Assembly: GCF_029439455.1 (NCBI RefSeq)
Contig: NZ_JAQFVG010000337.1
Location: forward strand, 12,594-76,593
DNA length: 64,000 bases
Source of the DNA: Caballeronia sp. BR00000012568055
GTDB taxonomy: Bacteria; Pseudomonadota; Gammaproteobacteria; Burkholderiales; Burkholderiaceae
Direction of reading: 5' to 3'
In this document: positions 1 to 64,000 of the stretch, piece after piece
How positions within the stretch are numbered: the first letter of the stretch is position 1
Layout of the letters: every line of letters begins with the position of its first letter
Position numbers and translations under genes: made by a program
Notes under the pieces: generated by a model
The model's database searches: none
What the model was told of the DNA's origin: nothing
Seen by the model: the letters and a program-made list of their open reading frames with translations, nothing else

Positions 1-1127
1 CTACGCGCGCCGAAACCAACTCGACACTGAGCTTCGCGGTCGTCTCCAACGCCCTCACCCGTTCATCCGATGAACCCGCCGTGCGTTCGATGCTCGACGC
101 CATCGGACGTGATCGCAATCTTTCGTTCATCGTCTACGACGGCAATGTCAAGGGCGGCAACGAGCCATGCCGCGACAGCATCTACCAGTCACGTCACGAT
201 CTGCTCGATGCATCGCGCACGCCGGTCGTGCTGCTGCTCGGCCAACACGATTGGGCCGACTGCGGCCTCGTGCATCCGGGCGGCTACGATCCCGTCGAAC
301 GCCTCGATTTCGTGCGTCAACTGTTCTTTCCCGACGCAAACTCACTCGGACAAAATCCGCTAACTTTGGCACGCGAAAGCGATGTTGCGCGCTTTCGCAC
401 CTATCGCGAAATCGTGCGATGGCAGGATCAGGGCGTGGCGTTCATCGGCCTGAACGTTCCGAGTCCGAACAATTATTATCTGACCGCTGGCGGACGTAAC
501 GGCGAATTCGAAGATCGCGCCGTCGCAACGGGTTTCTGGATCGAACATGCAGCGGAAACCGCGCGCCGCAGCGAGATGCGCGCGCTCGTCATCATCCTTC
601 AGGGCGATCCCGATTTCGGCCGATACGAACGTCGTGAGCGCTTCGCATGGCTGCGTTTCTCACGATCGAATCAACCGCGCGATGGCTTTCTCGAACTCAA
701 GCGCAGTCTGGTGAAAGCTGCGGAGACGTTTCGTGGTCCGGTGATCGTCATTCATGGCACTGAAACGCCGGAGCCGAACGGCTTTCATATCGATCAGCCT
801 TTGCGCAACGACAAAGGCATCACGGTGACCAATCTCACGCGCGTGGCCATCGCGTTCAAAAAGCCGCAATCGCAATGGCTCGAAGTGCAGACCGATGCGC
901 AATGGCATCCGCCATTTCGCCTGCGCGTGCGCAATACGAGCGATGTCCGCAAGCGCGAGAACACGGATACGCCGCCGCCCGAAGCGCCTGCGTTACCGCG
1001 GAATGATCTTCCTGACTACCTGCCACCGCCAGCTATGCCCGCATCGGACTTGCCGCCGATACTCACGCCTCCATCGAGCATGCCGCCGATCCTTCCCGCG
1101 CCCGCATCAGGCGTACAGGACAACTGA
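1..1127 (+). CDS. Calcineurin-like phosphoesterase-related protein (5' end outside window)
   Basis: The reading frame is open from the first base, so the start lies upstream and about 374 residues are visible. The visible part opens with a beta-strand segment (LSFAVVSNAL), then FIVYDGN and GQHDWADC, which resemble the GDxx and GNHD blocks of metallophosphoesterases with Gln in place of the usual Asn. The last 70 residues are Pro-rich and low in complexity (PPPEAPALP, then repeated PPI). No enzymatic function can be assigned. The altered motif suggests a divergent or inactive phosphoesterase. A hairpin terminator follows directly. Confidence 0.6.
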   Translation, partial: TRAETNSTLSFAVVSNALTRSSDEPAVRSMLDAIGRDRNLSFIVYDGNVKGGNEPCRDSIYQSRHDLLDASRTPVVLLLGQHDWADCGLVHPGGYDPVERLDFVRQLFFPDANSLGQNPLTLARESDVARFRTYREIVRWQDQGVAFIGLNVPSPNNYYLTAGGRNGEFEDRAVATGFWIEHAAETARRSEMRALVIILQGDPDFGRYERRERFAWLRFSRSNQPRDGFLELKRSLVKAAETFRGPVIVIHGTETPEPNGFHIDQPLRNDKGITVTNLTRVAIAFKKPQSQWLEVQTDAQWHPPFRLRVRNTSDVRKRENTDTPPPEAPALPRNDLPDYLPPPAMPASDLPPILTPPSSMPPILPAPASGVQDN

Positions 1128-1131
1128 ACCG

Positions 1132-1158
1132 CCCAATAAGCCAAATAAGCCAAATAAA
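1132..1158. repeat. Three tandem 9-bp units (CCAAATAAG)
   Basis: Three successive copies of CCAAATAAG occur, the first with one change and the last ending in A. They sit between the stop codon of the left-edge gene and its terminator hairpin. Probably a slippage product; no function is evident. Confidence 0.6.
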
Positions 1159-1182
1159 AAAGCGCAGCCGAAGCTGCGCTTT
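1159..1182. terminator. Bidirectional intrinsic terminator
   Basis: A perfect stem GCGCAGC / GCTGCGC with loop CGAA is flanked by A-run on the left and T-run on the right. It can terminate both the left-edge gene and the convergent slyD. Confidence 0.75.
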
Positions 1183-1226
1183 CGTATCTTGATGAACGCT
1201 TTGCGCGATGCGCTCAGTGCAACCGC

Positions 1227-1778
1227 TCAGTGCAGCGTCGGACCCGTGTCCTTGCGTGGCTCGCCGTCTTCATCGTCCTCGTCTTCATCGACAATGGACA
1301 GGCCGTCCGCGCCATGCGCATGCTGATGCTCAATCTCGTCTTCGGTGGCATCGCGCACTTCCTGCACCGACAGCGCGAAACGCAGCGCCATGCCGGCCAG
1401 CGGATGATTGCCGTCGAGCACAACCTTGTCTTCCGCGACGTCCGTCACCGTGTAGATGAGCGTGTCGAGTTCGTCGTCGCTGTCTTCGGGCGTGCCTTCG
1501 AACTGCATGCCGACTTCGAGCGGCTCCGGAAAGCGATTGCGTTCTTCGATCTTCACGAGTTCGGGATCGTATTCACCGAACGCGTCTTGTGGTTCGAGCT
1601 GAATGCTCGTTTCAAAACCGGGCTCGCGACCGTCGAGCGCTTCCTCGATCTTGGGGAACGTGCCATCATAGCCGCCGTGCAGATAGACCATCGGCTCGTC
1701 GCTTTCCTCGATCAGATTGCCTTGCGCATCCGATAGCTTGTAAGCGACCGAAACCACGGTGTCTTTCGCAATTTTCAT
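1227..1778 (-). CDS. slyD: FKBP-type peptidyl-prolyl cis-trans isomerase, SlyD family
   Basis: 183 residues. The product is a cytoplasmic prolyl isomerase and chaperone of the SlyD type. The N-terminal half shows the FKBP strand pattern with YLHGGYDG and FPKIEEALDG, followed by the insert-in-flap domain. The NHPLAGMALRF segment is the conserved SlyD closing strand. The C-terminal tail is acidic (DEDEDDEDGE) with only a few His, so it lacks the long His/Cys metal-binding tail of E. coli SlyD. I chose the ATG at 1778 because GGAGGA lies seven bases upstream; an in-frame TTG sits 12 bases earlier. It is divergent from roxA. Confidence 0.92.
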   Translation of the reverse strand: MKIAKDTVVSVAYKLSDAQGNLIEESDEPMVYLHGGYDGTFPKIEEALDGREPGFETSIQLEPQDAFGEYDPELVKIEERNRFPEPLEVGMQFEGTPEDSDDELDTLIYTVTDVAEDKVVLDGNHPLAGMALRFALSVQEVRDATEDEIEHQHAHGADGLSIVDEDEDDEDGEPRKDTGPTLH

Positions 1779-1811
1779 TGGATCCTCCAAGATACAAGCC
1801 TCAATTATACG

Positions 1812-3047
1812 ATGCCCAAGCGGCCCTCAGACGTAACTCACGCCCCCATCAGCCATTCGACCGATGCCCGCGCGCCAATGCCCGACGAGCCAACACCTCT
1901 GTTGGGCAATCGCACTCCCCGACAGTTCATGCGGCGTTACTGGCAAAAGAAACCACTGCTGATCCGGCAGGCGATTCCCGGCCTCGCCGCCCCGCTCGCA
2001 CGCGACGAATTGTTCGCGCTCGCCGATCTCGACGATGTCGAATCGCGCCTGATCACGCACTTCCGCAACGCCTGGAATCTGGAACACGGCCCGTTCGCAC
2101 CCGATGAATTGCCATCGGTCAAGAAACGTGAATGGACGCTGCTCGTGCAAGGCGTGAACCTGCACGACGACCGCGCGCATGCGTTGATGAACCGCTTTCG
2201 CTTTATCCCCGATGCGCGGCTCGACGACCTCATGATCTCGTACGCAACCGATGGCGGCGGCGTCGGCGCGCACTTCGACTCTTATGACGTGTTTCTGCTT
2301 CAGGTTCATGGCAAACGGCGCTGGCGTATCGGCGCGCAACGCGATCTGTCGTTAAATCCAGACTTGCCGTTGAAAGTTTTACAGCACTTCGAGCCTGAAG
2401 AAGAATGGGTGCTGGAGCCAGGCGACATGCTTTATCTGCCGCCGCATATCGCGCATGACGGCGTGGCCGAAGGCGAATGCATGACGTGTTCGATCGGCTT
2501 TCGCGCGCCTTCAGAGCATGAATTGACGGCACAGTTCCTCTATCACCTGGCCGAACGGATGAGTGATACGCAGGACACGCCCAAAGCGAACGCGCGTTAT
2601 CGCGATCCAAATCAGGAACCGGTCGAGCATCCCGCAGCGCTGCCCGCCATGCTCACCGAAAGGGTTGGCGCGATCCTTGCGAACGTAGACTGGGATGAGA
2701 CGGATGTCGCGCAGTTTCTAGGCAGCTATCTCAGCGAACCGAAATCGAATGTGGTATTCGATCCGCCTGAACGCCCATTGAATGAAGATAAATTTGTTCA
2801 GCGTGCTAAAAAATCAGGCATAAAGCTGGATCGAAAAACGATCTTGCTTTACAACGCGAAGTCATATTTTGTTAATGGAGAAGCGGAGAAGTTATCGGCG
2901 AAGGCTAAAAAATGGCTTCCCGAATTAGCCGATTCACGCGGTCTGGAAGCGAAACGCTTTGTAACACTTACAGACGATTCGGCAATGACATCGCTGCTTT
3001 ACGAGTGGTATCGTGCGGGCTGGATTCAGATTGACCCTTCAGCCTGA
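1812..3047 (+). CDS. roxA: Ribosomal protein L16 arginine 3-hydroxylase (JmjC/cupin, YcfD-RoxA family)
   Basis: 411 residues. This is a 2-oxoglutarate and Fe(II)-dependent oxygenase that hydroxylates an arginine of ribosomal protein L16. The N-terminal segment FMRRYWQKKPLLIRQA is the family hallmark. The iron triad is visible as H154-x-D156 (AHFDSYD) and a distal His near 215 in LPPHIAHDG. The C-terminal winged-helix dimerisation part is present. The ATG at 1812 has no clear ribosome binding site; Met23 at 1878 is the alternative. The last 100 codons are visibly richer in A and T than the rest. Confidence 0.88.
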   Translation: MPKRPSDVTHAPISHSTDARAPMPDEPTPLLGNRTPRQFMRRYWQKKPLLIRQAIPGLAAPLARDELFALADLDDVESRLITHFRNAWNLEHGPFAPDELPSVKKREWTLLVQGVNLHDDRAHALMNRFRFIPDARLDDLMISYATDGGGVGAHFDSYDVFLLQVHGKRRWRIGAQRDLSLNPDLPLKVLQHFEPEEEWVLEPGDMLYLPPHIAHDGVAEGECMTCSIGFRAPSEHELTAQFLYHLAERMSDTQDTPKANARYRDPNQEPVEHPAALPAMLTERVGAILANVDWDETDVAQFLGSYLSEPKSNVVFDPPERPLNEDKFVQRAKKSGIKLDRKTILLYNAKSYFVNGEAEKLSAKAKKWLPELADSRGLEAKRFVTLTDDSAMTSLLYEWYRAGWIQIDPSA

Positions 3048-3150
3048 GTATCTTGCGCTTGATGTAAGCATCGGATATCAGTGAATGAATGGTTTTTGCT
3101 GTTCCGCAATATGAAAATTTGTATGAGAAAGACAACGTACCGGCCCCCGA

Positions 3151-3183
3151 TTGATCGACGGTCGTTACGAAAGTGCCTATAAT
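3151..3183 (+). promoter_or_regulatory. Candidate promoter of the Ala/Ser-rich lipoprotein gene
   Basis: A perfect TATAAT lies at 3178-3183. TTGATC at 3151-3156 resembles a -35 box, but the 21-base spacing is too long for a standard sigma70 promoter, so only the -10 element is well supported. It predicts a leader of about 125 bases. Confidence 0.4.
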
Positions 3184-3204
3184 TTCCGGCCAAGCCGTAG
3201 GTGT

Positions 3205-3228
3205 CTCACATCAAAAAAATATTGTGAG
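3205..3228 (+). other. Hairpin in the leader of the lipoprotein gene
   Basis: CTCACA and TGTGAG pair around a 12-base A/T-rich loop in the untranslated leader. It has no T-run, so it is not a terminator. It may affect mRNA stability. The rest of 3048-3315 holds no gene. Confidence 0.4.
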
Positions 3229-3315
3229 CCTCCACAGCGGCCCAGGTCGGTGTTGGAGCACACATTACCGGTACTTTGCGCTGTTGCTTACCTTTAACCA
3301 TAAAAGGACGTGATC

Positions 3316-3591
3316 ATGAAGAAATCCCTCCTCGTAGCATCCCTGTTGGCTGCTGTTGCTCTGGCTGCATGCAACAAGTCTAGCGATTCGGCTGCTCCGA
3401 GCGCTGCCAGCGATTCGGCTGCTGCATCGGCTCCGGCCGCTGCTGCTTCGGACGCAACCGCAGCTGCATCGAGCGCTGCTGCTGCAGCAAGCGACGCAGC
3501 CTCGGCTGCTGGCGCTGCTTCGGACGCTGCTGCTTCGAGCTCGGACGCTGCCGCTTCGGCTGCTGCTCCGGCATCGGGCGCAAGCCAGTAA
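3316..3591 (+). CDS. Small Ala/Ser/Asp-rich lipoprotein
   Basis: 91 residues. A lipoprotein signal (MKKSLLVASLLAAVALAAC) predicts lipidation at Cys19. The mature part is almost entirely Ala, Ser and Asp, in loose repeats such as SDAAAS. No globular domain is recognisable, so it is probably an extended, coil-like or disordered surface tether, by analogy with small Ala-rich lipoproteins of other Burkholderiaceae. The ATG at 3316 is preferred over GTG 3310 because AGG lies eight bases upstream of it. It has its own leader and terminator, so it is monocistronic and likely well expressed. Confidence 0.8.
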   Translation: MKKSLLVASLLAAVALAACNKSSDSAAPSAASDSAAASAPAAAASDATAAASSAAAAASDAASAAGAASDAAASSSDAAASAAAPASGASQ

Positions 3592-3610
3592 GGCTTCAGG
3601 CGCTACGTCA

Positions 3611-3632
3611 CGGACTGCTTCATCGCAGTCCG
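3611..3632 (+). other. Hairpin downstream of the lipoprotein gene
   Basis: A perfect stem CGGACTGC / GCAGTCCG with a six-base loop sits between the stop codon and the main terminator. It may protect the 3' end of the transcript. Confidence 0.5.
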
Positions 3633-3638
3633 CGAAAC

Positions 3639-3668
3639 GAAAAAACCGGCTCTTGGGCCGGTTTTTTC
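3639..3668. terminator. Bidirectional intrinsic terminator
   Basis: A stem of AAAAAACCGGC with GCCGGTTTTTT around a short loop lies between convergent genes. The A and T tracts suit termination in both directions. Confidence 0.85.
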
Positions 3669-3704
3669 GTATCTGCTGTCTCTGCTTTAGCTTCGCTTCA
3701 AGCG

Positions 3705-4481
3705 CTATAACGCGAGCCAGTCAAAGCCCTCATCCTGCGTCGCGACCACCACATCGATCGCCGATGCACCCAGCACGCCCGCCAACGCATCCTGCGCCAG
3801 ATGCGGCAGATTGTTTTGCTGACTGAGATGCGCGGCCACGATATGCCGCAGCCTGGAACGATCGATCGAGTCCAGAATAGCGGCCGCCGCTTGATTGTTA
3901 AGGTGTCCGTGCGTCCCGCCGATACGCGCCTTCAGAGAGGGCGGATAGCGGCTCGCAGCGAGCATGGCGACATCGTGATTGGATTCGAGCACGAGCCCGT
4001 CACAGCCGCTCAGAACGCTCGTGATATGCGGTGTCGATACACCGACGTCAGTCAGTACACCGAGCCGGCTGGCGCCATCAGAGAACACGTATTGGAGCGG
4101 CTCACGGGCGTCGTGAGGCACGGTATAGGGCAACACACTCAGATCGCCGATCGGGACGCTCTCGTCGCCCCATAGCACGTTGAGCGTGACATCGGCTTCA
4201 TCGGCACCGACGGCGCGCGCCGTGCCCCAACTCATGTAGAGCGGAATGGAAAACTTGCGCGCGAGCGTCAGCGCACTGCCGATGTGATCCGTATGCTCGT
4301 GCGTAATGACGATGGCCGTCAGTTGCTCGGCACTGCAGCCGAGCCGCGCGAGACGACGCTGCGCTTCCTTCGCGGAGAAACCGCAATCGAGCAGAACGCG
4401 CGTCGCGGTCGTGCCACTCGCCGCCTCGACGAGCAAACCATTCCCTTCACTACCGCTGCCGAGGCTGGCGAATCGCAACAT
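3705..4481 (-). CDS. MBL-fold metallohydrolase (YycJ/WalJ-like)
   Basis: 258 residues. The zinc-binding motif THEHTDH is near residue 60, with further ligands in the LTDVG and AHLSQQNN segments. The start MLRFASLGSGSEGN is typical of the YycJ/VicX-like clade, often annotated as a phosphodiesterase or exonuclease of the beta-lactamase fold. It follows bamC by three bases, so the two are cotranscribed. The substrate is unknown. Confidence 0.85.
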   Translation of the reverse strand: MLRFASLGSGSEGNGLLVEAASGTTATRVLLDCGFSAKEAQRRLARLGCSAEQLTAIVITHEHTDHIGSALTLARKFSIPLYMSWGTARAVGADEADVTLNVLWGDESVPIGDLSVLPYTVPHDAREPLQYVFSDGASRLGVLTDVGVSTPHITSVLSGCDGLVLESNHDVAMLAASRYPPSLKARIGGTHGHLNNQAAAAILDSIDRSRLRHIVAAHLSQQNNLPHLAQDALAGVLGASAIDVVVATQDEGFDWLAL

Positions 4482-4484
4482 GCC

Positions 4485-5627
4485 TTAGTTCAGTTGCGCA
4501 TGCAGCAGCGACACGATGCGCTGCGCATCCGACGATGTATCCGGCTGACCGTTTGCATCGACCACACCGACTTGCGTGAGCGTGTCAGCCTTCGGCTTCA
4601 CGTTGACGAGGAACTGGCGCGTGGGCATCGGCGTATTGCTGCTGAAGAACTTGCCGAACAGGCCTTCCTTCTTCAGATCCGCCATGGAGTCCGAATAATG
4701 CACGTAGTAGATGCCCTTCTCGCGATCGCGATTGTCGACCGTGAAGTTGGTGCGATCGAGCGCGAGGCCCACACGCAGCCATGCGCGATCGAACGGCTCG
4801 GCGAGATCGAGCGTGGACGTGCCGCCGCTTTGATCCACCGCGACCTTCGCGCCCGCCGGACGCGCCTTCGCGATCAACTGCTTCGACTGGTCTTCGGTGA
4901 GGCCGAACTTCTGCATGATCTTCTGCAGGATCACGCCTTCGAGTTGCGGGTTGCGCGGACGCGTTTCCCACTTCGACGAGGTCTTGTCCTGACCCGTCAG
5001 CACTTCTTCCATCGCGCTGTGCGTGACCGAAATATCCGTCGATCCATCCGATGCGCGGTCCACCTGCGTGCGGAACATATCGCGCGTACCCGACGAATAC
5101 GCGAAATCGAACAGCTTGCCGACGCTGTTGCGGAACCAGTCGCTGGGAATGTTCGCGCGATTCTCGGCCCAGTCGGTGGCCATGATGCCGGTATTCGCGG
5201 AGTCGGTCTTCAGCGTGAAGCCGTTGTCGGTCCAGAACTCCTGCAACTGCGGCCAGACCTGATCCGGCGTGCGGCCATCGACCACCAGCCAGCGGCGATC
5301 GCCATCGACTTCGACGTGCATGCCGTACGGGTCCTGCGCGTTCGGCACGCCGAGCGTCAGATTGCCCTGCGGCGTCTTGGTACGCGAAGCCGTGCCGCCG
5401 AGCGTGTTGACCGCGGGCGGCGCGGCGTAGCGCTGGCTGATATCGGCGGTGCTGAGGTCGGACGGAACCGCGAGATTCGGCGCCGTTTCCGCAGTCTTGT
5501 AGTTGACGCGGTCCGGTGCGAGCCAGTCGTTCAGCGTGTCGCAGCCGGCGAGCGCAAATACGGCGCATGCGCCCAGCGACAATACGCTCAGGCGTTGGGC
5601 TTGAGTGAAGAAAGCGGAACGTTTCAT
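4485..5627 (-). CDS. bamC: Outer-membrane protein assembly lipoprotein BamC
   Basis: 380 residues. It is the BamC (NlpB) component of the BAM complex that inserts beta-barrel proteins into the outer membrane. A signal peptide with lipobox ALAGC predicts lipidation at Cys29. The unstructured segment with NYKTAETAPNLAVPSDLS follows; in E. coli this region binds BamD. Two helix-grip domains occupy the rest. The order dapA-bamC matches the classic pairing in many proteobacteria. Confidence 0.92.
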   Translation of the reverse strand: MKRSAFFTQAQRLSVLSLGACAVFALAGCDTLNDWLAPDRVNYKTAETAPNLAVPSDLSTADISQRYAAPPAVNTLGGTASRTKTPQGNLTLGVPNAQDPYGMHVEVDGDRRWLVVDGRTPDQVWPQLQEFWTDNGFTLKTDSANTGIMATDWAENRANIPSDWFRNSVGKLFDFAYSSGTRDMFRTQVDRASDGSTDISVTHSAMEEVLTGQDKTSSKWETRPRNPQLEGVILQKIMQKFGLTEDQSKQLIAKARPAGAKVAVDQSGGTSTLDLAEPFDRAWLRVGLALDRTNFTVDNRDREKGIYYVHYSDSMADLKKEGLFGKFFSSNTPMPTRQFLVNVKPKADTLTQVGVVDANGQPDTSSDAQRIVSLLHAQLN

Positions 5628-5792
5628 GAGGTCCTTCTTTGCTGCGAAGATCGCATGGCTTCGGGTCGATCCTTAACGCTGCCGGATGCCGAGGCCAATG
5701 GGTGAAATGTGTTGATGGGCTTTTCGATGCATGACGATTGCTTGCGGCGGCTCGAACTGATGATGTGTTCTATGCCGCCGCAGTCGATTCGA

Positions 5793-6707
5793 TCAGGCGA
5801 GCAGCCCGGCGTCGCGCAACGCGCCACGCACGACATCGTGATAACGCGCATCGAGCGGCGTGAGCGGCAGGCGGATGCCGCCTTCCATGCGGCCGAGTAC
5901 TTGCAGCGCGTACTTGGCCGGGATCGGATTCGATTCGCAGAACAACTGCTTGTGCAGCGACAAAAGCTGCATGTGAATACGACGCGCGGTGATCGCATCG
6001 CCTTCGATGGCTGCGCGGCACAACTGGCTCATTTCCTTCGGCGCGACGTTGGCCGTCACCGAGATATTGCCGTGGCCGCCCAGCAGCATCAGCGCGATGG
6101 CAGTGGGATCGTCGCCGCTGTAGATGGCGAAGTGCTTCGGCGCGTGCTTGATCAGATGCGCGGCGCGATCGATATTGCCCGTCGCTTCCTTCACGCCGAT
6201 GATGCCCGCCACGTCCGCGCAACGCAGAATGGTCTCGTTGCTCATATCGGCAACGGTGCGGCCCGGCACGTTGTAGAGAATCACGGGCAAATCGACGGCT
6301 TCGGCAATCGTCTTGAAGTGACGATAGATGCCTTCCTGCGTCGGCTTGTTGTAATACGGAACCACTTGCAGCGTGGCATCGGCGCCGACTTTTTTGGCCT
6401 GCTTCGACAGTTCGATGGCTTCCGACGTGGAGTTGCCACCCGCGCCCGCGATGATCGGGATGCGTTTTGCAGCATGCTCGACTGCCGTCTGGATCATCAG
6501 CACATGCTCTTCGACCGACAAGGTCGCCGATTCGCCGCTGGTGCCGACCACGACCAGCCCGTTCGAACCCTGTTCGATGTGCCAGTCCACGAGTTTTCTA
6601 AACGCCGGCAGATCGAGACTACCGTCCTCGTGCATCGGTGTGACGATGGCAGGAATGCTGCCGCGGATCTGGATGCCGCCGTTGGTTCCACTCGTTCCGT
6701 TTGTCAT
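5793..6707 (-). CDS. dapA: 4-hydroxy-tetrahydrodipicolinate synthase
   Basis: 304 residues. It condenses pyruvate with aspartate semialdehyde in the diaminopimelate/lysine pathway. The Schiff-base lysine is K173 in [11 protein letters not shown], and the catalytic tyrosine is Y145 in ILYNVPGR. The GTSGES substrate loop is at 55-60. The N terminus is about a dozen Gly/Thr-rich residues longer than in E. coli. It is upstream of bamC in the same orientation. Confidence 0.96.
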
Positions 6708-6717
6708 GAAACTCTAT

Positions 6718-6740
6718 GAATTTAATCGTGAATTTAATCG
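6718..6740. repeat. 11-bp direct repeat upstream of dapA
   Basis: Two perfect copies of GAATTTAATCG with a 12-base period lie 11-33 bases upstream of the dapA start. The surrounding 60 bases are much richer in A and T than the genes. Either a regulatory site or a local duplication. Confidence 0.5.
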
Positions 6741-6781
6741 CGAAATTCGCGCGAAAAGCGATATTCCGCGATTGTAGCGGA

Positions 6782-7336
6782 TTAGCCGGTCAACGCGTAA
6801 CGCGGCATACCCGATGCAGTGTTACCAAACGTGAGATCGCTGACTGCGCAGATTCGCTGGATGTACGCGGGGCGCGGCGTTTCGAGGAAACCGTCCTCGA
6901 AGGCGATCACCCGCAAGCGCCCACGCACCGCATCGAGCAATTCGCCGGGTGCGAGCAGAAACGCCGGATTCGAAGGCTTGCCGACAGACTCGTTACCGAT
7001 AGCGAAAGTTTCGTAAATCAGCACGCCGCCGGGCGCGAGCGAGTCGAGCAAATGCCCGAACAGCGGGCGATGCAGATAATTCGTGACGATCACCGCACCG
7101 AACGTTCGGTCGGCGGGAATGGGCCACGGTGAGCCGTTTTCGAGATCTGCCTTGAGTGTTTCGATGCCCGATGGCATGGACGCCAGCGCTTCCTCGTCAC
7201 GATCGACGGCGAGCACCGTATTTCCGCGATCAGCAAAGAACCGCGCATGACGCCCGCGGCCCGATGCGACATCGAGAACACTTGCGTCGGGCGCGATCAG
7301 ATGCGCCCAACGCGTGACCCAGTCACTAGGCTCCAT
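6782..7336 (-). CDS. Class I SAM-dependent methyltransferase
   Basis: 184 residues. The SAM-binding motif I is SVLDVASGRGRHARFF, followed by the acidic motif II VLAVDRDEEAL, so this is a Rossmann-fold methyltransferase. The acceptor is not predictable. The ATG at 7336 is chosen because homology-like sequence begins at MEPSDWVTRW; it lies eight bases after the trpS stop codon, which suggests translational coupling. Confidence 0.85.
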   Translation of the reverse strand: MEPSDWVTRWAHLIAPDASVLDVASGRGRHARFFADRGNTVLAVDRDEEALASMPSGIETLKADLENGSPWPIPADRTFGAVIVTNYLHRPLFGHLLDSLAPGGVLIYETFAIGNESVGKPSNPAFLLAPGELLDAVRGRLRVIAFEDGFLETPRPAYIQRICAVSDLTFGNTASGMPRYALTG

Positions 7337-7344
7337 CAGTCGCG

Positions 7345-8547
7345 TCAGTTGTACGAGAGGCCCATCGCCTCGCGCACATCGCGCATGGTTTCGGTGGCGA
7401 ACTTGCGCGCCTTGTCGCAACCATCCGCGACGATCGCGCGCAGCAGCGACGGATCGTCCATGTACTTCTGCGCGCGCTCAAGCATCGGCTGCTGCTCGCG
7501 CAGAATGCCTTCGATCACCGGCTGCTTGCACTCCAGACAACCGATGCCCGCGCTGCGGCATTCCTTCTGCACCCACTTATGCGTGGCTTCGTCGGTGTAG
7601 ACCTCGTGTAGCTTCCACACCGGACACTTGTCCGGATCGCCCGGATCGGTGCGGCGCACGCGGGCGGGGTCGGTCGGCATCTTGCGCACTTTCTGCTCGA
7701 TGGTCGCCGCGTCCTCACGCAAGCCGATGGTGTTGCCATACGACTTCGACATCTTCTGGCCGTCGAGACCCGGCATGCGCGACGCTTCCGTCAGCAGCAC
7801 CTGCGGCTCGACCAGAATGATCTTGCGCGCGCCTTCGAGATAGCCGAACAGACGCTCGCGATCGCTCATCGACAGGCTTTGCGACTCCTGCAACATCGCG
7901 CGCGCTTGTTCGAGCGCTTCGTCGTCGCCTTCCTGCTGATACGCGGTGCGCAACTCGTGATACAGCTTCGCGCGCTTGCCGCCGAGCTTCTTCGCGGCTT
8001 CAAGCGCCTTCTCTTCGAAGTCCGCTTCCTTGCCGTAGAGATAGTTGAAACGGCGCGCGATTTCACGCGTCATTTCGACGTGCGGCACCTGATCCTCACC
8101 CACCGGCACCAGCGACGCGCGATACAGCAAAATATCCGCCGCCATCAGCACCGGATAGCCGAGAAAGCCGTAGGTATCGAGATCCTTTTCCTTCAGTTTC
8201 TCGATCTGTTCCTTGTAGGTCGGCACGCGTTCGAGCCAGCCGAGCGGCGTGCCCATGCCGAGCAAGAGCGACAGTTCCGCATGCTCGGGCACGCGGCTCT
8301 GGATGAAGAGCGTCGCCTGTGCCGGATCGATGCCCGAAGCGAGCCAGTCGATCAGCACTTCCCAGACGTTTTTCTCGATCACCTCGGGCGTTTCGTAGTG
8401 CGTCGTCAGCGCGTGCCAGTCGACCACGGCGAAGAAGCACGGATACTCGGATTGCAGCCGCACCCAGTTTTTCAGCACGCCGTGATAGTGGCCCAGGTGC
8501 AGCGACCCGGTGGGCCGCATGCCGGAGAAGATACGGTCAGGGAACAT
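7345..8547 (-). CDS. trpS: Tryptophanyl-tRNA synthetase with four-cysteine cluster motif
   Basis: 400 residues, longer than the 334 of the E. coli enzyme. Class I signatures are HLGH at 17-20 and KMSKS at 265-269. An insert of about 65 residues, charged and helical, lies between the catalytic core and KMSKS. The C-terminal domain holds Cys308, Cys330, Cys337 and Cys340, spaced C-x21-C-x6-C-x2-C. That is nearly the spacing of the [4Fe-4S]-binding TrpRS of Thermotoga maritima. It is followed closely by the methyltransferase and preceded by an M50 protease gene. Confidence 0.96.
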   Translation of the reverse strand: MFPDRIFSGMRPTGSLHLGHYHGVLKNWVRLQSEYPCFFAVVDWHALTTHYETPEVIEKNVWEVLIDWLASGIDPAQATLFIQSRVPEHAELSLLLGMGTPLGWLERVPTYKEQIEKLKEKDLDTYGFLGYPVLMAADILLYRASLVPVGEDQVPHVEMTREIARRFNYLYGKEADFEEKALEAAKKLGGKRAKLYHELRTAYQQEGDDEALEQARAMLQESQSLSMSDRERLFGYLEGARKIILVEPQVLLTEASRMPGLDGQKMSKSYGNTIGLREDAATIEQKVRKMPTDPARVRRTDPGDPDKCPVWKLHEVYTDEATHKWVQKECRSAGIGCLECKQPVIEGILREQQPMLERAQKYMDDPSLLRAIVADGCDKARKFATETMRDVREAMGLSYN

Positions 8548-8551
8548 GATC

Positions 8552-9217
8552 TTATGGAAAGAGTGAAGCGAGGGGATTCAGTACCGCCGATACAGCCGCG
8601 TAACCCACATTCACGAGCGGCGACAGCCAGAATCGCGTGAGCGCGTTGGTCATGATGAGCGCCATCACGATCCAGAAGCCGTACGGCTCGATCTTCTGAA
8701 ACGCGATCGATGCGCGCACCGGCAACAGTGCGGACAGAATACGCCCGCCGTCGAGCGGCAGCAGCGGAAAGAGATTGAGCACGCCGAACACCAGATTCAC
8801 GCTGACGCCGGCAGCGGCCATGCGCGTGAGAAACGGTTCATCGACATGAAAGGCGGCGAGCATGACGGCCAGCACGCCCCAGAGCAGCGCCTGCACGAAG
8901 TTGCTGCCGGGACCGGCTGCGGCGACCCACAGGCCGCCCCAGCGCGGATTGCGCAGATTGCCGAAGGCGACCGGCACGGGCTTGGCGTAGCCGAACATGA
9001 ACGCGCCGCTCGTGACGAAATACAGCACGATAGGAATGACAATCGTGCCGATCGGGTCGATATGGCGCATCGGGTTCATGGAAACGCGGCCGAGCACGTA
9101 GGCCGTGTTGTCGCCGAGCAGACGCGCGGCGTAACCATGCGCGGCCTCGTGCAGCGTGATCGCGAAGATCACCGGGAGCGCGTAGACCGCGATGGTTTGT
9201 ATCAGGGAAGGATCCAT
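8552..9217 (-). CDS. Site-2-protease-family membrane metalloprotease (M50)
   Basis: 221 residues with about five or six membrane segments. The zinc motif HEAAHG is in the first helix region, and the third ligand lies in LFPLLPLDGGRIL. It belongs to the small M50 group without a PDZ domain. Targets are unknown. The ATG at 9217 starts MDPSLIQTIAVYALP; longer in-frame starts lack support. The trpS gene begins four bases after its stop codon. Confidence 0.88.
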   Translation of the reverse strand: MDPSLIQTIAVYALPVIFAITLHEAAHGYAARLLGDNTAYVLGRVSMNPMRHIDPIGTIVIPIVLYFVTSGAFMFGYAKPVPVAFGNLRNPRWGGLWVAAAGPGSNFVQALLWGVLAVMLAAFHVDEPFLTRMAAAGVSVNLVFGVLNLFPLLPLDGGRILSALLPVRASIAFQKIEPYGFWIVMALIMTNALTRFWLSPLVNVGYAAVSAVLNPLASLFP

Positions 9218-9345
9218 AGAGCGGTATTGTATCAAGCAGGCAGGCGTTATCAGACACACGCGAGGCGCGTGCAGCGCCCTTCTCCGCATCATGACGCGGA
9301 TCGCTTAAACAAGTCTTATTGAAGCGGAAAAGCGTTTCAGCGCGC

Positions 9346-9975
9346 TTACACCGTCAGCCCGAACGGTTCCAGACTGCCCCGCCCCGCGCGCACCAGCACC
9401 GGCTCATCGCCGGAAAGATCGATCACGGTCGAGGGTTCCGCCGGGCACGCGCCCGAATCGATCACCAGGTCGACCTGCTTTTCCAGACGCTCGCGGATTT
9501 CCTCGGCATCGTTGAGCGGCTCGGTATCCGGCGGCACGATCAGCGTCGATGCCAACAGCGGTTCGCCCAGCGCCTCCAGCAAATCCAGCGTGATCCGGTG
9601 ATCCGGCACGCGCAGCCCGATGGTCTTGCGCGACGGATGCGACAGCCGCCGCGGCACTTCCTTGGTCGCCTGCAGCACGAACACATACGGCCCCGGCGTC
9701 ACGGATTTGAGCAGCCGGTATTGCTGGTTATCGACCATCGCGAAGTTGGACAGCTCGGAAAGATCGCGCACCAAGAGCGACAGCAATTGCTTATCGTCGA
9801 TACCGCGAATCCGGCGGATTTTCTCGACCGCGTTCTTATCGTCCAGATGGCAGCCCAGCGCGTAGCTGGAGTCCGTCGGCAAGGCGACGATGCCGCCGTC
9901 CTTGATGATCTGCACCGCCTGATTGATCAGCCGTGGCTGCGGATTGTCCGGATGAATACGAAAGTATTGAGACAT
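9346..9975 (-). CDS. YciO/Sua5/YrdC-family protein
   Basis: 209 residues. The YrdC fold is shown by the N-terminal GGIVALPTDSSYALGC, the KxR-like LLSLLVRDLSELS and the terminal VLVRAGRGSLEPFG. This is the YciO branch, which binds double-stranded RNA and ATP. Its role in threonylcarbamoyladenosine formation is doubtful compared with the true TsaC. The ATG at 9975 has AAGG about eight bases upstream. It lies between the PHP phosphatase and the M50 gene, an order common in proteobacteria. Confidence 0.88.
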   Translation of the reverse strand: MSQYFRIHPDNPQPRLINQAVQIIKDGGIVALPTDSSYALGCHLDDKNAVEKIRRIRGIDDKQLLSLLVRDLSELSNFAMVDNQQYRLLKSVTPGPYVFVLQATKEVPRRLSHPSRKTIGLRVPDHRITLDLLEALGEPLLASTLIVPPDTEPLNDAEEIRERLEKQVDLVIDSGACPAEPSTVIDLSGDEPVLVRAGRGSLEPFGLTV

Positions 9976-10085
9976 GACGACGCCTTCTTGTTTCGTTCGT
10001 GCGTGCGGAGTGGCGGAGTGGAACAGGTGGCGCAATAAGCGTGCGGCACCGTGCGCGCCTGTTTTAAAGCGCGATGGACGGATCG

Positions 10086-10916
10086 TTACAGCCAGCGCTC
10101 CCAGACCGGCGTGAGATCGTCCGGCAGCGGCGGCAACTGCCCCAAATCGATGCGCCCCTCGCCCGGCCCGTGGAAGTCCGACCCGCGCGACGCCTCGAAA
10201 CCATAGCGGCGCGCGACATCAGCGTACTCGCGATATTGATCCGGCGTATGGCTGCCCGTGACGACTTCGATCGCGCGGCCGCCCATCTGGATAAATTCGT
10301 CGAATAGCGCGGCGAACTCGACCGGCGTGTAATCGTAGCGGCCCGGATGCGCGATCACCGGTTCGCCGCCCGCACCGCGAATCCACTTCATGCAGTCGGC
10401 GAGTCTCGACCAGCGATGGCCGACGAAGCCCGGTTTGCCATCGCCGAGAAAGCGCGCGAAGACATCCGATGTCGATTTCGCGTAGCCCGCGTCCACCAAA
10501 TAGCGCGCGAAGTGCGTGCGCGAAATCATGTCGGGATCCTCGGTGTAGCGCAGTGCGCCTTTGTAGCAATCCGGAATGCCGACCGCCGCCAACGCTTCGC
10601 CGATCGCCACGCCGCGTGCCGCACGGCCGTTGCGCGTCGCTTCCAGCCCTTTGACGAGCGCTTCGTTCTCCGGATCGACATTCATGCCGACGACGTGAAT
10701 GGTGCGCCCTGCCCACGTCACCGAAATCTCCACGCCCGGCAAATACGCCATACCAAGCGATTCCGCCGCCGCGCGTGCTTCACGCTGGCCGCCGAGTTGA
10801 TCGTGATCGGTGAGCGACCACAATGTGACGCCGCCTGCGTGCGCACGCGCCGCGACCTCCGTCGGGGTCAACTGACCATCGGATACGGTGGAGTGGCAGT
10901 GCAGATCGGCGTTCAT
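10086..10916 (-). CDS. PHP-domain phosphoesterase (YciV/RNase AM family)
   Basis: 276 residues. Metal-binding PHP motifs are DLHCHSTVSDG at the N terminus, SLTDHDQ near residue 37, AHPGRYD in the middle and SDFHGPGE near the end. E. coli YciV acts as a 3',5'-nucleotide phosphatase and trims 5' ends of ribosomal RNAs. Conserved linkage with yciO supports the assignment to this subfamily. Confidence 0.9.
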   Translation of the reverse strand: MNADLHCHSTVSDGQLTPTEVAARAHAGGVTLWSLTDHDQLGGQREARAAAESLGMAYLPGVEISVTWAGRTIHVVGMNVDPENEALVKGLEATRNGRAARGVAIGEALAAVGIPDCYKGALRYTEDPDMISRTHFARYLVDAGYAKSTSDVFARFLGDGKPGFVGHRWSRLADCMKWIRGAGGEPVIAHPGRYDYTPVEFAALFDEFIQMGGRAIEVVTGSHTPDQYREYADVARRYGFEASRGSDFHGPGEGRIDLGQLPPLPDDLTPVWERWL

Positions 10917-10980
10917 CGTTTTATTCGGAATGTTCTTTCACATTCTACTTTAACGGCATGACAGCCCGCTTATGGAGGCT

Positions 10981-11886
10981 TCACGTGTCACTGCGCACAG
11001 AAGGCGCACAGAACGCCTCGATCAGCGCCGCGACGCGCTCTGGCTGATCGTGGTGAATCATGTGCCCCGCCTCATCGATAAATTCCTCGCGCCAGTCGGG
11101 AATGGCCAGAAAACGCGTCTTGAACTCGGGAATCGGCACTTCGCCGGCCATCCATGCGAGCGTCGGCGAATTCTTCGCCTCGACGTGCAGCACACGTGCC
11201 CGGATTTGCGACCAGATCGCCTTCACCTCATCCAGCCGATACGGCAGCGGTCCGCGCAGCTTGTGCGCCGGATCGGCGAGCAGATGAAACTGCCCATCGC
11301 TTTCCTGCCGCGACCAGTGCTGCGCGAGATAACGCGCGCGCGCCAGCGGAAGACGCGGATTGGTGCGGATCAGCCGATCGGCGACGTCGTCGAGCGTGGC
11401 GTAGCTGCGCAGTTCGGGCGGCGTGCGCAGATCGTCGAGCCATTGCGCGAGGCGTTTCGGCGCTTGCGATGGCCGCGCATCGGGGAGTCCGAAGCCTTCG
11501 AGATCGACCAGGCGGCGCACGCGCTCCGGCCGCACGCCCGCGTAGTGCATGGCGACGTTCGCGCCCATGCTGTGCCCGACGAGATTCACCTGACCGTGCG
11601 GCGCAAAGTGGTCGAGGATCGCGTCGAGATCGGAGAGATAGTCGGGAAAATAGTAGTTGCCGCCGCCCTGCTCGGCCACCTGCCAGTCGGACAGGCCGAA
11701 GCCGCGCGCGTCCGGCGCGAGCACTTGCCAGTCGCCATTCAGCGCATCCACGACGAACTGGAACGATGCGGACACGTCCATCCAGCCGTGCAGCATGAAC
11801 AGCATTGGCGCATCGGGCGCGCCCCAGCGACGCACGTGCAAGCGCACGCCTTGTGTATCGACGAACTCGGAGCGCCAGTCTTTCAT
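10981..11886 (-). CDS. Alpha/beta hydrolase
   Basis: 301 residues. The oxyanion-hole segment is LFMLHGWMD, the nucleophile elbow is GHSMGAN, and the catalytic His is in DEAGHMIHHDQPE. The substrate cannot be inferred. The ATG at 11886 begins MKDWRSEFVDTQG; an upstream TTG adds six residues and is less likely. Confidence 0.87.
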   Translation of the reverse strand: MKDWRSEFVDTQGVRLHVRRWGAPDAPMLFMLHGWMDVSASFQFVVDALNGDWQVLAPDARGFGLSDWQVAEQGGGNYYFPDYLSDLDAILDHFAPHGQVNLVGHSMGANVAMHYAGVRPERVRRLVDLEGFGLPDARPSQAPKRLAQWLDDLRTPPELRSYATLDDVADRLIRTNPRLPLARARYLAQHWSRQESDGQFHLLADPAHKLRGPLPYRLDEVKAIWSQIRARVLHVEAKNSPTLAWMAGEVPIPEFKTRFLAIPDWREEFIDEAGHMIHHDQPERVAALIEAFCAPSVRSDT

Positions 11887-11922
11887 TGCATCTTCTCTCA
11901 GCAAAAACGTATGGTCGTTCGA

Positions 11923-12768
11923 TTATAAAGGTGCTGCCGGTTTTTGAGATGCAGCCTCGTCGAGTTCGGCGAGCGCGCGGAGTTCGGCCTCATCGAAACC
12001 GGCGTCGCGACGGGCGTCGAAATTGAACGGGCCGCGCAGTTTTGGCGCGTGATATTGCTCGGCCAGACGCGCGTATGTGGGATGCGGATCGAGATTGGCC
12101 GCATCGCATAGATGGCGAAACCAGCGATTGCCGATCAAAACATGGCCGACTTCATCGCGCAAAATGATGTCCAAAATCGCCGCCGATGCATGATCGCCCG
12201 CCTGCGCGAGGCGCTTGCGAATGGGCGGCGATGCGTCGAGGCCGCGCGCTTCAAGCGTGCGCGGCACCAGCGCCATGCGCGCCAGCACGTCGTTGCGCGT
12301 GCGCTGCGCCATGTCCCAGAGGCCGTCGTGCGCGGGGAAATCGCCGTAGACGTGGCCGAATTCGGCCAACCGCGACGTCAAAAGCGAAAAGTGATACGCC
12401 TCTTCCGCCGCAACTTTCAACCAATCGCGATAAAAATCCTGCGGCATCGACGGAAAACGCCAAACCGCGTCGAGCGCAAGATTGATCGCGTTGAACTCGA
12501 TGTGCGCGAGCGCGTGCAGCAGCACCGCGCGCCCCGCATCCGACTGCATGCTCCGCCGCTTCAGCGATGACGGCGCGACGAGTTCGGGCTTGTCGGGACG
12601 TCCGGGAAGGCTGTCTGGCTCGGCAAAAGACGTGTCCGTATCGATCCGAAAAGCGCTTTCGTACAGCGCGCGAGCACGCGCCGCCTTCTCCACCGGATCG
12701 CGCAGACAGAGAATCTCAAGCGCGGCGCGGCGCGCGCAGGCATCGGAAGAAGGCAAAGCATTCGGCAT
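11923..12768 (-). CDS. DUF455 ferritin-like protein
   Basis: 281 residues. Two Glu/His pairs typical of ferritin-like four-helix bundles are visible: HIEFNAINLALDAV with AEEAYHF, and a later DEVGHVLIGNRWF. These suggest a di-iron centre, but the function of the family is unknown. The ATG at 12768 is preceded by GGAA about eight bases upstream. It is divergent from the carbonic-anhydrase-like gene. Confidence 0.83.
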   Translation of the reverse strand: MPNALPSSDACARRAALEILCLRDPVEKAARARALYESAFRIDTDTSFAEPDSLPGRPDKPELVAPSSLKRRSMQSDAGRAVLLHALAHIEFNAINLALDAVWRFPSMPQDFYRDWLKVAAEEAYHFSLLTSRLAEFGHVYGDFPAHDGLWDMAQRTRNDVLARMALVPRTLEARGLDASPPIRKRLAQAGDHASAAILDIILRDEVGHVLIGNRWFRHLCDAANLDPHPTYARLAEQYHAPKLRGPFNFDARRDAGFDEAELRALAELDEAASQKPAAPL

Positions 12769-13000
12769 CAAATCATTCCAAATATCGGAGCGCGCGGCGG
12801 AAAAACGGCGCAAACGGCTAAAATACGCATTCCGGCGCATCAAACACAAGATCAGATTCATCGGCGCAATATCCAGCGCACTACTCACTCGGCAAGATAT
12901 TCAGCGCAATCGAGATGGCGCGCATTCTAGCGCCGACTCCGATCATCCCCGCAGCGGCGCGCAGCACAGACCGCACATTCGATCAGCGACAGGAGACACA

Positions 13001-13525
13001 GTGGCCATTTACAAGCTCGGCGAGCACGCCCCCAACATTCACGAAAGCGTGTTTCTCGCGGATAACGCGACCATCATCGGCCGCGTGACGCTGGAGGAAA
13101 ATGCGAGCGTCTGGCCGGGCGCGACGCTGCGCGGCGATAACGAGCCGATTCGCGTCGGGCGCGACTCGAACGTGCAGGAAGGCGCGGTGCTGCACGCCGA
13201 TCCGGGCTATCCGCTGAACATTGGCGAAGGTGTCACGGTCGGCCATCAGGCGATGCTGCACGGCTGCACGATCGGCGAAAACACGCTGATCGCCATTCAG
13301 GCGGTGGTCTTGAATGGTGCGGTCATCGGCCGCAACTGTCTGGTTGGCGCGGGCGCGCTGGTCACCGAAGGCAAGGTGTTTCCGGACAATACCGTGATTC
13401 TCGGCTCGCCCGCGCGGGCGGTGCGTCAGGTCACGGAAAGCGATATCGCCCGAATCCGCGCGTCCGCGGCGAGTTATACGGATCGGCGGGAATTTTATAA
13501 GGCGCAGCTCGTGCGCATCGGCTGA
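13001..13525 (+). CDS. Gamma-carbonic-anhydrase-family protein (hexapeptide repeat)
   Basis: 174 residues. Repeated hexapeptide units form a left-handed beta-helix, with metal-binding-type histidines in VLHADPG, VGHQAMLHGC. It belongs to the YrdA/PaaY group of zinc-binding trimers. True carbonic anhydrase activity is uncertain. The start is GTG at 13001, with AGGAGA four bases upstream. The frame stays open far upstream, but that part is a shadow of the DUF455 gene. Confidence 0.88.
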   Translation: MAIYKLGEHAPNIHESVFLADNATIIGRVTLEENASVWPGATLRGDNEPIRVGRDSNVQEGAVLHADPGYPLNIGEGVTVGHQAMLHGCTIGENTLIAIQAVVLNGAVIGRNCLVGAGALVTEGKVFPDNTVILGSPARAVRQVTESDIARIRASAASYTDRREFYKAQLVRIG

Positions 13526-13572
13526 AATCGGCTGATGAAACCCGAGCGAAGCATCGACACCAAGGAAGAGTT

Positions 13573-14523
13573 GTGAACGACCAGTTGCAAAAATTCATGT
13601 TCAACGCAGCGCCCGTGCGCGGCGAGATCGTCTCGCTGCGCGACACGTGGCAGGAAGTGCTCGCGCGCCGTACGTATCCGTCCGCCGTGCGCAACGTACT
13701 CGGCGAGATGATGGCCGCGTGCGCACTGCTGTCGGCGAATCTCAAGTTCGACGGCACGCTCGTCATGCAGATTTACGGCGATGGCCCGGTGAAGATGCTG
13801 GTCGTACAGTGCAATTCGGACCTGTCGCTGCGCGCGACGGCCAAGCTTGCCGAAGGCGTGGAAGATCAGCTCGACGGCGAAGTATCGCTGCCGGATCTGC
13901 TGAATCGTCACGGCCAAGGACGCTGCGTCATCACGCTCGATCCGGCGAACAAGAAGCCGGGACAACAGCCGTATCAGGGCATCGTGCCGCTGTCCGGCGA
14001 GCACGGCCCGCTTTTGTCGATGTCGGAAGTGCTCGAACAGTACATGCACCACTCCGAGCAACTGGACACGCGCATGTGGCCCGCGGCGGACACCGACCGC
14101 GCGGTCGGCATGCTGCTGCAAAAGCTGCCGGGCGATGGCGGCATCGTCCCGCATCCCGGCGAACATGACGCGGATACGTGGCAGCGTGTGTGCCATCTCG
14201 GCAGCACGCTTTCGAATGAAGAATTGCTCAAGGAAGAACCGGAGACGGTGTTCAAGCGGCTGTTCTGGCAGGAGAACGTGCAGCATTTCGAGCCGGCGCA
14301 GGCGCGGTTCCAGTGCACGTGTTCGCGTGAGAAGGTCGGCGGCATGCTGAAGATGCTAGGACGCGAGGAAGTGGACAGCGTGATCGCGGAGCGTGGCGGT
14401 GTGGAAGTGCACTGCGAGTTCTGCAATCAACGTTATGACTTCGATCCGGTCGATGTCGAGCAACTTTTTGTATCGAAAGAACTCTCACAGGGAGTGAGTC
14501 CGGCGGCCGACCAGCGGCATTGA
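13573..14523 (+). CDS. hslO: Redox-regulated chaperone Hsp33
   Basis: 316 residues. Hsp33 is a cytoplasmic holdase switched on when oxidation releases zinc from four cysteines. They are present here as CTC (near residue 258) and CEFC (near 290), the C-x-C and C-x-x-C pairs of the family. The N-terminal part carries the conserved LLSANLKFDGTL and QIYGDGPVK blocks. GTG start with AAGGAAGAG just upstream. It follows the carbonic-anhydrase-like gene by 47 bases. Confidence 0.95.
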   Translation: MNDQLQKFMFNAAPVRGEIVSLRDTWQEVLARRTYPSAVRNVLGEMMAACALLSANLKFDGTLVMQIYGDGPVKMLVVQCNSDLSLRATAKLAEGVEDQLDGEVSLPDLLNRHGQGRCVITLDPANKKPGQQPYQGIVPLSGEHGPLLSMSEVLEQYMHHSEQLDTRMWPAADTDRAVGMLLQKLPGDGGIVPHPGEHDADTWQRVCHLGSTLSNEELLKEEPETVFKRLFWQENVQHFEPAQARFQCTCSREKVGGMLKMLGREEVDSVIAERGGVEVHCEFCNQRYDFDPVDVEQLFVSKELSQGVSPAADQRH

Positions 14524-14598
14524 TCCACGGAAACGAACGCCCGGCGCGCTATGATTGGATTCCTGATTAGTTTGTCCGGCGCGCCGGAGGTCGTAACC

Positions 14599-14949
14599 AT
14601 GAAAACCGCATCATTGAACTGGAAACTGGGCGCTTGCATTGCAAGCGCCGCGCTCGTCACCGGTTGCGCGATGGACCCGCCCGGTCCATCGCCTATCTAC
14701 AGCCGTCTGCCGAATACGCCTGTTCCGCCGCAGCAAACGCTGACGCCCGAGCAGGAGATGCAGCGCTATAACGCGATCGATAAACAAGCGCTGGCGGAAT
14801 CGCAGAAAGCCGCGCAAATGGGCAACGACGCGAAAATGATGTCGAACTACTACACGCCGCCGGTCAATGTGTACGGCGGTTACTCCAGCGGTGGCTGGGG
14901 CGGCGGTCCTTACTGGGGCACGGGCGTGGGATTCGGCACCTGGTGGTAA
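14599..14949 (+). CDS. Small Gly/Tyr-rich lipoprotein
   Basis: 116 residues. A signal peptide with LVTGC predicts lipidation at Cys23. The middle is Pro/Gln-rich with a helical EQEMQRYNAIDK segment. The C terminus is rich in Gly, Tyr and Trp (GGYSSGGWGGG). I do not recognise a family. The ATG at 14599 has GGAGG eight bases upstream, and an in-frame upstream ATG at 14551 is less likely. Confidence 0.8.
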   Translation: MKTASLNWKLGACIASAALVTGCAMDPPGPSPIYSRLPNTPVPPQQTLTPEQEMQRYNAIDKQALAESQKAAQMGNDAKMMSNYYTPPVNVYGGYSSGGWGGGPYWGTGVGFGTWW

Positions 14950-14970
14950 ATACGCGAGACGCGTAAAAGC

Positions 14971-15006
14971 AAAAAAGCGCAGCCGATACCGACTGCGCTT
15001 TTTTTA
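14971..15006. terminator. Bidirectional intrinsic terminator
   Basis: AAAAAAGCGCAG pairs with CTGCGCTTTTTT across a ten-base loop, between convergent genes. Confidence 0.8.
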
Positions 15007-15020
15007 TCCCATCACGACTT

Positions 15021-15476
15021 TCACTGCTGCTTCTTCCTCGCCTCAGCCGCTTTTTCCTTCTGCGCTTTCTTGTCCAGATCGCGCAATTCCTGCTTCGAAC
15101 GCGATACCGGATTCGGCACCACCCGCAACGGCGCCGCCGATACCTGCCCGCGCGTCGAGCTATTCATGCCCGGCACGTTCGCCGAATTCACCGGCGCAGT
15201 CGAATTAGGCGCGACGAACTGCACGAACACCTCGCTGTCCTTGACCATGCCCATTTCATAACGGGCGCGTTCTTCGATAGCACTGGTGCCGCTCTGCAAA
15301 TCCTGCACTTCGCCTTGCACGCGTTCGTTGCGCAGCTTGAGGGTGTTGTTCTTGTCGCTCTGTTGCGCGAGTTGCTGCTGCAATTCGTGCACGCGCAGCC
15401 AGCCGCCATGACCCCACCAAAGCGGATATTGGATGACTGCGAGCAACGAAATCAAGACGACTGTGACGAGCCGCAT
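15021..15476 (-). CDS. ftsB: Cell division protein FtsB
   Basis: 151 residues. One membrane helix near the N terminus ([19 protein letters not shown]) is followed by a coiled coil (residues about 30-75) with the family-typical [15 protein letters not shown]-like segment. FtsB joins FtsL and FtsQ in the divisome. A charged C-terminal tail of about 60 residues, rich in Lys and Ala, is longer than in E. coli FtsB. It lies downstream of eno, the usual place. The ATG at 15476 is family-typical. Confidence 0.9.
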
Positions 15477-15587
15477 TCGAGTAGCCGAAAGAAGCGCCGC
15501 CTGCGGCAAACAAACCACGGGCGGCGGGCTGAAAAATAGGACCAGACGATGTCCTTATCGACCAAAGCGGCGGAAGCTTTAGCGTAC

Positions 15588-19829
<4,242 letters not shown>

Positions 19830-19861
19830 TTATTTCAGAGTATGTCGATGTATGCGGCCCC

Positions 19862-20671
19862 TTATTTCTGCTTCGACAGCGCGTTGAGCCGCCGCCGTAT
19901 GGCGTGCGCGGTTTCGATCGGGCGTTCCATCGGGAAAAGGTGGCTGCCGTCCATCCACTCGAAATTTTCCCCGGCGATGCGCCGCGTCATTTCCAGTCCC
20001 ACGTGCTTCACTTCGCGCGAATGCGTGCCCGCGAGAAAGCCGACCGGCACCGGCGCGCCATGCGCCAGCCGCGCGCCGAGCGTGCCCGGCAGCGTGCGGT
20101 AGATCAGATATTCGACGTGTCGATCGAAGGCGAGCGTGCGCGTGCCGTCGGGCTGCGTCTGCGGAATCGCGAAGTCGATGTAGTCGGACAGCATGCGCTC
20201 GTCCCAACGCGCGAACGCGGGCTTCGAATGGAAATGACGCCACGCTTCGTCGCGGCTCGCCCAGTGCGTGCGGCGATTTTTCGTGGCTGCGGCAGGCGAC
20301 AGACGTTCGTCCAGTCCGGTCCATTGCGATACGCGCAACAGCCCGCTTTTCCATCCCGCGATCACGGGGGAATCGATCATCACGACGCCTTTTACCCATT
20401 GCGGACGCTTGCACGCCGCGAGCATCGACAGATATCCGCCGAGCGAATGGCCGACCAGCCAGACTTTGCGTTGCGTATCGCTATGACGGCTCATATCGTC
20501 GAGAAGCTGATCGACGAGATTCGGCCAGTCGCGCGTGACCGGAAAACGCGGATCGTGTCCATATCGTTCGATGCTGCGGATTTCGTAGTCATCCGCGAGT
20601 TCGGCAAAGATCGTGCGATAGGTCGAGGCCGGAAAACCGTTCGCGTGTGAGAAATGGATGATGTCTTTCAT
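19862..20671 (-). CDS. Alpha/beta hydrolase
   Basis: 269 residues. The oxyanion region FSHANGFPAS and the elbow GHSLGGYLS mark a serine hydrolase, and MDGSHLFPMERP holds the catalytic His. The start IIHFSHANGFP resembles a group of hydrolases often found beside comEC. Substrate unknown. It begins nine bases after comEC and is probably cotranscribed. Confidence 0.86.
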   Translation of the reverse strand: MKDIIHFSHANGFPASTYRTIFAELADDYEIRSIERYGHDPRFPVTRDWPNLVDQLLDDMSRHSDTQRKVWLVGHSLGGYLSMLAACKRPQWVKGVVMIDSPVIAGWKSGLLRVSQWTGLDERLSPAAATKNRRTHWASRDEAWRHFHSKPAFARWDERMLSDYIDFAIPQTQPDGTRTLAFDRHVEYLIYRTLPGTLGARLAHGAPVPVGFLAGTHSREVKHVGLEMTRRIAGENFEWMDGSHLFPMERPIETAHAIRRRLNALSKQK

Positions 20672-20680
20672 TTTTAGTTG

Positions 20681-23167
20681 TCAGCGATTCATCCAGTAAC
20701 GCGCGTGGCTTTGTCGGTAGCGCTCCAGCGAAATTTCCGAGCCAATGTCGATGCGCGCCGCGCCGTCTTCGTCGCTGCGGGCGAGCGGGATATCGCGCAT
20801 TTGATAACGCGCGAACACCGTCGCATTCGGATGATGAAATCGGTTGCGGTAGCCTACCTGAAAAATCGCCGCCAACGGCCCGACAGAATCGAGGAAAGGC
20901 TCGGTCGATGATGTGCGGCTGCCGTGATGCGGCACGATCAGCACATCGGCGTGTAACGCGGCTTTGTCGCGCGCGATGAGCGTGCGTTCGACGTCGGCTT
21001 CGATATCGGCGGTGAAGAGTGCCGAGCGTCCGGATGCGCTGGTTGCCTTCATCACGCAGGCTTGGTGGTTCGGCGAGCCTTCGAGCGGGCCAGCGTCTGG
21101 CCAGAGGATTTGGAAGTCCACGCGGTCCCATGTCCAGTGTTGGCCTGCTACGCAACGAATGACGTCCGCGCCGTGTGTGCGAGCATCGGACCAAAGTGCG
21201 TTAGCCGCCGGAAGCGACGCGAGCAGTTGCTTCACGCCGATGCTCTCAAGCACAGCAGGCGCGCCACCTGAATGATCCGAATCGGAATGGCTGATGAGCA
21301 TGGTATCGAGCGTATTCACGCCCGCCGCCAGCAGATACGGCGCGGTGATGCGCTCGCCCGCATGCGTCGATTCGGGGCCGGGACCGGCATCGAATAGCAA
21401 GGCGTGGTGCGCGGTTTGGACCACAAGCGCCGAGCCTTGGCCGATATCGAGCGCCGTCACGCGAAAGTCTCCAATCGGCACGGTGTGCGATGCAGGCGCA
21501 AGCAGCGGCAACCACGTCAGCGGCGCGGCAAAACGCATCGGCCAGCCGCGCGGGGCCAACGCCCAGATCACGCCGATGCACGCCGCCGCCATCGCCCACG
21601 CGCTCGGCTGCGGCAGACGCCACAACGGCGATGCGAGTCGCGAATGCGCGGCGAGATAAGCAAGTGCATCGCAGAGAAGCGAAAGCGCGGCGTGCGCCGC
21701 ATGGAACGCGATGGCATCGAGCGGTGCGGGCAGCATCAAGCCTGCCAAAACCGCAGGCGTCACGAAGAAACTGACCCACGGAATCGCGAATGCGTTGGCG
21801 AGCGGACCGATCAAGGGAATCTGCGAAAACCAATAAACCGTAAGCGGCGCGAGTGCGAGCGTTACGGCATATTGAACGCGGGCGCTTGAACGTATGTGAT
21901 TGATGAGCTTCGAAGGAACGCGGATCGAAGGCAAGCGCAAAACGTATTTCCTCCGCGCAACCGGTTCGTCATAGTCCACTTCGATACCAACCGACTCGTG
22001 CTCGATATCGCGATCCTTCCAGTCGATCTCTGCATCGATATCTTCGAGCGCTTTCGTTGCCTGCCGTCCGCGCGCATCGATCGCATAGAGAATGGCCGCG
22101 ACCGCGCCGAACGAGAGCCAGAATCCCGGCGATGTCACCGCCCACGGATCGGCCAGCAACACGAACGCGAGCGCCCAGCACAGGATCATCGACGATGCCG
22201 GACGTCGCCCGCATGCGTACGCGATTGCCACGACGGCGAGCATCCACAACGTGCGTTGCGCGGGCACGTTGAAACCGGCGAGCGCGGCATAGAACGCAGC
22301 GAAGATCGCGCCGCCGAGTGCGGCGATTTTCGGCGCGGCGATGAACAACGGCGCATGCCATCGTCGCCACTTCAAGCGCCGCCAGACAAAGCCGCACAGC
22401 AAGGCCGCAAGCCCCGCGACAAAGCCGATATGCAGGCCCGAAATCGCGACCAAATGGCTCGTGCCGGTTGCGCGCATCAGCGACCAGTCGGTATCGCTGA
22501 CGGCGTCTTGTGCGCCGACTGCCAGCGCAATCACGATTCCCCGATGCGGCGCATCGCCCAGCACGTGTTCGATACGCCCACGCATCCGCGCACGCAAGCG
22601 ATCGATCATCAGCGATGGACCGATCGCATCATGCGAAAGACGCCGCGCGCCGGAGACGTAACCTGTCGCGCGAATGCCGCGTTCAAGCATCGACACTTCC
22701 ATGTCGCGCAGCAGGAAGTTCGCTTCGCTGTGAGGGCGTTTCAGGCGCGCGTGAAGCTTCCATCTTTGCCCCGCTTCAAGGGCAAAGCCAGGCGCCATCC
22801 ACGACAACCTCACAATCCGCGGAAAGTCCCGCAAACCCGCATCGTTCGATTCGACTTCGAAGAGAAAACGCGTGCCGTCATCGCCCGGTTCGGGCAGGCC
22901 GCGCACGAAGCCCGTCAACGCGATTTCGCGCTGTTCGTAAGCGACAGGAAGATGCGGCGTCAGCCTGAGATCGGCGCGCCACGCGGCATAAGAGAAACCG
23001 AAAACACACGCAGCCGCGATAACGGCGAAAGCGTATTGGCGGAAAAACAATACGCAAAGACAACACGTCGCGCAGAAATAAACCGAAGGCAAACTCGCCT
23101 GCTGCTGCAAGCACCACACGCCGAACGCAAAACCCAACAACACAGCACGCACACGCCCTCTCTCCAA
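20681..23167 (-). CDS. comEC: DNA uptake channel protein ComEC/Rec2
   Basis: 828 residues. ComEC carries single-stranded transforming DNA across the inner membrane. The order of parts is N-terminal membrane segments and OB-like domain (DUF4131), the Competence helical core (ISGLHIGFVAGL is the hallmark), then a C-terminal beta-lactamase-like domain with ISHSDSDHSGG and DIGQGSALVVQT. It looks complete. Natural competence also needs pilus genes that are not in this window. It follows tatD. Confidence 0.93.
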   Translation of the reverse strand: MERGRVRAVLLGFAFGVWCLQQQASLPSVYFCATCCLCVLFFRQYAFAVIAAACVFGFSYAAWRADLRLTPHLPVAYEQREIALTGFVRGLPEPGDDGTRFLFEVESNDAGLRDFPRIVRLSWMAPGFALEAGQRWKLHARLKRPHSEANFLLRDMEVSMLERGIRATGYVSGARRLSHDAIGPSLMIDRLRARMRGRIEHVLGDAPHRGIVIALAVGAQDAVSDTDWSLMRATGTSHLVAISGLHIGFVAGLAALLCGFVWRRLKWRRWHAPLFIAAPKIAALGGAIFAAFYAALAGFNVPAQRTLWMLAVVAIAYACGRRPASSMILCWALAFVLLADPWAVTSPGFWLSFGAVAAILYAIDARGRQATKALEDIDAEIDWKDRDIEHESVGIEVDYDEPVARRKYVLRLPSIRVPSKLINHIRSSARVQYAVTLALAPLTVYWFSQIPLIGPLANAFAIPWVSFFVTPAVLAGLMLPAPLDAIAFHAAHAALSLLCDALAYLAAHSRLASPLWRLPQPSAWAMAAACIGVIWALAPRGWPMRFAAPLTWLPLLAPASHTVPIGDFRVTALDIGQGSALVVQTAHHALLFDAGPGPESTHAGERITAPYLLAAGVNTLDTMLISHSDSDHSGGAPAVLESIGVKQLLASLPAANALWSDARTHGADVIRCVAGQHWTWDRVDFQILWPDAGPLEGSPNHQACVMKATSASGRSALFTADIEADVERTLIARDKAALHADVLIVPHHGSRTSSTEPFLDSVGPLAAIFQVGYRNRFHHPNATVFARYQMRDIPLARSDEDGAARIDIGSEISLERYRQSHARYWMNR

Positions 23168-23185
23168 ACCATTCAGGAGAGACGA

Positions 23186-23974
23186 TTATGCGGACGTACT
23201 CGCCAGCCGTGGCAGCGCGGCAAGCGCATTAGCCGTTGTGCCTAGGGAAAGCGCGTGCTCGTCGATACCGCGCAATTCCGCCAGCACCTTCGCAATCGCG
23301 GGCACCTGATCGGGCGTGTTGCGGCCTTTATAGCGCCAAGAAGGCGCGATATCCGGCGCATCGGTTTCGAGCACGATCGAATCGAGTGGTAAATCAGCCG
23401 CCAGACGCCGTATCTGCCGCGCCCGTTCGAAGGTCAGATTGCCGCCAAACCCAAGCCGCATGCCCTGCGCGATAAACGCTTGCGCCTGCTGAAAACTGCC
23501 GTTGAACGCATGCGCGATACCGCAATGAATATCGTGCACGCGCAGCCCTTTCAGCACTTTGTCCTGCGATTTGCGCACATGGCAAATCACCGGCAGGCCA
23601 AATTGTCGCGCAAGCTTAAGCTGTTCGTTATAGAAAAATTTCTGGCGGGCATCGTCGAGCGTCGGCACGAAATAATCCAACCCGATTTCGCCGATACCAA
23701 CGAACCGCGGATCATCCATACTCGCTTCGATTTCCTCACGCAGAACGCGCAGGTCGTCATCGGTGGCGCGCGGCGTGAACAGCGGATGAATGCCAAGCGC
23801 ATACGCTCCGCCCTCGATCCGATGCGCCAACTCACGCACGGTCGCGAAGTTCGCGCGCTCCACGCCCGGAATCACGATGCGATCCACGCCCGATCGAAGC
23901 GCGTCCTGAGCTACGGCGTCACGGTCGGCGTCGAACTCGCCTGCATCGAGATGGCAGTGTGTATCGATCCACAT
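23186..23974 (-). CDS. TatD-family metal-dependent hydrolase/DNase
   Basis: 262 residues. The amidohydrolase-like motif is WIDTHCHLD at the N terminus, with EIGLDYF, ICHVRKS and LETDAPDIAP later in order. TatD proteins act as 3'-5' nucleases in repair or as deacylases. It lies between lolD and comEC, as in many proteobacteria. The ATG at 23974 is homology-based. Confidence 0.92.
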   Translation of the reverse strand: MWIDTHCHLDAGEFDADRDAVAQDALRSGVDRIVIPGVERANFATVRELAHRIEGGAYALGIHPLFTPRATDDDLRVLREEIEASMDDPRFVGIGEIGLDYFVPTLDDARQKFFYNEQLKLARQFGLPVICHVRKSQDKVLKGLRVHDIHCGIAHAFNGSFQQAQAFIAQGMRLGFGGNLTFERARQIRRLAADLPLDSIVLETDAPDIAPSWRYKGRNTPDQVPAIAKVLAELRGIDEHALSLGTTANALAALPRLASTSA

Positions 23975-23999
23975 GACGCACCTCGACAGGAAGACGACG

Positions 24000-24719
24000 T
24001 TAGACGGGAACCGGCGGCTCTTCGTGCAACACGCCGTCGCGCAGACGCATGACGCGGTCGCAGCGCGCGGCGATATCGGCATCGTGCGTGACGATCACGA
24101 AGCTCGTGTTCAGCGTCTGCGATAACTCCATCATCAGATCGAAGACATTGTCCGCGGTGCCGGTATCGAGATTGCCAGTGGGTTCATCGGCGAGTACGCA
24201 GGCGGGATGCGTGACCAGCGCGCGCGCAATCGCCACGCGCTGGCGCTCGCCTCCCGACAACTCGCCCGGCCGATGCTTCGCCCGATGCCCGATGCCCACA
24301 CGCTCCAGCATCACCAATGCCTCCTTGCGCGCCGCCTCTTCCGACATGCGGCGGATGCGCAGCGGCATCGCGACGTTATCGAGCGCGGTGAATTCCGGCA
24401 GCAGATGGTGAAACTGATACACGAAGCCGAGCGCGCGATTACGCAACTCGTTGCGCTCCTTTTCCTTCAGCTCCGTGAACGGCTTGCCGAGCAGCGAGAC
24501 CTTGCCGGCGCTGGGTTCATCGAGTCCGCCGAGCACGTGAAGCAGCGTGCTCTTGCCCGAACCGGACGCGCCGACGATCGCCAGCTTTTCGCCGCGCCGC
24601 ACGGCCAATTGCGCGTTGTTCAACACCTGCACGTTGAAGCCGCCCTGCACGAACGTCTTCGATACCGACGTCGCGTGCAGAACAATATCGTTCTCTTTCA
24701 TATCACTCGGGTTACTCAT
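24000..24719 (-). CDS. lolD: Lipoprotein-releasing ABC transporter ATPase LolD
   Basis: 239 residues. Walker A is GASGSGKST, the signature is [15 protein letters not shown], and Walker B is [12 protein letters not shown]. It powers extraction of lipoproteins from the inner membrane. The ATG at 24719 overlaps the lolC end by eight bases; Met7 at 24701 is an alternative. Confidence 0.95.
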
Positions 24720-25965
24720 AGCGCAGCGCCTCCGCCGGGCGCACCTTCGCGCCGCGATAGCTCGGATAGAGCGTTGCCAGCGACGACAGCAGGAATGCGA
24801 TCACGCCGATCTTCGCGACATCGCCCGGCACGAGTTCGGACGGCAGTTCGCTGATGAAGTACACCGACGGCGGCAGGAATTGCACATGGAACAATTGTTC
24901 GATCATCGGCACCAGCCACGGAATGCTCCATGCGATCAGACAGCCGAGCGTGACACCAATCGCCGTGCCGATAAAACCGATCGTCACGCCTTGCACCACG
25001 AATATTTTCATGATGGAACCGGGCTGCGCGCCGAGCGTACGCAAGATGGCGATATCGGCTTGTTTGTCCGTCACGGTCATGACCAGCGACGAGACCAGAT
25101 TGAACGCCGCCACCGCAATGATCAGCGTCAGGATGATGAACATCATGCGCTTTTCGATCTGCACGGCGGAGAACCAGGTCTTGTTCTGCTGCGTCCAGTC
25201 GCGCAGGTATAAGTCGCCCGAAAGCGTATGCGCGAGTTGGCGCGTGACTTCGGGCGCGCGCTGCATGTCTTTAAGACGTAAGCGCACGCCGGTCGGCGCG
25301 GGCAATCGGAACAGCGCTTCAGCGTCTTGAATGGAGATGAGCGCGAGCGTCGAATCGTATTCATAGTGGCCGGATTCGAAGATGCCGACCACGGTGAACT
25401 GCTTCAGACGCGGCATCATCCCGGCTGGCGTGATGGTGCCTTCGGGCGCGACGAGCGTGATCTTGTCGCCGTCCATCACGCCGAGATTGGTGGCGAGATC
25501 GCGTCCGAGCACGATGCCGAATTCGCCCGCCTTCAGGTTATTGAGCGACCCGGCGCGCATTTCCTTGCCAATATCCGACACCTGCGGCTCCAGCGACGGC
25601 TCCACGCCGCGCAAGGCCACGCCACTCACCGCGCCCTGACGCGTAAGCAGCGCCTGCGCTTCGACATAGGGCGCAGCGCCGATCACCTCCGGATTCTTGC
25701 GCGCTTCCTGCGCGGTGAGTTGCCATTGGGGCATCGAACCGGTCGGCGAGAAGATTTCGACGTGCGCGAGCACCGACAACATGCGGTCGCGCACTTCCTT
25801 CTGAAAACCGTTCATCACGGAAAGCACGACGATCAGCGCCGCGACGCCGAGCGCGATGCCGGACATCGATACGAGCGCGATAAAGGAAATAAAACCGTTA
25901 CCAGTCGTGCGTTTGCTGGCGCGCGTGTAGCGCCAGCCGATCTGCCATTCGTACGGGAGTTTCAA
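24712..25965 (-). CDS. lolC: Lipoprotein-releasing ABC transporter permease (LolC/E-type)
   Basis: 417 residues. One N-terminal membrane helix ([27 protein letters not shown]), a large periplasmic MacB-like domain and three C-terminal helices make the standard Lol permease. Only one permease accompanies lolD, so it may work as a homodimer of the LolF kind. I place the start at TTG 25965 ([13 protein letters not shown] follows) with AAGGA six bases upstream; a longer frame upstream is unlikely to be translated. Confidence 0.92.
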
Positions 25966-26197
25966 GCGAATCCTTGTCTCTGCGGTGACTGCGTCGTTTC
26001 TTTCGATACGCGGCGGCTTGCGCAATGGATGCGCGTCGTGGCAAGACGACGCATCAAAGGCATGGCCGAATGCGAAATTTGCGAAAGTTTGCCATATGTG
26101 GCGAACATCACGTCATATCGGATGAGAATCGGCACGCTTTCGTGCTTCAGGAAAAGGACCGCCGCAGCGCCGATCACACCCGCCGCTTTGCCCTACA

Positions 26198-27289
26198 ATG
26201 CCGACCATGCCCGCCGCCGACCTTCACCTTCTTCTCCCCTTTTCCCTGCCCTCGGCCGCCGATGCCGCCACCGCCCTGCACGGACTGCAAAGCCCGGCGC
26301 TCGACCGCTTGCTCGCCCGCGCGACGTTGGTCGAACGCGTGATCGGCGAGGATTTTCAGCGCACGCTGCCGCACGAACGCTGGATCGCGCGCAGCTTCGG
26401 CGCGGTCACGCCCGCCGATCAGCGTTATGCCGATGACGCCCCGCTCGCGCCCTTCATGCTGCTCGCCGATGGCGGCACGCCCGGCGATGCGTCGTGGGCC
26501 TGCATCGAACCGGTTCACGTGCGGATTGCGCACGATCACCTCGTTCTGATCGATCCGGACACGCTCGGCGTGCGCACCGAAGAAGCGCGCGCGTTGTTCG
26601 AAGCGGCGCGGCCGGTGATCGAAGATATGGGCGTGACATTGCAAGCGCCGACGCCGTTGCGCTGGTATGTATCGGGCGAAAAACTCGGCGCGCTGGCGGG
26701 TGCATCGCCGTTGCGGGCGACGGGGCGCAATATCGAAATCTGGCTGCCGCACGAAGCGCGCACCGGCGAACGCTCGCGCGCGTGGATGAAGCTGCAAAAC
26801 GAAGTGCAGATGGCGTGGTTCGAGCATCCGCTGAACGTCGAACGCGAGTCGCGCGGCCTGCCCGCGATCAACTCGATCTGGCTGCACGCGCAAGGCACGC
26901 TGCGCCCTGTCACCGGCGTCTACAACCACGTCATGTCCGATGCCGCCGCCACGCGCGGTCTGGCGCTCGCGTCGGGCGTGACGCCGTCGTCGCCGGTGGA
27001 ATCGTATGCGGCGTTTGCGAAAGCCGATCCCGAAGGCGCGACGCTGATCGAACTCGATCCGTTCTCTGCGCCGTTCATCGAACAGGATTGGGCGCGCTGG
27101 AATCAGGCGCTGCGTGAACTCGAAGCCGCGTGGTTCGCGCCCGCGCTGCAAGCGCTCACCAACGGCACGCTCGGCAAACTCGGCCTCACGCTCTGCGGCG
27201 ATACCGGTTCGGTCACGCTCACCATCACACGCGCGGACTTGCGCAAGTTCTGGCGTCGCCGGCCGATCGCCGCACTTTTCATCGAATAA
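26198..27289 (+). CDS. rpfE: RpfE-type conserved protein (phosphoglycerate-mutase-like)
   Basis: 363 residues, cytoplasmic. The sequence belongs to the family named after RpfE of Xanthomonas, placed near the pathogenicity regulation cluster, whose function is unclear. Recognisable segments are WFEHPLNVERESRGLPAINSIW near residue 205 and GRNIEIWLPHEARTG before it. The neighbourhood rpfE-recJ-(insert)-prfB-lysS is the same order found in Xanthomonas. The ATG at 26198 has no ribosome site, and Met4 at 26207 could be the true start. Confidence 0.8.
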   Translation: MPTMPAADLHLLLPFSLPSAADAATALHGLQSPALDRLLARATLVERVIGEDFQRTLPHERWIARSFGAVTPADQRYADDAPLAPFMLLADGGTPGDASWACIEPVHVRIAHDHLVLIDPDTLGVRTEEARALFEAARPVIEDMGVTLQAPTPLRWYVSGEKLGALAGASPLRATGRNIEIWLPHEARTGERSRAWMKLQNEVQMAWFEHPLNVERESRGLPAINSIWLHAQGTLRPVTGVYNHVMSDAAATRGLALASGVTPSSPVESYAAFAKADPEGATLIELDPFSAPFIEQDWARWNQALRELEAAWFAPALQALTNGTLGKLGLTLCGDTGSVTLTITRADLRKFWRRRPIAALFIE

Positions 27290-27301
27290 GGTTGTTTTGA
27301 T

Positions 27302-28996
27302 ATGACGCGAATCGTCACCCGCGCCTCCTCTCCCGCCGATGCCGAAGCACTCGCGCGCCACGGTCTGCATCCTGTTATCGCACGTTTGTATGCCGCGCGC
27401 GGCGTGACTTCGCCCGATGAAGTCGAAACGGAATTCAAGCGCCTCCATGCGCCCGTCGCGCTCAAAGGCTGCGAAGACGCCGCCGTCGTGCTCGCGGATG
27501 CGCTCGCCGCGAACAAGCGCATGCTCGTCGTCGCCGATTACGACTGCGACGGCGCGACCGCGTGTGCGGTGGCCGTGCGCGGGCTGCGCATGTTCGGCGC
27601 GACCATCGATTATCTGGTGCCGAATCGCTTTGAATATGGCTATGGCTTGACGCCGGAGATCGTCGAACTGGCGGCGCGCTCGCAGCCGGAACTGCTGATC
27701 ACCGTCGATAACGGCATCGCCAGTGTGGAGGGCGTGGCGGCGGCGAATGCGCGCGGTATCGAAGTGCTGGTGACCGATCATCACCTTCCAGGCGATGAAT
27801 TGCCCGCCGCCCGCGCGATCGTCAATCCGAATCAGCCGGGCTGCGCGTTTCCGAGCAAGTGCATCGCGGGCGTCGGCGTGATGTTCTACGTGCTCCTCGC
27901 GTTGCGCGCCGAATTGCGCAAGCGCGGCGCTTATGCAGATGGCGCGCCCGAACCGCGACTCGATGGTCTGCTCGACTTGGTCGCGCTCGGCACCGTCGCC
28001 GATGTCGTCAAACTCGATTGCAACAACCGCATTCTCGTCGCGCAAGGGCTGAAGCGCATCCGTTCGGGACGCATGCAGCCGGGCATCGCCGCGCTGTTCC
28101 GCGCCGCCGCCCGCGATGCGCGCGCCGCCTCCGGCTTCGATCTGGGCTTCGCGCTCGGGCCGCGTCTGAACGCAGCGGGACGGCTGGCGGATATGTCGCT
28201 CGGTATCGAATGTCTGACGACAGACGATATCGGCCGCGCGTGGGAACTCGCGCAGCAACTCGACGGCATGAATCGCGAGCGGCGCGAAATCGAAGCGGGC
28301 ATGCAGCAGCAGGCACTGGCCGAATTGCAGACCTTCGATCCCGGCGAGCGCGCCACGCTCACGCTCTACGATGCAAGCTGGCATCAGGGCGTGATCGGCA
28401 TCGTCGCGGGACGGCTGAAGGAAAAGTTTCACCGGCCATCGTTTACGTTCGCGCATGCGGACGACAGCGGTACGCTCAGCAAAGGCTCGGGCCGTTCGAT
28501 TCCCGGCTTCCATCTGCGCGATGCCGTCGATCTCATCTCCAAACGCGAACCCGGTCTGATCCACAAATTCGGCGGCCACGCGATGGCCGCGGGCCTCACG
28601 CTCGCCACCGCCGATATCCCGCGCTTCACCGCCGCATTCGAAGCGGTCGGTCGCGAATGGCTCACGGCGGACGCGTTATCGCGCACCATCGAAACGGATG
28701 GCGAGCTGGAGGACGCGTACTTCACGCCGCAATTCGTCGAATTGATCGATGCAGCCGTGTGGGGCCAGGGCTTCCCCGCGCCGACGTTTTCCGGCGAATT
28801 CGAAGTGGCGTCGCAGGCGCTGGTGAAGGACAAGCATCTGAAGCTGTCGCTGCTGCGCGGACGGCAGCGCTTCAACGCCATCTGGTTCAATCACGTCGAT
28901 CCGCTGCCGGCGCGCGCGACGGTGGCGTATCGGCTGGTCAGTGATTCGTGGAATGGCGTGGCGCGCGTGCAATTGATCGTGGAACACGCGGGTTAG
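27302..28996 (+). CDS. recJ: Single-stranded-DNA exonuclease RecJ
   Basis: 564 residues. It degrades single-stranded DNA 5' to 3' in recombination and mismatch repair. DHH motifs are visible: VVADYDCDGATACAV, LLITVDNG, VTDHHLPG, and the DHHA1 block GGHAMAAG. The order of domains is DHH core, DHHA1, then a C-terminal OB-like domain. It starts 12 bases after rpfE. Confidence 0.95.
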   Translation: MTRIVTRASSPADAEALARHGLHPVIARLYAARGVTSPDEVETEFKRLHAPVALKGCEDAAVVLADALAANKRMLVVADYDCDGATACAVAVRGLRMFGATIDYLVPNRFEYGYGLTPEIVELAARSQPELLITVDNGIASVEGVAAANARGIEVLVTDHHLPGDELPAARAIVNPNQPGCAFPSKCIAGVGVMFYVLLALRAELRKRGAYADGAPEPRLDGLLDLVALGTVADVVKLDCNNRILVAQGLKRIRSGRMQPGIAALFRAAARDARAASGFDLGFALGPRLNAAGRLADMSLGIECLTTDDIGRAWELAQQLDGMNRERREIEAGMQQQALAELQTFDPGERATLTLYDASWHQGVIGIVAGRLKEKFHRPSFTFAHADDSGTLSKGSGRSIPGFHLRDAVDLISKREPGLIHKFGGHAMAAGLTLATADIPRFTAAFEAVGREWLTADALSRTIETDGELEDAYFTPQFVELIDAAVWGQGFPAPTFSGEFEVASQALVKDKHLKLSLLRGRQRFNAIWFNHVDPLPARATVAYRLVSDSWNGVARVQLIVEHAG

Positions 28997-29117
28997 AAGG
29001 CCGCCTCATTGCGTTCGGACAATCCTGATTTTTAGCGAGTGCCCCGGCGTCGGTGAACAGCGCCTTCTAGAATGCTGTCCCCACTTCTCGCAGCTTTCGA
29101 CGCCATTCTGCTCGCCG

Positions 29118-30026
29118 ATGAACGAACCTAAGCTCAACCTGCGCAACGTCACGCTTTGCGCCGTAGATTGCCTGAACCCGCTGCTCGCCGCGCGGGCGCT
29201 TGATATTTCCCGGCAGCATGGCCTCTTCGGCGATACGCTTTTGCTGACCGACCAGCGCCTCGAAGTGAACGCGCGAATCGCGCTGATTCCCTCGATCCGC
29301 TCCCGCGAGGAATACAGCGAATTCATTCTGAAACGGCTCGCCGAACATATTCACACGCCGTGGGTTCTGCTCGTTCAATGGGACGGATATGTTTTGAACC
29401 CGGCCGCGTGGACAGAAGATTTCTTCGCGTTCGATTATGTCGGCGCACGTTGGCCGCATCGTCCAGACGGCATGAATGTCGGTAATGGCGGCTTCTCGCT
29501 GCGTTCAAAACGCCTTCTCGACATTCTGTCGAACGACGATCGTTTCACAGCCGATTCGCAGGCAGTGGAAGATGAACTCATCTGCCGGGAATATCGGCCG
29601 TTGCTGGAAAGCGAATATGGAATCCGCTTCGCTACGACATCTTTGGCCGATCGCTTTTCTGTCGAATTTCTGCCGATTTCGGATATCGAATTGGGATTTG
29701 CGCCGTCATCGGAACGGCGCTTCGGTTTTCACGGCATTTTTCACCTGGCGCGGTACGCCACGGAAAGCGAACTCGAATATATCGCGGAAAACGCGCACCC
29801 CCGAACCGTGCACACCGGCGATTTCGTCTCCTTTTGCGTAGACTGCGCCGAGCAAGAAAAAATGTTGGCGGCGGGCAAAGCTTATTGGCGTCTGCGTCGG
29901 TTCCTCAGTGTGGCAGAAATGCAGTCGATCCTCGCCGATAGGGCTGCTCGGTTGTCCCGGCACACGCCCGCCGGCCTCATCGACCGGTTCGAATCGATGC
30001 CGCGCGAAGCGCTCACCGCAGCCTGA
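29118..30026 (+). CDS. DUF5672 family protein
   Basis: 302 residues. The core has DYVGARWPHRP, VGNGGFSLRS and VEDELICREYRP, typical of DUF5672, a family found near glycan genes and thought to be glycosyltransferase-like. The metal-binding Asp of a GT-A fold may be the one in the VQWDGYVLN segment. It stands alone between recJ and prfB, whose adjacency is otherwise conserved, and its codons look richer in A and T than its neighbours, which suggests acquisition. Function is inferred only. Confidence 0.72.
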   Translation: MNEPKLNLRNVTLCAVDCLNPLLAARALDISRQHGLFGDTLLLTDQRLEVNARIALIPSIRSREEYSEFILKRLAEHIHTPWVLLVQWDGYVLNPAAWTEDFFAFDYVGARWPHRPDGMNVGNGGFSLRSKRLLDILSNDDRFTADSQAVEDELICREYRPLLESEYGIRFATTSLADRFSVEFLPISDIELGFAPSSERRFGFHGIFHLARYATESELEYIAENAHPRTVHTGDFVSFCVDCAEQEKMLAAGKAYWRLRRFLSVAEMQSILADRAARLSRHTPAGLIDRFESMPREALTAA

Positions 30027-30079
30027 CGCAACACCCGCCCGGCGTGTCATCCGGCGGGCGGCGGCGCTTACCGATCGGC

Positions 30080-30085
30080 TATAAT
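30080..30085 (+). promoter_or_regulatory. Probable -10 element of prfB
   Basis: A perfect TATAAT lies 30 bases upstream of the prfB start. No clear -35 hexamer is seen at the right distance. Confidence 0.4.
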
Positions 30086-30115
30086 TGCAGCTTTTTACGA
30101 AGCCGAAGATCGACA

Positions 30116-31220
30116 ATGGAAGCGGAACGTCTCAACGCGATCGAAAGCCTTCTGGCCGACCTGCGCCGTCGCGCGGGCGAGCTACGGGGGTATCTTTGAC
30201 TACGACGCCAAGTCTGCGCGTCTGGCCGAAGTCAACAAGGAACTAGAAGACCCCAACGTCTGGAACGACTCGAAGAACGCTCAGGCGCTCGGTCGTGAAA
30301 AGAAATTGCTCGACGGCGTGGTGACCACGCTCACCGATCTCGACAACGATCTGCGCGACGCCAACGATCTGTTCGGGATGGCGCACGAAGAAAACGACGA
30401 AGACACGCTGATCGCCTGCGAAGCGGATGCAGACGCGCTCAAAGCACGCGTGGAAGACGTCGAATTCCGCCGGATGTTCTCCAACCCGGCCGATCCGAAC
30501 AACTGCTTTATCGACATTCAGGCCGGCGCCGGCGGCACCGAAGCGTGCGACTGGGCGTCCATGCTGCTGCGTCAATATCTGCGCTACTGCGAACGCAAGG
30601 GCTTCAAGACCGAAGTGCTCGAAGAATCCGAAGGCGATGTCGCCGGGATCAAAAGCGCGACCATTAAGGTCGAAGGCGAATACGCGTACGGCTATCTGCG
30701 CACCGAAACCGGCATTCACCGCCTCGTGCGCAAGTCGCCGTTCGACTCGTCGGGCGGGCGTCATACGTCGTTCTCGTCGGTGTTCGTGTACCCGGAAATC
30801 GACGATTCGATCGAGATCGAAATCAATCCGGCCGACATTCGCACGGACACGTATCGCGCGTCGGGCGCGGGTGGCCAGCACATCAACAAGACCGACTCCG
30901 CCGTGCGTCTGACGCATGCGCCGACCGGCATTGTCGTGCAGTGCCAGAACGACCGCTCGCAGCACCGCAACCGCGCGGAAGCCATGCAGATGCTGAAAGC
31001 GCGTCTGTACGAGTTCGAAATGCGCAAGCGCCAGGCCGAACAGGACAAGCTCGAATCGAGCAAGACCGACGTGGGCTGGGGCCATCAGATTCGTTCCTAC
31101 GTGCTCGACCAGAGCCGCGTGAAGGATCTGCGCACCAGCGTGGAAATGAGCAACACGCGCGCCGTGCTCGACGGCGATCTCGACGACTTCATCAGCGCGA
31201 GTCTGAAACAGGGCGTCTAA
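30116..31220 (+). CDS. prfB: Peptide chain release factor 2 with programmed +1 frameshift
   Basis: The gene is read as 30116-30196 joined to 30198-31220, giving 367 residues. The first 27 codons end in CTT TGA; a Shine-Dalgarno-like CGGGGG and the slippery CTT precede in-frame TGA 30197-30199, and the ribosome shifts +1 to continue in the second frame. This is the classic RF2 autoregulation site. RF2 identity is confirmed by the SPF stop-codon tripeptide ([10 protein letters not shown]) and by GAGGQH for peptide release. The residue before SGAGGQ is Ala, as in most bacteria but not E. coli K-12. lysS follows. Confidence 0.97.
30182..30200 (+). promoter_or_regulatory. prfB: RF2 programmed frameshift site
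   Basis: The string CTACGGGGGTATCTTTGAC matches the E. coli site except for one base in the Shine-Dalgarno-like part. When RF2 is scarce, the ribosome pauses at TGA and slips +1 on CTT. Confidence 0.93.
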
Positions 31221-31228
31221 CGCCATCG

Positions 31229-31262
31229 AACGCGGAGATCGGATCAGATTTCCGCGTTTTTG
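31229..31262 (+). terminator. Intrinsic terminator after prfB
   Basis: AACGCGGA pairs with TCCGCGTT, followed by a T-run. It may limit readthrough into lysS rather than block it fully. Confidence 0.6.
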
Positions 31263-31299
31263 TTTCGCTCTGCATCGTTTCAAAAAGCCACACATCATC

Positions 31300-32826
31300 A
31301 TGACCGAACCGACTCAACCGGGCGCCGCTCCGGAACTGGAAGAGAACCAGATCATCGCCGAGCGCCGCGACAAGCTGCGCGCGCTGCGCGAGCAAGGCGT
31401 CGCTTATCCGAACGACTTTCGTCCGACGCATCAAGCCGCCGCCCTGCAAACCGAATACGCCGATACCGACAAGGACGCGCTCGAAGCGACCGCCCTGCCC
31501 GTCGCGCTCGCCGGCCGCATGATGCTCAAACGCGTAATGGGCAAAGCGAGCTTCGCCACGGTTCAGGACGGCAGCGGCCAGATCCAGTTCTTCATCACGC
31601 CTGCGGACGTCGGCGCGGAAACCTACGACGCGTTCAAGAAGTGGGACCTGGGCGATATCGTCGCCGCCAAGGGCGTTTTGTTCCGCACCAACAAGGGCGA
31701 ACTGTCGGTGCGATGCACGGAGTTGCGCCTGCTGTCGAAAGCGCTGCGTCCGCTGCCGGACAAGTTTCACGGCCTCGCCGATCAGGAAATGCGCTATCGC
31801 CAGCGCTATGTCGATCTGATCGTCACGCCGGAAGCGCGCAAGACCTTCGTCGCGCGCACCAAGGCGTTCACGTCGATCCGCAATTTCATGGCGAAGGCCG
31901 AGTTCATGGAAGTCGAAACGCCGATGCTGCATCCCATTCCGGGCGGCGCGGCGGCCAAGCCTTTCGTCACGCATCACAACGCGCTGGATATGCAGATGTT
32001 CCTGCGTATCGCGCCGGAGTTGTATCTGAAGCGGCTGATCGTCGGCGGCTTCGAGCGTGTGTTCGAGATCAACCGTAACTTCCGGAACGAAGGCGTATCG
32101 CCGCGTCACAACCCGGAATTCACGATGATGGAGTTCTACGCCGCGTACACGGATTACGCGTGGCTGATGGACTTCACCGAATCGCTGATCCGTCAGGCCG
32201 CGATCGATGCACTCGGCACCGCGACCATCACGTATCAGGGCCGCGAACTGGATCTGGCGAAGCCGTTCCATCGACTGACCATCAATCAGGCGATTCAGAA
32301 GTACGCGCCGCAATACACCGACGAGCAGTTGGGCGACGGCACGTTCATGCGTGCCGAACTCAAAAAGTTCGGTGTCGATACGACGCAGCCCGCGTTCCTC
32401 AATGCCGGTATCGGCGCGCTGCAACTGGCGCTGTTCGAAGAGACCGCCGAATCGCAATTGTGGGAACCGACGTATATCGTCGATTACCCGATCGAAGTGT
32501 CGCCGCTGGCGCGTGAGTCGGATACGGTGCCGGGCATTACCGAGCGCTTCGAGTTGTTCATCACGGGCCGTGAAATCGCCAACGGCTTCTCCGAGTTGAA
32601 CGATCCGGAAGATCAGGCCGCGCGCTTCCAGAAGCAGGTCGATCAGAAAGATGCCGGCGACGAAGAAGCGATGTACTTCGACGCCGACTATATCCGCGCG
32701 CTCGAACACGGCATGCCGCCGACGGGTGGCTGCGGTATCGGCATCGACCGGTTGGTGATGTTGCTGACCGATAGCCCGAGCATCCGCGATGTGATCCTGT
32801 TCCCGCATCTGCGTCGCGAGGACTGA
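31300..32826 (+). CDS. lysS: Lysyl-tRNA synthetase, class II
   Basis: 508 residues, matching the class II LysRS length. Class II motifs are visible: [21 protein letters not shown] (motif 1), [19 protein letters not shown] (motif 2) and [12 protein letters not shown] (motif 3). An OB-fold anticodon-binding domain forms the N-terminal 140 residues. The prfB-lysS pair is conserved across bacteria. Confidence 0.98.
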
Positions 32827-32850
32827 GCACTGCGTTTTGCCAGTAGCGAG

Positions 32851-32881
32851 AAAGCGCGCCCTTCGAGGCGCGCTTTTTTTC
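32851..32881 (+). terminator. Intrinsic terminator after lysS
   Basis: AAAGCGCGCC pairs with GGCGCGCTTT, followed by seven or more Ts. Confidence 0.85.
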
Positions 32882-33096
32882 GTCTGCAGGTTTTGTTGTA
32901 ACTGCTGGTAAATCTTTCAAGGCGGTTTTGCCCGGCAGGACTGGAACGCAAGGCGTTTCAAGGCTGGCATCGGTCGTGCTTTTCTTCGTGCGCTTAGGTT
33001 CCGAGGAATTGTTACAAGCGGAAAAAGCGAGAAGTTCGGGTTTCCACCAAAATACGAAGAACAGCGGCATTCCGCCTCGAATGGAGGTTTTAGAAA

Positions 33097-33858
33097 ATGG
33101 ATAACGGGACCAATAAACTCAGCACGTCGCCCTCTTCTGCTGGCGGCGGTCAGACTTCGCAGCGGCGTTTGCATCCGCTCGTCGCGACGGCGGCGGGCGC
33201 GGTGATTGTCGCAAGCCTCGTGGCAACGGCTGCCATGACGGGACTGTTCCCGAAGGCATCGAGCACGTCCGGGCAGAATCCGCAGACGCAGACGGCGGCG
33301 GTAGCTCAACAGCCGGTGGTCGATTCGGCAGCGCCCGCCCAGCAGAACGCGGCACAGGCCCAGCAGGAGGCGGCGGCACAGCAACAAGCGGCCGCTCAGG
33401 CACAGCAACAGGCGGCGGCACAGCAAGCCGCAGCGCAACAGCAGGCTCAGCAGCAAGCTCAGCAGCAGCCGCCCGCGCAGCCCAACTATGCTCAGCAACA
33501 GCAACCGCCTCAGCACGTCGCCGCATGCACGACCTGCGGAACGGTCGAAGCGATTTCAGCGGTGAAGCGTGAAGGCCACGGCACGGGTATCGGCGCAGTC
33601 GGTGGCGCGGTGGCGGGCGGTGTCGTCGGTAATCAGTTTGGACGCGGCGGTGGCCGTACGGCAATGACGCTGCTCGGCGCACTCGGCGGGGGTCTCGCGG
33701 GTAACTCGGTCGAAAAGCATATCCGCAGCGAAACTGACTATTCGGTGCGCGTGCGGATGGAGAACGGCCATACGCGTTACTTCACGTACAAGAACCCGCC
33801 TCCGTTCCAGCAAGGCGAACGCGTGCATATTTCGAACGGTGCGCTGGTTTCGGGTTAA
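33097..33858 (+). CDS. Glycine-zipper membrane protein with Gln/Ala-rich linker
   Basis: 253 residues. A membrane helix near residues 27-48 (ATAAGAVIVASLVATAAMTG) anchors the protein. Residues about 65-140 are a low-complexity run of Gln and Ala. A CTTCG segment follows, then a glycine-zipper two-helix domain (GIGAVGGAVAGGVVGNQFG, then LLGALGGGLAGNSVEKH) of the 17-kDa antigen type, and a C-terminal beta strand region (YSVRVRMENGHTRYF). Likely an envelope protein; function unknown. Confidence 0.8.
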   Translation: MDNGTNKLSTSPSSAGGGQTSQRRLHPLVATAAGAVIVASLVATAAMTGLFPKASSTSGQNPQTQTAAVAQQPVVDSAAPAQQNAAQAQQEAAAQQQAAAQAQQQAAAQQAAAQQQAQQQAQQQPPAQPNYAQQQQPPQHVAACTTCGTVEAISAVKREGHGTGIGAVGGAVAGGVVGNQFGRGGGRTAMTLLGALGGGLAGNSVEKHIRSETDYSVRVRMENGHTRYFTYKNPPPFQQGERVHISNGALVSG

Positions 33859-33876
33859 AGACGCGCTGATTAATGC

Positions 33877-33916
33877 AAAAAAGGCGACGGGTTATCGAAA
33901 ACCCGTCGCCTTTTTC
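33877..33916. terminator. Bidirectional intrinsic terminator
   Basis: A long stem, AAAAAAGGCGACGGGTT with AACCCGTCGCCTTTTT across a short loop, lies between the convergent glycine-zipper gene and pssA. Confidence 0.88.
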
Positions 33917-33935
33917 TTTTCCAGCGCAAAACCAA

Positions 33936-34802
33936 TCAATGATCCCGCTGCGAACTCCGCGCCGGATTTGGCCGTCCACGCGCCGCCAGATAACCCCACC
34001 AGATATAGCCCGAGAAGCCATACAGCACGAACAGACAGAACAGCATGACGGGCGGATCGGACGATACGAGCACGAACGCCACCACCACCAGCAACACGCC
34101 CGCAAACGGCACGCGATATCGCACGTTCAGCGCCTTGCCGCTATAGAACGGCGCGTTCGATACCATCGTCACGCCCGCATACACGGTCAGCGCGAACGCG
34201 ACCCACGGCAGCCACACGAGCTTGAGCGGCACGCGATTATCGGTCGCGAGCCACACGAAGCCTGCGATCAGCGCCGCCGCAGCTGGCGAAGGCAAGCCCT
34301 GGAAATACCGCTTATCGACCACGCCGACATTCGTATTGAAGCGCGCCAGCCGCAGCGCAGCGCCCGAGCAATACACGAAGGCCGCGAGCCAGCCCCATCG
34401 ACCGAGGTCCTTCAACACCCATTCGTACATGACCAGCGCCGGCGCAACACCGAACGACACCATGTCCGACAGGCTATCAAACTGCCCGCCGAACGCGCTC
34501 TGCGTGTTCGTCATACGCGCGACGCGGCCGTCCATGCCATCCAGCACCATCGCCACGAAAATGGCGATGGCCGCGATCTCGAAGCGCACGTTCATCGCCT
34601 GCACCACCGCGAAGAAGCCGCAGAACAGCGCGGCCGTGGTGAACGCATTCGGCAGCAGATAAATGCCACGCTTCTTGAGAAACTGCTGCCGCTTAGCGCG
34701 CCGCGTCTCCACAGCGCCCACGTCCTGCACGGCCTTGTTGCGCCGGAACGCGCGCGGCGTCGCTCCGTTGACGCGATTACGGCGCGGTTTGAATGCCGCC
34801 AT
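33936..34802 (-). CDS. pssA: CDP-diacylglycerol-serine O-phosphatidyltransferase
   Basis: 288 residues with about six to eight membrane helices. The CDP-alcohol phosphotransferase motif reads DGMDGRVAR, followed by GGQFDSLSD. It makes phosphatidylserine, which the adjacent psd product turns into phosphatidylethanolamine. The ATG at 34802 gives a 50-residue Arg/Lys-rich cytoplasmic N terminus. It is last in the ilvB-ilvN-ilvC-psd-pssA row. Confidence 0.93.
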   Translation of the reverse strand: MAAFKPRRNRVNGATPRAFRRNKAVQDVGAVETRRAKRQQFLKKRGIYLLPNAFTTAALFCGFFAVVQAMNVRFEIAAIAIFVAMVLDGMDGRVARMTNTQSAFGGQFDSLSDMVSFGVAPALVMYEWVLKDLGRWGWLAAFVYCSGAALRLARFNTNVGVVDKRYFQGLPSPAAAALIAGFVWLATDNRVPLKLVWLPWVAFALTVYAGVTMVSNAPFYSGKALNVRYRVPFAGVLLVVVAFVLVSSDPPVMLFCLFVLYGFSGYIWWGYLAARGRPNPARSSQRDH

Positions 34803-34815
34803 CGAGCCTCCCGCG

Positions 34816-35460
34816 TTATTCCGCGAATTCAGCGAGGATCGTCGACGAAGCCGACACCTTTTCGCCGATCGACACGCGCGGCCGGCTTCCGACCGGCAGA
34901 TACACATCGACACGCGAGCCGAAGCGGATAAAGCCGTAGCGCTGACCGCGCGTGAGCGGCTCGCCGTTGTGCACGTAGCAGAGAATGCGTCGCGCGATCA
35001 GACCGGCGATTTGCACCGACGTCACCGTATGCCCCGCCGCCGTCTGAATGACAACCGCGTTGCGCTCGTTTTCCGTCGATGCCTTATCGACCGCTGCGTT
35101 CAGGTAGGCGCCAGGAAAGTATTGGACCTTGCTGATCGCGCCATCGACCGGCGAACGTTGCGAATGCACGTTGAACACGTTCATGAACACGCTGATCTTC
35201 AGCGCGTCGCGGTCGGCGTAGACATCGCGCGTGGTTTCGATCGCGACGATACGGCCATCGGCGGGACAAAGCACGGCGTTGGCTTGCGTAGGAATCGGGC
35301 GCGGCGGATCGCGGAAAAACTGTACGACGAAGATCACGATCAGCCAGAAGATCCAGGCGAAGCCGAAGCCGCCCAGCGCTTGCACGAGGATGGCAACGAC
35401 TGCCGCGATGGCGATGAACGGCCAGCCTTCGCGGGCGATGATCGGATGTGGATAGTTCAT
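34816..35460 (-). CDS. psd: Phosphatidylserine decarboxylase (short form)
   Basis: 214 residues. Two N-terminal membrane helices precede the decarboxylase domain. Self-cleavage giving the pyruvoyl group is expected in [14 protein letters not shown], where Gly-Ser of FGS is the site. Other blocks are CPADGRIV and [15 protein letters not shown], whose His is family-conserved. The ATG at 35460 starts [13 protein letters not shown]. It precedes pssA by 13 bases. Confidence 0.94.
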
Positions 35461-35581
35461 GAACGAGTTCTGTGTTTTATAAAAACGGTAGGATAGCAAA
35501 AGCCGCCCGGACCTCGATGGCCACGGGCGGCTTTCATATCAGCAAAAACTGTGACTAGCGAAGATTTAGTTCTTCGACTGC

Positions 35582-36628
<1,047 letters not shown>

Positions 36629-36656
36629 CTACGGTGCTGCTTATTTGATTTGGCGG

Positions 36657-37148
36657 TCAGACCTTGAGAATGCGCTCGCCGCGCCCGATGCCGGAGCTGC
36701 CGGTGCGAACCGTCTCCAGAATCGCGGTGGCGTCGAGCCCCTGGATGAACGCGTCGAGCTTGTCGGACGCGCCCGTCAGTTCCATCGTGTAGGTCTTCTC
36801 GGTCACGTCGATGATGCGGCCGCGGAAGATATCCGCCATGCGCTTCATCTCTTCGCGTTCCTTGCCGACCGCCCTTACCTTGATGAGCATCAGCTCGCGC
36901 TCGATGTGGGCGCCCTCTGTCAGGTCGACCACTTTCACCACCTCGATCAGGCGGTTCAGGTGCTTCGTGATCTGTTCGATCACGTCGTCCGAGCCAATGG
37001 AGACGATGGTCAGCCGCGACAGCGAACTGTCTTCGGTCGGCGCCACCGTCAGCGTTTCGATGTTATAGCCGCGTGCGGAAAACAGCCCGACGACACGCGA
37101 TAACGCGCCCGGTTCGTTTTCCAGCAAAACGGAGATGATGTGTTTCAT
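36657..37148 (-). CDS. ilvN: Acetolactate synthase small (regulatory) subunit
   Basis: 163 residues. An N-terminal ACT domain (ISVLLENEPGALSRVVGLFSA... begins at residue 4) senses valine, and the C-terminal domain binds the catalytic subunit. Length fits the IlvH-type, about 160 residues. It follows the large subunit by about 107 bases. Confidence 0.96.
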   Translation of the reverse strand: MKHIISVLLENEPGALSRVVGLFSARGYNIETLTVAPTEDSSLSRLTIVSIGSDDVIEQITKHLNRLIEVVKVVDLTEGAHIERELMLIKVRAVGKEREEMKRMADIFRGRIIDVTEKTYTMELTGASDKLDAFIQGLDATAILETVRTGSSGIGRGERILKV

Positions 37149-37255
37149 GTTCTATTCCCGATGAATATCCAGTGAAAGCTCGTCTTTGAAACCCGCGCGC
37201 CACGCATGTCCTTTGTGAAGACAGGCGCGCGCGAGCCTCGCGAGACAAACCCGCG

Positions 37256-39019
37256 TTACAGATCCTCAGACCCGAGCAGCATTTCCGTGATGCCTTTACC
37301 TGCCTGCACCATCGGGAATACGTTTTCGGTCGGATCGGTCTGGAAGTCGAGAAATACGGTGCGATCCTTCAGGCGTAGCGCTTCCTTCAGCGCCGGCTCG
37401 ACGTCCGCGGTCTTTTCGACGCGAATGCCGACATGGCCATACGCCTCGGCCAGCTTCACGAAGTCGGGCAGCGCGTCCATATACGAACTGGAATAGCGCT
37501 TCTTGTATTCGATCTGCTGCCACTGGCGAACCATGCCCAGATAGCGGTTATTGAGCGAGATGATCTTGACGGGCGTGTTGTACTGCTTGCACGTGGAAAG
37601 CTCCTGAATACACATCTGAATGGAGCCTTCGCCGGTGATGCAGACCACTTCTTCGTCCGGATACGCCATCTTCACGCCCATTGCGGCGGGAAGACCGAAG
37701 CCCATCGTGCCGAGACCGCCCGAGTTGATCCAGCGGCGCGGCTTGTTGAACGGATAGAACTGCGCCGCCCACATTTGATGCTGGCCGACATCCGAACACA
37801 CGAACGCGTTGCCGTCGGTCAGCTCATGGAGCTTTTCCACGACGTACTGCGGCTTGATGATGTCGCTCTTGCGGTCGAACGAGAGGCAATCCTTCGAGCG
37901 CCAGCCCTCGATCTCGTCCCACCACGTCTTGAGCGCGGCTGTGTCCGGTCCGTGTTCGGCGTGCTGAAGCTGTTCGATCAGTTCCTTCAGCACTTCCTTC
38001 ACATCGCCGACGATGGGGATATCTACCTTGACGCGCTTGGAAATGGACGAAGGATCGATATCGATATGGATGATCTTGCGCGGCGACGAAGCGAAGTGCT
38101 TCGGATCGCCGATCACGCGGTCGTCGAAGCGCGCGCCGATGGCGATCAGCACGTCGCAGTGCTGCATGGCCATATTGGCTTCGTACGTGCCGTGCATGCC
38201 GAGCATGCCCAAGAACTTCTTGTCGGAGGCGCGATAGCCGCCGAGGCCCATCAGCGTGTTCGTGACCGGATAGCCCAGCAGATCGGCAAACTGATTCAGC
38301 TCGCGCGATGCATCCGCCAGAATGATCCCGCCGCCGGTATAGATATACGGACGCTTCGCCGACAGCAGCAGTTGCACGGCCTTGCGAATCTGGCCCGAAT
38401 GACCTTTGGTAACCGGATTATACGAACGCAGCGACACGCTCTTGACCGGCTCGTACTTGCACGGCGCCTTCGACACATCTTTCGGAATGTCGATCAGCAC
38501 CGGACCCGGACGGCCCGTGCGCGCGATATAGAACGCTTTCTTGACGGTTTCGGCCAGGTCGCGCACATCCTTCACGAGGAAGTTGTGCTTCACGCAAGGC
38601 CGCGTGATGCCGACGGTATCGCACTCCTGGAACGCGTCCAGGCCGATGGCCGCGGTCGGAACCTGTCCGCTGATGACGACCAGCGGAATGGAATCCATAT
38701 AGGCGGTGGCGATGCCCGTCACGGCATTGGTGACGCCCGGACCCGAAGTCACGAGACACACGCCGACGTTGCCGGTGGCGCGCGCATAGGCGTCGGCAGC
38801 GTGGACAGCGGCTTGTTCGTGGCGCACGAGGATGTGCTGGATCTGGTCCTGCTTGTACAGCTCGTCGTAGATGTAAAGTACCGAGCCGCCGGGATAGCCC
38901 CAGATAAATTCGACGTTTTCATCGGCCAGTGCACGCATGAGCACGGTTCCGCCGATGGAGTCAGCTTCGTGAGGGGGTGTGGTATCCGACGTGGAGAATT
39001 CCGCGCTAGGCATATTCAT
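37256..39019 (-). CDS. ilvB: Acetolactate synthase large (catalytic) subunit
   Basis: 587 residues. A thiamine diphosphate enzyme that forms acetolactate or acetohydroxybutyrate. The catalytic Glu is in the WGYPGGSVLYIYDEL-HILVRHEQAA region, and the metal and cofactor motif is CITGEGSIQMCIQELSTC. The N terminus has about 20 extra polar residues. The ATG at 39019 has AAGG six bases upstream. First gene of the branched-chain amino acid and phospholipid row. Confidence 0.97.
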   Translation of the reverse strand: MNMPSAEFSTSDTTPPHEADSIGGTVLMRALADENVEFIWGYPGGSVLYIYDELYKQDQIQHILVRHEQAAVHAADAYARATGNVGVCLVTSGPGVTNAVTGIATAYMDSIPLVVISGQVPTAAIGLDAFQECDTVGITRPCVKHNFLVKDVRDLAETVKKAFYIARTGRPGPVLIDIPKDVSKAPCKYEPVKSVSLRSYNPVTKGHSGQIRKAVQLLLSAKRPYIYTGGGIILADASRELNQFADLLGYPVTNTLMGLGGYRASDKKFLGMLGMHGTYEANMAMQHCDVLIAIGARFDDRVIGDPKHFASSPRKIIHIDIDPSSISKRVKVDIPIVGDVKEVLKELIEQLQHAEHGPDTAALKTWWDEIEGWRSKDCLSFDRKSDIIKPQYVVEKLHELTDGNAFVCSDVGQHQMWAAQFYPFNKPRRWINSGGLGTMGFGLPAAMGVKMAYPDEEVVCITGEGSIQMCIQELSTCKQYNTPVKIISLNNRYLGMVRQWQQIEYKKRYSSSYMDALPDFVKLAEAYGHVGIRVEKTADVEPALKEALRLKDRTVFLDFQTDPTENVFPMVQAGKGITEMLLGSEDL

Positions 39020-39407
39020 TCGTGACCTTTCGAATTTTCGGCAAAAAATTGATCGGGTGCTCTCTGCCGGGCTTGTGGCTCGGGTTCAAGCGGCGCGTCT
39101 ATTTGACAGGCGTGCTTCTTGGGCTCGCCTCAAAGCAGACATATTTCACTGATGATGCGAGTCAGAAAATGTAACAGTGGCTCACGAGATGGGTCAAGCA
39201 AAAAGTAACGGAATCGTCTTGACGACGCTTCCGAGCACCAGAACGGAGCGCGAACGAATGGTTTTATCCTCATCGGAGCGCAACAAAACGTCCCTAAAAT
39301 TTCCGGGTATGACGAAAATTTGCTAGCATCCGCTGGTTTTCCCAGAACTCCACGACCCCTTCGACGCAAAAACGGACGCAAATTTTCGTGGCGTCCGGCT
39401 CCATAGG
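39020..39407. other. Divergent regulatory gap between ilvB and the sigma factor gene
   Basis: 388 bases without a gene. It is richer in A and T than the genes around it, as expected of a double promoter. A hairpin with AGGCG and CGCCT arms lies at 39108-39130 in the ilvB leader without a U-run. No Ile/Val/Leu-rich leader peptide is present on the ilvB side. Confidence 0.6.
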
Positions 39408-39971
39408 ATGGCATCAGACAAGGAACTTGCCGATTTCCTGGCGGGCGTCGAACGACGCGCGTTCAAGCAGACTGTCTACACCGTGCGCGACGACGACGCG
39501 GCGCTGGACATCGTGCAGGACGCCATGATCAAGCTGGCGGAAAAATACGGCGACCGCCCCCCTTCCGAGCTTCCGCTCCTTTTCCAGCGTATTCTCCAGA
39601 ATGCGACGCACGACTATTTCCGTCGCCAGAAGGTGCGCAACACCTGGGTGAGCCTGTTCTCCTCATTCGGCAGCGCCGACGACGACGAATTCGACCCGCT
39701 CGAAACCTTCGAATCGCAGGACAGCGCCACCGGCCACGAAAGCAGCGAGAACAAACTCGAGCGCGAACAGGTACTCAATCTGATCGATGCCGAAATTCAG
39801 AAACTGCCGGCGCGTCAACGAGAAGCTTTTCTCATGCGTTACTGGGAGGATATGGATGTCGCAGAGACGGCTGCCGCGATGGGCTGCTCCGAGGGTAGCG
39901 TGAAAACGCACTGCTCTCGCGCTACGCACACACTCGCGCAGGCCCTGAAAGCGAAGGGGATCACGCTATGA
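39408..39971 (+). CDS. RNA polymerase sigma factor, ECF type
   Basis: 187 residues. Region 2 shows ALDIVQDAMIKLAEKYG and the melting-type segment LPLLFQRILQNATHDYFRRQ; an acidic linker (DDDEFDPLETFES) follows. Region 4 has KLPARQREAFLMRYWEDMDVAETAAAMGCSEGSVKTH, a helix-turn-helix, closing the protein. The start is ATG 39408. Its stop overlaps the DUF3619 start as ATGA. Confidence 0.93.
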   Translation: MASDKELADFLAGVERRAFKQTVYTVRDDDAALDIVQDAMIKLAEKYGDRPPSELPLLFQRILQNATHDYFRRQKVRNTWVSLFSSFGSADDDEFDPLETFESQDSATGHESSENKLEREQVLNLIDAEIQKLPARQREAFLMRYWEDMDVAETAAAMGCSEGSVKTHCSRATHTLAQALKAKGITL

Positions 39972-40426
39972 GTTCCAATCTCGAAACGAAGGAAAATGAG
40001 TTCGCGCTAAAAGTAGTCCGTGCGCTGGACGAAAATACGTCGAACATTCCGGCTGCGGCCGTGGACCGGCTCGCGCAGGCGCGCCGGGCTGCCATCGCGC
40101 GCAAGAAGCCGGAGAAAGTCGCGGTTGCCGCGCCGGCTTTCACGCCGGTTCTGGCGGGCGCGGGTGCATCGGTGACGATGGGCAGCGGGGAATCGCGTGC
40201 GCCGAAGGGTCGGCTGGGCCGCTTTGCACGGCTCGGCGGCCTCAACCTGATTTGGCCGGTGGCGGCGCTTGTCATCGGGCTGGCCGGTATCGCTTATTGG
40301 GAAGATCAGCAGCGAAAAGCCGAACTCGCCGATATCGACGCAGCCATGCTGTCCGACAGCCTGCCGCTCGACGCTTATCTCGATCACGGCTTCAACGCGT
40401 ATCTGTCGCGCGATCGCGATCATTAA
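39968..40426 (+). CDS. DUF3619 membrane protein, probable anti-sigma factor
   Basis: 152 residues. The cytoplasmic N terminus (about residues 1-95) has a helical DEFALKVVRALDEN-like segment and basic stretch. One membrane helix follows (LNLIWPVAALVIGLAGIAYW), then a short periplasmic tail. The topology and the ATGA coupling to an ECF sigma gene fit an anti-sigma factor, but no zinc-binding anti-sigma motif is present, so this is inference. Confidence 0.75.
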   Translation: MSSNLETKENEFALKVVRALDENTSNIPAAAVDRLAQARRAAIARKKPEKVAVAAPAFTPVLAGAGASVTMGSGESRAPKGRLGRFARLGGLNLIWPVAALVIGLAGIAYWEDQQRKAELADIDAAMLSDSLPLDAYLDHGFNAYLSRDRDH

Positions 40427-40492
40427 GCAAGTTACTGAGCGCATCACTGAGTCAGTCACCAAGTCAACGATTTACAGCGGGGGAAAGTTCGG

Positions 40493-41251
40493 GTGAGTTA
40501 CAAGCGCGGTCTCGCGATTGTCTTCGGTTGCGCGATTGCGGGTCTGGTCGCGTTTGCCGCGACATATCCGCGCTTTTATCCCACCACGGCATCGACTCCC
40601 GCAGCCGCCGCTGCGCCCAATGGCGCAAGCGCTGGTACGGACGCAAGCACATCGCCGCTGGCGGCTCTGTCGTCCGATAGTCCGCTTTCCTGGAGCCACC
40701 TGACCGACGCGCAACGCGTCGCGCTCGCGCCTTTCGACAAACAGTGGGATTCCTTCAGCGATGAGCGCAAGCAAAAATGGCTGAAGATCGCATCGCGTTA
40801 TCACAAGATGTCGGTGGAATCGCAGGAACGGCTGCATAAGCGCATGGAAGAATGGGTGCGCATGACGCCCGATGAGCGCAAGGTCGCGCGCGAAAACTAT
40901 CAGGTGTCGAAATCCGTGCCGCTGGAAAAGCGCGAAAAGGCGTGGGACGCGTATCAGAAGCTCACCGAAGAGCAGAAAAGGAAGCTCGCCGCGACCGAGC
41001 GTACGCGTCGTCCGAATGTGGTGTCCGCGCCGCCTACGGGCAAGACCGAAGTGAAGGACATCAATCGGCTGGTTGCGCAGCGTGAGCAAGGGCATGCGTC
41101 GTCAGGGCATGGAGAAGCGGGATCGGCGGTTGTGCCGAACTCGTCCGCCGCGCCCGCGCAGCCCGCGATTCCCAACGCCGCGAGCATCGTGCCGGCCGCG
41201 CCGATTCCCGTGTCGCCGCAACAGGCGCCGTCGATGTACAACGGTTCCTGA
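40493..41251 (+). CDS. DUF3106 protein
   Basis: 252 residues. A single N-terminal helix (GLAIVFGCAIAGLVAFAATY) anchors or exports it. Residues about 60-165 hold three or more helical repeats around W and DE (WDSFSDERKQKWL, MTPDERKVARENY, EEQKRKLAA), the DUF3106 pattern, similar in look to Spy/CpxP-type helical sensors. The tail is Ala/Pro-rich. GTG start with GGGGAAAG upstream. Third gene of the sigma operon. Confidence 0.8.
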   Translation: MSYKRGLAIVFGCAIAGLVAFAATYPRFYPTTASTPAAAAAPNGASAGTDASTSPLAALSSDSPLSWSHLTDAQRVALAPFDKQWDSFSDERKQKWLKIASRYHKMSVESQERLHKRMEEWVRMTPDERKVARENYQVSKSVPLEKREKAWDAYQKLTEEQKRKLAATERTRRPNVVSAPPTGKTEVKDINRLVAQREQGHASSGHGEAGSAVVPNSSAAPAQPAIPNAASIVPAAPIPVSPQQAPSMYNGS

Positions 41252-41255
41252 GCGC

Positions 41256-41768
41256 ATGAGCGCGCCTGCATCGGTCGGTATCGAATCCACTTTGCGCGCG
41301 CCGTCACTGCGCCGCCGTCTCGCCGCCATGCTCTACGAGAGCATCATTCTGTTTGGCGTCGTCTTTATCTCCGGTTATCTTTTCAGCACGCTCACGCAGC
41401 AACGTAACGGCCTCACGCATCACAACTGGCTGATGTCGTGGATCGGTCTCGTGCTCGCCGCGTATTTCGTGTGGTTTTGGAGCCACGGTGGCCAGACTTT
41501 GCCGATGAAAACCTGGCGTCTGAAACTGGTCGATTCGCACGGTCAGCCCGTCAAACCGCTGCGTGCTTTCGTGCGCTATCTGCTGGCGTGGTTGTGGTTT
41601 TTGCCGCCGCTTGCGCTGCATCCGCTGCTGTCGCTGGCCGTGCCACAGACGCTCATCGTATTTGGCGTGTGGGTCGCGTTGTGGGCGGCCACGGCATGGC
41701 TCGATCCCGCACGCCAGTTTCTGCACGACCGTCTCGCCGGCACACGCGTTATCGCTGTCGGCAAGTAA
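41256..41768 (+). CDS. RDD-family membrane protein
   Basis: 170 residues with three or four membrane helices. The RDD signature appears as RRLAAMLYESIIL at the start, and the family block QTLPMKTWRLKLVD with RYLLAWLWFLPP follows. The function of the family is uncertain; some members are ion antiporters. It starts four bases after DUF3106 and closes the sigma operon. Confidence 0.83.
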   Translation: MSAPASVGIESTLRAPSLRRRLAAMLYESIILFGVVFISGYLFSTLTQQRNGLTHHNWLMSWIGLVLAAYFVWFWSHGGQTLPMKTWRLKLVDSHGQPVKPLRAFVRYLLAWLWFLPPLALHPLLSLAVPQTLIVFGVWVALWAATAWLDPARQFLHDRLAGTRVIAVGK

Positions 41769-41784
41769 TAAGAACTTCTCATGA

Positions 41785-41802
41785 CTGTCATGGCTTAGTC
41801 AC
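41785..41802 (+). promoter_or_regulatory. Candidate Pho box upstream of plcP
   Basis: CTGTCAT, four bases, then TAGTCAC: the two heptamers start 11 bases apart, as in a PhoB-binding site. The first is perfect and the second matches five of seven, giving 12 of 14 repeat positions. It ends six bases before the earliest possible GTG start (41809) and 33 before the chosen ATG. Confidence 0.55.
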
Positions 41803-41835
41803 GCTCGCGTGGCGCAATGCGCATACCGAAACTCG

Positions 41836-42825
41836 ATGCGCGAGCCAATGGCCTTGAACTCGACAGTCACACCGGCAATCGAGCCGTCCACCCTGCGCTT
41901 CCGCAACGCCGACCCGCGCGTCGCCCCCTTCGCCCTCAAGCCTTCCGATGCTCCCGATTCGACCGAAGCCTCCGGTGCATCGAACGCGCCGGCGATGGAC
42001 GCGTCGCGGCTCTCCGAATCGGATCACGACGGCGACGCGCCCGATGGTCAGCATCGCTATCGAACGATCTGGCTGTCGGATATTCACCTCGGTTCGGGCG
42101 GCTGCCAGGCGCCGTATCTGCTCGATTTTCTGCGGCACAACGAATCGGAATATCTGTATCTGGTCGGCGACATCATCGACGGATGGCAGTTGCGCAAAGG
42201 CTGGTTCTGGCCGCAGGCGCACAACGACGTAGTGCAAAAGATTCTGCGCAAGGCGCGCAAGGGTACGCAAGTCGTCTTCATCCCCGGCAATCACGATGAA
42301 GCCGCACGCCAGTTCTGCGACCTCGCTTTCGGCGACATCCACGTGCGCGGCGAAGCTTTCCATACGACGCTCGCGGGCAAGCGCCTGTGGATCGTGCACG
42401 GCGATTTGTTCGATGGCGTGATCCAGCACGCCAAGTGGCTCGCCTATCTCGGTGACACCGCCTATACGCTGATTCTGCTGCTCAACCGCTGGTTCAATCG
42501 TGTGCGCACGCGGCTCGGGCTGAACTACTGGTCGCTGTCGCAGTACCTGAAGCATCAGGTCAAGAACGCGGTCAACTTTATCTCGCAGTTCGAAAAGGTC
42601 ATGACCGACGAAGCGCGCCGTCGCGGCTGCGACGGCGTGGTGTGCGGGCATATCCACAAGGCGGAAATCCGCGAGATCGACGGCACGCTTTACTGCAACG
42701 ACGGCGACTGGGTCGAAAGCCTGTCGGCGCTGGTCGAGACTTATGACGGTGAACTGAAGATCGTCTACTGGACCGTCATGCGTTCGCCGGAAGCGCGCTC
42801 CAGCAAAGCCAAAGCGACCGTCTGA
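41836..42825 (+). CDS. plcP: PlcP-type phospholipase C / metallophosphoesterase (LpxH-like)
   Basis: 329 residues. The calcineurin-type motifs are all present: WLSDIHLGS, LVGDIIDGW, FIPGNHDE, VHGDLFD and CGHIHKAE. The segments SDIHLGSGGCQA and NDVVQKILRKARKGT and the length match PlcP, the phospholipase C of alphaproteobacteria that frees diacylglycerol from phospholipids under phosphate starvation. Automatic annotation usually names such proteins LpxH-like. About 75 disordered N-terminal residues precede the domain. Start choice is uncertain: GTG 41809 and ATG 41848 are also possible, and none has a ribosome site. The next two genes use or recycle diacylglycerol. Confidence 0.78.
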   Translation: MREPMALNSTVTPAIEPSTLRFRNADPRVAPFALKPSDAPDSTEASGASNAPAMDASRLSESDHDGDAPDGQHRYRTIWLSDIHLGSGGCQAPYLLDFLRHNESEYLYLVGDIIDGWQLRKGWFWPQAHNDVVQKILRKARKGTQVVFIPGNHDEAARQFCDLAFGDIHVRGEAFHTTLAGKRLWIVHGDLFDGVIQHAKWLAYLGDTAYTLILLLNRWFNRVRTRLGLNYWSLSQYLKHQVKNAVNFISQFEKVMTDEARRRGCDGVVCGHIHKAEIREIDGTLYCNDGDWVESLSALVETYDGELKIVYWTVMRSPEARSSKAKATV

Positions 42826-42878
42826 ACATGACCCTCCGATCCACGAACCGATCCACAAACGTTAGCGGGCAAAAGCGT

Positions 42879-43913
42879 ATGAAAATCATGATCGTTACCG
42901 ACGCATGGGAGCCGCAAGTCAACGGCGTCGTGCGCACGCTCAAGAACACGACGAAGGAACTGACCGCGCTCGGCCATCACGTCGATCTGCTCACGCCGCT
43001 CGAATTCAAAACGATTCCCTGCCCGACCTACCCCGAAATTCGTTTATCGCTGATGCCGGGCAAGCATGTGAACGAGCGTATCGACGCGTTCGATCCGGAT
43101 GCGCTTCATATCGCGACGGAAGGGCCGCTCGGCATGGCCGCGCGTTCGTACGCGATCAAGCACAAGCTGCCGTTCACGACCGCGTATCACACGCGTTTTC
43201 CGGAGTATGTAAAGGCGCGCTTCGGCATTCCGCTGGTGGCGACGTACAAGTTCCTGCACTGGTTCCACAAGCCGTCACAGGCAGTGATGGCACCGACGCC
43301 CGTGGTCAAGAGCGATCTCGAAAAATACGGCTTCACCAATGTCGTGCTGTGGACGCGCGGCGTCGATCTCGACATCTTCCATATGATGGATTCGAAGGTG
43401 CTGAACACCGCGCGCCCGATCTTTCTGTACGTGGGACGCGTGGCCGTCGAAAAGAATGTGGAAGCGTTTCTGAAGCTCGATTTGCCCGGTTCGAAGTGGG
43501 TTGCGGGCGAAGGTCCGGCGCTGGCCGAACTGAAGGCGCGCTATACCGATGTCAACTATCTCGGCGTGCTCTCGCAGCCGGAACTGGCGAAGGTCTACGC
43601 CGCCGCGGACGTGTTCGTGTTCCCGAGCAAGACCGACACCTTCGGCCTCGTGCTGCTCGAAGCGATGGCCTGCGGCACGCCGGTCGCGGCGTATCCGGTC
43701 ACCGGTCCGATCGATGTGCTCGGCACCGACGGCCCCGGCGCGATGAACGCCGACCTGCGCGAAGCCTGCCTCGATGCGCTGAAAATCCAGCGTGCCGATG
43801 CGCGCGCGTGGGCGGAACGCTTCTCGTGGCGCGCGGCATCGGAACAATTCGCTTCGCATCTGCGCAAGTTCGGCCCGCGCGGCGGCGCGAGCACCGACCG
43901 GGCGGCCGCATGA
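42879..43913 (+). CDS. Glycosyltransferase family 4 (Agt-like diacylglycerol glycosyltransferase)
   Basis: 344 residues. N-terminal KIMIVTDAWEPQVNGVVRT and CPTYPEIRLS, then TAYHTRFPEY and LWTRGVDLDIF, closely resemble Agt and SqdX, which transfer sugar to diacylglycerol. The donor-binding element is FPSKTDTFGLVLLEAMACG. The ATG at 42879 is the usual family start; an upstream ATG at 42828 would add 17 residues. The stop overlaps dgkA as ATGA. Donor and acceptor are not proven. Confidence 0.8.
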   Translation: MKIMIVTDAWEPQVNGVVRTLKNTTKELTALGHHVDLLTPLEFKTIPCPTYPEIRLSLMPGKHVNERIDAFDPDALHIATEGPLGMAARSYAIKHKLPFTTAYHTRFPEYVKARFGIPLVATYKFLHWFHKPSQAVMAPTPVVKSDLEKYGFTNVVLWTRGVDLDIFHMMDSKVLNTARPIFLYVGRVAVEKNVEAFLKLDLPGSKWVAGEGPALAELKARYTDVNYLGVLSQPELAKVYAAADVFVFPSKTDTFGLVLLEAMACGTPVAAYPVTGPIDVLGTDGPGAMNADLREACLDALKIQRADARAWAERFSWRAASEQFASHLRKFGPRGGASTDRAAA

Positions 43914-44452
43914 CGCGACGCGCACTTGCGCAAGAGCGGGCGTCGGCAGGCAGCAATTCACGCGATCCCTTCGATGACGACATCGAAGAATTGGTCGATA
44001 CACCTGCGAGATCGGCCGAACCGCCTAGCGAGCCGTTAAGTCCCGACGATCTGCCCTTTAATCCGTACAAGGGCAATCGCGGCTTCACGCGCGCGTGGCA
44101 CGCGATGAAGAATTCGCTCTACGGCTTTCAGGTGGCGATCCGCGAGGAAAGCGCGTTTCGCCAGGAACTGACGCTCGCCGCCATTCTGCTGCCGTGCAGT
44201 CTGTTCGTGCCGGTCGCGCCGGTGGAGCGCGTGGCGCTGATCGCGTCGGTATTGCTGGTGCTGATCGTCGAATTGCTGAATTCGAGCGTGGAGGCGGCCA
44301 TCGACCGAATCTCGCTGGAACGGCACGAACTGTCCAAGCGCGCCAAGGATCTCGGCAGCGCGGCCGTGATGGTCGCGCTGGTCTTGTGCGTGCTCACGTG
44401 GGCGCTGATTCTCTGGCCGCTTGCGTCCGCGTGGCTGACGCGTATCTTATAA
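43910..44452 (+). CDS. dgkA: Diacylglycerol kinase
   Basis: 180 residues, against 122 in E. coli. The core has three membrane helices and the catalytic segments FRQELTLAAILLP, IVELLNSSVEAAIDR and LSKRAKDLGSAAV. An acidic, Pro-rich N-terminal extension of about 55 residues (DPFDDDIEELVDTPARS) has no counterpart in E. coli. The start overlaps the glycosyltransferase stop (ATGA). It phosphorylates diacylglycerol to phosphatidate. Confidence 0.92.
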   Translation: MTRRALAQERASAGSNSRDPFDDDIEELVDTPARSAEPPSEPLSPDDLPFNPYKGNRGFTRAWHAMKNSLYGFQVAIREESAFRQELTLAAILLPCSLFVPVAPVERVALIASVLLVLIVELLNSSVEAAIDRISLERHELSKRAKDLGSAAVMVALVLCVLTWALILWPLASAWLTRIL

Positions 44453-44501
44453 AGACGAAGACTCTCCAGAGAGCCGCGTCCGTCATGCCGAACGACCGGT
44501 T

Positions 44502-44507
44502 TATAAT
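44502..44507 (+). promoter_or_regulatory. Possible -10 element before the TetR gene
   Basis: A perfect TATAAT lies 89 bases upstream of the TetR start, in the gap after dgkA. No good -35 is seen. Confidence 0.3.
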
Positions 44508-44595
44508 CGTCCGACATTCTCAAAAAAGAGCAACGGAAGCGGATGCTGAAGCGCCCATCCCGGGCGCGCGCGTTTCGATGCCAAGGTCGGACGAC

Positions 44596-45315
44596 ATGGA
44601 AGCCAAACCACCCCGCCGCACCCGCGAACGGATACTCGAGCTATCGCTGAAGCTGTTCAACGATATCGGCGAGCCGAACGTCACCACGACGACCATCGCC
44701 GAGGAAATGGAGATTAGTCCAGGAAATCTGTACTACCACTTCCGCAACAAGGACGACATCATCAACAGCATCTTTGCTCAGTTCGAGCAACAGATACAGA
44801 AGCGCCTGCGCTTCCCGGACGATCATCGCCCGACGATCGACGAGATGTGGTCGTACCTGCAATACATGGCGGATTTTCTCTGGACTTACCGCTTTCTGTA
44901 TCGCGATCTCAACGATCTGCTGGCGCGCAACCGCACGCTCGAGACGCACTTCAAGCAGATCATCACGCACAAGCAGCACTTTGCGCGGCAGTTGTGCGAA
45001 GCGCTCGTCACCGATGGCGAGATGGTCGCCACGCCCGATGAAATCAGCGTGATCGCGACGAATATGGGGCTGCTCGCGACGTACTGGCTGTCGTATCAGT
45101 ACGTGATGAATCCGCGCAAATATAACGATCAGGAAGCGATTCGCGCGGAGCTGCATCAGGCGAGTCTGAATATCATTTCGATCATGGCGCCGTATCTGCG
45201 CGGGCGTTCGCGTCAACTCTTCGACGACCTCGTTTCCGGTAAGCTGCCGAAGCGCCAGTTCGCGGATTTCCTGCCGCAGCGCGAAGACAAAACGGATACC
45301 CCGAAGGATTCTTGA
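44596..45315 (+). CDS. TetR-family transcriptional regulator
   Basis: 239 residues. The helix-turn-helix is PNVTTTTIAEEMEISPGNLYYHFRNKDDI near residues 22-50. The C-terminal ligand domain is all-helical, with a segment rich in Trp and Tyr (WSYLQYMADFLWTYRF). The ATG at 44596 has AAGG about nine bases upstream; ATG 44578 is possible. The ligand is unknown. It could control dgkA or the genes after it. Confidence 0.85.
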   Translation: MEAKPPRRTRERILELSLKLFNDIGEPNVTTTTIAEEMEISPGNLYYHFRNKDDIINSIFAQFEQQIQKRLRFPDDHRPTIDEMWSYLQYMADFLWTYRFLYRDLNDLLARNRTLETHFKQIITHKQHFARQLCEALVTDGEMVATPDEISVIATNMGLLATYWLSYQYVMNPRKYNDQEAIRAELHQASLNIISIMAPYLRGRSRQLFDDLVSGKLPKRQFADFLPQREDKTDTPKDS

Positions 45316-45317
45316 GC

Positions 45318-45902
45318 ATGAAAGCAGTCTGTGTTTATTGCGGCTCCGCGACCGGCGCCCGCCCCGTTTATGCCGAAGCCGCGAAGGCGTTCGGCCGCGC
45401 ATTGGTCGATGCCGGTTTATCGCTGGTGTATGGCGGCGGACGCGTCGGCCTGATGGGTCTGATCGCCGATGAAGTGCTGAACGCGGGCGGCCGCGCGATC
45501 GGCGTGATTCCGGAATTGTTGCTGGCCAAGGAAGTCGGCCACACGGATTTGACGGAACTGATCGTCGTGCCCGACATGCACGAGCGCAAAAAGAAAATGG
45601 CCGATCTCGCCGATGCCTTCGTCGCCATGCCCGGCGGCGTCGGCACCTTCGAAGAGTTTTTCGAGGTCTATACGTGGGCGCAACTCGGCTATCACCAGAA
45701 GCCGGTCGGCCTGCTCGACGTCAATGGCTACTACGATCCGATGATGGCGATGCTGCGTCATACGGTCGAAGAAGGCTTTATGCGCGCGTCGTTGCTCGAC
45801 ATGATTCAGGTGGCCGAAGATCCTGTTGAGATGCTGGCGAAACTCGAACGTTATACGCCGCCCGCGCATGACAAGTGGACGGATCATAGAAACGCTGTCT
45901 GA
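45318..45902 (+). CDS. LOG-family protein (cytokinin riboside phosphate phosphoribohydrolase-like)
   Basis: 194 residues. The family motifs PGGVGTFEE and YGGGRVGLMG are intact. Such enzymes cleave nucleoside 5'-monophosphates to base and ribose 5-phosphate, freeing cytokinins in plants. ATG 45318 lies just after the TetR stop codon. Confidence 0.92.
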   Translation: MKAVCVYCGSATGARPVYAEAAKAFGRALVDAGLSLVYGGGRVGLMGLIADEVLNAGGRAIGVIPELLLAKEVGHTDLTELIVVPDMHERKKKMADLADAFVAMPGGVGTFEEFFEVYTWAQLGYHQKPVGLLDVNGYYDPMMAMLRHTVEEGFMRASLLDMIQVAEDPVEMLAKLERYTPPAHDKWTDHRNAV

Positions 45903-45912
45903 GGATTAATCG

Positions 45913-46659
45913 ATGTCCAAAGTCATCCTGATCACCGGCGCGAGCCGTGGCATCGGCCGCTCGGCGGCGATTCTCGCGGGCGCGCGTGGCTGGTCGGTCG
46001 GCGTGAACTACGCATCGAACCGTGCTGCCGCCGATGAAACCGTCGCGGCGGTCGAAGCAGCAGGCGGCATGGCGATCGCGATCGAAGGTGACGTGAGCGA
46101 CGAAGCCGCGATCATCGCCATGTTCGATGCCACTGAGCACGCCTTCGGCAAGCTCGATGGCGTGGTGAATAACGCGGGCATCGTCGCACCGGGTTCGATG
46201 CTCGCGGATATGGACATCGCCCGCATGAAGCGCATGTTCGATGTCAACGTGCTCGGCGCGTATCTGTGCGCGCGCGAAGCGGCGCGCAGGATGATGACAT
46301 CGCGTGGCGGCAAGGGTGGATCGCTGGTGAATATTTCGTCGGCGGCGGCGCGGATCGGCGGACCGGGCGAGTACGTGGATTACGCCGGCTCGAAAGGCGC
46401 GATCGATACGCTCACGCTGGGTCTTGCGAAAGAACTGGGCCGCGACGGCGTACGCGTGAACGCGATCCGGCCCGGCCTGATCGAAACGGATATTCATGCG
46501 AGCGGCGGCAAGCCCGATCGCGCGCAGCAGCTTGGCGTGACAACGCCGATCGGACGGCCGGGTACGGCGGATGAAGTCGGTGAATCGATCGTGTGGCTGT
46601 TGTCGGATGCGGCGTCTTACGTGACTGGCGCGATTCTCGACGTCGCGGGCGGACGCTGA
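45913..46659 (+). CDS. Short-chain dehydrogenase/reductase
   Basis: 248 residues. The NAD(P) motif is TGASRGIG, with VNNAG and the catalytic DYAGSKGAID (Tyr-x-x-x-Lys) in place. The C-terminal end LDVAGGR fits the classic SDR family. Substrate not predictable. Ten bases after the LOG gene. Confidence 0.9.
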   Translation: MSKVILITGASRGIGRSAAILAGARGWSVGVNYASNRAAADETVAAVEAAGGMAIAIEGDVSDEAAIIAMFDATEHAFGKLDGVVNNAGIVAPGSMLADMDIARMKRMFDVNVLGAYLCAREAARRMMTSRGGKGGSLVNISSAAARIGGPGEYVDYAGSKGAIDTLTLGLAKELGRDGVRVNAIRPGLIETDIHASGGKPDRAQQLGVTTPIGRPGTADEVGESIVWLLSDAASYVTGAILDVAGGR

Positions 46660-46665
46660 CAGGCA

Positions 46666-47253
46666 TCAGAAGCCGCCGTGCGCTTTCAGCCACGCTTCTT
46701 CTTCGGGCGATGTCACACGCCCAAGAATCCGATTCCGATGTGGAAAATGTCCAAAGCGTTCGATGACTTTGAGATGCTTGAACGCGTATTCGAGGTTCGA
46801 ATCCACGCCGGTTTCGGCTTTTAGCTTTTCGAATAGGCGCACCGCTTCGCGCTGACTCGCCAGCGTTTCATCGTGCTCGAACGGCATATAGATAAACGCA
46901 CGATGATGCGCGCTTGGCATCTTCATATCGTCGCCTGAGGCGATCATTCGGCGTGCCAGTGAAAGCGCGCGTGCATCGCCTGAATACGCGCGCGGCGTGT
47001 TCCGATGGCAATTGCGCGAGAACTGATCCAGCAGCACGATCAGCGCGAGCGTGCCAAGCGGCGTCGCTTCCCACTCGCGCAAACCGCCCGACTGCGCTTC
47101 GTCTAACAGCGCTCCGAAATGCTCGGTGAGCATTGCATCGAAGGCGCGCTTTTTCTTCCACCAGAATTTTCGCTCGGTGCCGAATTCGGGCGAATCAGGC
47201 GCGCCGAACCAAAGGTCGAGGACGGCCTGTGCGCGCGGATCGATGATCGTCAA
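46666..47253 (-). CDS. DUF924 family protein
   Basis: 195 residues. Conserved segments are VLDLWFG, LIVLLDQFSRNCHRNTPRAY and FIYMPFEHDETLASQ; the fold is all-helical, TPR-like. Function unknown. The start overlaps the stop codon of the upstream editing gene as ATGA. Confidence 0.85.
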   Translation of the reverse strand: MTIIDPRAQAVLDLWFGAPDSPEFGTERKFWWKKKRAFDAMLTEHFGALLDEAQSGGLREWEATPLGTLALIVLLDQFSRNCHRNTPRAYSGDARALSLARRMIASGDDMKMPSAHHRAFIYMPFEHDETLASQREAVRLFEKLKAETGVDSNLEYAFKHLKVIERFGHFPHRNRILGRVTSPEEEAWLKAHGGF

Positions 47254-47981
47254 ACCAACTCCAGCACCAGGCGACGCGTACGCGCGCTTTTCTTCTCAAG
47301 CTTCGCAATTCGCAACGCGCCGATCTCGCTCGTATTGCGCACATGCGTGCCGCCGCACGGCTGCAAATCCACCTCGTCGATACGCAGCAGACGCACGCGC
47401 CCGAGGCCCATCGGCGGTTTTACGCTCATGGTGCGCACGAGTTCGGGACGCGCGGCCATTTCGTCATCGGTGATCCATTCGGTGCGCACCGCATGCGATC
47501 CGCCGATCAGTTCGTTCAGCTTCGCTTCCACCGCTTCGCGTTCGATCGGCTCGACGGTCGCGAGATCAAGCCGCGCGTAATCGGTCGTGATGCTGCATCC
47601 ATCAACCGGATACGGCAGCGCCGCGCAGATCAGATGGCTGGCCGTATGCAGCCGCATGCGGTTGTATCGCTGCTCCCAGTCGATCTCCGCGCGTACTCTG
47701 TCGCCTACGCGCAGATTTGCGAGCGCGTCTTCCTGACCGGGCGCGGGAACGTGAACGGCATCGTCGGGCGTCGCGCCTTCGAATTTGGCTTTGCGTGTAT
47801 CGGCGATGGCGATCTTCGTGCCGTCGTCGAGCGTGAACGTGCCGGCATCGCCCGCCTGACCGCCGCCGAGCGGATAGAACACGGTCTGATCGAGCTGAAT
47901 GCCCATCTCGTCGATAGCCGTGATGGTCGCTTCGCAGTGCGTGAGGTAAGCGTCTTCGCGAAACAGTGCGCGTGTACTCAT
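47250..47981 (-). CDS. Alanyl-tRNA editing protein (AlaX type)
   Basis: 243 residues. It hydrolyses mischarged Ser- or Gly-tRNA(Ala), like the free-standing AlaX proteins. The zinc-binding residues are visible: HTASH in MRLHTASHLIC and CGGTH in DLQPCGGTHVRN. The ATG at 47981 is the likely start; a longer frame upstream is not supported. Same orientation as DUF924. Confidence 0.88.
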   Translation of the reverse strand: MSTRALFREDAYLTHCEATITAIDEMGIQLDQTVFYPLGGGQAGDAGTFTLDDGTKIAIADTRKAKFEGATPDDAVHVPAPGQEDALANLRVGDRVRAEIDWEQRYNRMRLHTASHLICAALPYPVDGCSITTDYARLDLATVEPIEREAVEAKLNELIGGSHAVRTEWITDDEMAARPELVRTMSVKPPMGLGRVRLLRIDEVDLQPCGGTHVRNTSEIGALRIAKLEKKSARTRRLVLELV

Positions 47982-48064
47982 GATTCCGATTCCTGACGAT
48001 GTTGCCGAAACCGCCGATGATGCACCCCGCGCACCCCGCCTGAACCGATACAAAAACGCGCGAA

Positions 48065-48472
48065 TCAACCGGGACGGTTGCGCATCCAGTCGGCTGTGTC
48101 GAAGAACGACGTGAGCAAGCGTTCGCGCAAACTTTTGTCGATGCCGACATCTTCCATCGCCCAGGCCATGCAGCGCAGCCATTGATCGCGCTCGCTCGAT
48201 GCAATCGCGAACGGCAGATGCCGCGCGCGCAATCGCGGATGGCCAAATCGGCTGATGTAGTGATCCGGACCGCCCATCCAGCCGCACAGAAACCAAAAAG
48301 TTTTGTCGCGCGAATTGTCGAGCGTCGGCGGATGCAGCGCGCGGATGCCGGCGAATTCGGGTTCGAGATCCATCAGATCGTAGAAACGATCCACCATCGC
48401 GCGCACGCGTTCTTCGCCGCCAATCAGTTCGAACGCGGTCGGCTGCGGGCTTTGCTCATTCACTTCGGTCAT
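48065..48472 (-). CDS. Group II truncated hemoglobin
   Basis: 135 residues. The proximal His is in RARHLPFAI, and the group II Trp in the G helix is in DQWLRCMAWAM. FWFLCGWMGGP is typical of the beta-proteobacterial branch. Likely role: oxygen or nitric oxide handling. It lies downstream of the large permease gene. Confidence 0.9.
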   Translation of the reverse strand: MTEVNEQSPQPTAFELIGGEERVRAMVDRFYDLMDLEPEFAGIRALHPPTLDNSRDKTFWFLCGWMGGPDHYISRFGHPRLRARHLPFAIASSERDQWLRCMAWAMEDVGIDKSLRERLLTSFFDTADWMRNRPG

Positions 48473-48488
48473 GACGCTCTACAAAAAA

Positions 48489-51080
48489 TTACGCATCGCG
48501 CAGCGATTGCAGCGCGGGACGCGACAACACGCGGCGCAAACTCAGCCAGCCGCCGACGCCCGCACACACGATGCCCGCCACGATGCCCGTGGGCACGAGC
48601 CACGGATTGAAATCGATATGAAACTCGAACACGCGCGAAGCCAGCACGTAACCGATGCCCTGCGCACCCAGCGCCGCCATCAGCCCCGACAACGCGCCGA
48701 CGGCGACGAACTCCGCAATCTGCACCGAGCGCACCTGTTTATGCGATGCCCCGAGCGCGCGCAACAAAGCCGACTCGCGCATACGCTCATCGCGCGTACC
48801 GGCCAGTGCTGCGTACAGCACCAGCACGCCGGCCGCGAGCGTAAACAGAAACAGGAACTGCACCGCGCCAATCACCTGCGCGAGCGTGCGCTGAATCTGC
48901 GCGAGGATCGGCGTGGTATCGATCGCGGTGATGTTCGGATAAACGTTGATGAGTCCGTCGATGGTGCGCTGCTCGGACGTCGGCAAGTGGAAACTGGTGA
49001 TGAAGGTCGCGGGGAGATCGGAGAGCGCTTCGGGCGGCATCAGCACGAAAAAGTTGACCTTGAACGAGTTCCAATCGACCTTGCGCTCGCTTGTGACCGG
49101 CGCTTCGACCTGCATCCCGGCCACATCGAAACGCAGCACATCGCCGGTTTTGACGCGGATCGTTTTGGCGATGCCCTCTTCGATCGACACTTGCGGCTTC
49201 TTGTCCGTGCCGAACCAGGTGCCTTGCGTCACGCGGTTATCGTCAGGAAGCTGCGTGGTGTACGAGAGGTTGAATTCGCGGTCCACCAGGCGCTTGGCTT
49301 CGGGCTTGTCGTAGCTGTCCGGATTGACCGGCTTGCCGTTGATGGCGACCAGACGCGCGCGGACCATCGGTGACAGCGCGGCATCGGGCTGGCCGTGATT
49401 GTGCAGATAGTCGAGCACGCCCGCGCGCTGATCGGGCTGAATGTCGATCAGGAATTGGTTGGGCGCATCGGGCGGCGTGGCGTCCTGCCAGCCTTTGATG
49501 AGATCGTTGCGCGTCATGCCGATCAGCAACAAACACATCAATCCGATACCCAGCGCCGTAATCTGCAAGGAACTCGATCCGCTGCGCCGCTCCAGCGATG
49601 CCATCGCGTAGCGCCAGCCGACGCCCGCGCCGCTTTTCTCGCGCCGCACGAAGCGCGCCGCCGCCCATAACGCGACGCGCGCAATCGCGCCGAACAGCAG
49701 CAGCCCCACCGCAAATCCGCCCGCGACGATGCCGCCGAGCTTCAACTCGCCCGCCGCGACGATCAGCAGCGCCGAGAACAACAGCACGCCGACGCCGTAC
49801 GCCGCATACGCGACGCGTTGGGCATCGCCGATTTCGCGGCGGATCACGTGGACGGGCGGCACGCGAGTGAGCGGGAGAATCGGCGGCAGCGCGAAGCCGA
49901 GCAGCAGCACGAGGCCCATCGCGATACCTTGCAGCGCGGGCCAGATCGTGGGCTGCGGCAATTCGACATCGATGAGCGAGCCCAGCCAGTTCAGCAGCAC
50001 GAGATGCCCGCCGAAGCCGAGCGCGATGCCCGTCACGCTGCCGATCAGACCAATCGCCAGAAATTCGTTGAGGAACAGCGCGCGCAGCGTTCTTTGACTG
50101 ACGCCGAGGCATCGCATCTGCGCGCAGCCATCCAGATGCCGACGCGCGAAGCGATGCGCGGCCATCGCGATGGCCACGGCCGCGAGCAGCGCCGTCAGCA
50201 GCGACACGAGCGTGAGAAAGTGGCTCGCGCGATCGATCGTCTGGCGCACCTGCGGCTGTCCGTCCGACAGCGATTCGAGCGCGACGCCGCGCAGCTTGCC
50301 GCCATCGACCTTGCTGCGTGCGAAGGTGGCGAAGCGCTCCACTTGCGCGTCCGGCCCCGCCACCAGCAAGCGATACGTCACGCGGCTTCCATAGCCGATC
50401 AAACCGGTTCCGGCGACTTCATCGGCGCGCATCATCAGACGCGGCGAAAAGCTGACGAAGGAGAATCCGCGATCCAGTTCGCGCGTGATGATGCCCGCCA
50501 CAGTGAACGTGCGCGTGCCGACCTTGAGCGAACCGCCGACTTGCGTGTGAAGCGCGTCCAGCAACGCCTGATCTGCCCAAACCGTGCCGGGCGCGGGGAT
50601 GCCTTGCGCAGCGGCATCGGGCGAATTCGGTGCGTTCGATAAACGCAGCACGCCGCGCAACGGATAGCCCGAGGTCACGCCCTTCACCGCCGCGAGCCGC
50701 GACACAGGCTGCGTCGCGGTCGAGCTGATCATGCTCGGGAAAATCGTCGTGCCGGCGGTTTCGAGGCCGAGCGAGCGCGCTTCGCCGGTGAACATCGGAT
50801 CGACGGGATGATCGGCGCGCACGACGAAATCGGCGGCGATCATCTGGCGGGCATCGCGCGCGAGACCCTGACGCATGCGATCGGCAAGGAACCCGACGCT
50901 GGACAGCGCGGCCACGGCCAAGACCAGCGCGAGCAGCAACATGGTCAACTCGCCCGCGCGCCAGTCGCGTGCGGTCATGCGCCAGGCCTGGCGCACGGTC
51001 TGAGTGAAGCCGAGTCGGATAGTGGGATGAGAGTGGCCTGCTTTAAAGGCCGATGCGTCGGGTTTTGCAGCCGTGCTCAA
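48489..51080 (-). CDS. Large FtsX-type ABC permease (YbbP-like)
   Basis: 863 residues. Two FtsX-type domains with about ten membrane helices (four-helix sets near residues 270-480 and 730-850) flank periplasmic MacB-like parts. The YbbA/YbbP type of permease is inferred from size and layout. No ATPase gene adjoins it, so its partner is elsewhere. It begins with TTG at 51080, overlapping the DUF4126 stop. Confidence 0.85.
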   Translation of the reverse strand: MSTAAKPDASAFKAGHSHPTIRLGFTQTVRQAWRMTARDWRAGELTMLLLALVLAVAALSSVGFLADRMRQGLARDARQMIAADFVVRADHPVDPMFTGEARSLGLETAGTTIFPSMISSTATQPVSRLAAVKGVTSGYPLRGVLRLSNAPNSPDAAAQGIPAPGTVWADQALLDALHTQVGGSLKVGTRTFTVAGIITRELDRGFSFVSFSPRLMMRADEVAGTGLIGYGSRVTYRLLVAGPDAQVERFATFARSKVDGGKLRGVALESLSDGQPQVRQTIDRASHFLTLVSLLTALLAAVAIAMAAHRFARRHLDGCAQMRCLGVSQRTLRALFLNEFLAIGLIGSVTGIALGFGGHLVLLNWLGSLIDVELPQPTIWPALQGIAMGLVLLLGFALPPILPLTRVPPVHVIRREIGDAQRVAYAAYGVGVLLFSALLIVAAGELKLGGIVAGGFAVGLLLFGAIARVALWAAARFVRREKSGAGVGWRYAMASLERRSGSSSLQITALGIGLMCLLLIGMTRNDLIKGWQDATPPDAPNQFLIDIQPDQRAGVLDYLHNHGQPDAALSPMVRARLVAINGKPVNPDSYDKPEAKRLVDREFNLSYTTQLPDDNRVTQGTWFGTDKKPQVSIEEGIAKTIRVKTGDVLRFDVAGMQVEAPVTSERKVDWNSFKVNFFVLMPPEALSDLPATFITSFHLPTSEQRTIDGLINVYPNITAIDTTPILAQIQRTLAQVIGAVQFLFLFTLAAGVLVLYAALAGTRDERMRESALLRALGASHKQVRSVQIAEFVAVGALSGLMAALGAQGIGYVLASRVFEFHIDFNPWLVPTGIVAGIVCAGVGGWLSLRRVLSRPALQSLRDA

Positions 51081-51703
51081 TCGTGCTTGCTCCGCAGCCG
51101 GTTCATGGGCGTATGCGATGGCAGCATATGCTTCGCCATCCGCGAGACGCCGCCGTGCACGCCGCGTACCAGACGCGGCAGCGCCCAGCCGGCGCCGATC
51201 AGAAACACGATCAGCATAACGAGAAACAACAAGGGCACGAACATCGACAGCGCGATTCCAAGCAGCGCGCCGACATCTTCCGTGGCGGAAGCCGCCCAGT
51301 TCGATACCGGCTCCGGCGACAGATTGATGAGCGCGCGCGTGCCCGCCTTCGCAAAATGCGATGCGCCGGCAAGCGTCCCGCCCGCGAGCGCGGCGATGGT
51401 CAGCATGGCGGGATCGGCATGGCCGAGCGATCCGGCGGCGAGCACGGCACCGGCCGGAATGCGGATAAACGTATGAATGGCGTCCCAGAGCGAATCGAAC
51501 GCGGGGATTTTATCGGCGAGGAATTCGAGCACGGCAAGCACGGCCGCGACGCCGATCACCCACGGTGAACCGAGCACGGACAAGGAATCCGGCAGATGAA
51601 TCAGCCCGAGCCGCTCGAACAGTCCGGCGATGAACACGGTGAGATACAGGCGCAGACCGCTCGCCCACGAAAGGCCCGCTGCGAGCGAGAGTGACTCAAG
51701 CAT
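51077..51703 (-). CDS. DUF4126 membrane protein
   Basis: 208 residues with about five membrane helices. The family segments are LAAGLSWASGLRLYLTVFIAG at the start and ALAGGTLAGASHFAKAGTR in the middle. Function unknown. ATG 51703 has AGGAGG a few bases upstream. Overlap with the permease start suggests coupling. Confidence 0.83.
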   Translation of the reverse strand: MLESLSLAAGLSWASGLRLYLTVFIAGLFERLGLIHLPDSLSVLGSPWVIGVAAVLAVLEFLADKIPAFDSLWDAIHTFIRIPAGAVLAAGSLGHADPAMLTIAALAGGTLAGASHFAKAGTRALINLSPEPVSNWAASATEDVGALLGIALSMFVPLLFLVMLIVFLIGAGWALPRLVRGVHGGVSRMAKHMLPSHTPMNRLRSKHD

Positions 51704-51975
51704 TGCCGCCTCCTGATGCGCCTGGGTGCCGACGTGCGTTGCGTCGGCGTGTTCGGCGCTGATGCGCGCCGTTCGCCTAAAGAAAAGAATCCGCCCGAAG
51801 CCGTGGCGCTTTTGTGTCGATAGGTGCTGAGAGCACAAAAAGAGTGCGCCTATTGACAAATCGCGCCAAACCGGCTTGACCTCAGACCATTATATCCACG
51901 CAAAAGCGGGCGGTGCAGCAAAGCTTTTAGCGATTGTCATTCCCGCTGGCGCGAAACAACACTGAAATTACCGAT

Positions 51976-52296
51976 TCAGTGCCCAGACGACATTTTCAGG
52001 CCGATCAAGCCCGCCACGATCAGGACCGCGCTGAAAATCCGCGCCGCCGATACCGCCTCGCCCATAAACACGATCCCGAACACGAACGCGCCAACCGCGC
52101 CGATACCCGTCCAGACGGCATAAGCCGTTCCGAGCGGCAACTGCTTCATGGCCATCGCGAGCAGGATGAAACTGCCGAGCGCGGTGACGATCGTAAATAC
52201 GGAAGGCCCGAGCCGCGTAAAGCCTTCGGACGATTTCAGCCCCGCCGCCCAGGCGACTTCGAGCAAACCGGCGATAAATAAAAGAATCCAGGACAT
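51976..52296 (-). CDS. gdx: SMR-family guanidinium exporter (SugE/Gdx)
   Basis: 106 residues, four membrane helices. The sequence matches the SugE branch: [20 protein letters not shown] with the membrane Glu13, and [16 protein letters not shown]. SugE/Gdx proteins export guanidinium in exchange for protons, unlike the EmrE multidrug branch. ATG at 52296 is preceded by GGGAG with eight bases between. The leader carries a guanidine-II riboswitch, which supports this function. Confidence 0.93.
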
Positions 52297-52304
52297 CGGA
52301 TGAA

Positions 52305-52361
52305 CTCCCATCAGAAATGGGGCCGTCCCCGATGAAAAGACGCGCACGCGGTCGTCCGCGC
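52305..52361 (-). promoter_or_regulatory. Guanidine-II (mini-ykkC) riboswitch
   Basis: Two hairpins with ACGR loops lie upstream of gdx. P1 (52361-52346) is GCGCGG, loop ACGA, CCGCGT. P2 (52330-52319) is GGGG, loop ACGG, CCCC. A 15-base linker separates them, and the ribosome binding site (52309-52305) follows P2. This is the architecture of the guanidine-II class, in which two ACGR loops bind guanidinium and switch translation on. The exporter downstream fits. Confidence 0.85.
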
Positions 52362-52386
52362 GGCAAAAAACGAGATTGAACGTCAA

Positions 52387-52392
52387 ATTCTA
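52387..52392 (-). promoter_or_regulatory. Probable -10 element of gdx
   Basis: TAGAAT preceded by TGC makes an extended -10. It would start transcription near 52380, about 20 bases before riboswitch hairpin P1. No clear -35 box is seen. Confidence 0.4.
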
Positions 52393-52527
52393 GCAAATCG
52401 GGGCGTCCCGGCGACGCACGAAACATGATGTTTCCATCGAATCCGTGTATTAAAGTGAAACGCACCGGCGTGATGCTCGCTGTCACGTCCTACCTAACGG
52501 TACCAAAGAGCCCCGAAAGGAGCGTTC

Positions 52528-53973
52528 ATGGATGTCGATGCCGTCCTGCTCTCCCGCTTTCAGTTCGCTTGGGTCGTCGCTTTCCATATTTTGTTGCCCG
52601 CGTTCACGGTCGGGCTGTCGTGCTTTATCGCCACGCTGGAATTCAACTGGTGGGTCACCAAGCGCGATGTCTATCGCCGGTTATCGGCGTTCTGGCTGAA
52701 GGTTTTCGCGGTGTCGTTCGGAATGGGCGTGGTGTCGGGCATCGTCATGCCGTTTCAGTTCGGCACCAACTGGAGCCGCTTCTCCGATCTGACCGCGAAC
52801 GTCGTCGGCCCGCTGATGGGCTACGAAGTGCTGACCGCGTTCTTCCTCGAATCCGCGTTTCTGGGCGTGCTGCTGTTCGGCCGCAAGCTCGTGCCGCAAT
52901 GGGCACATGTGATGTCCGCGTGCTTTGTCGCGGCGGGCACCATCATTTCGTCGTTCTGGATTCTCGCCGTCAATAGCTGGATGCAGACGCCCGCCGGTTA
53001 CACGCGCCTGCCCGACGGTCGCTTCGAAGTCACCAGCTTTTTCGATGCGATCTTCACGCCCTCCTTCCCCTACCGCTTAGGCCACACGGTCAGCGCGTTT
53101 CTCGTCACCGCGGGCTTCGTGATTCTCGGCGTCGGCGCAATGTACATGCTGCAAAAGCGCGCGCAGGAAGAAAGCCGCGTGATGCTGAAAATGTCGCTGA
53201 TCTTTCTGATCATCATGGTGCCGGTGCAGATGGTGATCGGCGATTCGCACGGTCTGAACACGCTCAAGCATCAGCCCGCCAAGCTCGCCGCGATGGAAGG
53301 TCTGTGGGAATCCGGCACGCGCGTTCCGGCCAATCTCTTTTCCATTCCCGATCAGGAAGCGGAACGCAACCGCTTCGAAATATCGATTCCGGTCCTCGGC
53401 AGCCTTTACCTCACGCACGATCCGAACGGCTATGTGCGCGGCCTGAAAGACTTTCCGCGCGAAGACCGGCCGAATGTCGCGGTGGTGTTCTTCGCCTTCC
53501 ACATCATGGTCGGCATTGCCTTGCTGATGTTCGCGATGGTGCTGTCGGGCATCGTGTTGTTCGCGCGCGGCAAGCTGGAAACGTCCACACGCTGGCTGCG
53601 ATGCGCGACCTGGTGCATGCCGCTCGGTTTTATCGCCGTGATTGCGGGATGGACGACGACCGAAGCGGGCCGTCAGCCGTGGACCGTGTACGGCCTGCTG
53701 CGCACCAGGGATTCGGTCACGCCGTCGCTTACCGCTGCCGATGTCGGTCTGTCCTGGCTGCTGTATGTGCTGGCCTATCTGGTGATCTTCGGCGCGGGCT
53801 TCATTTTGCTGCGGCGGATCGTGCGGGTCGGGCCGGCGGAAGTGTCGCATGCGCATGAGAGCGCGCAACTGGAGCCGAAGTCGCGCGCGGCGCGGCCGTT
53901 GTCGGCGGTATCGGCGGGCAGTGGCGCGGGCGCGGTGGAATCGAGCGACGACATCGTGCCGCCGCGCGCATAA
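52528..53973 (+). CDS. cydA: Cytochrome bd-type quinol oxidase subunit I (CIO-like)
   Basis: 481 residues, nine membrane helices. The heme ligand His20 is in FAWVVAFHILLP, and another heme His is in GHTVSAFLV. The Q loop is short (WESGTRVPANLFSIPDQE), as in the cyanide-insensitive CioA clade. The C-terminal tail of about 45 residues is polar and Ala/Ser-rich. AGGAGC lies four bases before ATG. cydB follows. Confidence 0.94.
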   Translation: MDVDAVLLSRFQFAWVVAFHILLPAFTVGLSCFIATLEFNWWVTKRDVYRRLSAFWLKVFAVSFGMGVVSGIVMPFQFGTNWSRFSDLTANVVGPLMGYEVLTAFFLESAFLGVLLFGRKLVPQWAHVMSACFVAAGTIISSFWILAVNSWMQTPAGYTRLPDGRFEVTSFFDAIFTPSFPYRLGHTVSAFLVTAGFVILGVGAMYMLQKRAQEESRVMLKMSLIFLIIMVPVQMVIGDSHGLNTLKHQPAKLAAMEGLWESGTRVPANLFSIPDQEAERNRFEISIPVLGSLYLTHDPNGYVRGLKDFPREDRPNVAVVFFAFHIMVGIALLMFAMVLSGIVLFARGKLETSTRWLRCATWCMPLGFIAVIAGWTTTEAGRQPWTVYGLLRTRDSVTPSLTAADVGLSWLLYVLAYLVIFGAGFILLRRIVRVGPAEVSHAHESAQLEPKSRAARPLSAVSAGSGAGAVESSDDIVPPRA

Positions 53974-53993
53974 AAACAACCGGAGAAATCGCG

Positions 53994-55001
53994 ATGCTCG
54001 ATCTCGTGCCGCTGTGGGCCTGCATTCTGGCGCTGGCAGTGTTCATGTACGTGCTGCTCGACGGCTTCGATTTGGGCGTCGGCATGTTGTTTCTGCTGCG
54101 CCGCGACTCCGACGAACGCAATCTGATGATCAACTCCGTCGCGCCGGTGTGGGACTTCAACGAAACGTGGCTGATTCTCGGCGGCGGCGGATTGTTCGCG
54201 GTGTTTCCGCTGGCCTTCGCCATCATCATTCCAGCGGTTTATTTTCCGATTCTCTTTATGCTGCTCGGCCTGATCTTTCGCGGCGTGGCCTTCGAATTCC
54301 GCGAAGTGATCGGCGCGCGCAAATGGCTGTGGGATGCCGCGTTCGGCGTCGGCTCGCTGATCGCAACGTTCGCGCAGGGCTGCGTGCTCGGCATGTTCAT
54401 TCAGGGCTTTCCGATCCAAGGCCGCGTCTACGTCGGCACGAGCTGGAACTGGGTCGCACCCTTTCCGATGCTTGTCGGCCTTGGCATGATCTTCGGCTAT
54501 TCGCTGCAAGGCGCGACATGGCTCGTGCTGAAAACCGAAGGCGATTTGCAGCAATGGGCCGGCAAGATGGCGCGTTATGCGCTGATCGGCGTGATTGCGT
54601 TCGTGCTGCTCATCAGCATCTGGACACCGCTCGCCGATGCGCGTATCGCGGCGCGCTGGTTCGGCTTTCCGCAGAGCTTCATCTTTTCGCCGGTGCCGGT
54701 GTTGACTGCGCTGCTGGCTTATACGCTCTGGTCGAGTTTGAACAAAGGGCAAGAAATCGTGCCCTTCCTTTGCTCGATGGGACTGTTCTTTCTCGCGTTC
54801 ACCGGGCTCGTGATCAGCTTGTGGCCGTTTATCGCGCCGCCGTCGGTGACGTTATGGGATGCGTCCGCCGCGCCGCTGTCGCATCAGTTTCTGCTAATCG
54901 GCACGATGTTCCTGCTGCCCGTGTTGATGATCTACGTGGTCTGGTCGTACTGGGTGTTTCGCGGGAAAGTGCGCGGCGATATGGGTTATCACGCGGAATA
55001 G
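53994..55001 (+). CDS. cydB: Cytochrome bd-type quinol oxidase subunit II
   Basis: 335 residues, eight membrane helices. Family start YVLLDGFDLGVGML is intact, and the NSVAPVWDFNETWLILGGGG block is diagnostic. It completes the oxidase with cydA, 20 bases upstream. No cydX-like small gene follows it. Confidence 0.95.
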   Translation: MLDLVPLWACILALAVFMYVLLDGFDLGVGMLFLLRRDSDERNLMINSVAPVWDFNETWLILGGGGLFAVFPLAFAIIIPAVYFPILFMLLGLIFRGVAFEFREVIGARKWLWDAAFGVGSLIATFAQGCVLGMFIQGFPIQGRVYVGTSWNWVAPFPMLVGLGMIFGYSLQGATWLVLKTEGDLQQWAGKMARYALIGVIAFVLLISIWTPLADARIAARWFGFPQSFIFSPVPVLTALLAYTLWSSLNKGQEIVPFLCSMGLFFLAFTGLVISLWPFIAPPSVTLWDASAAPLSHQFLLIGTMFLLPVLMIYVVWSYWVFRGKVRGDMGYHAE

Positions 55002-55008
55002 CGCCTTT

Positions 55009-55482
55009 TTAAAGCTTCTCCTGCGTCGCCAAAGAAAGAATGCGCGCCCACTTGTGCGCTTCGCTGCGGTCACGCATCGGCAGATTCCAGGCGCTGTGTT
55101 TCGCGTCCTTTACATCGAGCACGACCTGCCACGCGCCGCTCGCCTCCTGCATACGCGCGCCGCGCAGGTCGGCGAAAATATAGCTGCCGGTTTCATCGCG
55201 CAAACGCACGTCGCATAAACGCTTGTCTTTAGCGACGCGCACGCCGCCCCACTCCGACTTCAACTCATGCGTCCAGTCGCCGTCGTGCCCTTTCGGCACG
55301 TTCGGCGCAATCTCGCGACGGCTCGCCAGCCAGCGCATCACGCCCGCCGCGATGATCGCGATCGCCACCACCGCCGCGCCGATCGCGACGCCCAGCCCGA
55401 AGTGCGCATCGATCGTGGTGAACGACCAGTACGCGCCATAAATCAGCAATCCTAATGCGATGAACGCAACGACGATCGGCAT
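55009..55482 (-). CDS. Uncharacterised protein with two membrane helices
   Basis: 157 residues. Two N-terminal membrane helices (VVAFIALGLLIYGAYWSF and VAIGAAVVAIAIIAAGVM) precede a soluble domain of about 100 residues with mixed strands (GVRVAKDKRLCDVRLRD). I recognise no family. It ends seven bases from the cydB stop codon, convergent. Confidence 0.7.
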   Translation of the reverse strand: MPIVVAFIALGLLIYGAYWSFTTIDAHFGLGVAIGAAVVAIAIIAAGVMRWLASRREIAPNVPKGHDGDWTHELKSEWGGVRVAKDKRLCDVRLRDETGSYIFADLRGARMQEASGAWQVVLDVKDAKHSAWNLPMRDRSEAHKWARILSLATQEKL

Positions 55483-55509
55483 GACGCACTCACGTTTCGA
55501 TAAAAAGAA

Positions 55510-56079
55510 TTACTGCGTCTTGTGCTTCGCGTTCCAGTCGCGCAGCGCCTGCAAGGTGTTCGCGACGTGCTGGTCCGGCGAAAGGCTCGTGTATTCGTAG
55601 ATAATCTTGCCATCCGGCGCGATCACGTAAGACACGCGATTCGCCATCGTGGCCTTCATCGGCAGCGAAGCATCGTAGGACTTGATGATCTTCGAATCCG
55701 CGTCCGCCGCGACCGGGAATTTGCTGCGGCATTCGCTGACGGAGAACTTCTTGAGCGTGTCGATATCATCGTGCGATACACCGATCACCGTCGCGCCTTC
55801 CGCCTTGTATTGATCGACGGCTTCGGCGAATTCGTGCGCTTCGATCGTGCAGCCTTTGGTGAAGGCGGCCGGATAGAAGTACAGCACTACCGGACCTTTC
55901 TTCAGCGCATCGGCCAGGGAATAGTCGTACACGTTGCCGCCCAGCGATGCAGGCGCGTTGAAGTTCGGCGCGGCATCGCCCGGTTTGAGCGTGGCGCCCG
56001 CCGTGAGCGGATACATGGCCACCGCGATGCTCGTCAGCGCCGCCGCCGAAGCAATCAATTTGACGATGCTCTTCTTCAT
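55510..56079 (-). CDS. Periplasmic peroxiredoxin (BCP/AhpC-like)
   Basis: 189 residues. A signal peptide (KLIASAAALTSIAVAMYPL) sends it to the periplasm. The peroxidatic Cys is in AAFTKGCTIEAHEF. A second Cys in VSECRSKFPV may be resolving. ATG 56079 has GGAG five bases upstream. Likely role: removal of peroxides near the respiratory chain. Confidence 0.87.
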   Translation of the reverse strand: MKKSIVKLIASAAALTSIAVAMYPLTAGATLKPGDAAPNFNAPASLGGNVYDYSLADALKKGPVVLYFYPAAFTKGCTIEAHEFAEAVDQYKAEGATVIGVSHDDIDTLKKFSVSECRSKFPVAADADSKIIKSYDASLPMKATMANRVSYVIAPDGKIIYEYTSLSPDQHVANTLQALRDWNAKHKTQ

Positions 56080-56134
56080 ACGCACTCCGTAGCTTGAAAG
56101 TCATGAAAGGCGAGCCACTGCGGACAACGTTTCT

Positions 56135-57430
56135 TCAGACAGTGTCCGCGTCCTCGTCCATCTGATGTTCGGCAAACCACGCCGCCGCTTCCACCTGAAG
56201 CCGCGCGAGCACCGCGGGCGTCAGCGCGTCGAAGCTCGGCTGATGCGTGCTGGCATCGATGGCATGCACATCGCCGCGTTCGGCCGCATGCGCGATATCG
56301 AGCAGCGCGCCCAGTTCGCCTTCCTGCGCGAGAATGGCTGCGCGGATCGGCGCGGCCAGATGCAGCATATCGAGAATCTCGGCGGGCTGCATATCCAGCA
56401 CCACATGGACCAGCGAGAAGATGCCGGTCATAAAGGCGGAATCCGCAAAGGCTTCGTCGTCTTCACGCAGGGTACGCGCGGTCAGTTCCATGAAACGCGC
56501 GCGCGTGCCGACCAGTTGCAGCAGCGGATCGAGACTCCACGGCAACTGACGGCCTTCCGCGTACAGCAGCAGTTGTGCCCAGCGCGATAACTGCCGCGTG
56601 CCAGCCGCGGCGATGGCATCGCGCAAAGAAGCCACGCGCCGCCCGCGCGCGAACGCGCCCGAGTTCGCCAGCCGCAGCAATTGCACGACGATATCCGGAT
56701 TGCGCTTGAGTTCGCTTTCCAGTTCCTTCAAGGCCGGATCGCTGGAGAGCACGGCGAGCAGACGCATCAGCGAGCCGCGTGCGGGACTGGCACGCCGCAC
56801 CGACAGCACTTGCGGACGCGCGAAGAAGTATCCCTGAAAGTAATCGAAGCCCAGACGCTTGGCGCTCTTGAAGTCGTCGGTGGTTTCCACTTTTTCGGCG
56901 ACCAGCAGCTTGCCGTGCGCCTTCACCGCGCGCGCCAGCGCAGGCAGCTTCGCGCGATCCGTCGCCAGCAGATCGACCTTGACGATATCGACGGACGGCA
57001 GCACGGCGAGCAGCGATTCGTCGAGACGGGTGACGTCGTCGAGTGCAAGCCGGAAGCCTGCGCGCCGCAACTGTTCGCATCGCCGGATAAGCGCGGCGTC
57101 GAATTCGATGGTCTCCAGCAACTCCAGCACGAACCGCGACGGGTCCATCAAGTGAACGATGTCGTCGAACAGCAATTCGCGGCTCATATTCACATAGCCG
57201 GAATGCGAACCCAGCACCGCCGATACGCCCAACTCGCCGATCGTCCGCGCGACGACATGCGCCGTCGCCTGCACATCGTCGTGGATGCGGGCGCGGTTCT
57301 CGGGGCTGTCGCGGAACAGGAGTTCGTAGGCGCAGAGCGCGCCGTGGCCGTCGAGAATCGGCTGACGTCCGAGATAGACGCTTTCGCCGGCCGGATCGGC
57401 AATCGGACTGTGCGGTGACGAATCGGTCAT
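56135..57430 (-). CDS. EAL-HDOD signalling protein with degenerate EAL
   Basis: 431 residues. An EAL-like domain at about 20-215 (YLGRQPILDG, YELLFR) lacks catalytic motifs: ALDDVTRL replaces DDFGTG, and VEKVET replaces EGVET. It is probably non-enzymatic. An HDOD domain follows at about 220-400. This is the CdgJ/YuxH architecture. Start at ATG 57430; a GTG at 57457 would add nine residues. Confidence 0.88.
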   Translation of the reverse strand: MTDSSPHSPIADPAGESVYLGRQPILDGHGALCAYELLFRDSPENRARIHDDVQATAHVVARTIGELGVSAVLGSHSGYVNMSRELLFDDIVHLMDPSRFVLELLETIEFDAALIRRCEQLRRAGFRLALDDVTRLDESLLAVLPSVDIVKVDLLATDRAKLPALARAVKAHGKLLVAEKVETTDDFKSAKRLGFDYFQGYFFARPQVLSVRRASPARGSLMRLLAVLSSDPALKELESELKRNPDIVVQLLRLANSGAFARGRRVASLRDAIAAAGTRQLSRWAQLLLYAEGRQLPWSLDPLLQLVGTRARFMELTARTLREDDEAFADSAFMTGIFSLVHVVLDMQPAEILDMLHLAAPIRAAILAQEGELGALLDIAHAAERGDVHAIDASTHQPSFDALTPAVLARLQVEAAAWFAEHQMDEDADTV

Positions 57431-57472
57431 GGAAATGGTGCGGGTCGAACGCGTCACTGTAATCGAAAAAAA

Positions 57473-57495
57473 CTTAAGTATTCATGATACGCAAG
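57473..57495. promoter_or_regulatory. Imperfect palindrome in divergent promoter region
   Basis: CTT-AA-GTAT-TCATG-ATAC-GC-AAG: outer three and inner four bases pair, with mismatches between. It lies 43 bases upstream of the EAL-HDOD start, and the gap to the next gene also belongs to the divergent PAS-GGDEF-EAL gene. Possible operator. Confidence 0.35.
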
Positions 57496-57707
57496 TTGGT
57501 CATACAAATCCCCGGCACTTTCCCGCACCGCAGCGGTGCGCTCAACCGCGCGGACTAAAGAATTTCCCGTAGACGCCGATATCTCGCCTGATAGAGCGTG
57601 CCGCGCCGTGTGCCGGCATGTCCCGGCGAGCGGATCGCACATCAGCGCGCCGCCCGCGTTCACGCCGTCATTCCCGGCCGAACGCCGCCGTCAGAACAGA
57701 ACAGACC

Positions 57708-59633
57708 ATGCAAGCGAACCGGATTACCGCCTTCCGCCGCGCGTCATGGCGCATTCCACTCAATGCGCTGCGTCGCGCATGGGCGAGCGCCGCGCAAGCG
57801 CGTCAGCGGACGGCGCAAGAAGCGCAACCAGCAGGCCAGGCCATCGAGGCTGCGCCCGCCGCTGCCCCGCGCGTCATTGATACTGATACGCCCACGCTCA
57901 CGGAAACGACGAACGCCAACCAACCGCGTCAGCCCGATCTCGAAGCCGCCCTCGGCGCAGTCGATTTCCTCGCCCAGCTCGACGATGCGCTGCGCTTCAC
58001 CTCGGTGTCGGATGCGAGCATCGCGTTTATCGGCTATCACCGCGACTATCTGAGCATGTTGACGCTGCACGATCTCGTGCCGTCCGACGAAGCCGACGAA
58101 CTGCATGCGCTGATCGCCCGCGCGCGCGTGTCCGGCAAGCTCGAATCCGCGACGCTGCATGTGGTGAAGTCGCTGACGTATCCGATCTGCGTCGAACTGC
58201 GGCTGCTTTCGACCACCGCGCTCGGCACGCCGGGCTTCGCGGTCGCCGCATTCGATGTATCGCATTGGCGCGAGCGCGAGAATTCGCTGCTACACACGCT
58301 CAATCACGACGAACTCACCGGACTCGACAACGCCGCCGCGCTCGACTCCGCGATTGCGGGCGCGCAGGCCGAAGCCGAACACACGCGCACGCAGACCGCG
58401 CTGGTCCTGCTCGATCTCGACGATTACCGCCGCATCAACCGCGCGCTCGGCTACGACGCGGGCGACGATATGCTGCGCGAAACCGCGCGCCGCATCCAGC
58501 ACACGGCCACGCATGGCGAACGCGTCGCGCGCGTCGCCAGCGATGCCTTCGCGGTGCTGCTCCCGCCCGGCACCAGCGCCGATGCCGCCGAAAGCCTCGG
58601 CCGCCGTTTGCTGACGGCGGTGGCGCAGCCGTATCGATATCGCGGGCAGCATACGCATTTGTCCGCGAGTGTCGGCGTCGCGCTGTATCCGGATTACGCA
58701 TTGGCCGACAAAGCCGGCAAGAACCGTCGCGGCATGCAGGCGAGCTTGCTGCGCATGGCCGATCACGCGCTCGCGCAGGCCAAGGAATCGGGCGGCAACA
58801 CGCTTGTCTTCCACACGCTCGACGACGATCCCGCCGACGCCGAGCGCCTGAAGCTCGAAGCCGATCTCTACGAAGCCGTGCGCAACGGCGAGTTCTCGCT
58901 CTACTTCCAGCCGATCACCAAGATCCGCACCGGCGCGGTCGTCGGCGTGGAAGCGCTGATGCGCTGGACGCATCCCGTGCACGGGCTGGTGCCGCCGACG
59001 ACTTTTATCCCGCTGGCGGAATCGATCGGTCTCATCAACTATCTGGGTAACTGGGTGTTGAAGGCCGCCTGCATGCAGTTGATGCAATGGGACAACGCCG
59101 GTATCCGGCTCGACTTCATCTCGGTGAACGTGTCGCCGCAGCAATTCCGCGACAAGCGTTTCGTCGCGGCGGTCAAGGAAGCGCTCGCGCTGACGGGCAT
59201 CGGCGCGGAACGGCTGGTGTTCGAGATCACCGAAAGTTTGCTGATGCACGATCCCGAAGAAGCGACGCGCCTGCTCGAAGAAATGTTTGCCATCGGCATC
59301 CGCTTCGCCGTCGATGATTTCGGTACGGGTTACTCAAGCCTTGCTTATTTGCAACGATTCCCGCTTTCCAAGCTCAAGATCGACCGCAGTTTTGTCGAAA
59401 ACTTGATTACGTCCCGAAACGACCGCGCCATTGTCAGCGCCGTGGTCGGGCTCGCGCAATCGCTCGGGCTCGAACTGGTGGCCGAAGGCGTGGAAACGGA
59501 AGCGCAACGCGACTTGTTGATCGAGATGGGCTGCGATCATATTCAAGGCTGGCTGATCAGCCGCGCGTTGCCATCGGACGAGCTGGCGTCGTCGTTTCAA
59601 TCGCAAGTGCTGATGCTGCACGAGACAATATGA
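57708..59633 (+). CDS. PAS-GGDEF-EAL protein, probable c-di-GMP phosphodiesterase
   Basis: 641 residues. A PAS domain spans about 85-195. The GGDEF domain (about 205-360) is degenerate: the signature reads ASDAF, so cyclase activity is not expected. The EAL domain (about 385-630) keeps VEALMRW, ITESLL, DDFGTGYSSL, KIDRSFV and EGVET, so it should hydrolyse c-di-GMP. ATG 57708 is the likely start. Confidence 0.92.
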   Translation: MQANRITAFRRASWRIPLNALRRAWASAAQARQRTAQEAQPAGQAIEAAPAAAPRVIDTDTPTLTETTNANQPRQPDLEAALGAVDFLAQLDDALRFTSVSDASIAFIGYHRDYLSMLTLHDLVPSDEADELHALIARARVSGKLESATLHVVKSLTYPICVELRLLSTTALGTPGFAVAAFDVSHWRERENSLLHTLNHDELTGLDNAAALDSAIAGAQAEAEHTRTQTALVLLDLDDYRRINRALGYDAGDDMLRETARRIQHTATHGERVARVASDAFAVLLPPGTSADAAESLGRRLLTAVAQPYRYRGQHTHLSASVGVALYPDYALADKAGKNRRGMQASLLRMADHALAQAKESGGNTLVFHTLDDDPADAERLKLEADLYEAVRNGEFSLYFQPITKIRTGAVVGVEALMRWTHPVHGLVPPTTFIPLAESIGLINYLGNWVLKAACMQLMQWDNAGIRLDFISVNVSPQQFRDKRFVAAVKEALALTGIGAERLVFEITESLLMHDPEEATRLLEEMFAIGIRFAVDDFGTGYSSLAYLQRFPLSKLKIDRSFVENLITSRNDRAIVSAVVGLAQSLGLELVAEGVETEAQRDLLIEMGCDHIQGWLISRALPSDELASSFQSQVLMLHETI

Positions 59634-59756
59634 AGAGACGGCGCGTTCGTGTTTTAATCGACGCATGCGCCTCCAGGCTTCGATACCGCTGAATTCGCGG
59701 CATCGAATGTGGTCGTGGCGGATAACCGCCGCGCAACAACAGGTTCTTTTTCACGC

Positions 59757-61235
59757 ATGGCAGGCACCAAGGCCGAACTACTGGACAAGTTGTGGGCACG
59801 CATGAGCGAGCGTGGGGACTTCCCCATGCTGTCTCAGGCGTTGCGCTCGACCGTGTCCGCGATGAGCGACAACGACCTCGACTTCACGGCGCTCGTGCAA
59901 GTCGTGTTGTCGGACGTCGGTCTCACGCAGAAGGTGCTGCGCCTGGCCAATTCGGCGATGTACATTGCGTTCGGCGGCAATATCACCACGGTCACGCGCG
60001 CATTGATGGTGTTGGGCATGGACGCGGTCGGCCATCTCGTCGTCGGGCTTAAGCTGGTGGATCACTTTCATCAGAGCGCGCCGCGCCGTATCGACGCCAA
60101 GCTGGAACTCAATCGCACGCTGCTGTCGGGCGAAGTCGCGCGCCAGCTTACCGAGAGCAAGGACTTACGTTCTGCCGAAGAAGCCGTGGTCTGCACGCTG
60201 ATGCGACAGATCGGCAAGTTGCTGGTGGCGTTCTATCTCGAACACGAATGGGATCTGTTGCGTCGCAAAGCCGCAAAAGAAAATATCAGCGATGCCCACG
60301 CCTGCGCGGAACTGCTCGGCGTGACTTTCGATGAAATCGGGCTGGAAGCGGCGGATCGCTGGCGCTTGCCGGAGACCATCCGCGAAGGCATGCGCGCGAC
60401 GGATCCGGCTGCGCCCGTCGATGAAACCGTGCCCAAGCACGTGCGCTGGCTGCGCGCCATTTCGAACTACTCCACCGAAGTCGCCGATGCGCTGATCTCG
60501 CAAAACGGCACGGCCCATGTCGGCAGCCGCGAGCCGGCGCTGCACGCCATTTCGAATCGATACAGCCTCGCACTGAACACCGACGCCGACACGCTCACCG
60601 CCATGAGTCTCGCGCTCGCCAACGAGGAAAACGCCGAAGGCGTGATGCACGAGATCACGCAGTTGCAGGCGAACGCGGATGCGATTGCGCGCGCGGGGGT
60701 ATCGGCGGAGGCGCGAATACATGCGAGTTTGGAAGCCATGCGCGCGATGCCATCGACCAATGCGTTGTCGCCGGTGCTCGAACTCGCGTCCGAGTCGATG
60801 CTCGCAAGTCTGAATCTCTCGCGCACTGTCGTGTTCGTGCGTCAGGCCAACAACGAATTCCAGGCGCGCCTCGCACTCGGCGCGGGCATGGAAGCGATGC
60901 GCGCGCAACTGCGCTTCTCGGGCGAATTCCGCCCCGACGTGTTCCATCTGGCGATCACCAATCCGATGGGCATTTTCATCGAGAACGCGCACGACGCGCG
61001 GATCGATGCGCGCCTGCCGCGTTGGTACAAAGACACGCTCGGCGAGGCGCAGGCGTTCGTGTTGCTGCCGGTGAAATCGAAGGACACGACCGTCGCGATG
61101 ATCTACGGCGACTGGACGCGTCCGCAGCACGTGCGCAAAATCTCGCAGGCTGAAATGGCCAAGCTCAACGAAATGACGCGCGAGATTGGCCGCTTCTTCA
61201 CCAGCGCGAACTGGAAGGAAGTCGAACTGATCTGA
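59757..61235 (+). CDS. HDOD and GAF-like signalling protein
   Basis: 492 residues. The HDOD domain covers about 1-220 (QVVLSDVGLTQKVLRLANSAM), and a helical linker and GAF-like domain cover about 300-490 (SRTVVFVRQ, VLLPVKSKDTTVAMIYGDW). No catalytic HD pair is evident. HDOD proteins commonly act as signalling adaptors in motility and biofilm circuits. Start at ATG 59757; a GTG at 59709 would add 16 residues. Confidence 0.83.
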   Translation: MAGTKAELLDKLWARMSERGDFPMLSQALRSTVSAMSDNDLDFTALVQVVLSDVGLTQKVLRLANSAMYIAFGGNITTVTRALMVLGMDAVGHLVVGLKLVDHFHQSAPRRIDAKLELNRTLLSGEVARQLTESKDLRSAEEAVVCTLMRQIGKLLVAFYLEHEWDLLRRKAAKENISDAHACAELLGVTFDEIGLEAADRWRLPETIREGMRATDPAAPVDETVPKHVRWLRAISNYSTEVADALISQNGTAHVGSREPALHAISNRYSLALNTDADTLTAMSLALANEENAEGVMHEITQLQANADAIARAGVSAEARIHASLEAMRAMPSTNALSPVLELASESMLASLNLSRTVVFVRQANNEFQARLALGAGMEAMRAQLRFSGEFRPDVFHLAITNPMGIFIENAHDARIDARLPRWYKDTLGEAQAFVLLPVKSKDTTVAMIYGDWTRPQHVRKISQAEMAKLNEMTREIGRFFTSANWKEVELI

Positions 61236-61245
61236 TTCAGTTGAC

Positions 61246-61689
61246 TCAGGCCGGCTTGAGTATCGCGACCGCCTGATCGCCGTATCGCACGATATAGCCG
61301 CCGTGCTGCTTCTGCCAGCCGAGCGCCTCCGCCTCACTCGCAAACCAGTTCTTTTCGAAGTCGTTGAACGCGCCTGCATCGAGCCGATATCGGTCGATGC
61401 GGGATGGCGGCTGTTTATCGATATCGAGTTTGCAGGCGTCCCAGTTTGTGTAACCGAGTTCGACGGCGAGCATCGCAAGAAGATGCTTGAGCTGCAGTTC
61501 TGTACGCGATGCGTTCAGATCCGCTAAGCGTTCGTCGCGTGTGACTTGCGCGGCAAGCAATCGGCGCAAGACCGGCAAAGCCGCTGCAGTATCGCCTTCG
61601 CGTGCATGACGAAGCAGACGCCGCGCGTGTTCGCGCAGATAGTCGCTGTTGGAAACGGGAGAAGCGATAGGACAGGATGTAGACCACAT
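61246..61689 (-). CDS. Uncharacterised protein
   Basis: 147 residues. A helical N-terminal half (YLREHARRLLRHAREGD, LQLKHLLAMLAVELGY) is followed by a short TNWDACK segment of the type seen in small Burkholderia proteins with a glyoxalase-related region. I recognise no activity. ATG 61689 has GAGGA nine bases upstream. It stands convergent to the HDOD gene. Confidence 0.6.
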   Translation of the reverse strand: MWSTSCPIASPVSNSDYLREHARRLLRHAREGDTAAALPVLRRLLAAQVTRDERLADLNASRTELQLKHLLAMLAVELGYTNWDACKLDIDKQPPSRIDRYRLDAGAFNDFEKNWFASEAEALGWQKQHGGYIVRYGDQAVAILKPA

Positions 61690-61865
61690 AACGTTGTTCC
61701 TCTGTTCATGCCGTTCTCGCTTCGGCTGATCAAGGTTCGACGTTGCGGTTCGATCCAAATTGATGTGCTGCTCAGATAACAGGTGCGGATGGCTTTCGCG
61801 AGAACGGGCGCCCTGTCGCGCCCGGATCGGATTCTAGCCCGATGCGCTCTCGCACTGCAAGCGGC

Positions 61866-63494
61866 TTACGCCAATTCGAATTTCCCAACCAATTCCTTCA
61901 AAGAACGCGCCTGATCGTCCAGCGATTGCGCCGCGGCCGCCGCTTCCTCGACCAGCGCCGCGTTTTGCTGCGTGCCCGCGTCCATCTGCGTGACCGCGCG
62001 GCCGATCTCCTCGATGCCGCTCTTCTGCTCGGCGGACGCCGCCGAAATCTCGCCCATGATGTCGCTGACGCGCTGCACGGCCTTGACCACTTCGGTCATG
62101 GTCGAGCCGGCTTCCTTCGCATAAGCCGATCCATCCGATACGCGCGAAACCGACGTATCGATCAATTGCTTGATCTCCTTCGCCGCCGACGATGCCCGCT
62201 GCGCCAGATTGCGCACTTCGCCCGCGACGACCGCAAAGCCGCGTCCCTGCTCGCCCGCACGCGCCGCTTCGACGGCAGCGTTCAGCGCCAGAATGTTCGT
62301 CTGAAACGCGATCCCTTCGATCACGCCGATGATGTCGCCAATGCTGCGCGCGCTGGCATCGATCCGTTCCATCGTCTCGACGACGCGGCTCACCACTTTG
62401 CCGCCCTTCGCCGCAATGTCCGATGCGTTGGCCGCGAGCGTGCTGGCGGTCAGCGCGTTATCGGCGTTCTGGCGCACGGTGGACGTGAGTTGCTCCATGC
62501 TCGCGGCGGTCTTTTCGAGCGCGACGGCCTGCTCTTCGGTCCGGCGCGACAGATCGACATTGCCCGTCGAAATCTGCGTCGATGCCGATGCAATCGCCTC
62601 CGCGCTCGCCGCGATATCGCCGACGGTGCCGGACAGGCCTGACTGCATCGCGGAAAGCGCGTGGAGCATGCTGCCGTCATCGCGCGATTTCAGCTTGATG
62701 CGCCCCGACAGATCGCCCGAGGCGATGCGCTCGGCAATATGCTTCGCGTAACCCGGCTCGCCGCCGAGCTGACGCGCGAGCCGCCGCACGACCCATTCGG
62801 AGACGAAGATCGCCAATGCGAACAGCGCGAGCGTGAGCACCGTGAGCATCACGAACGATGAGTGGAAGATAAACGCAGCCGTTTCGATGGTCGCCTTCGC
62901 CGCCGCGCCGCGCCGCGCGACGAGTTCATCGACCATCTTTTCGAGCTTGCCGGTTTCGACCAGCAGCGAAATATCCTGCGTGCCGACTTGCCAGTTCATC
63001 TGCGTGAGATCGAGCGGCTGCTCTTTCACCAGCTTGACGAAGGTGCGCAGGTTGTCGCTCCACTTGCCGAGCGCAACGGTGAGGCGCTTTTGGCCTTCAT
63101 CGGCGGCGTCCGTATAGCGCGCGAGTTCGGCCTGTTCCTTGCCGATTTCCTTCAACGCCTGATCGATCTGATCGCCGAGTTCGTTGCGTTCCTTTTCCGT
63201 GGTCGCGGTCAGCAGCATCTTTTGCGATCGGCTTGCGCGCAGCAGATAGCCGCGCGTCTCTTCCGCTGCACGACTCGCGACGTGGCCTTGCGTATAGATG
63301 GATTCGGTCGCGCCGTTCAGGCGGCTGATCTGCGTCAGCGCAATCGCGCCGATGACGAGCGTGCCCGCCAGCACCACGCCGAACGCCAGCCGCAACGACG
63401 CCTTGACGCTGAGCGCGTGCTTGGTCGGCTTGTTTTGATCCGCGAGCGCGCGCGTGTCGAGCGGCACAAAACCGCGTGGCGAAAACAGCTTCAT
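61866..63494 (-). CDS. Methyl-accepting chemotaxis protein
   Basis: 542 residues. The layout is a membrane helix near 25-50, a four-helix-bundle periplasmic sensor, a second helix ([19 protein letters not shown]), HAMP, then the signalling domain with the intact tip [18 protein letters not shown]. No C-terminal NWETF-type pentapeptide is present. Ligand unknown. Start at ATG 63494; a longer frame is not favoured. Confidence 0.92.
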
Positions 63495-63830
63495 CGATCG
63501 ATCCCCGAGAGTCTTTTGGTCTTCTGGTCTTGTTGTCTTGATGCCGCGTCTTGTACGCGCGGGCATTCGTTGTCTGTCGGCACGCTTCGATTATTTCTTT
63601 AGCGTCCGCACGAACGTTCTTATATATCGACAAAATTGCCTTGCGTCAGACGAATGGTGACTTGTGGTGCAGTGGACGCGGCGCGCATGTCCGCGCATTG
63701 TCCGATTCGCGATAAAGCTTGTCAGGACAACGCAACGAGGACACCCTACACTTGTTAGAAATTCAGTAAGCGCATGAATCGCTTGCTGACCAGAAATAAT
63801 CCGAGACGCAGTTCTTTTCATTTACCGACC
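63495..63830. other. Divergent gap between chemoreceptor and fsr genes
   Basis: 336 bases without a gene. Contains the inverted repeat noted separately. No convincing promoter pair can be assigned by eye. Confidence 0.5.
63719..63730. promoter_or_regulatory. 12-bp palindrome TTGTC-AG-GACAA upstream of fsr
   Basis: TTGTC and GACAA pair around two bases, 100 bases upstream of fsr. A second TTGTCC lies at 63698-63703. Possible operator for fsr or the chemoreceptor gene. Confidence 0.35.
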
Positions 63831-64000
63831 ATGCAGACCAGTTCGACCGAGGGCACTTTGTCGCCCGCAGGCGGAGCTTCCGCCAACGCTCCCGCAGCCA
63901 GCGCCCAGCGCACTGTTTATTCCGTGCTCGGCGCGATCAGCTTTTCGCACCTGCTCAACGACATGATTCAGTCGCTGATCCTGGCCATCTATCCGATGTT
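63831..64000 (+). CDS. fsr: MFS transporter, fosmidomycin-resistance family (3' end outside window)
   Basis: 56 complete codons are visible. After a polar tail of about 30 residues, VLGAISFSHLLNDMIQSLIL is the start of the first membrane helix of Fsr-like exporters, a family annotated for fosmidomycin resistance. ATG 63831 is the first suitable start. The rest lies outside the window. Confidence 0.75.
   Translation, partial: MQTSSTEGTLSPAGGASANAPAASAQRTVYSVLGAISFSHLLNDMIQSLILAIYPM

Follow-up and report, generated by a model that had tools for sequence, protein, structure and literature searches.

The analysed window, a 64,000-nucleotide stretch of Caballeronia sp. DNA, contains three consecutive plus-strand genes, which together with the predicted Pho-box promoter in front of them occupy positions 41774-44452. 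They encode a predicted PlcP-type phospholipid metallophosphoesterase (plcP, 41848..42825), a predicted GT4 diacylglycerol glycosyltransferase of Agt type (agt, 42879..43913), and an integral-membrane diacylglycerol kinase of 180 aa (dgkA, 43910..44452). The tight order of these genes reported in a preliminary description was confirmed, as was the ATGA overlap between the end of agt (43913) and the start of dgkA (43910), and the operon order plcP-agt-dgkA is supported by the arrangement in the loci of relatives. The plcP frame extends back to GTG 41809, but this codon precedes the likely transcription start, predicted near 41825, and ATG 41848 is the more probable initiation codon (325 aa). 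ATG 41848 is located 63 bp past the start of the Pho-box site at 41785, and similar spacing was found in relatives, where the commonest pairing was a box at -230 with an ATG at -168. The agt frame reaches back to ATG 42828, while conservation begins only at ATG 42879 (MKIMIVTDAWEP); therefore, the plcP-agt gap is 53 nt and not 2. A weak terminator-like hairpin (44428..44452, plus strand; stem 44428-44442), whose tail overlaps the dgkA stop codon, was detected by a pattern scan; the scan gave seven such sites in 41100-45400, with 4.4 to be expected from shuffled sequence, and the hairpin is no evidence of function.

Predicted Pho box and promoter

The PhoB box predicted on the plus strand at 41774..41802 by consensus and matrix scoring consists of three half-sites (41774-41780, 41785-41791, and 41796-41802) with an 11-bp period. 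It reads ACTTCTC-ATGA-CTGTCAT-GGCT-TAGTCAC, the third half-site (TAGTCAC) deviating from the consensus. Positions 41785-41802 matched the consensus at 12 of 14 positions, the top score of the 127,966 18-mers on both strands of the 64-kb window. With the matrix, built from 14 pstS boxes picked by eye (12 distinct) out of 24 pstS loci, the overlapping site 41774-41791 ranked first and 41785-41802 seventh; the ten pstS loci left out were nine without a clear site and one with a site 367 bp upstream (L161).

The PhoB-box-like site noted earlier just upstream of the genes proved to be conserved. Among the 57 of 58 loci that had enough upstream sequence to be scored, a box of at least 12/14 was found near plcP in 55 and of at least 11/14 in 56, while 4.9% of random 300-bp windows reached 11/14 and 2.5% reached 12/14. 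The scored loci are related and hence not independent trials; seven other genes with equal relatedness served as a control, and each was preceded by a box of at least 12/14 in only 0-1 of 50-58 loci. The presence of this predicted box before plcP across relatives is not due to chance. In the class-wide set, 23 of 56 plcP upstream regions (52 from the 53 class loci plus four from plasmid records) reached at least 11/14, compared with 5% of random windows, which is far from universal.

An extended -10-like element (TGG-CGCAAT, 41810..41818, plus strand) was predicted 10 bp 3' of the Pho box from its box-linked conservation. A box combined with GGCN[TC]AAT at matching spacing occurred in 41 of the 58 loci, in 36 of them with TGG, and beyond these 41 no composite match was present on either strand of the loci; the remaining 17 loci had no -10 element fitting the search pattern. 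No promoter was found by a generic sigma-70 scan of 41100-45400, as would be anticipated for a promoter at which PhoB substitutes for the -35 contact. The dgkA gene had no Pho box of its own at 11/14 or above in any of the 58 loci, and the sigma-70 scan of the window region gave no promoter for it, which leaves that of the operon as the only one recognised. Directly 5' of the class-wide dgkA genes, a score of 11/14 was reached in one of nine.

Identity of the three encoded proteins

The plcP product matched the Metallophos profile (42.6 bits) and contains all five motifs SDxHLG, GDI, GNH, HGDxFD, and GHxH. Among 137 PlcP frames, SD[LIV]HLG was present in 126, the GD[IL] pattern in 133, HGDxFD in 129, and GNH and GHxH in all. 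According to tblastn, the protein is 50.8% identical to a Sinorhizobium meliloti gene product and 52.9% identical to one from Pseudomonas aeruginosa. The S. meliloti homologue has genes for a LuxR regulator and for an acyl-homoserine-lactone synthase in its vicinity and is presumably the proven SMc00171. The P. aeruginosa plcP-agt pair adjoins an adenylate cyclase, from which neighbour we take it to be PA3219-PA3218. A PDB sequence search revealed no close solved PlcP; the predicted structure had a mean pLDDT of 78.0 and a pTM of 0.74, with residues 122-139 and 249-258 below 50.

The agt product carries Pfam GT4/GT1 domains and is 49.3% identical (tblastn) to the P. aeruginosa glycosyltransferase encoded beside plcP. 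All 14 residues reported for the SAR11 Agt (GTcp) are retained, a set comprising the His104/Asp256 dyad, GRVAxEKN, FPSxTDTFG, and the donor and diacylglycerol-contact residues; every residue whose mutation is reported to inactivate GTcp (PMC8231724) is thereby kept. Thirteen of these positions were invariant in 15 aligned rows, and T162 was T or S. These residues and the alignment support the earlier assignment to the Agt type. In 20 of 115 loci with an Agt-profile frame, the best frame lacked the DTFG..LEA pattern, and a PDB sequence search with Agt gave general GT4 matches only. P. aeruginosa Agt1 has W-R-K-G where the window protein has W-T-R-G.

The dgkA product scored 111 bits with DAGK_prokar (cut-off 22.3), and its residues 56-170 aligned with the solved DgkA (phmmer E 3.9e-28). 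The motifs ESAFRQE, ELLNSSVEAAID, and AKDLG are present; in 75 Dgk frames, ExAFRxE and AKD were found in all and ExxNxxxExxxD in at least 68. Escherichia coli DgkA belongs to the same family and has the key motifs in common with the window protein, which differs in having some 55 additional residues at its N-terminus and in the position of its gene behind plcP-agt.

The phosphoesterase could alternatively be an isozyme of LpxH that acts in lipid A synthesis, which would make the operon one for the outer membrane. Homologues are named UDP-2,3-diacylglucosamine diphosphatase in public records, the superfamily is shared, and a weak LpxH match was obtained in the PDB sequence search (E 0.0044); however, the LpxH model TIGR01854 gave 35 bits on the window protein against a cut-off of 190.35. 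The same contig also encodes a true LpxH (C333:4144-4806, 229 bits), with which the window protein shares 23% identity, and a true LpxH was present in 21 of 21 relatives. In the phylogenetic tree, from which nine rows without the start motif had been dropped and in which one row was ungrouped, 64 PlcP rows were separated from 21 LpxH rows with 100/100 support. The window protein and the S. meliloti and P. aeruginosa homologues fell on the PlcP side. The LpxH reading was therefore rejected as extremely improbable, and the PlcP type assigned in the preliminary description stands, the phylogeny it called for having separated the protein from true LpxH. For the glycosyltransferase, a polysaccharide or LPS core acceptor might be considered instead of diacylglycerol, given that GT4 enzymes accept many acceptors. 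This is very unlikely in view of the retained GTcp residues, the reported diacylglycerol-contacting ones included, of the identity to the plcP-adjacent P. aeruginosa glycosyltransferase, and of the gene neighbourhood: 79 of the 80 named loci have an Agt of at least 65% identity after plcP, and one of at least 350 bits lies near plcP in 25 of 53 class loci. The exception among the named loci (L090) had only a 34% glycosyltransferase, upstream of plcP.

Linkage and copy status of dgkA

The plcP-agt-dgkA triad was present in 58 of the 80 named loci, those from Burkholderia to Ralstonia/Cupriavidus, and a Dgk gene was located near plcP in 66 of the 80. Within the genus, the plcP-linked dgkA was found in 13 of 13 genomes and an unlinked paralog in eight; the linked gene was the only copy found in five of the 13, one of which is 60% complete. 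The neighbours of the unlinked gene on C235 encode a LysR regulator, a SLAC1-type channel, a cupin, an EamA transporter, an alpha/beta hydrolase, and a permease, and no lipid partner was seen in this neighbourhood. The view of dgkA as a recent extra copy was thus rejected, the linked gene being the core dgkA of the genus. The earlier wording that a kinase is added to the operon was likewise not borne out: the unlinked paralog is the extra copy, and DgkA also neighbours plcP in other lineages.

The fate of dgkA was followed in ten chosen genomes of the genus, eight with missing or partial PlcP and the small G207 and G238; eight of the ten are 2.8-4.2 Mb, and all are to be read as drafts in which sequencing error is possible. 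The gene was complete or almost complete in G223, G207, G247, and G234, open with a changed AFRQE motif in G243, open in the core with an out-of-frame N-terminal stretch in G205, and damaged in G211, G218, G237, and G238. In six of these drafts both plcP and agt were broken or not found, including G211, whose contig starts just before dgkA and for which absence means that genome searches found neither gene. The dgkA core was open in three of the six (G205, G223, and G243), each time as the only copy, and damaged in the other three. Hence, the fate of dgkA in the reduced genomes of the genus is not simply tied to that of plcP-agt, and these genomes do not demonstrate a dedicated partnership between them.

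It is a realistic possibility, somewhat short of even odds, that dgkA is a housekeeping passenger which came to lie behind plcP-agt by chance and recycles diacylglycerol from periplasmic glucan or lipid A modification. Its standing as the core and sometimes sole DgkA of the genus and its open core in three of the six genomes favour such a role, while the damage in the other three and the lack of a Pho box or sigma-70-like promoter of its own argue against it. Chance placement is further opposed by the class-wide data, in which DgkA adjoined plcP in 9 of 53 loci (seven genera) against 0.18-0.36 expected, with DgkA upstream, downstream, or divergent; in the other 44 class loci, no dgkA was detected near plcP by profile. 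On the PlcP tree of 74 rows, the linked state changed 10 times, at least nine of them on well-supported branches. Should the three enzymes indeed work as one system, this repeated gain or loss of the linkage in the class would make DgkA a general but so far neglected component of lipid remodelling in phosphate-starved bacteria.

Proposed pathway and known systems

From its sequence features, the locus is probably a PhoB-controlled operon for the replacement of phospholipids by glycolipids, for which we estimate a probability of roughly three in four. At low phosphate, PhoB~P would bind the triple half-site box and, judging from sequence and conservation, drive plcP-agt-dgkA from the extended -10 promoter. 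By analogy with proven relatives, PlcP would work on the inner face of the cytoplasmic membrane, where it would cut the phospho-headgroup off phospholipids, probably with phosphatidylethanolamine as the main substrate, and so release diacylglycerol, to which Agt would transfer glucose and/or glucuronic acid from a UDP-sugar to form a phosphorus-free glycolipid. DgkA would share the same diacylglycerol pool and convert part of it back to phosphatidate, which may keep free diacylglycerol low and supply the remaining synthesis of anionic phospholipids. Such a return of surplus diacylglycerol is plausible; as the core, sometimes only, DgkA of the genus, the enzyme probably also acts in general diacylglycerol recycling. 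Spending ATP phosphate on phosphatidate during phosphate starvation would be odd and counts against the scheme. In Pseudomonas putida BIRD-1 starved of phosphate, DagK is reported to rise together with PlcP; the text of that paper terms it PHO-dependent, yet DagK is absent from the paper's Table 2 (PMC5082522). That the three enzymes constitute a true branch point for diacylglycerol, controlled by a single PhoB switch, with DgkA setting the extent of membrane conversion and the speed of return once phosphate is back, is a tentative proposal on the doubtful side; the lasting presence of the kinase makes the sharing of the diacylglycerol intermediate a directly testable question.

The P. aeruginosa PlcP-Agt1 system (PA3219-PA3218) resembles the window in having plcP followed by agt, a Pho box in front, and both proteins about 50% identical. 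It differs in that no DgkA was found in the 8.7-kb plcP stretch (L192) by gene table and profile search. Agt1 and Agt2 (PA0842) are reported to have given glycolipids when expressed in E. coli (PMC8528852). In S. meliloti, unlike in the window, no glycosyltransferase is listed beside plcP in an incomplete gene table, and no DgkA was detected by profile in the plcP stretch. Low-phosphate glycosylation of diacylglycerol by Agt has been published for Agrobacterium tumefaciens (PMC8231724, PMC4796936, in the portions available). The plcP clusters of marine heterotrophs (types 1-6) described in the available text of PMC4796936 contain plcP-agt with putative Pho boxes, as in the window; the words kinase, Burkholderia, and betaproteobacteria are absent from its main text. 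Among the literature matches listed, which do not extend to the proteome of B. cenocepacia under phosphorus stress (doi 10.1111/1462-2920.15451), there was no description of PlcP-Agt in Burkholderiaceae or with dgkA, in agreement with the earlier remark that none was known in this lineage. The PlcP-Agt lipid swap has already been published in other bacteria, and the arrangement with dgkA looks new in this lineage.

Ornithine lipids represent another phosphate-linked membrane change in the same lineage, Burkholderia sensu lato, with Pho boxes proposed before olsB in the text available (PMC7814305); that system involves other enzymes and lipids, and diacylglycerol is absent from the main text of that paper. 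Beside these known lipids, a phospholipid-to-glycolipid swap at low phosphate is predicted in Burkholderia, Paraburkholderia, Caballeronia, Ralstonia, and Cupriavidus. Since the glycolipids of P. aeruginosa are reported, in the parts of the sources available, to affect antibiotic sensitivity, e.g., to polymyxin B (PMC8528852, PMC9804370), the operon may be relevant to membrane physiology in soil-dwelling and plant-associated species.

Gene Content and Identity of the plcP-agt-dgkA Operon

The source genome has a size of 6.9 Mb and is Caballeronia-like; among the matches listed, the best named ones for the window plcP were from Caballeronia temeraria (95%) and Caballeronia sp. (96%). Gene calls and family profiles placed three genes on the forward strand: plcP, encoding a metallophosphoesterase and ending at 42825; agt, encoding a GT4 glycosyltransferase and ending at 43913; and dgkA, encoding diacylglycerol kinase (43910-44452). 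Their tight order was confirmed, as was the ATGA common to the agt end and the dgkA start, which was read directly from the sequence. The likelier plcP start is ATG 41848 rather than GTG 41809, since the position of the Pho box makes the latter improbable; the distance from this ATG to the box is about the same as that of the ATG in many relatives.

The preliminary description assigned the LpxH-like phosphoesterase to the PlcP type, and, judged from sequence, it is PlcP and not LpxH. It scored 35 bits against the LpxH model TIGR01854 (cut-off 190), whereas the genome's own LpxH, encoded beyond the window on this contig, scored 229 bits and shared 23% identity with it (BLASTP). LpxH was present in all 21 relatives. 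The phylogeny against LpxH had been set beforehand as a test; in the maximum-likelihood tree of 86 rows, from which nine rows of the even draw across the class without the start motif were left out (they were taken into a PlcP-only tree), 64 PlcP rows, including the window protein, split from 21 LpxH rows with support of 100/100, and the single ungrouped row fell on the PlcP side. An LpxH identity was thus rejected on the basis of the model score, the separate LpxH, the low identity, and the tree. The homologue in Sinorhizobium meliloti (50.8%, tblastn) lies near the genes of a LuxR regulator and of an acyl-homoserine-lactone synthase; we take this region to be that of sinR-sinI around the proven plcP, SMc00171. 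The homologues in Pseudomonas aeruginosa reached 52.9% (tblastn), with plcP followed by genes for a glycosyltransferase and an adenylate cyclase, presumably PA3219-PA3218-PA3217.

The window glycosyltransferase shared 49.3% identity (tblastn; 47% in the alignment) with the one adjoining P. aeruginosa plcP. In SAR11 GTcp, according to PMC8231724, His104 and Asp256 form a dyad; the paper also gives two donor motifs, positions at which substitution eliminates activity, and diacylglycerol contacts obtained by docking. All 14 named GTcp residues were found at matching places in the alignment, 13 of them invariant across 15 aligned rows, in agreement with the proposed Agt type.

Pho Box and Surrounding Genes

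The consensus of the Pho box is CTGTCAY-N4-CTGTCAY. Consensus and matrix scoring located three half-sites with an 11-bp period at 41774-41802 on the forward strand, where a PhoB-box-like site just upstream had been proposed. The register 41785-41802 matched the consensus at 12 of 14 positions, the highest value in the window. A matrix of 12 distinct pstS boxes from the source genome and its relatives, independent of plcP, ranked position 41774 first and the overlapping 41785 seventh among 127,966 window sites. Of 58 plcP loci of relatives (L012-L069), 57 were scorable; 56 had a box near plcP at 11/14 or more and 55 at 12/14 or more. Control genes at 12/14 gave 1/58 (Agt), 0/58 (Dgk), 0/56 each (TetR and LOG), 1/50 (DUF3619), 0/50 (DUF3106), and 1/52 (RDD), the last three being scored in 50, 50, and 52 loci as several of the 58 end before these genes.

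The DUF3619, DUF3106, and RDD genes (39968-41768) lie directly upstream of the operon and are preceded by an ECF sigma factor gene (39408-39971; PRK09047, 289 bits). Directly downstream of dgkA, at 44530-45902, lie a gene of the TetR regulator family (PF13972) and one for a protein of LOG type (TIGR00730, 232 bits), which were kept as neighbours in 56 of the 58 loci and inverted in L061 and L063.

The box was combined with GGCN[TC]AAT at the window's spacing in 41 of the 58 loci, 36 of which had TGG as in the window; no other match to this composite was detected elsewhere in these loci. A Polynucleobacter locus (L089) also carried it. The picture was weaker farther out, where 23 of 56 plcP loci (52 from the even draw and four from plasmid records) reached 11/14 or more versus 5% of random windows.

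Distribution of the Operon and Status of the Kinase

Among the 80 named loci, which represent the best matches out of at least 587 relatives and are therefore biased toward close kin, 79 had Agt with at least 65% identity downstream of plcP, and 66 had DgkA. The exception (L090) had only a 34% glycosyltransferase upstream of plcP. The order plcP, agt, dgkA was found in all 58 loci L012-L069, which are part of these best 80 and represent Burkholderia, Paraburkholderia, Caballeronia, Trinickia, Pandoraea, Cupriavidus, and Ralstonia, as well as two genome assemblies with the labels Bordetella (L056) and Burkholderiaceae (L062). The dgkA gene was missing in 14 of the 22 outer loci, in five of these because the contig breaks off within agt or shortly behind it.

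In the even draw of the class, PlcP was detected in 55 of 184 genomes at E 1e-20. The surroundings of 53 were compared, leaving out the source genome and one partial match; DgkA lay within about 5 kb of plcP in nine of them (seven genera), upstream, downstream, or divergent, a count that may be too low because contig ends truncate a few of the stretches. The chance expectation was 0.18-0.36 of 53, assuming a round figure of one to two DgkA genes in every 3 Mb. On the PlcP-only tree of 74 rows, including 17 of the 80 named loci, the DgkA-linked state changed 10 times, at least nine of them by well-supported branches; therefore, the linkage has been gained or lost repeatedly.

Residues 56-170 of the window DgkA matched solved DgkA (E 3.9e-28) with conserved motifs kept, preceded by about 55 additional N-terminal residues. 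A second DgkA of the source genome, on another contig, was 60% identical over 121 residues. Across 13 genomes of the genus, one of them 60% complete, a DgkA 1.3-1.6 kb from the plcP match was present in all 13 versus an unlinked one in eight, which marks the linked copy as the basic one. Most points of the preliminary description proved correct; the exception was its view of the kinase as added, since the operon dgkA is the core copy of the genus.

Of 57 genomes in the genus, 55 gave a PlcP match at E 1e-60, some matches being partial or broken. In ten selected genomes, eight of which have 2.8-4.2 Mb, plcP and/or agt were missing, broken, or partial, a pattern as in genome reduction. Both genes were broken or not found in six genomes (G205, G211, G218, G223, G237, and G243). 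The dgkA core was open in three of these, each time as the sole copy, and damaged in the other three, one with an intact paralog. This small and mixed sample leans toward some use of DgkA independent of plcP-agt.

Predicted Function and Other Genomic Contexts

The gene identities, gene order, and conserved Pho box are established at the sequence level. The operon is real and conserved, and probably remodels lipids under PhoB control. By analogy with proven relatives, PlcP would release diacylglycerol, Agt would glycosylate it, and PhoB would switch on the operon. We infer, without direct precedent, that DgkA may compete with Agt for diacylglycerol and return part of it to phosphatidate. In phosphate-starved Pseudomonas putida BIRD-1, DagK was reported to be up together with PlcP and termed PHO-dependent in PMC5082522, although it is absent from the printed Table 2 of that paper. 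Published accounts of PlcP-Agt in Burkholderiaceae or of dgkA as an operon member were not found among the papers listed by a literature search that covered few subscription journals; the earlier statement that no description was known for this lineage agrees with that search, but priority is uncertain. The operon would extend the known PlcP-Agt pathway to a new lineage, with the conserved third gene dgkA making it a variant.

Several plasmid records also carried plcP. A P. aeruginosa record (NZ_CP137508.1) contained a plcP-glycosyltransferase pair with chromosomal-looking neighbours, and two further P. aeruginosa plasmid records matched the same PlcP protein. The 3.7 Mb S. meliloti record CP090106.1, labelled pSymB, held plcP together with the quorum-sensing pair and resembles a chromosome that was deposited as a plasmid. 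In Mitsuaria sp. 7 (NZ_CP011515.1), the plasmid plcP adjoins one gene for polyphosphate kinase and one for a Ppx/GppA phosphatase; this too is a phosphate-related setting.
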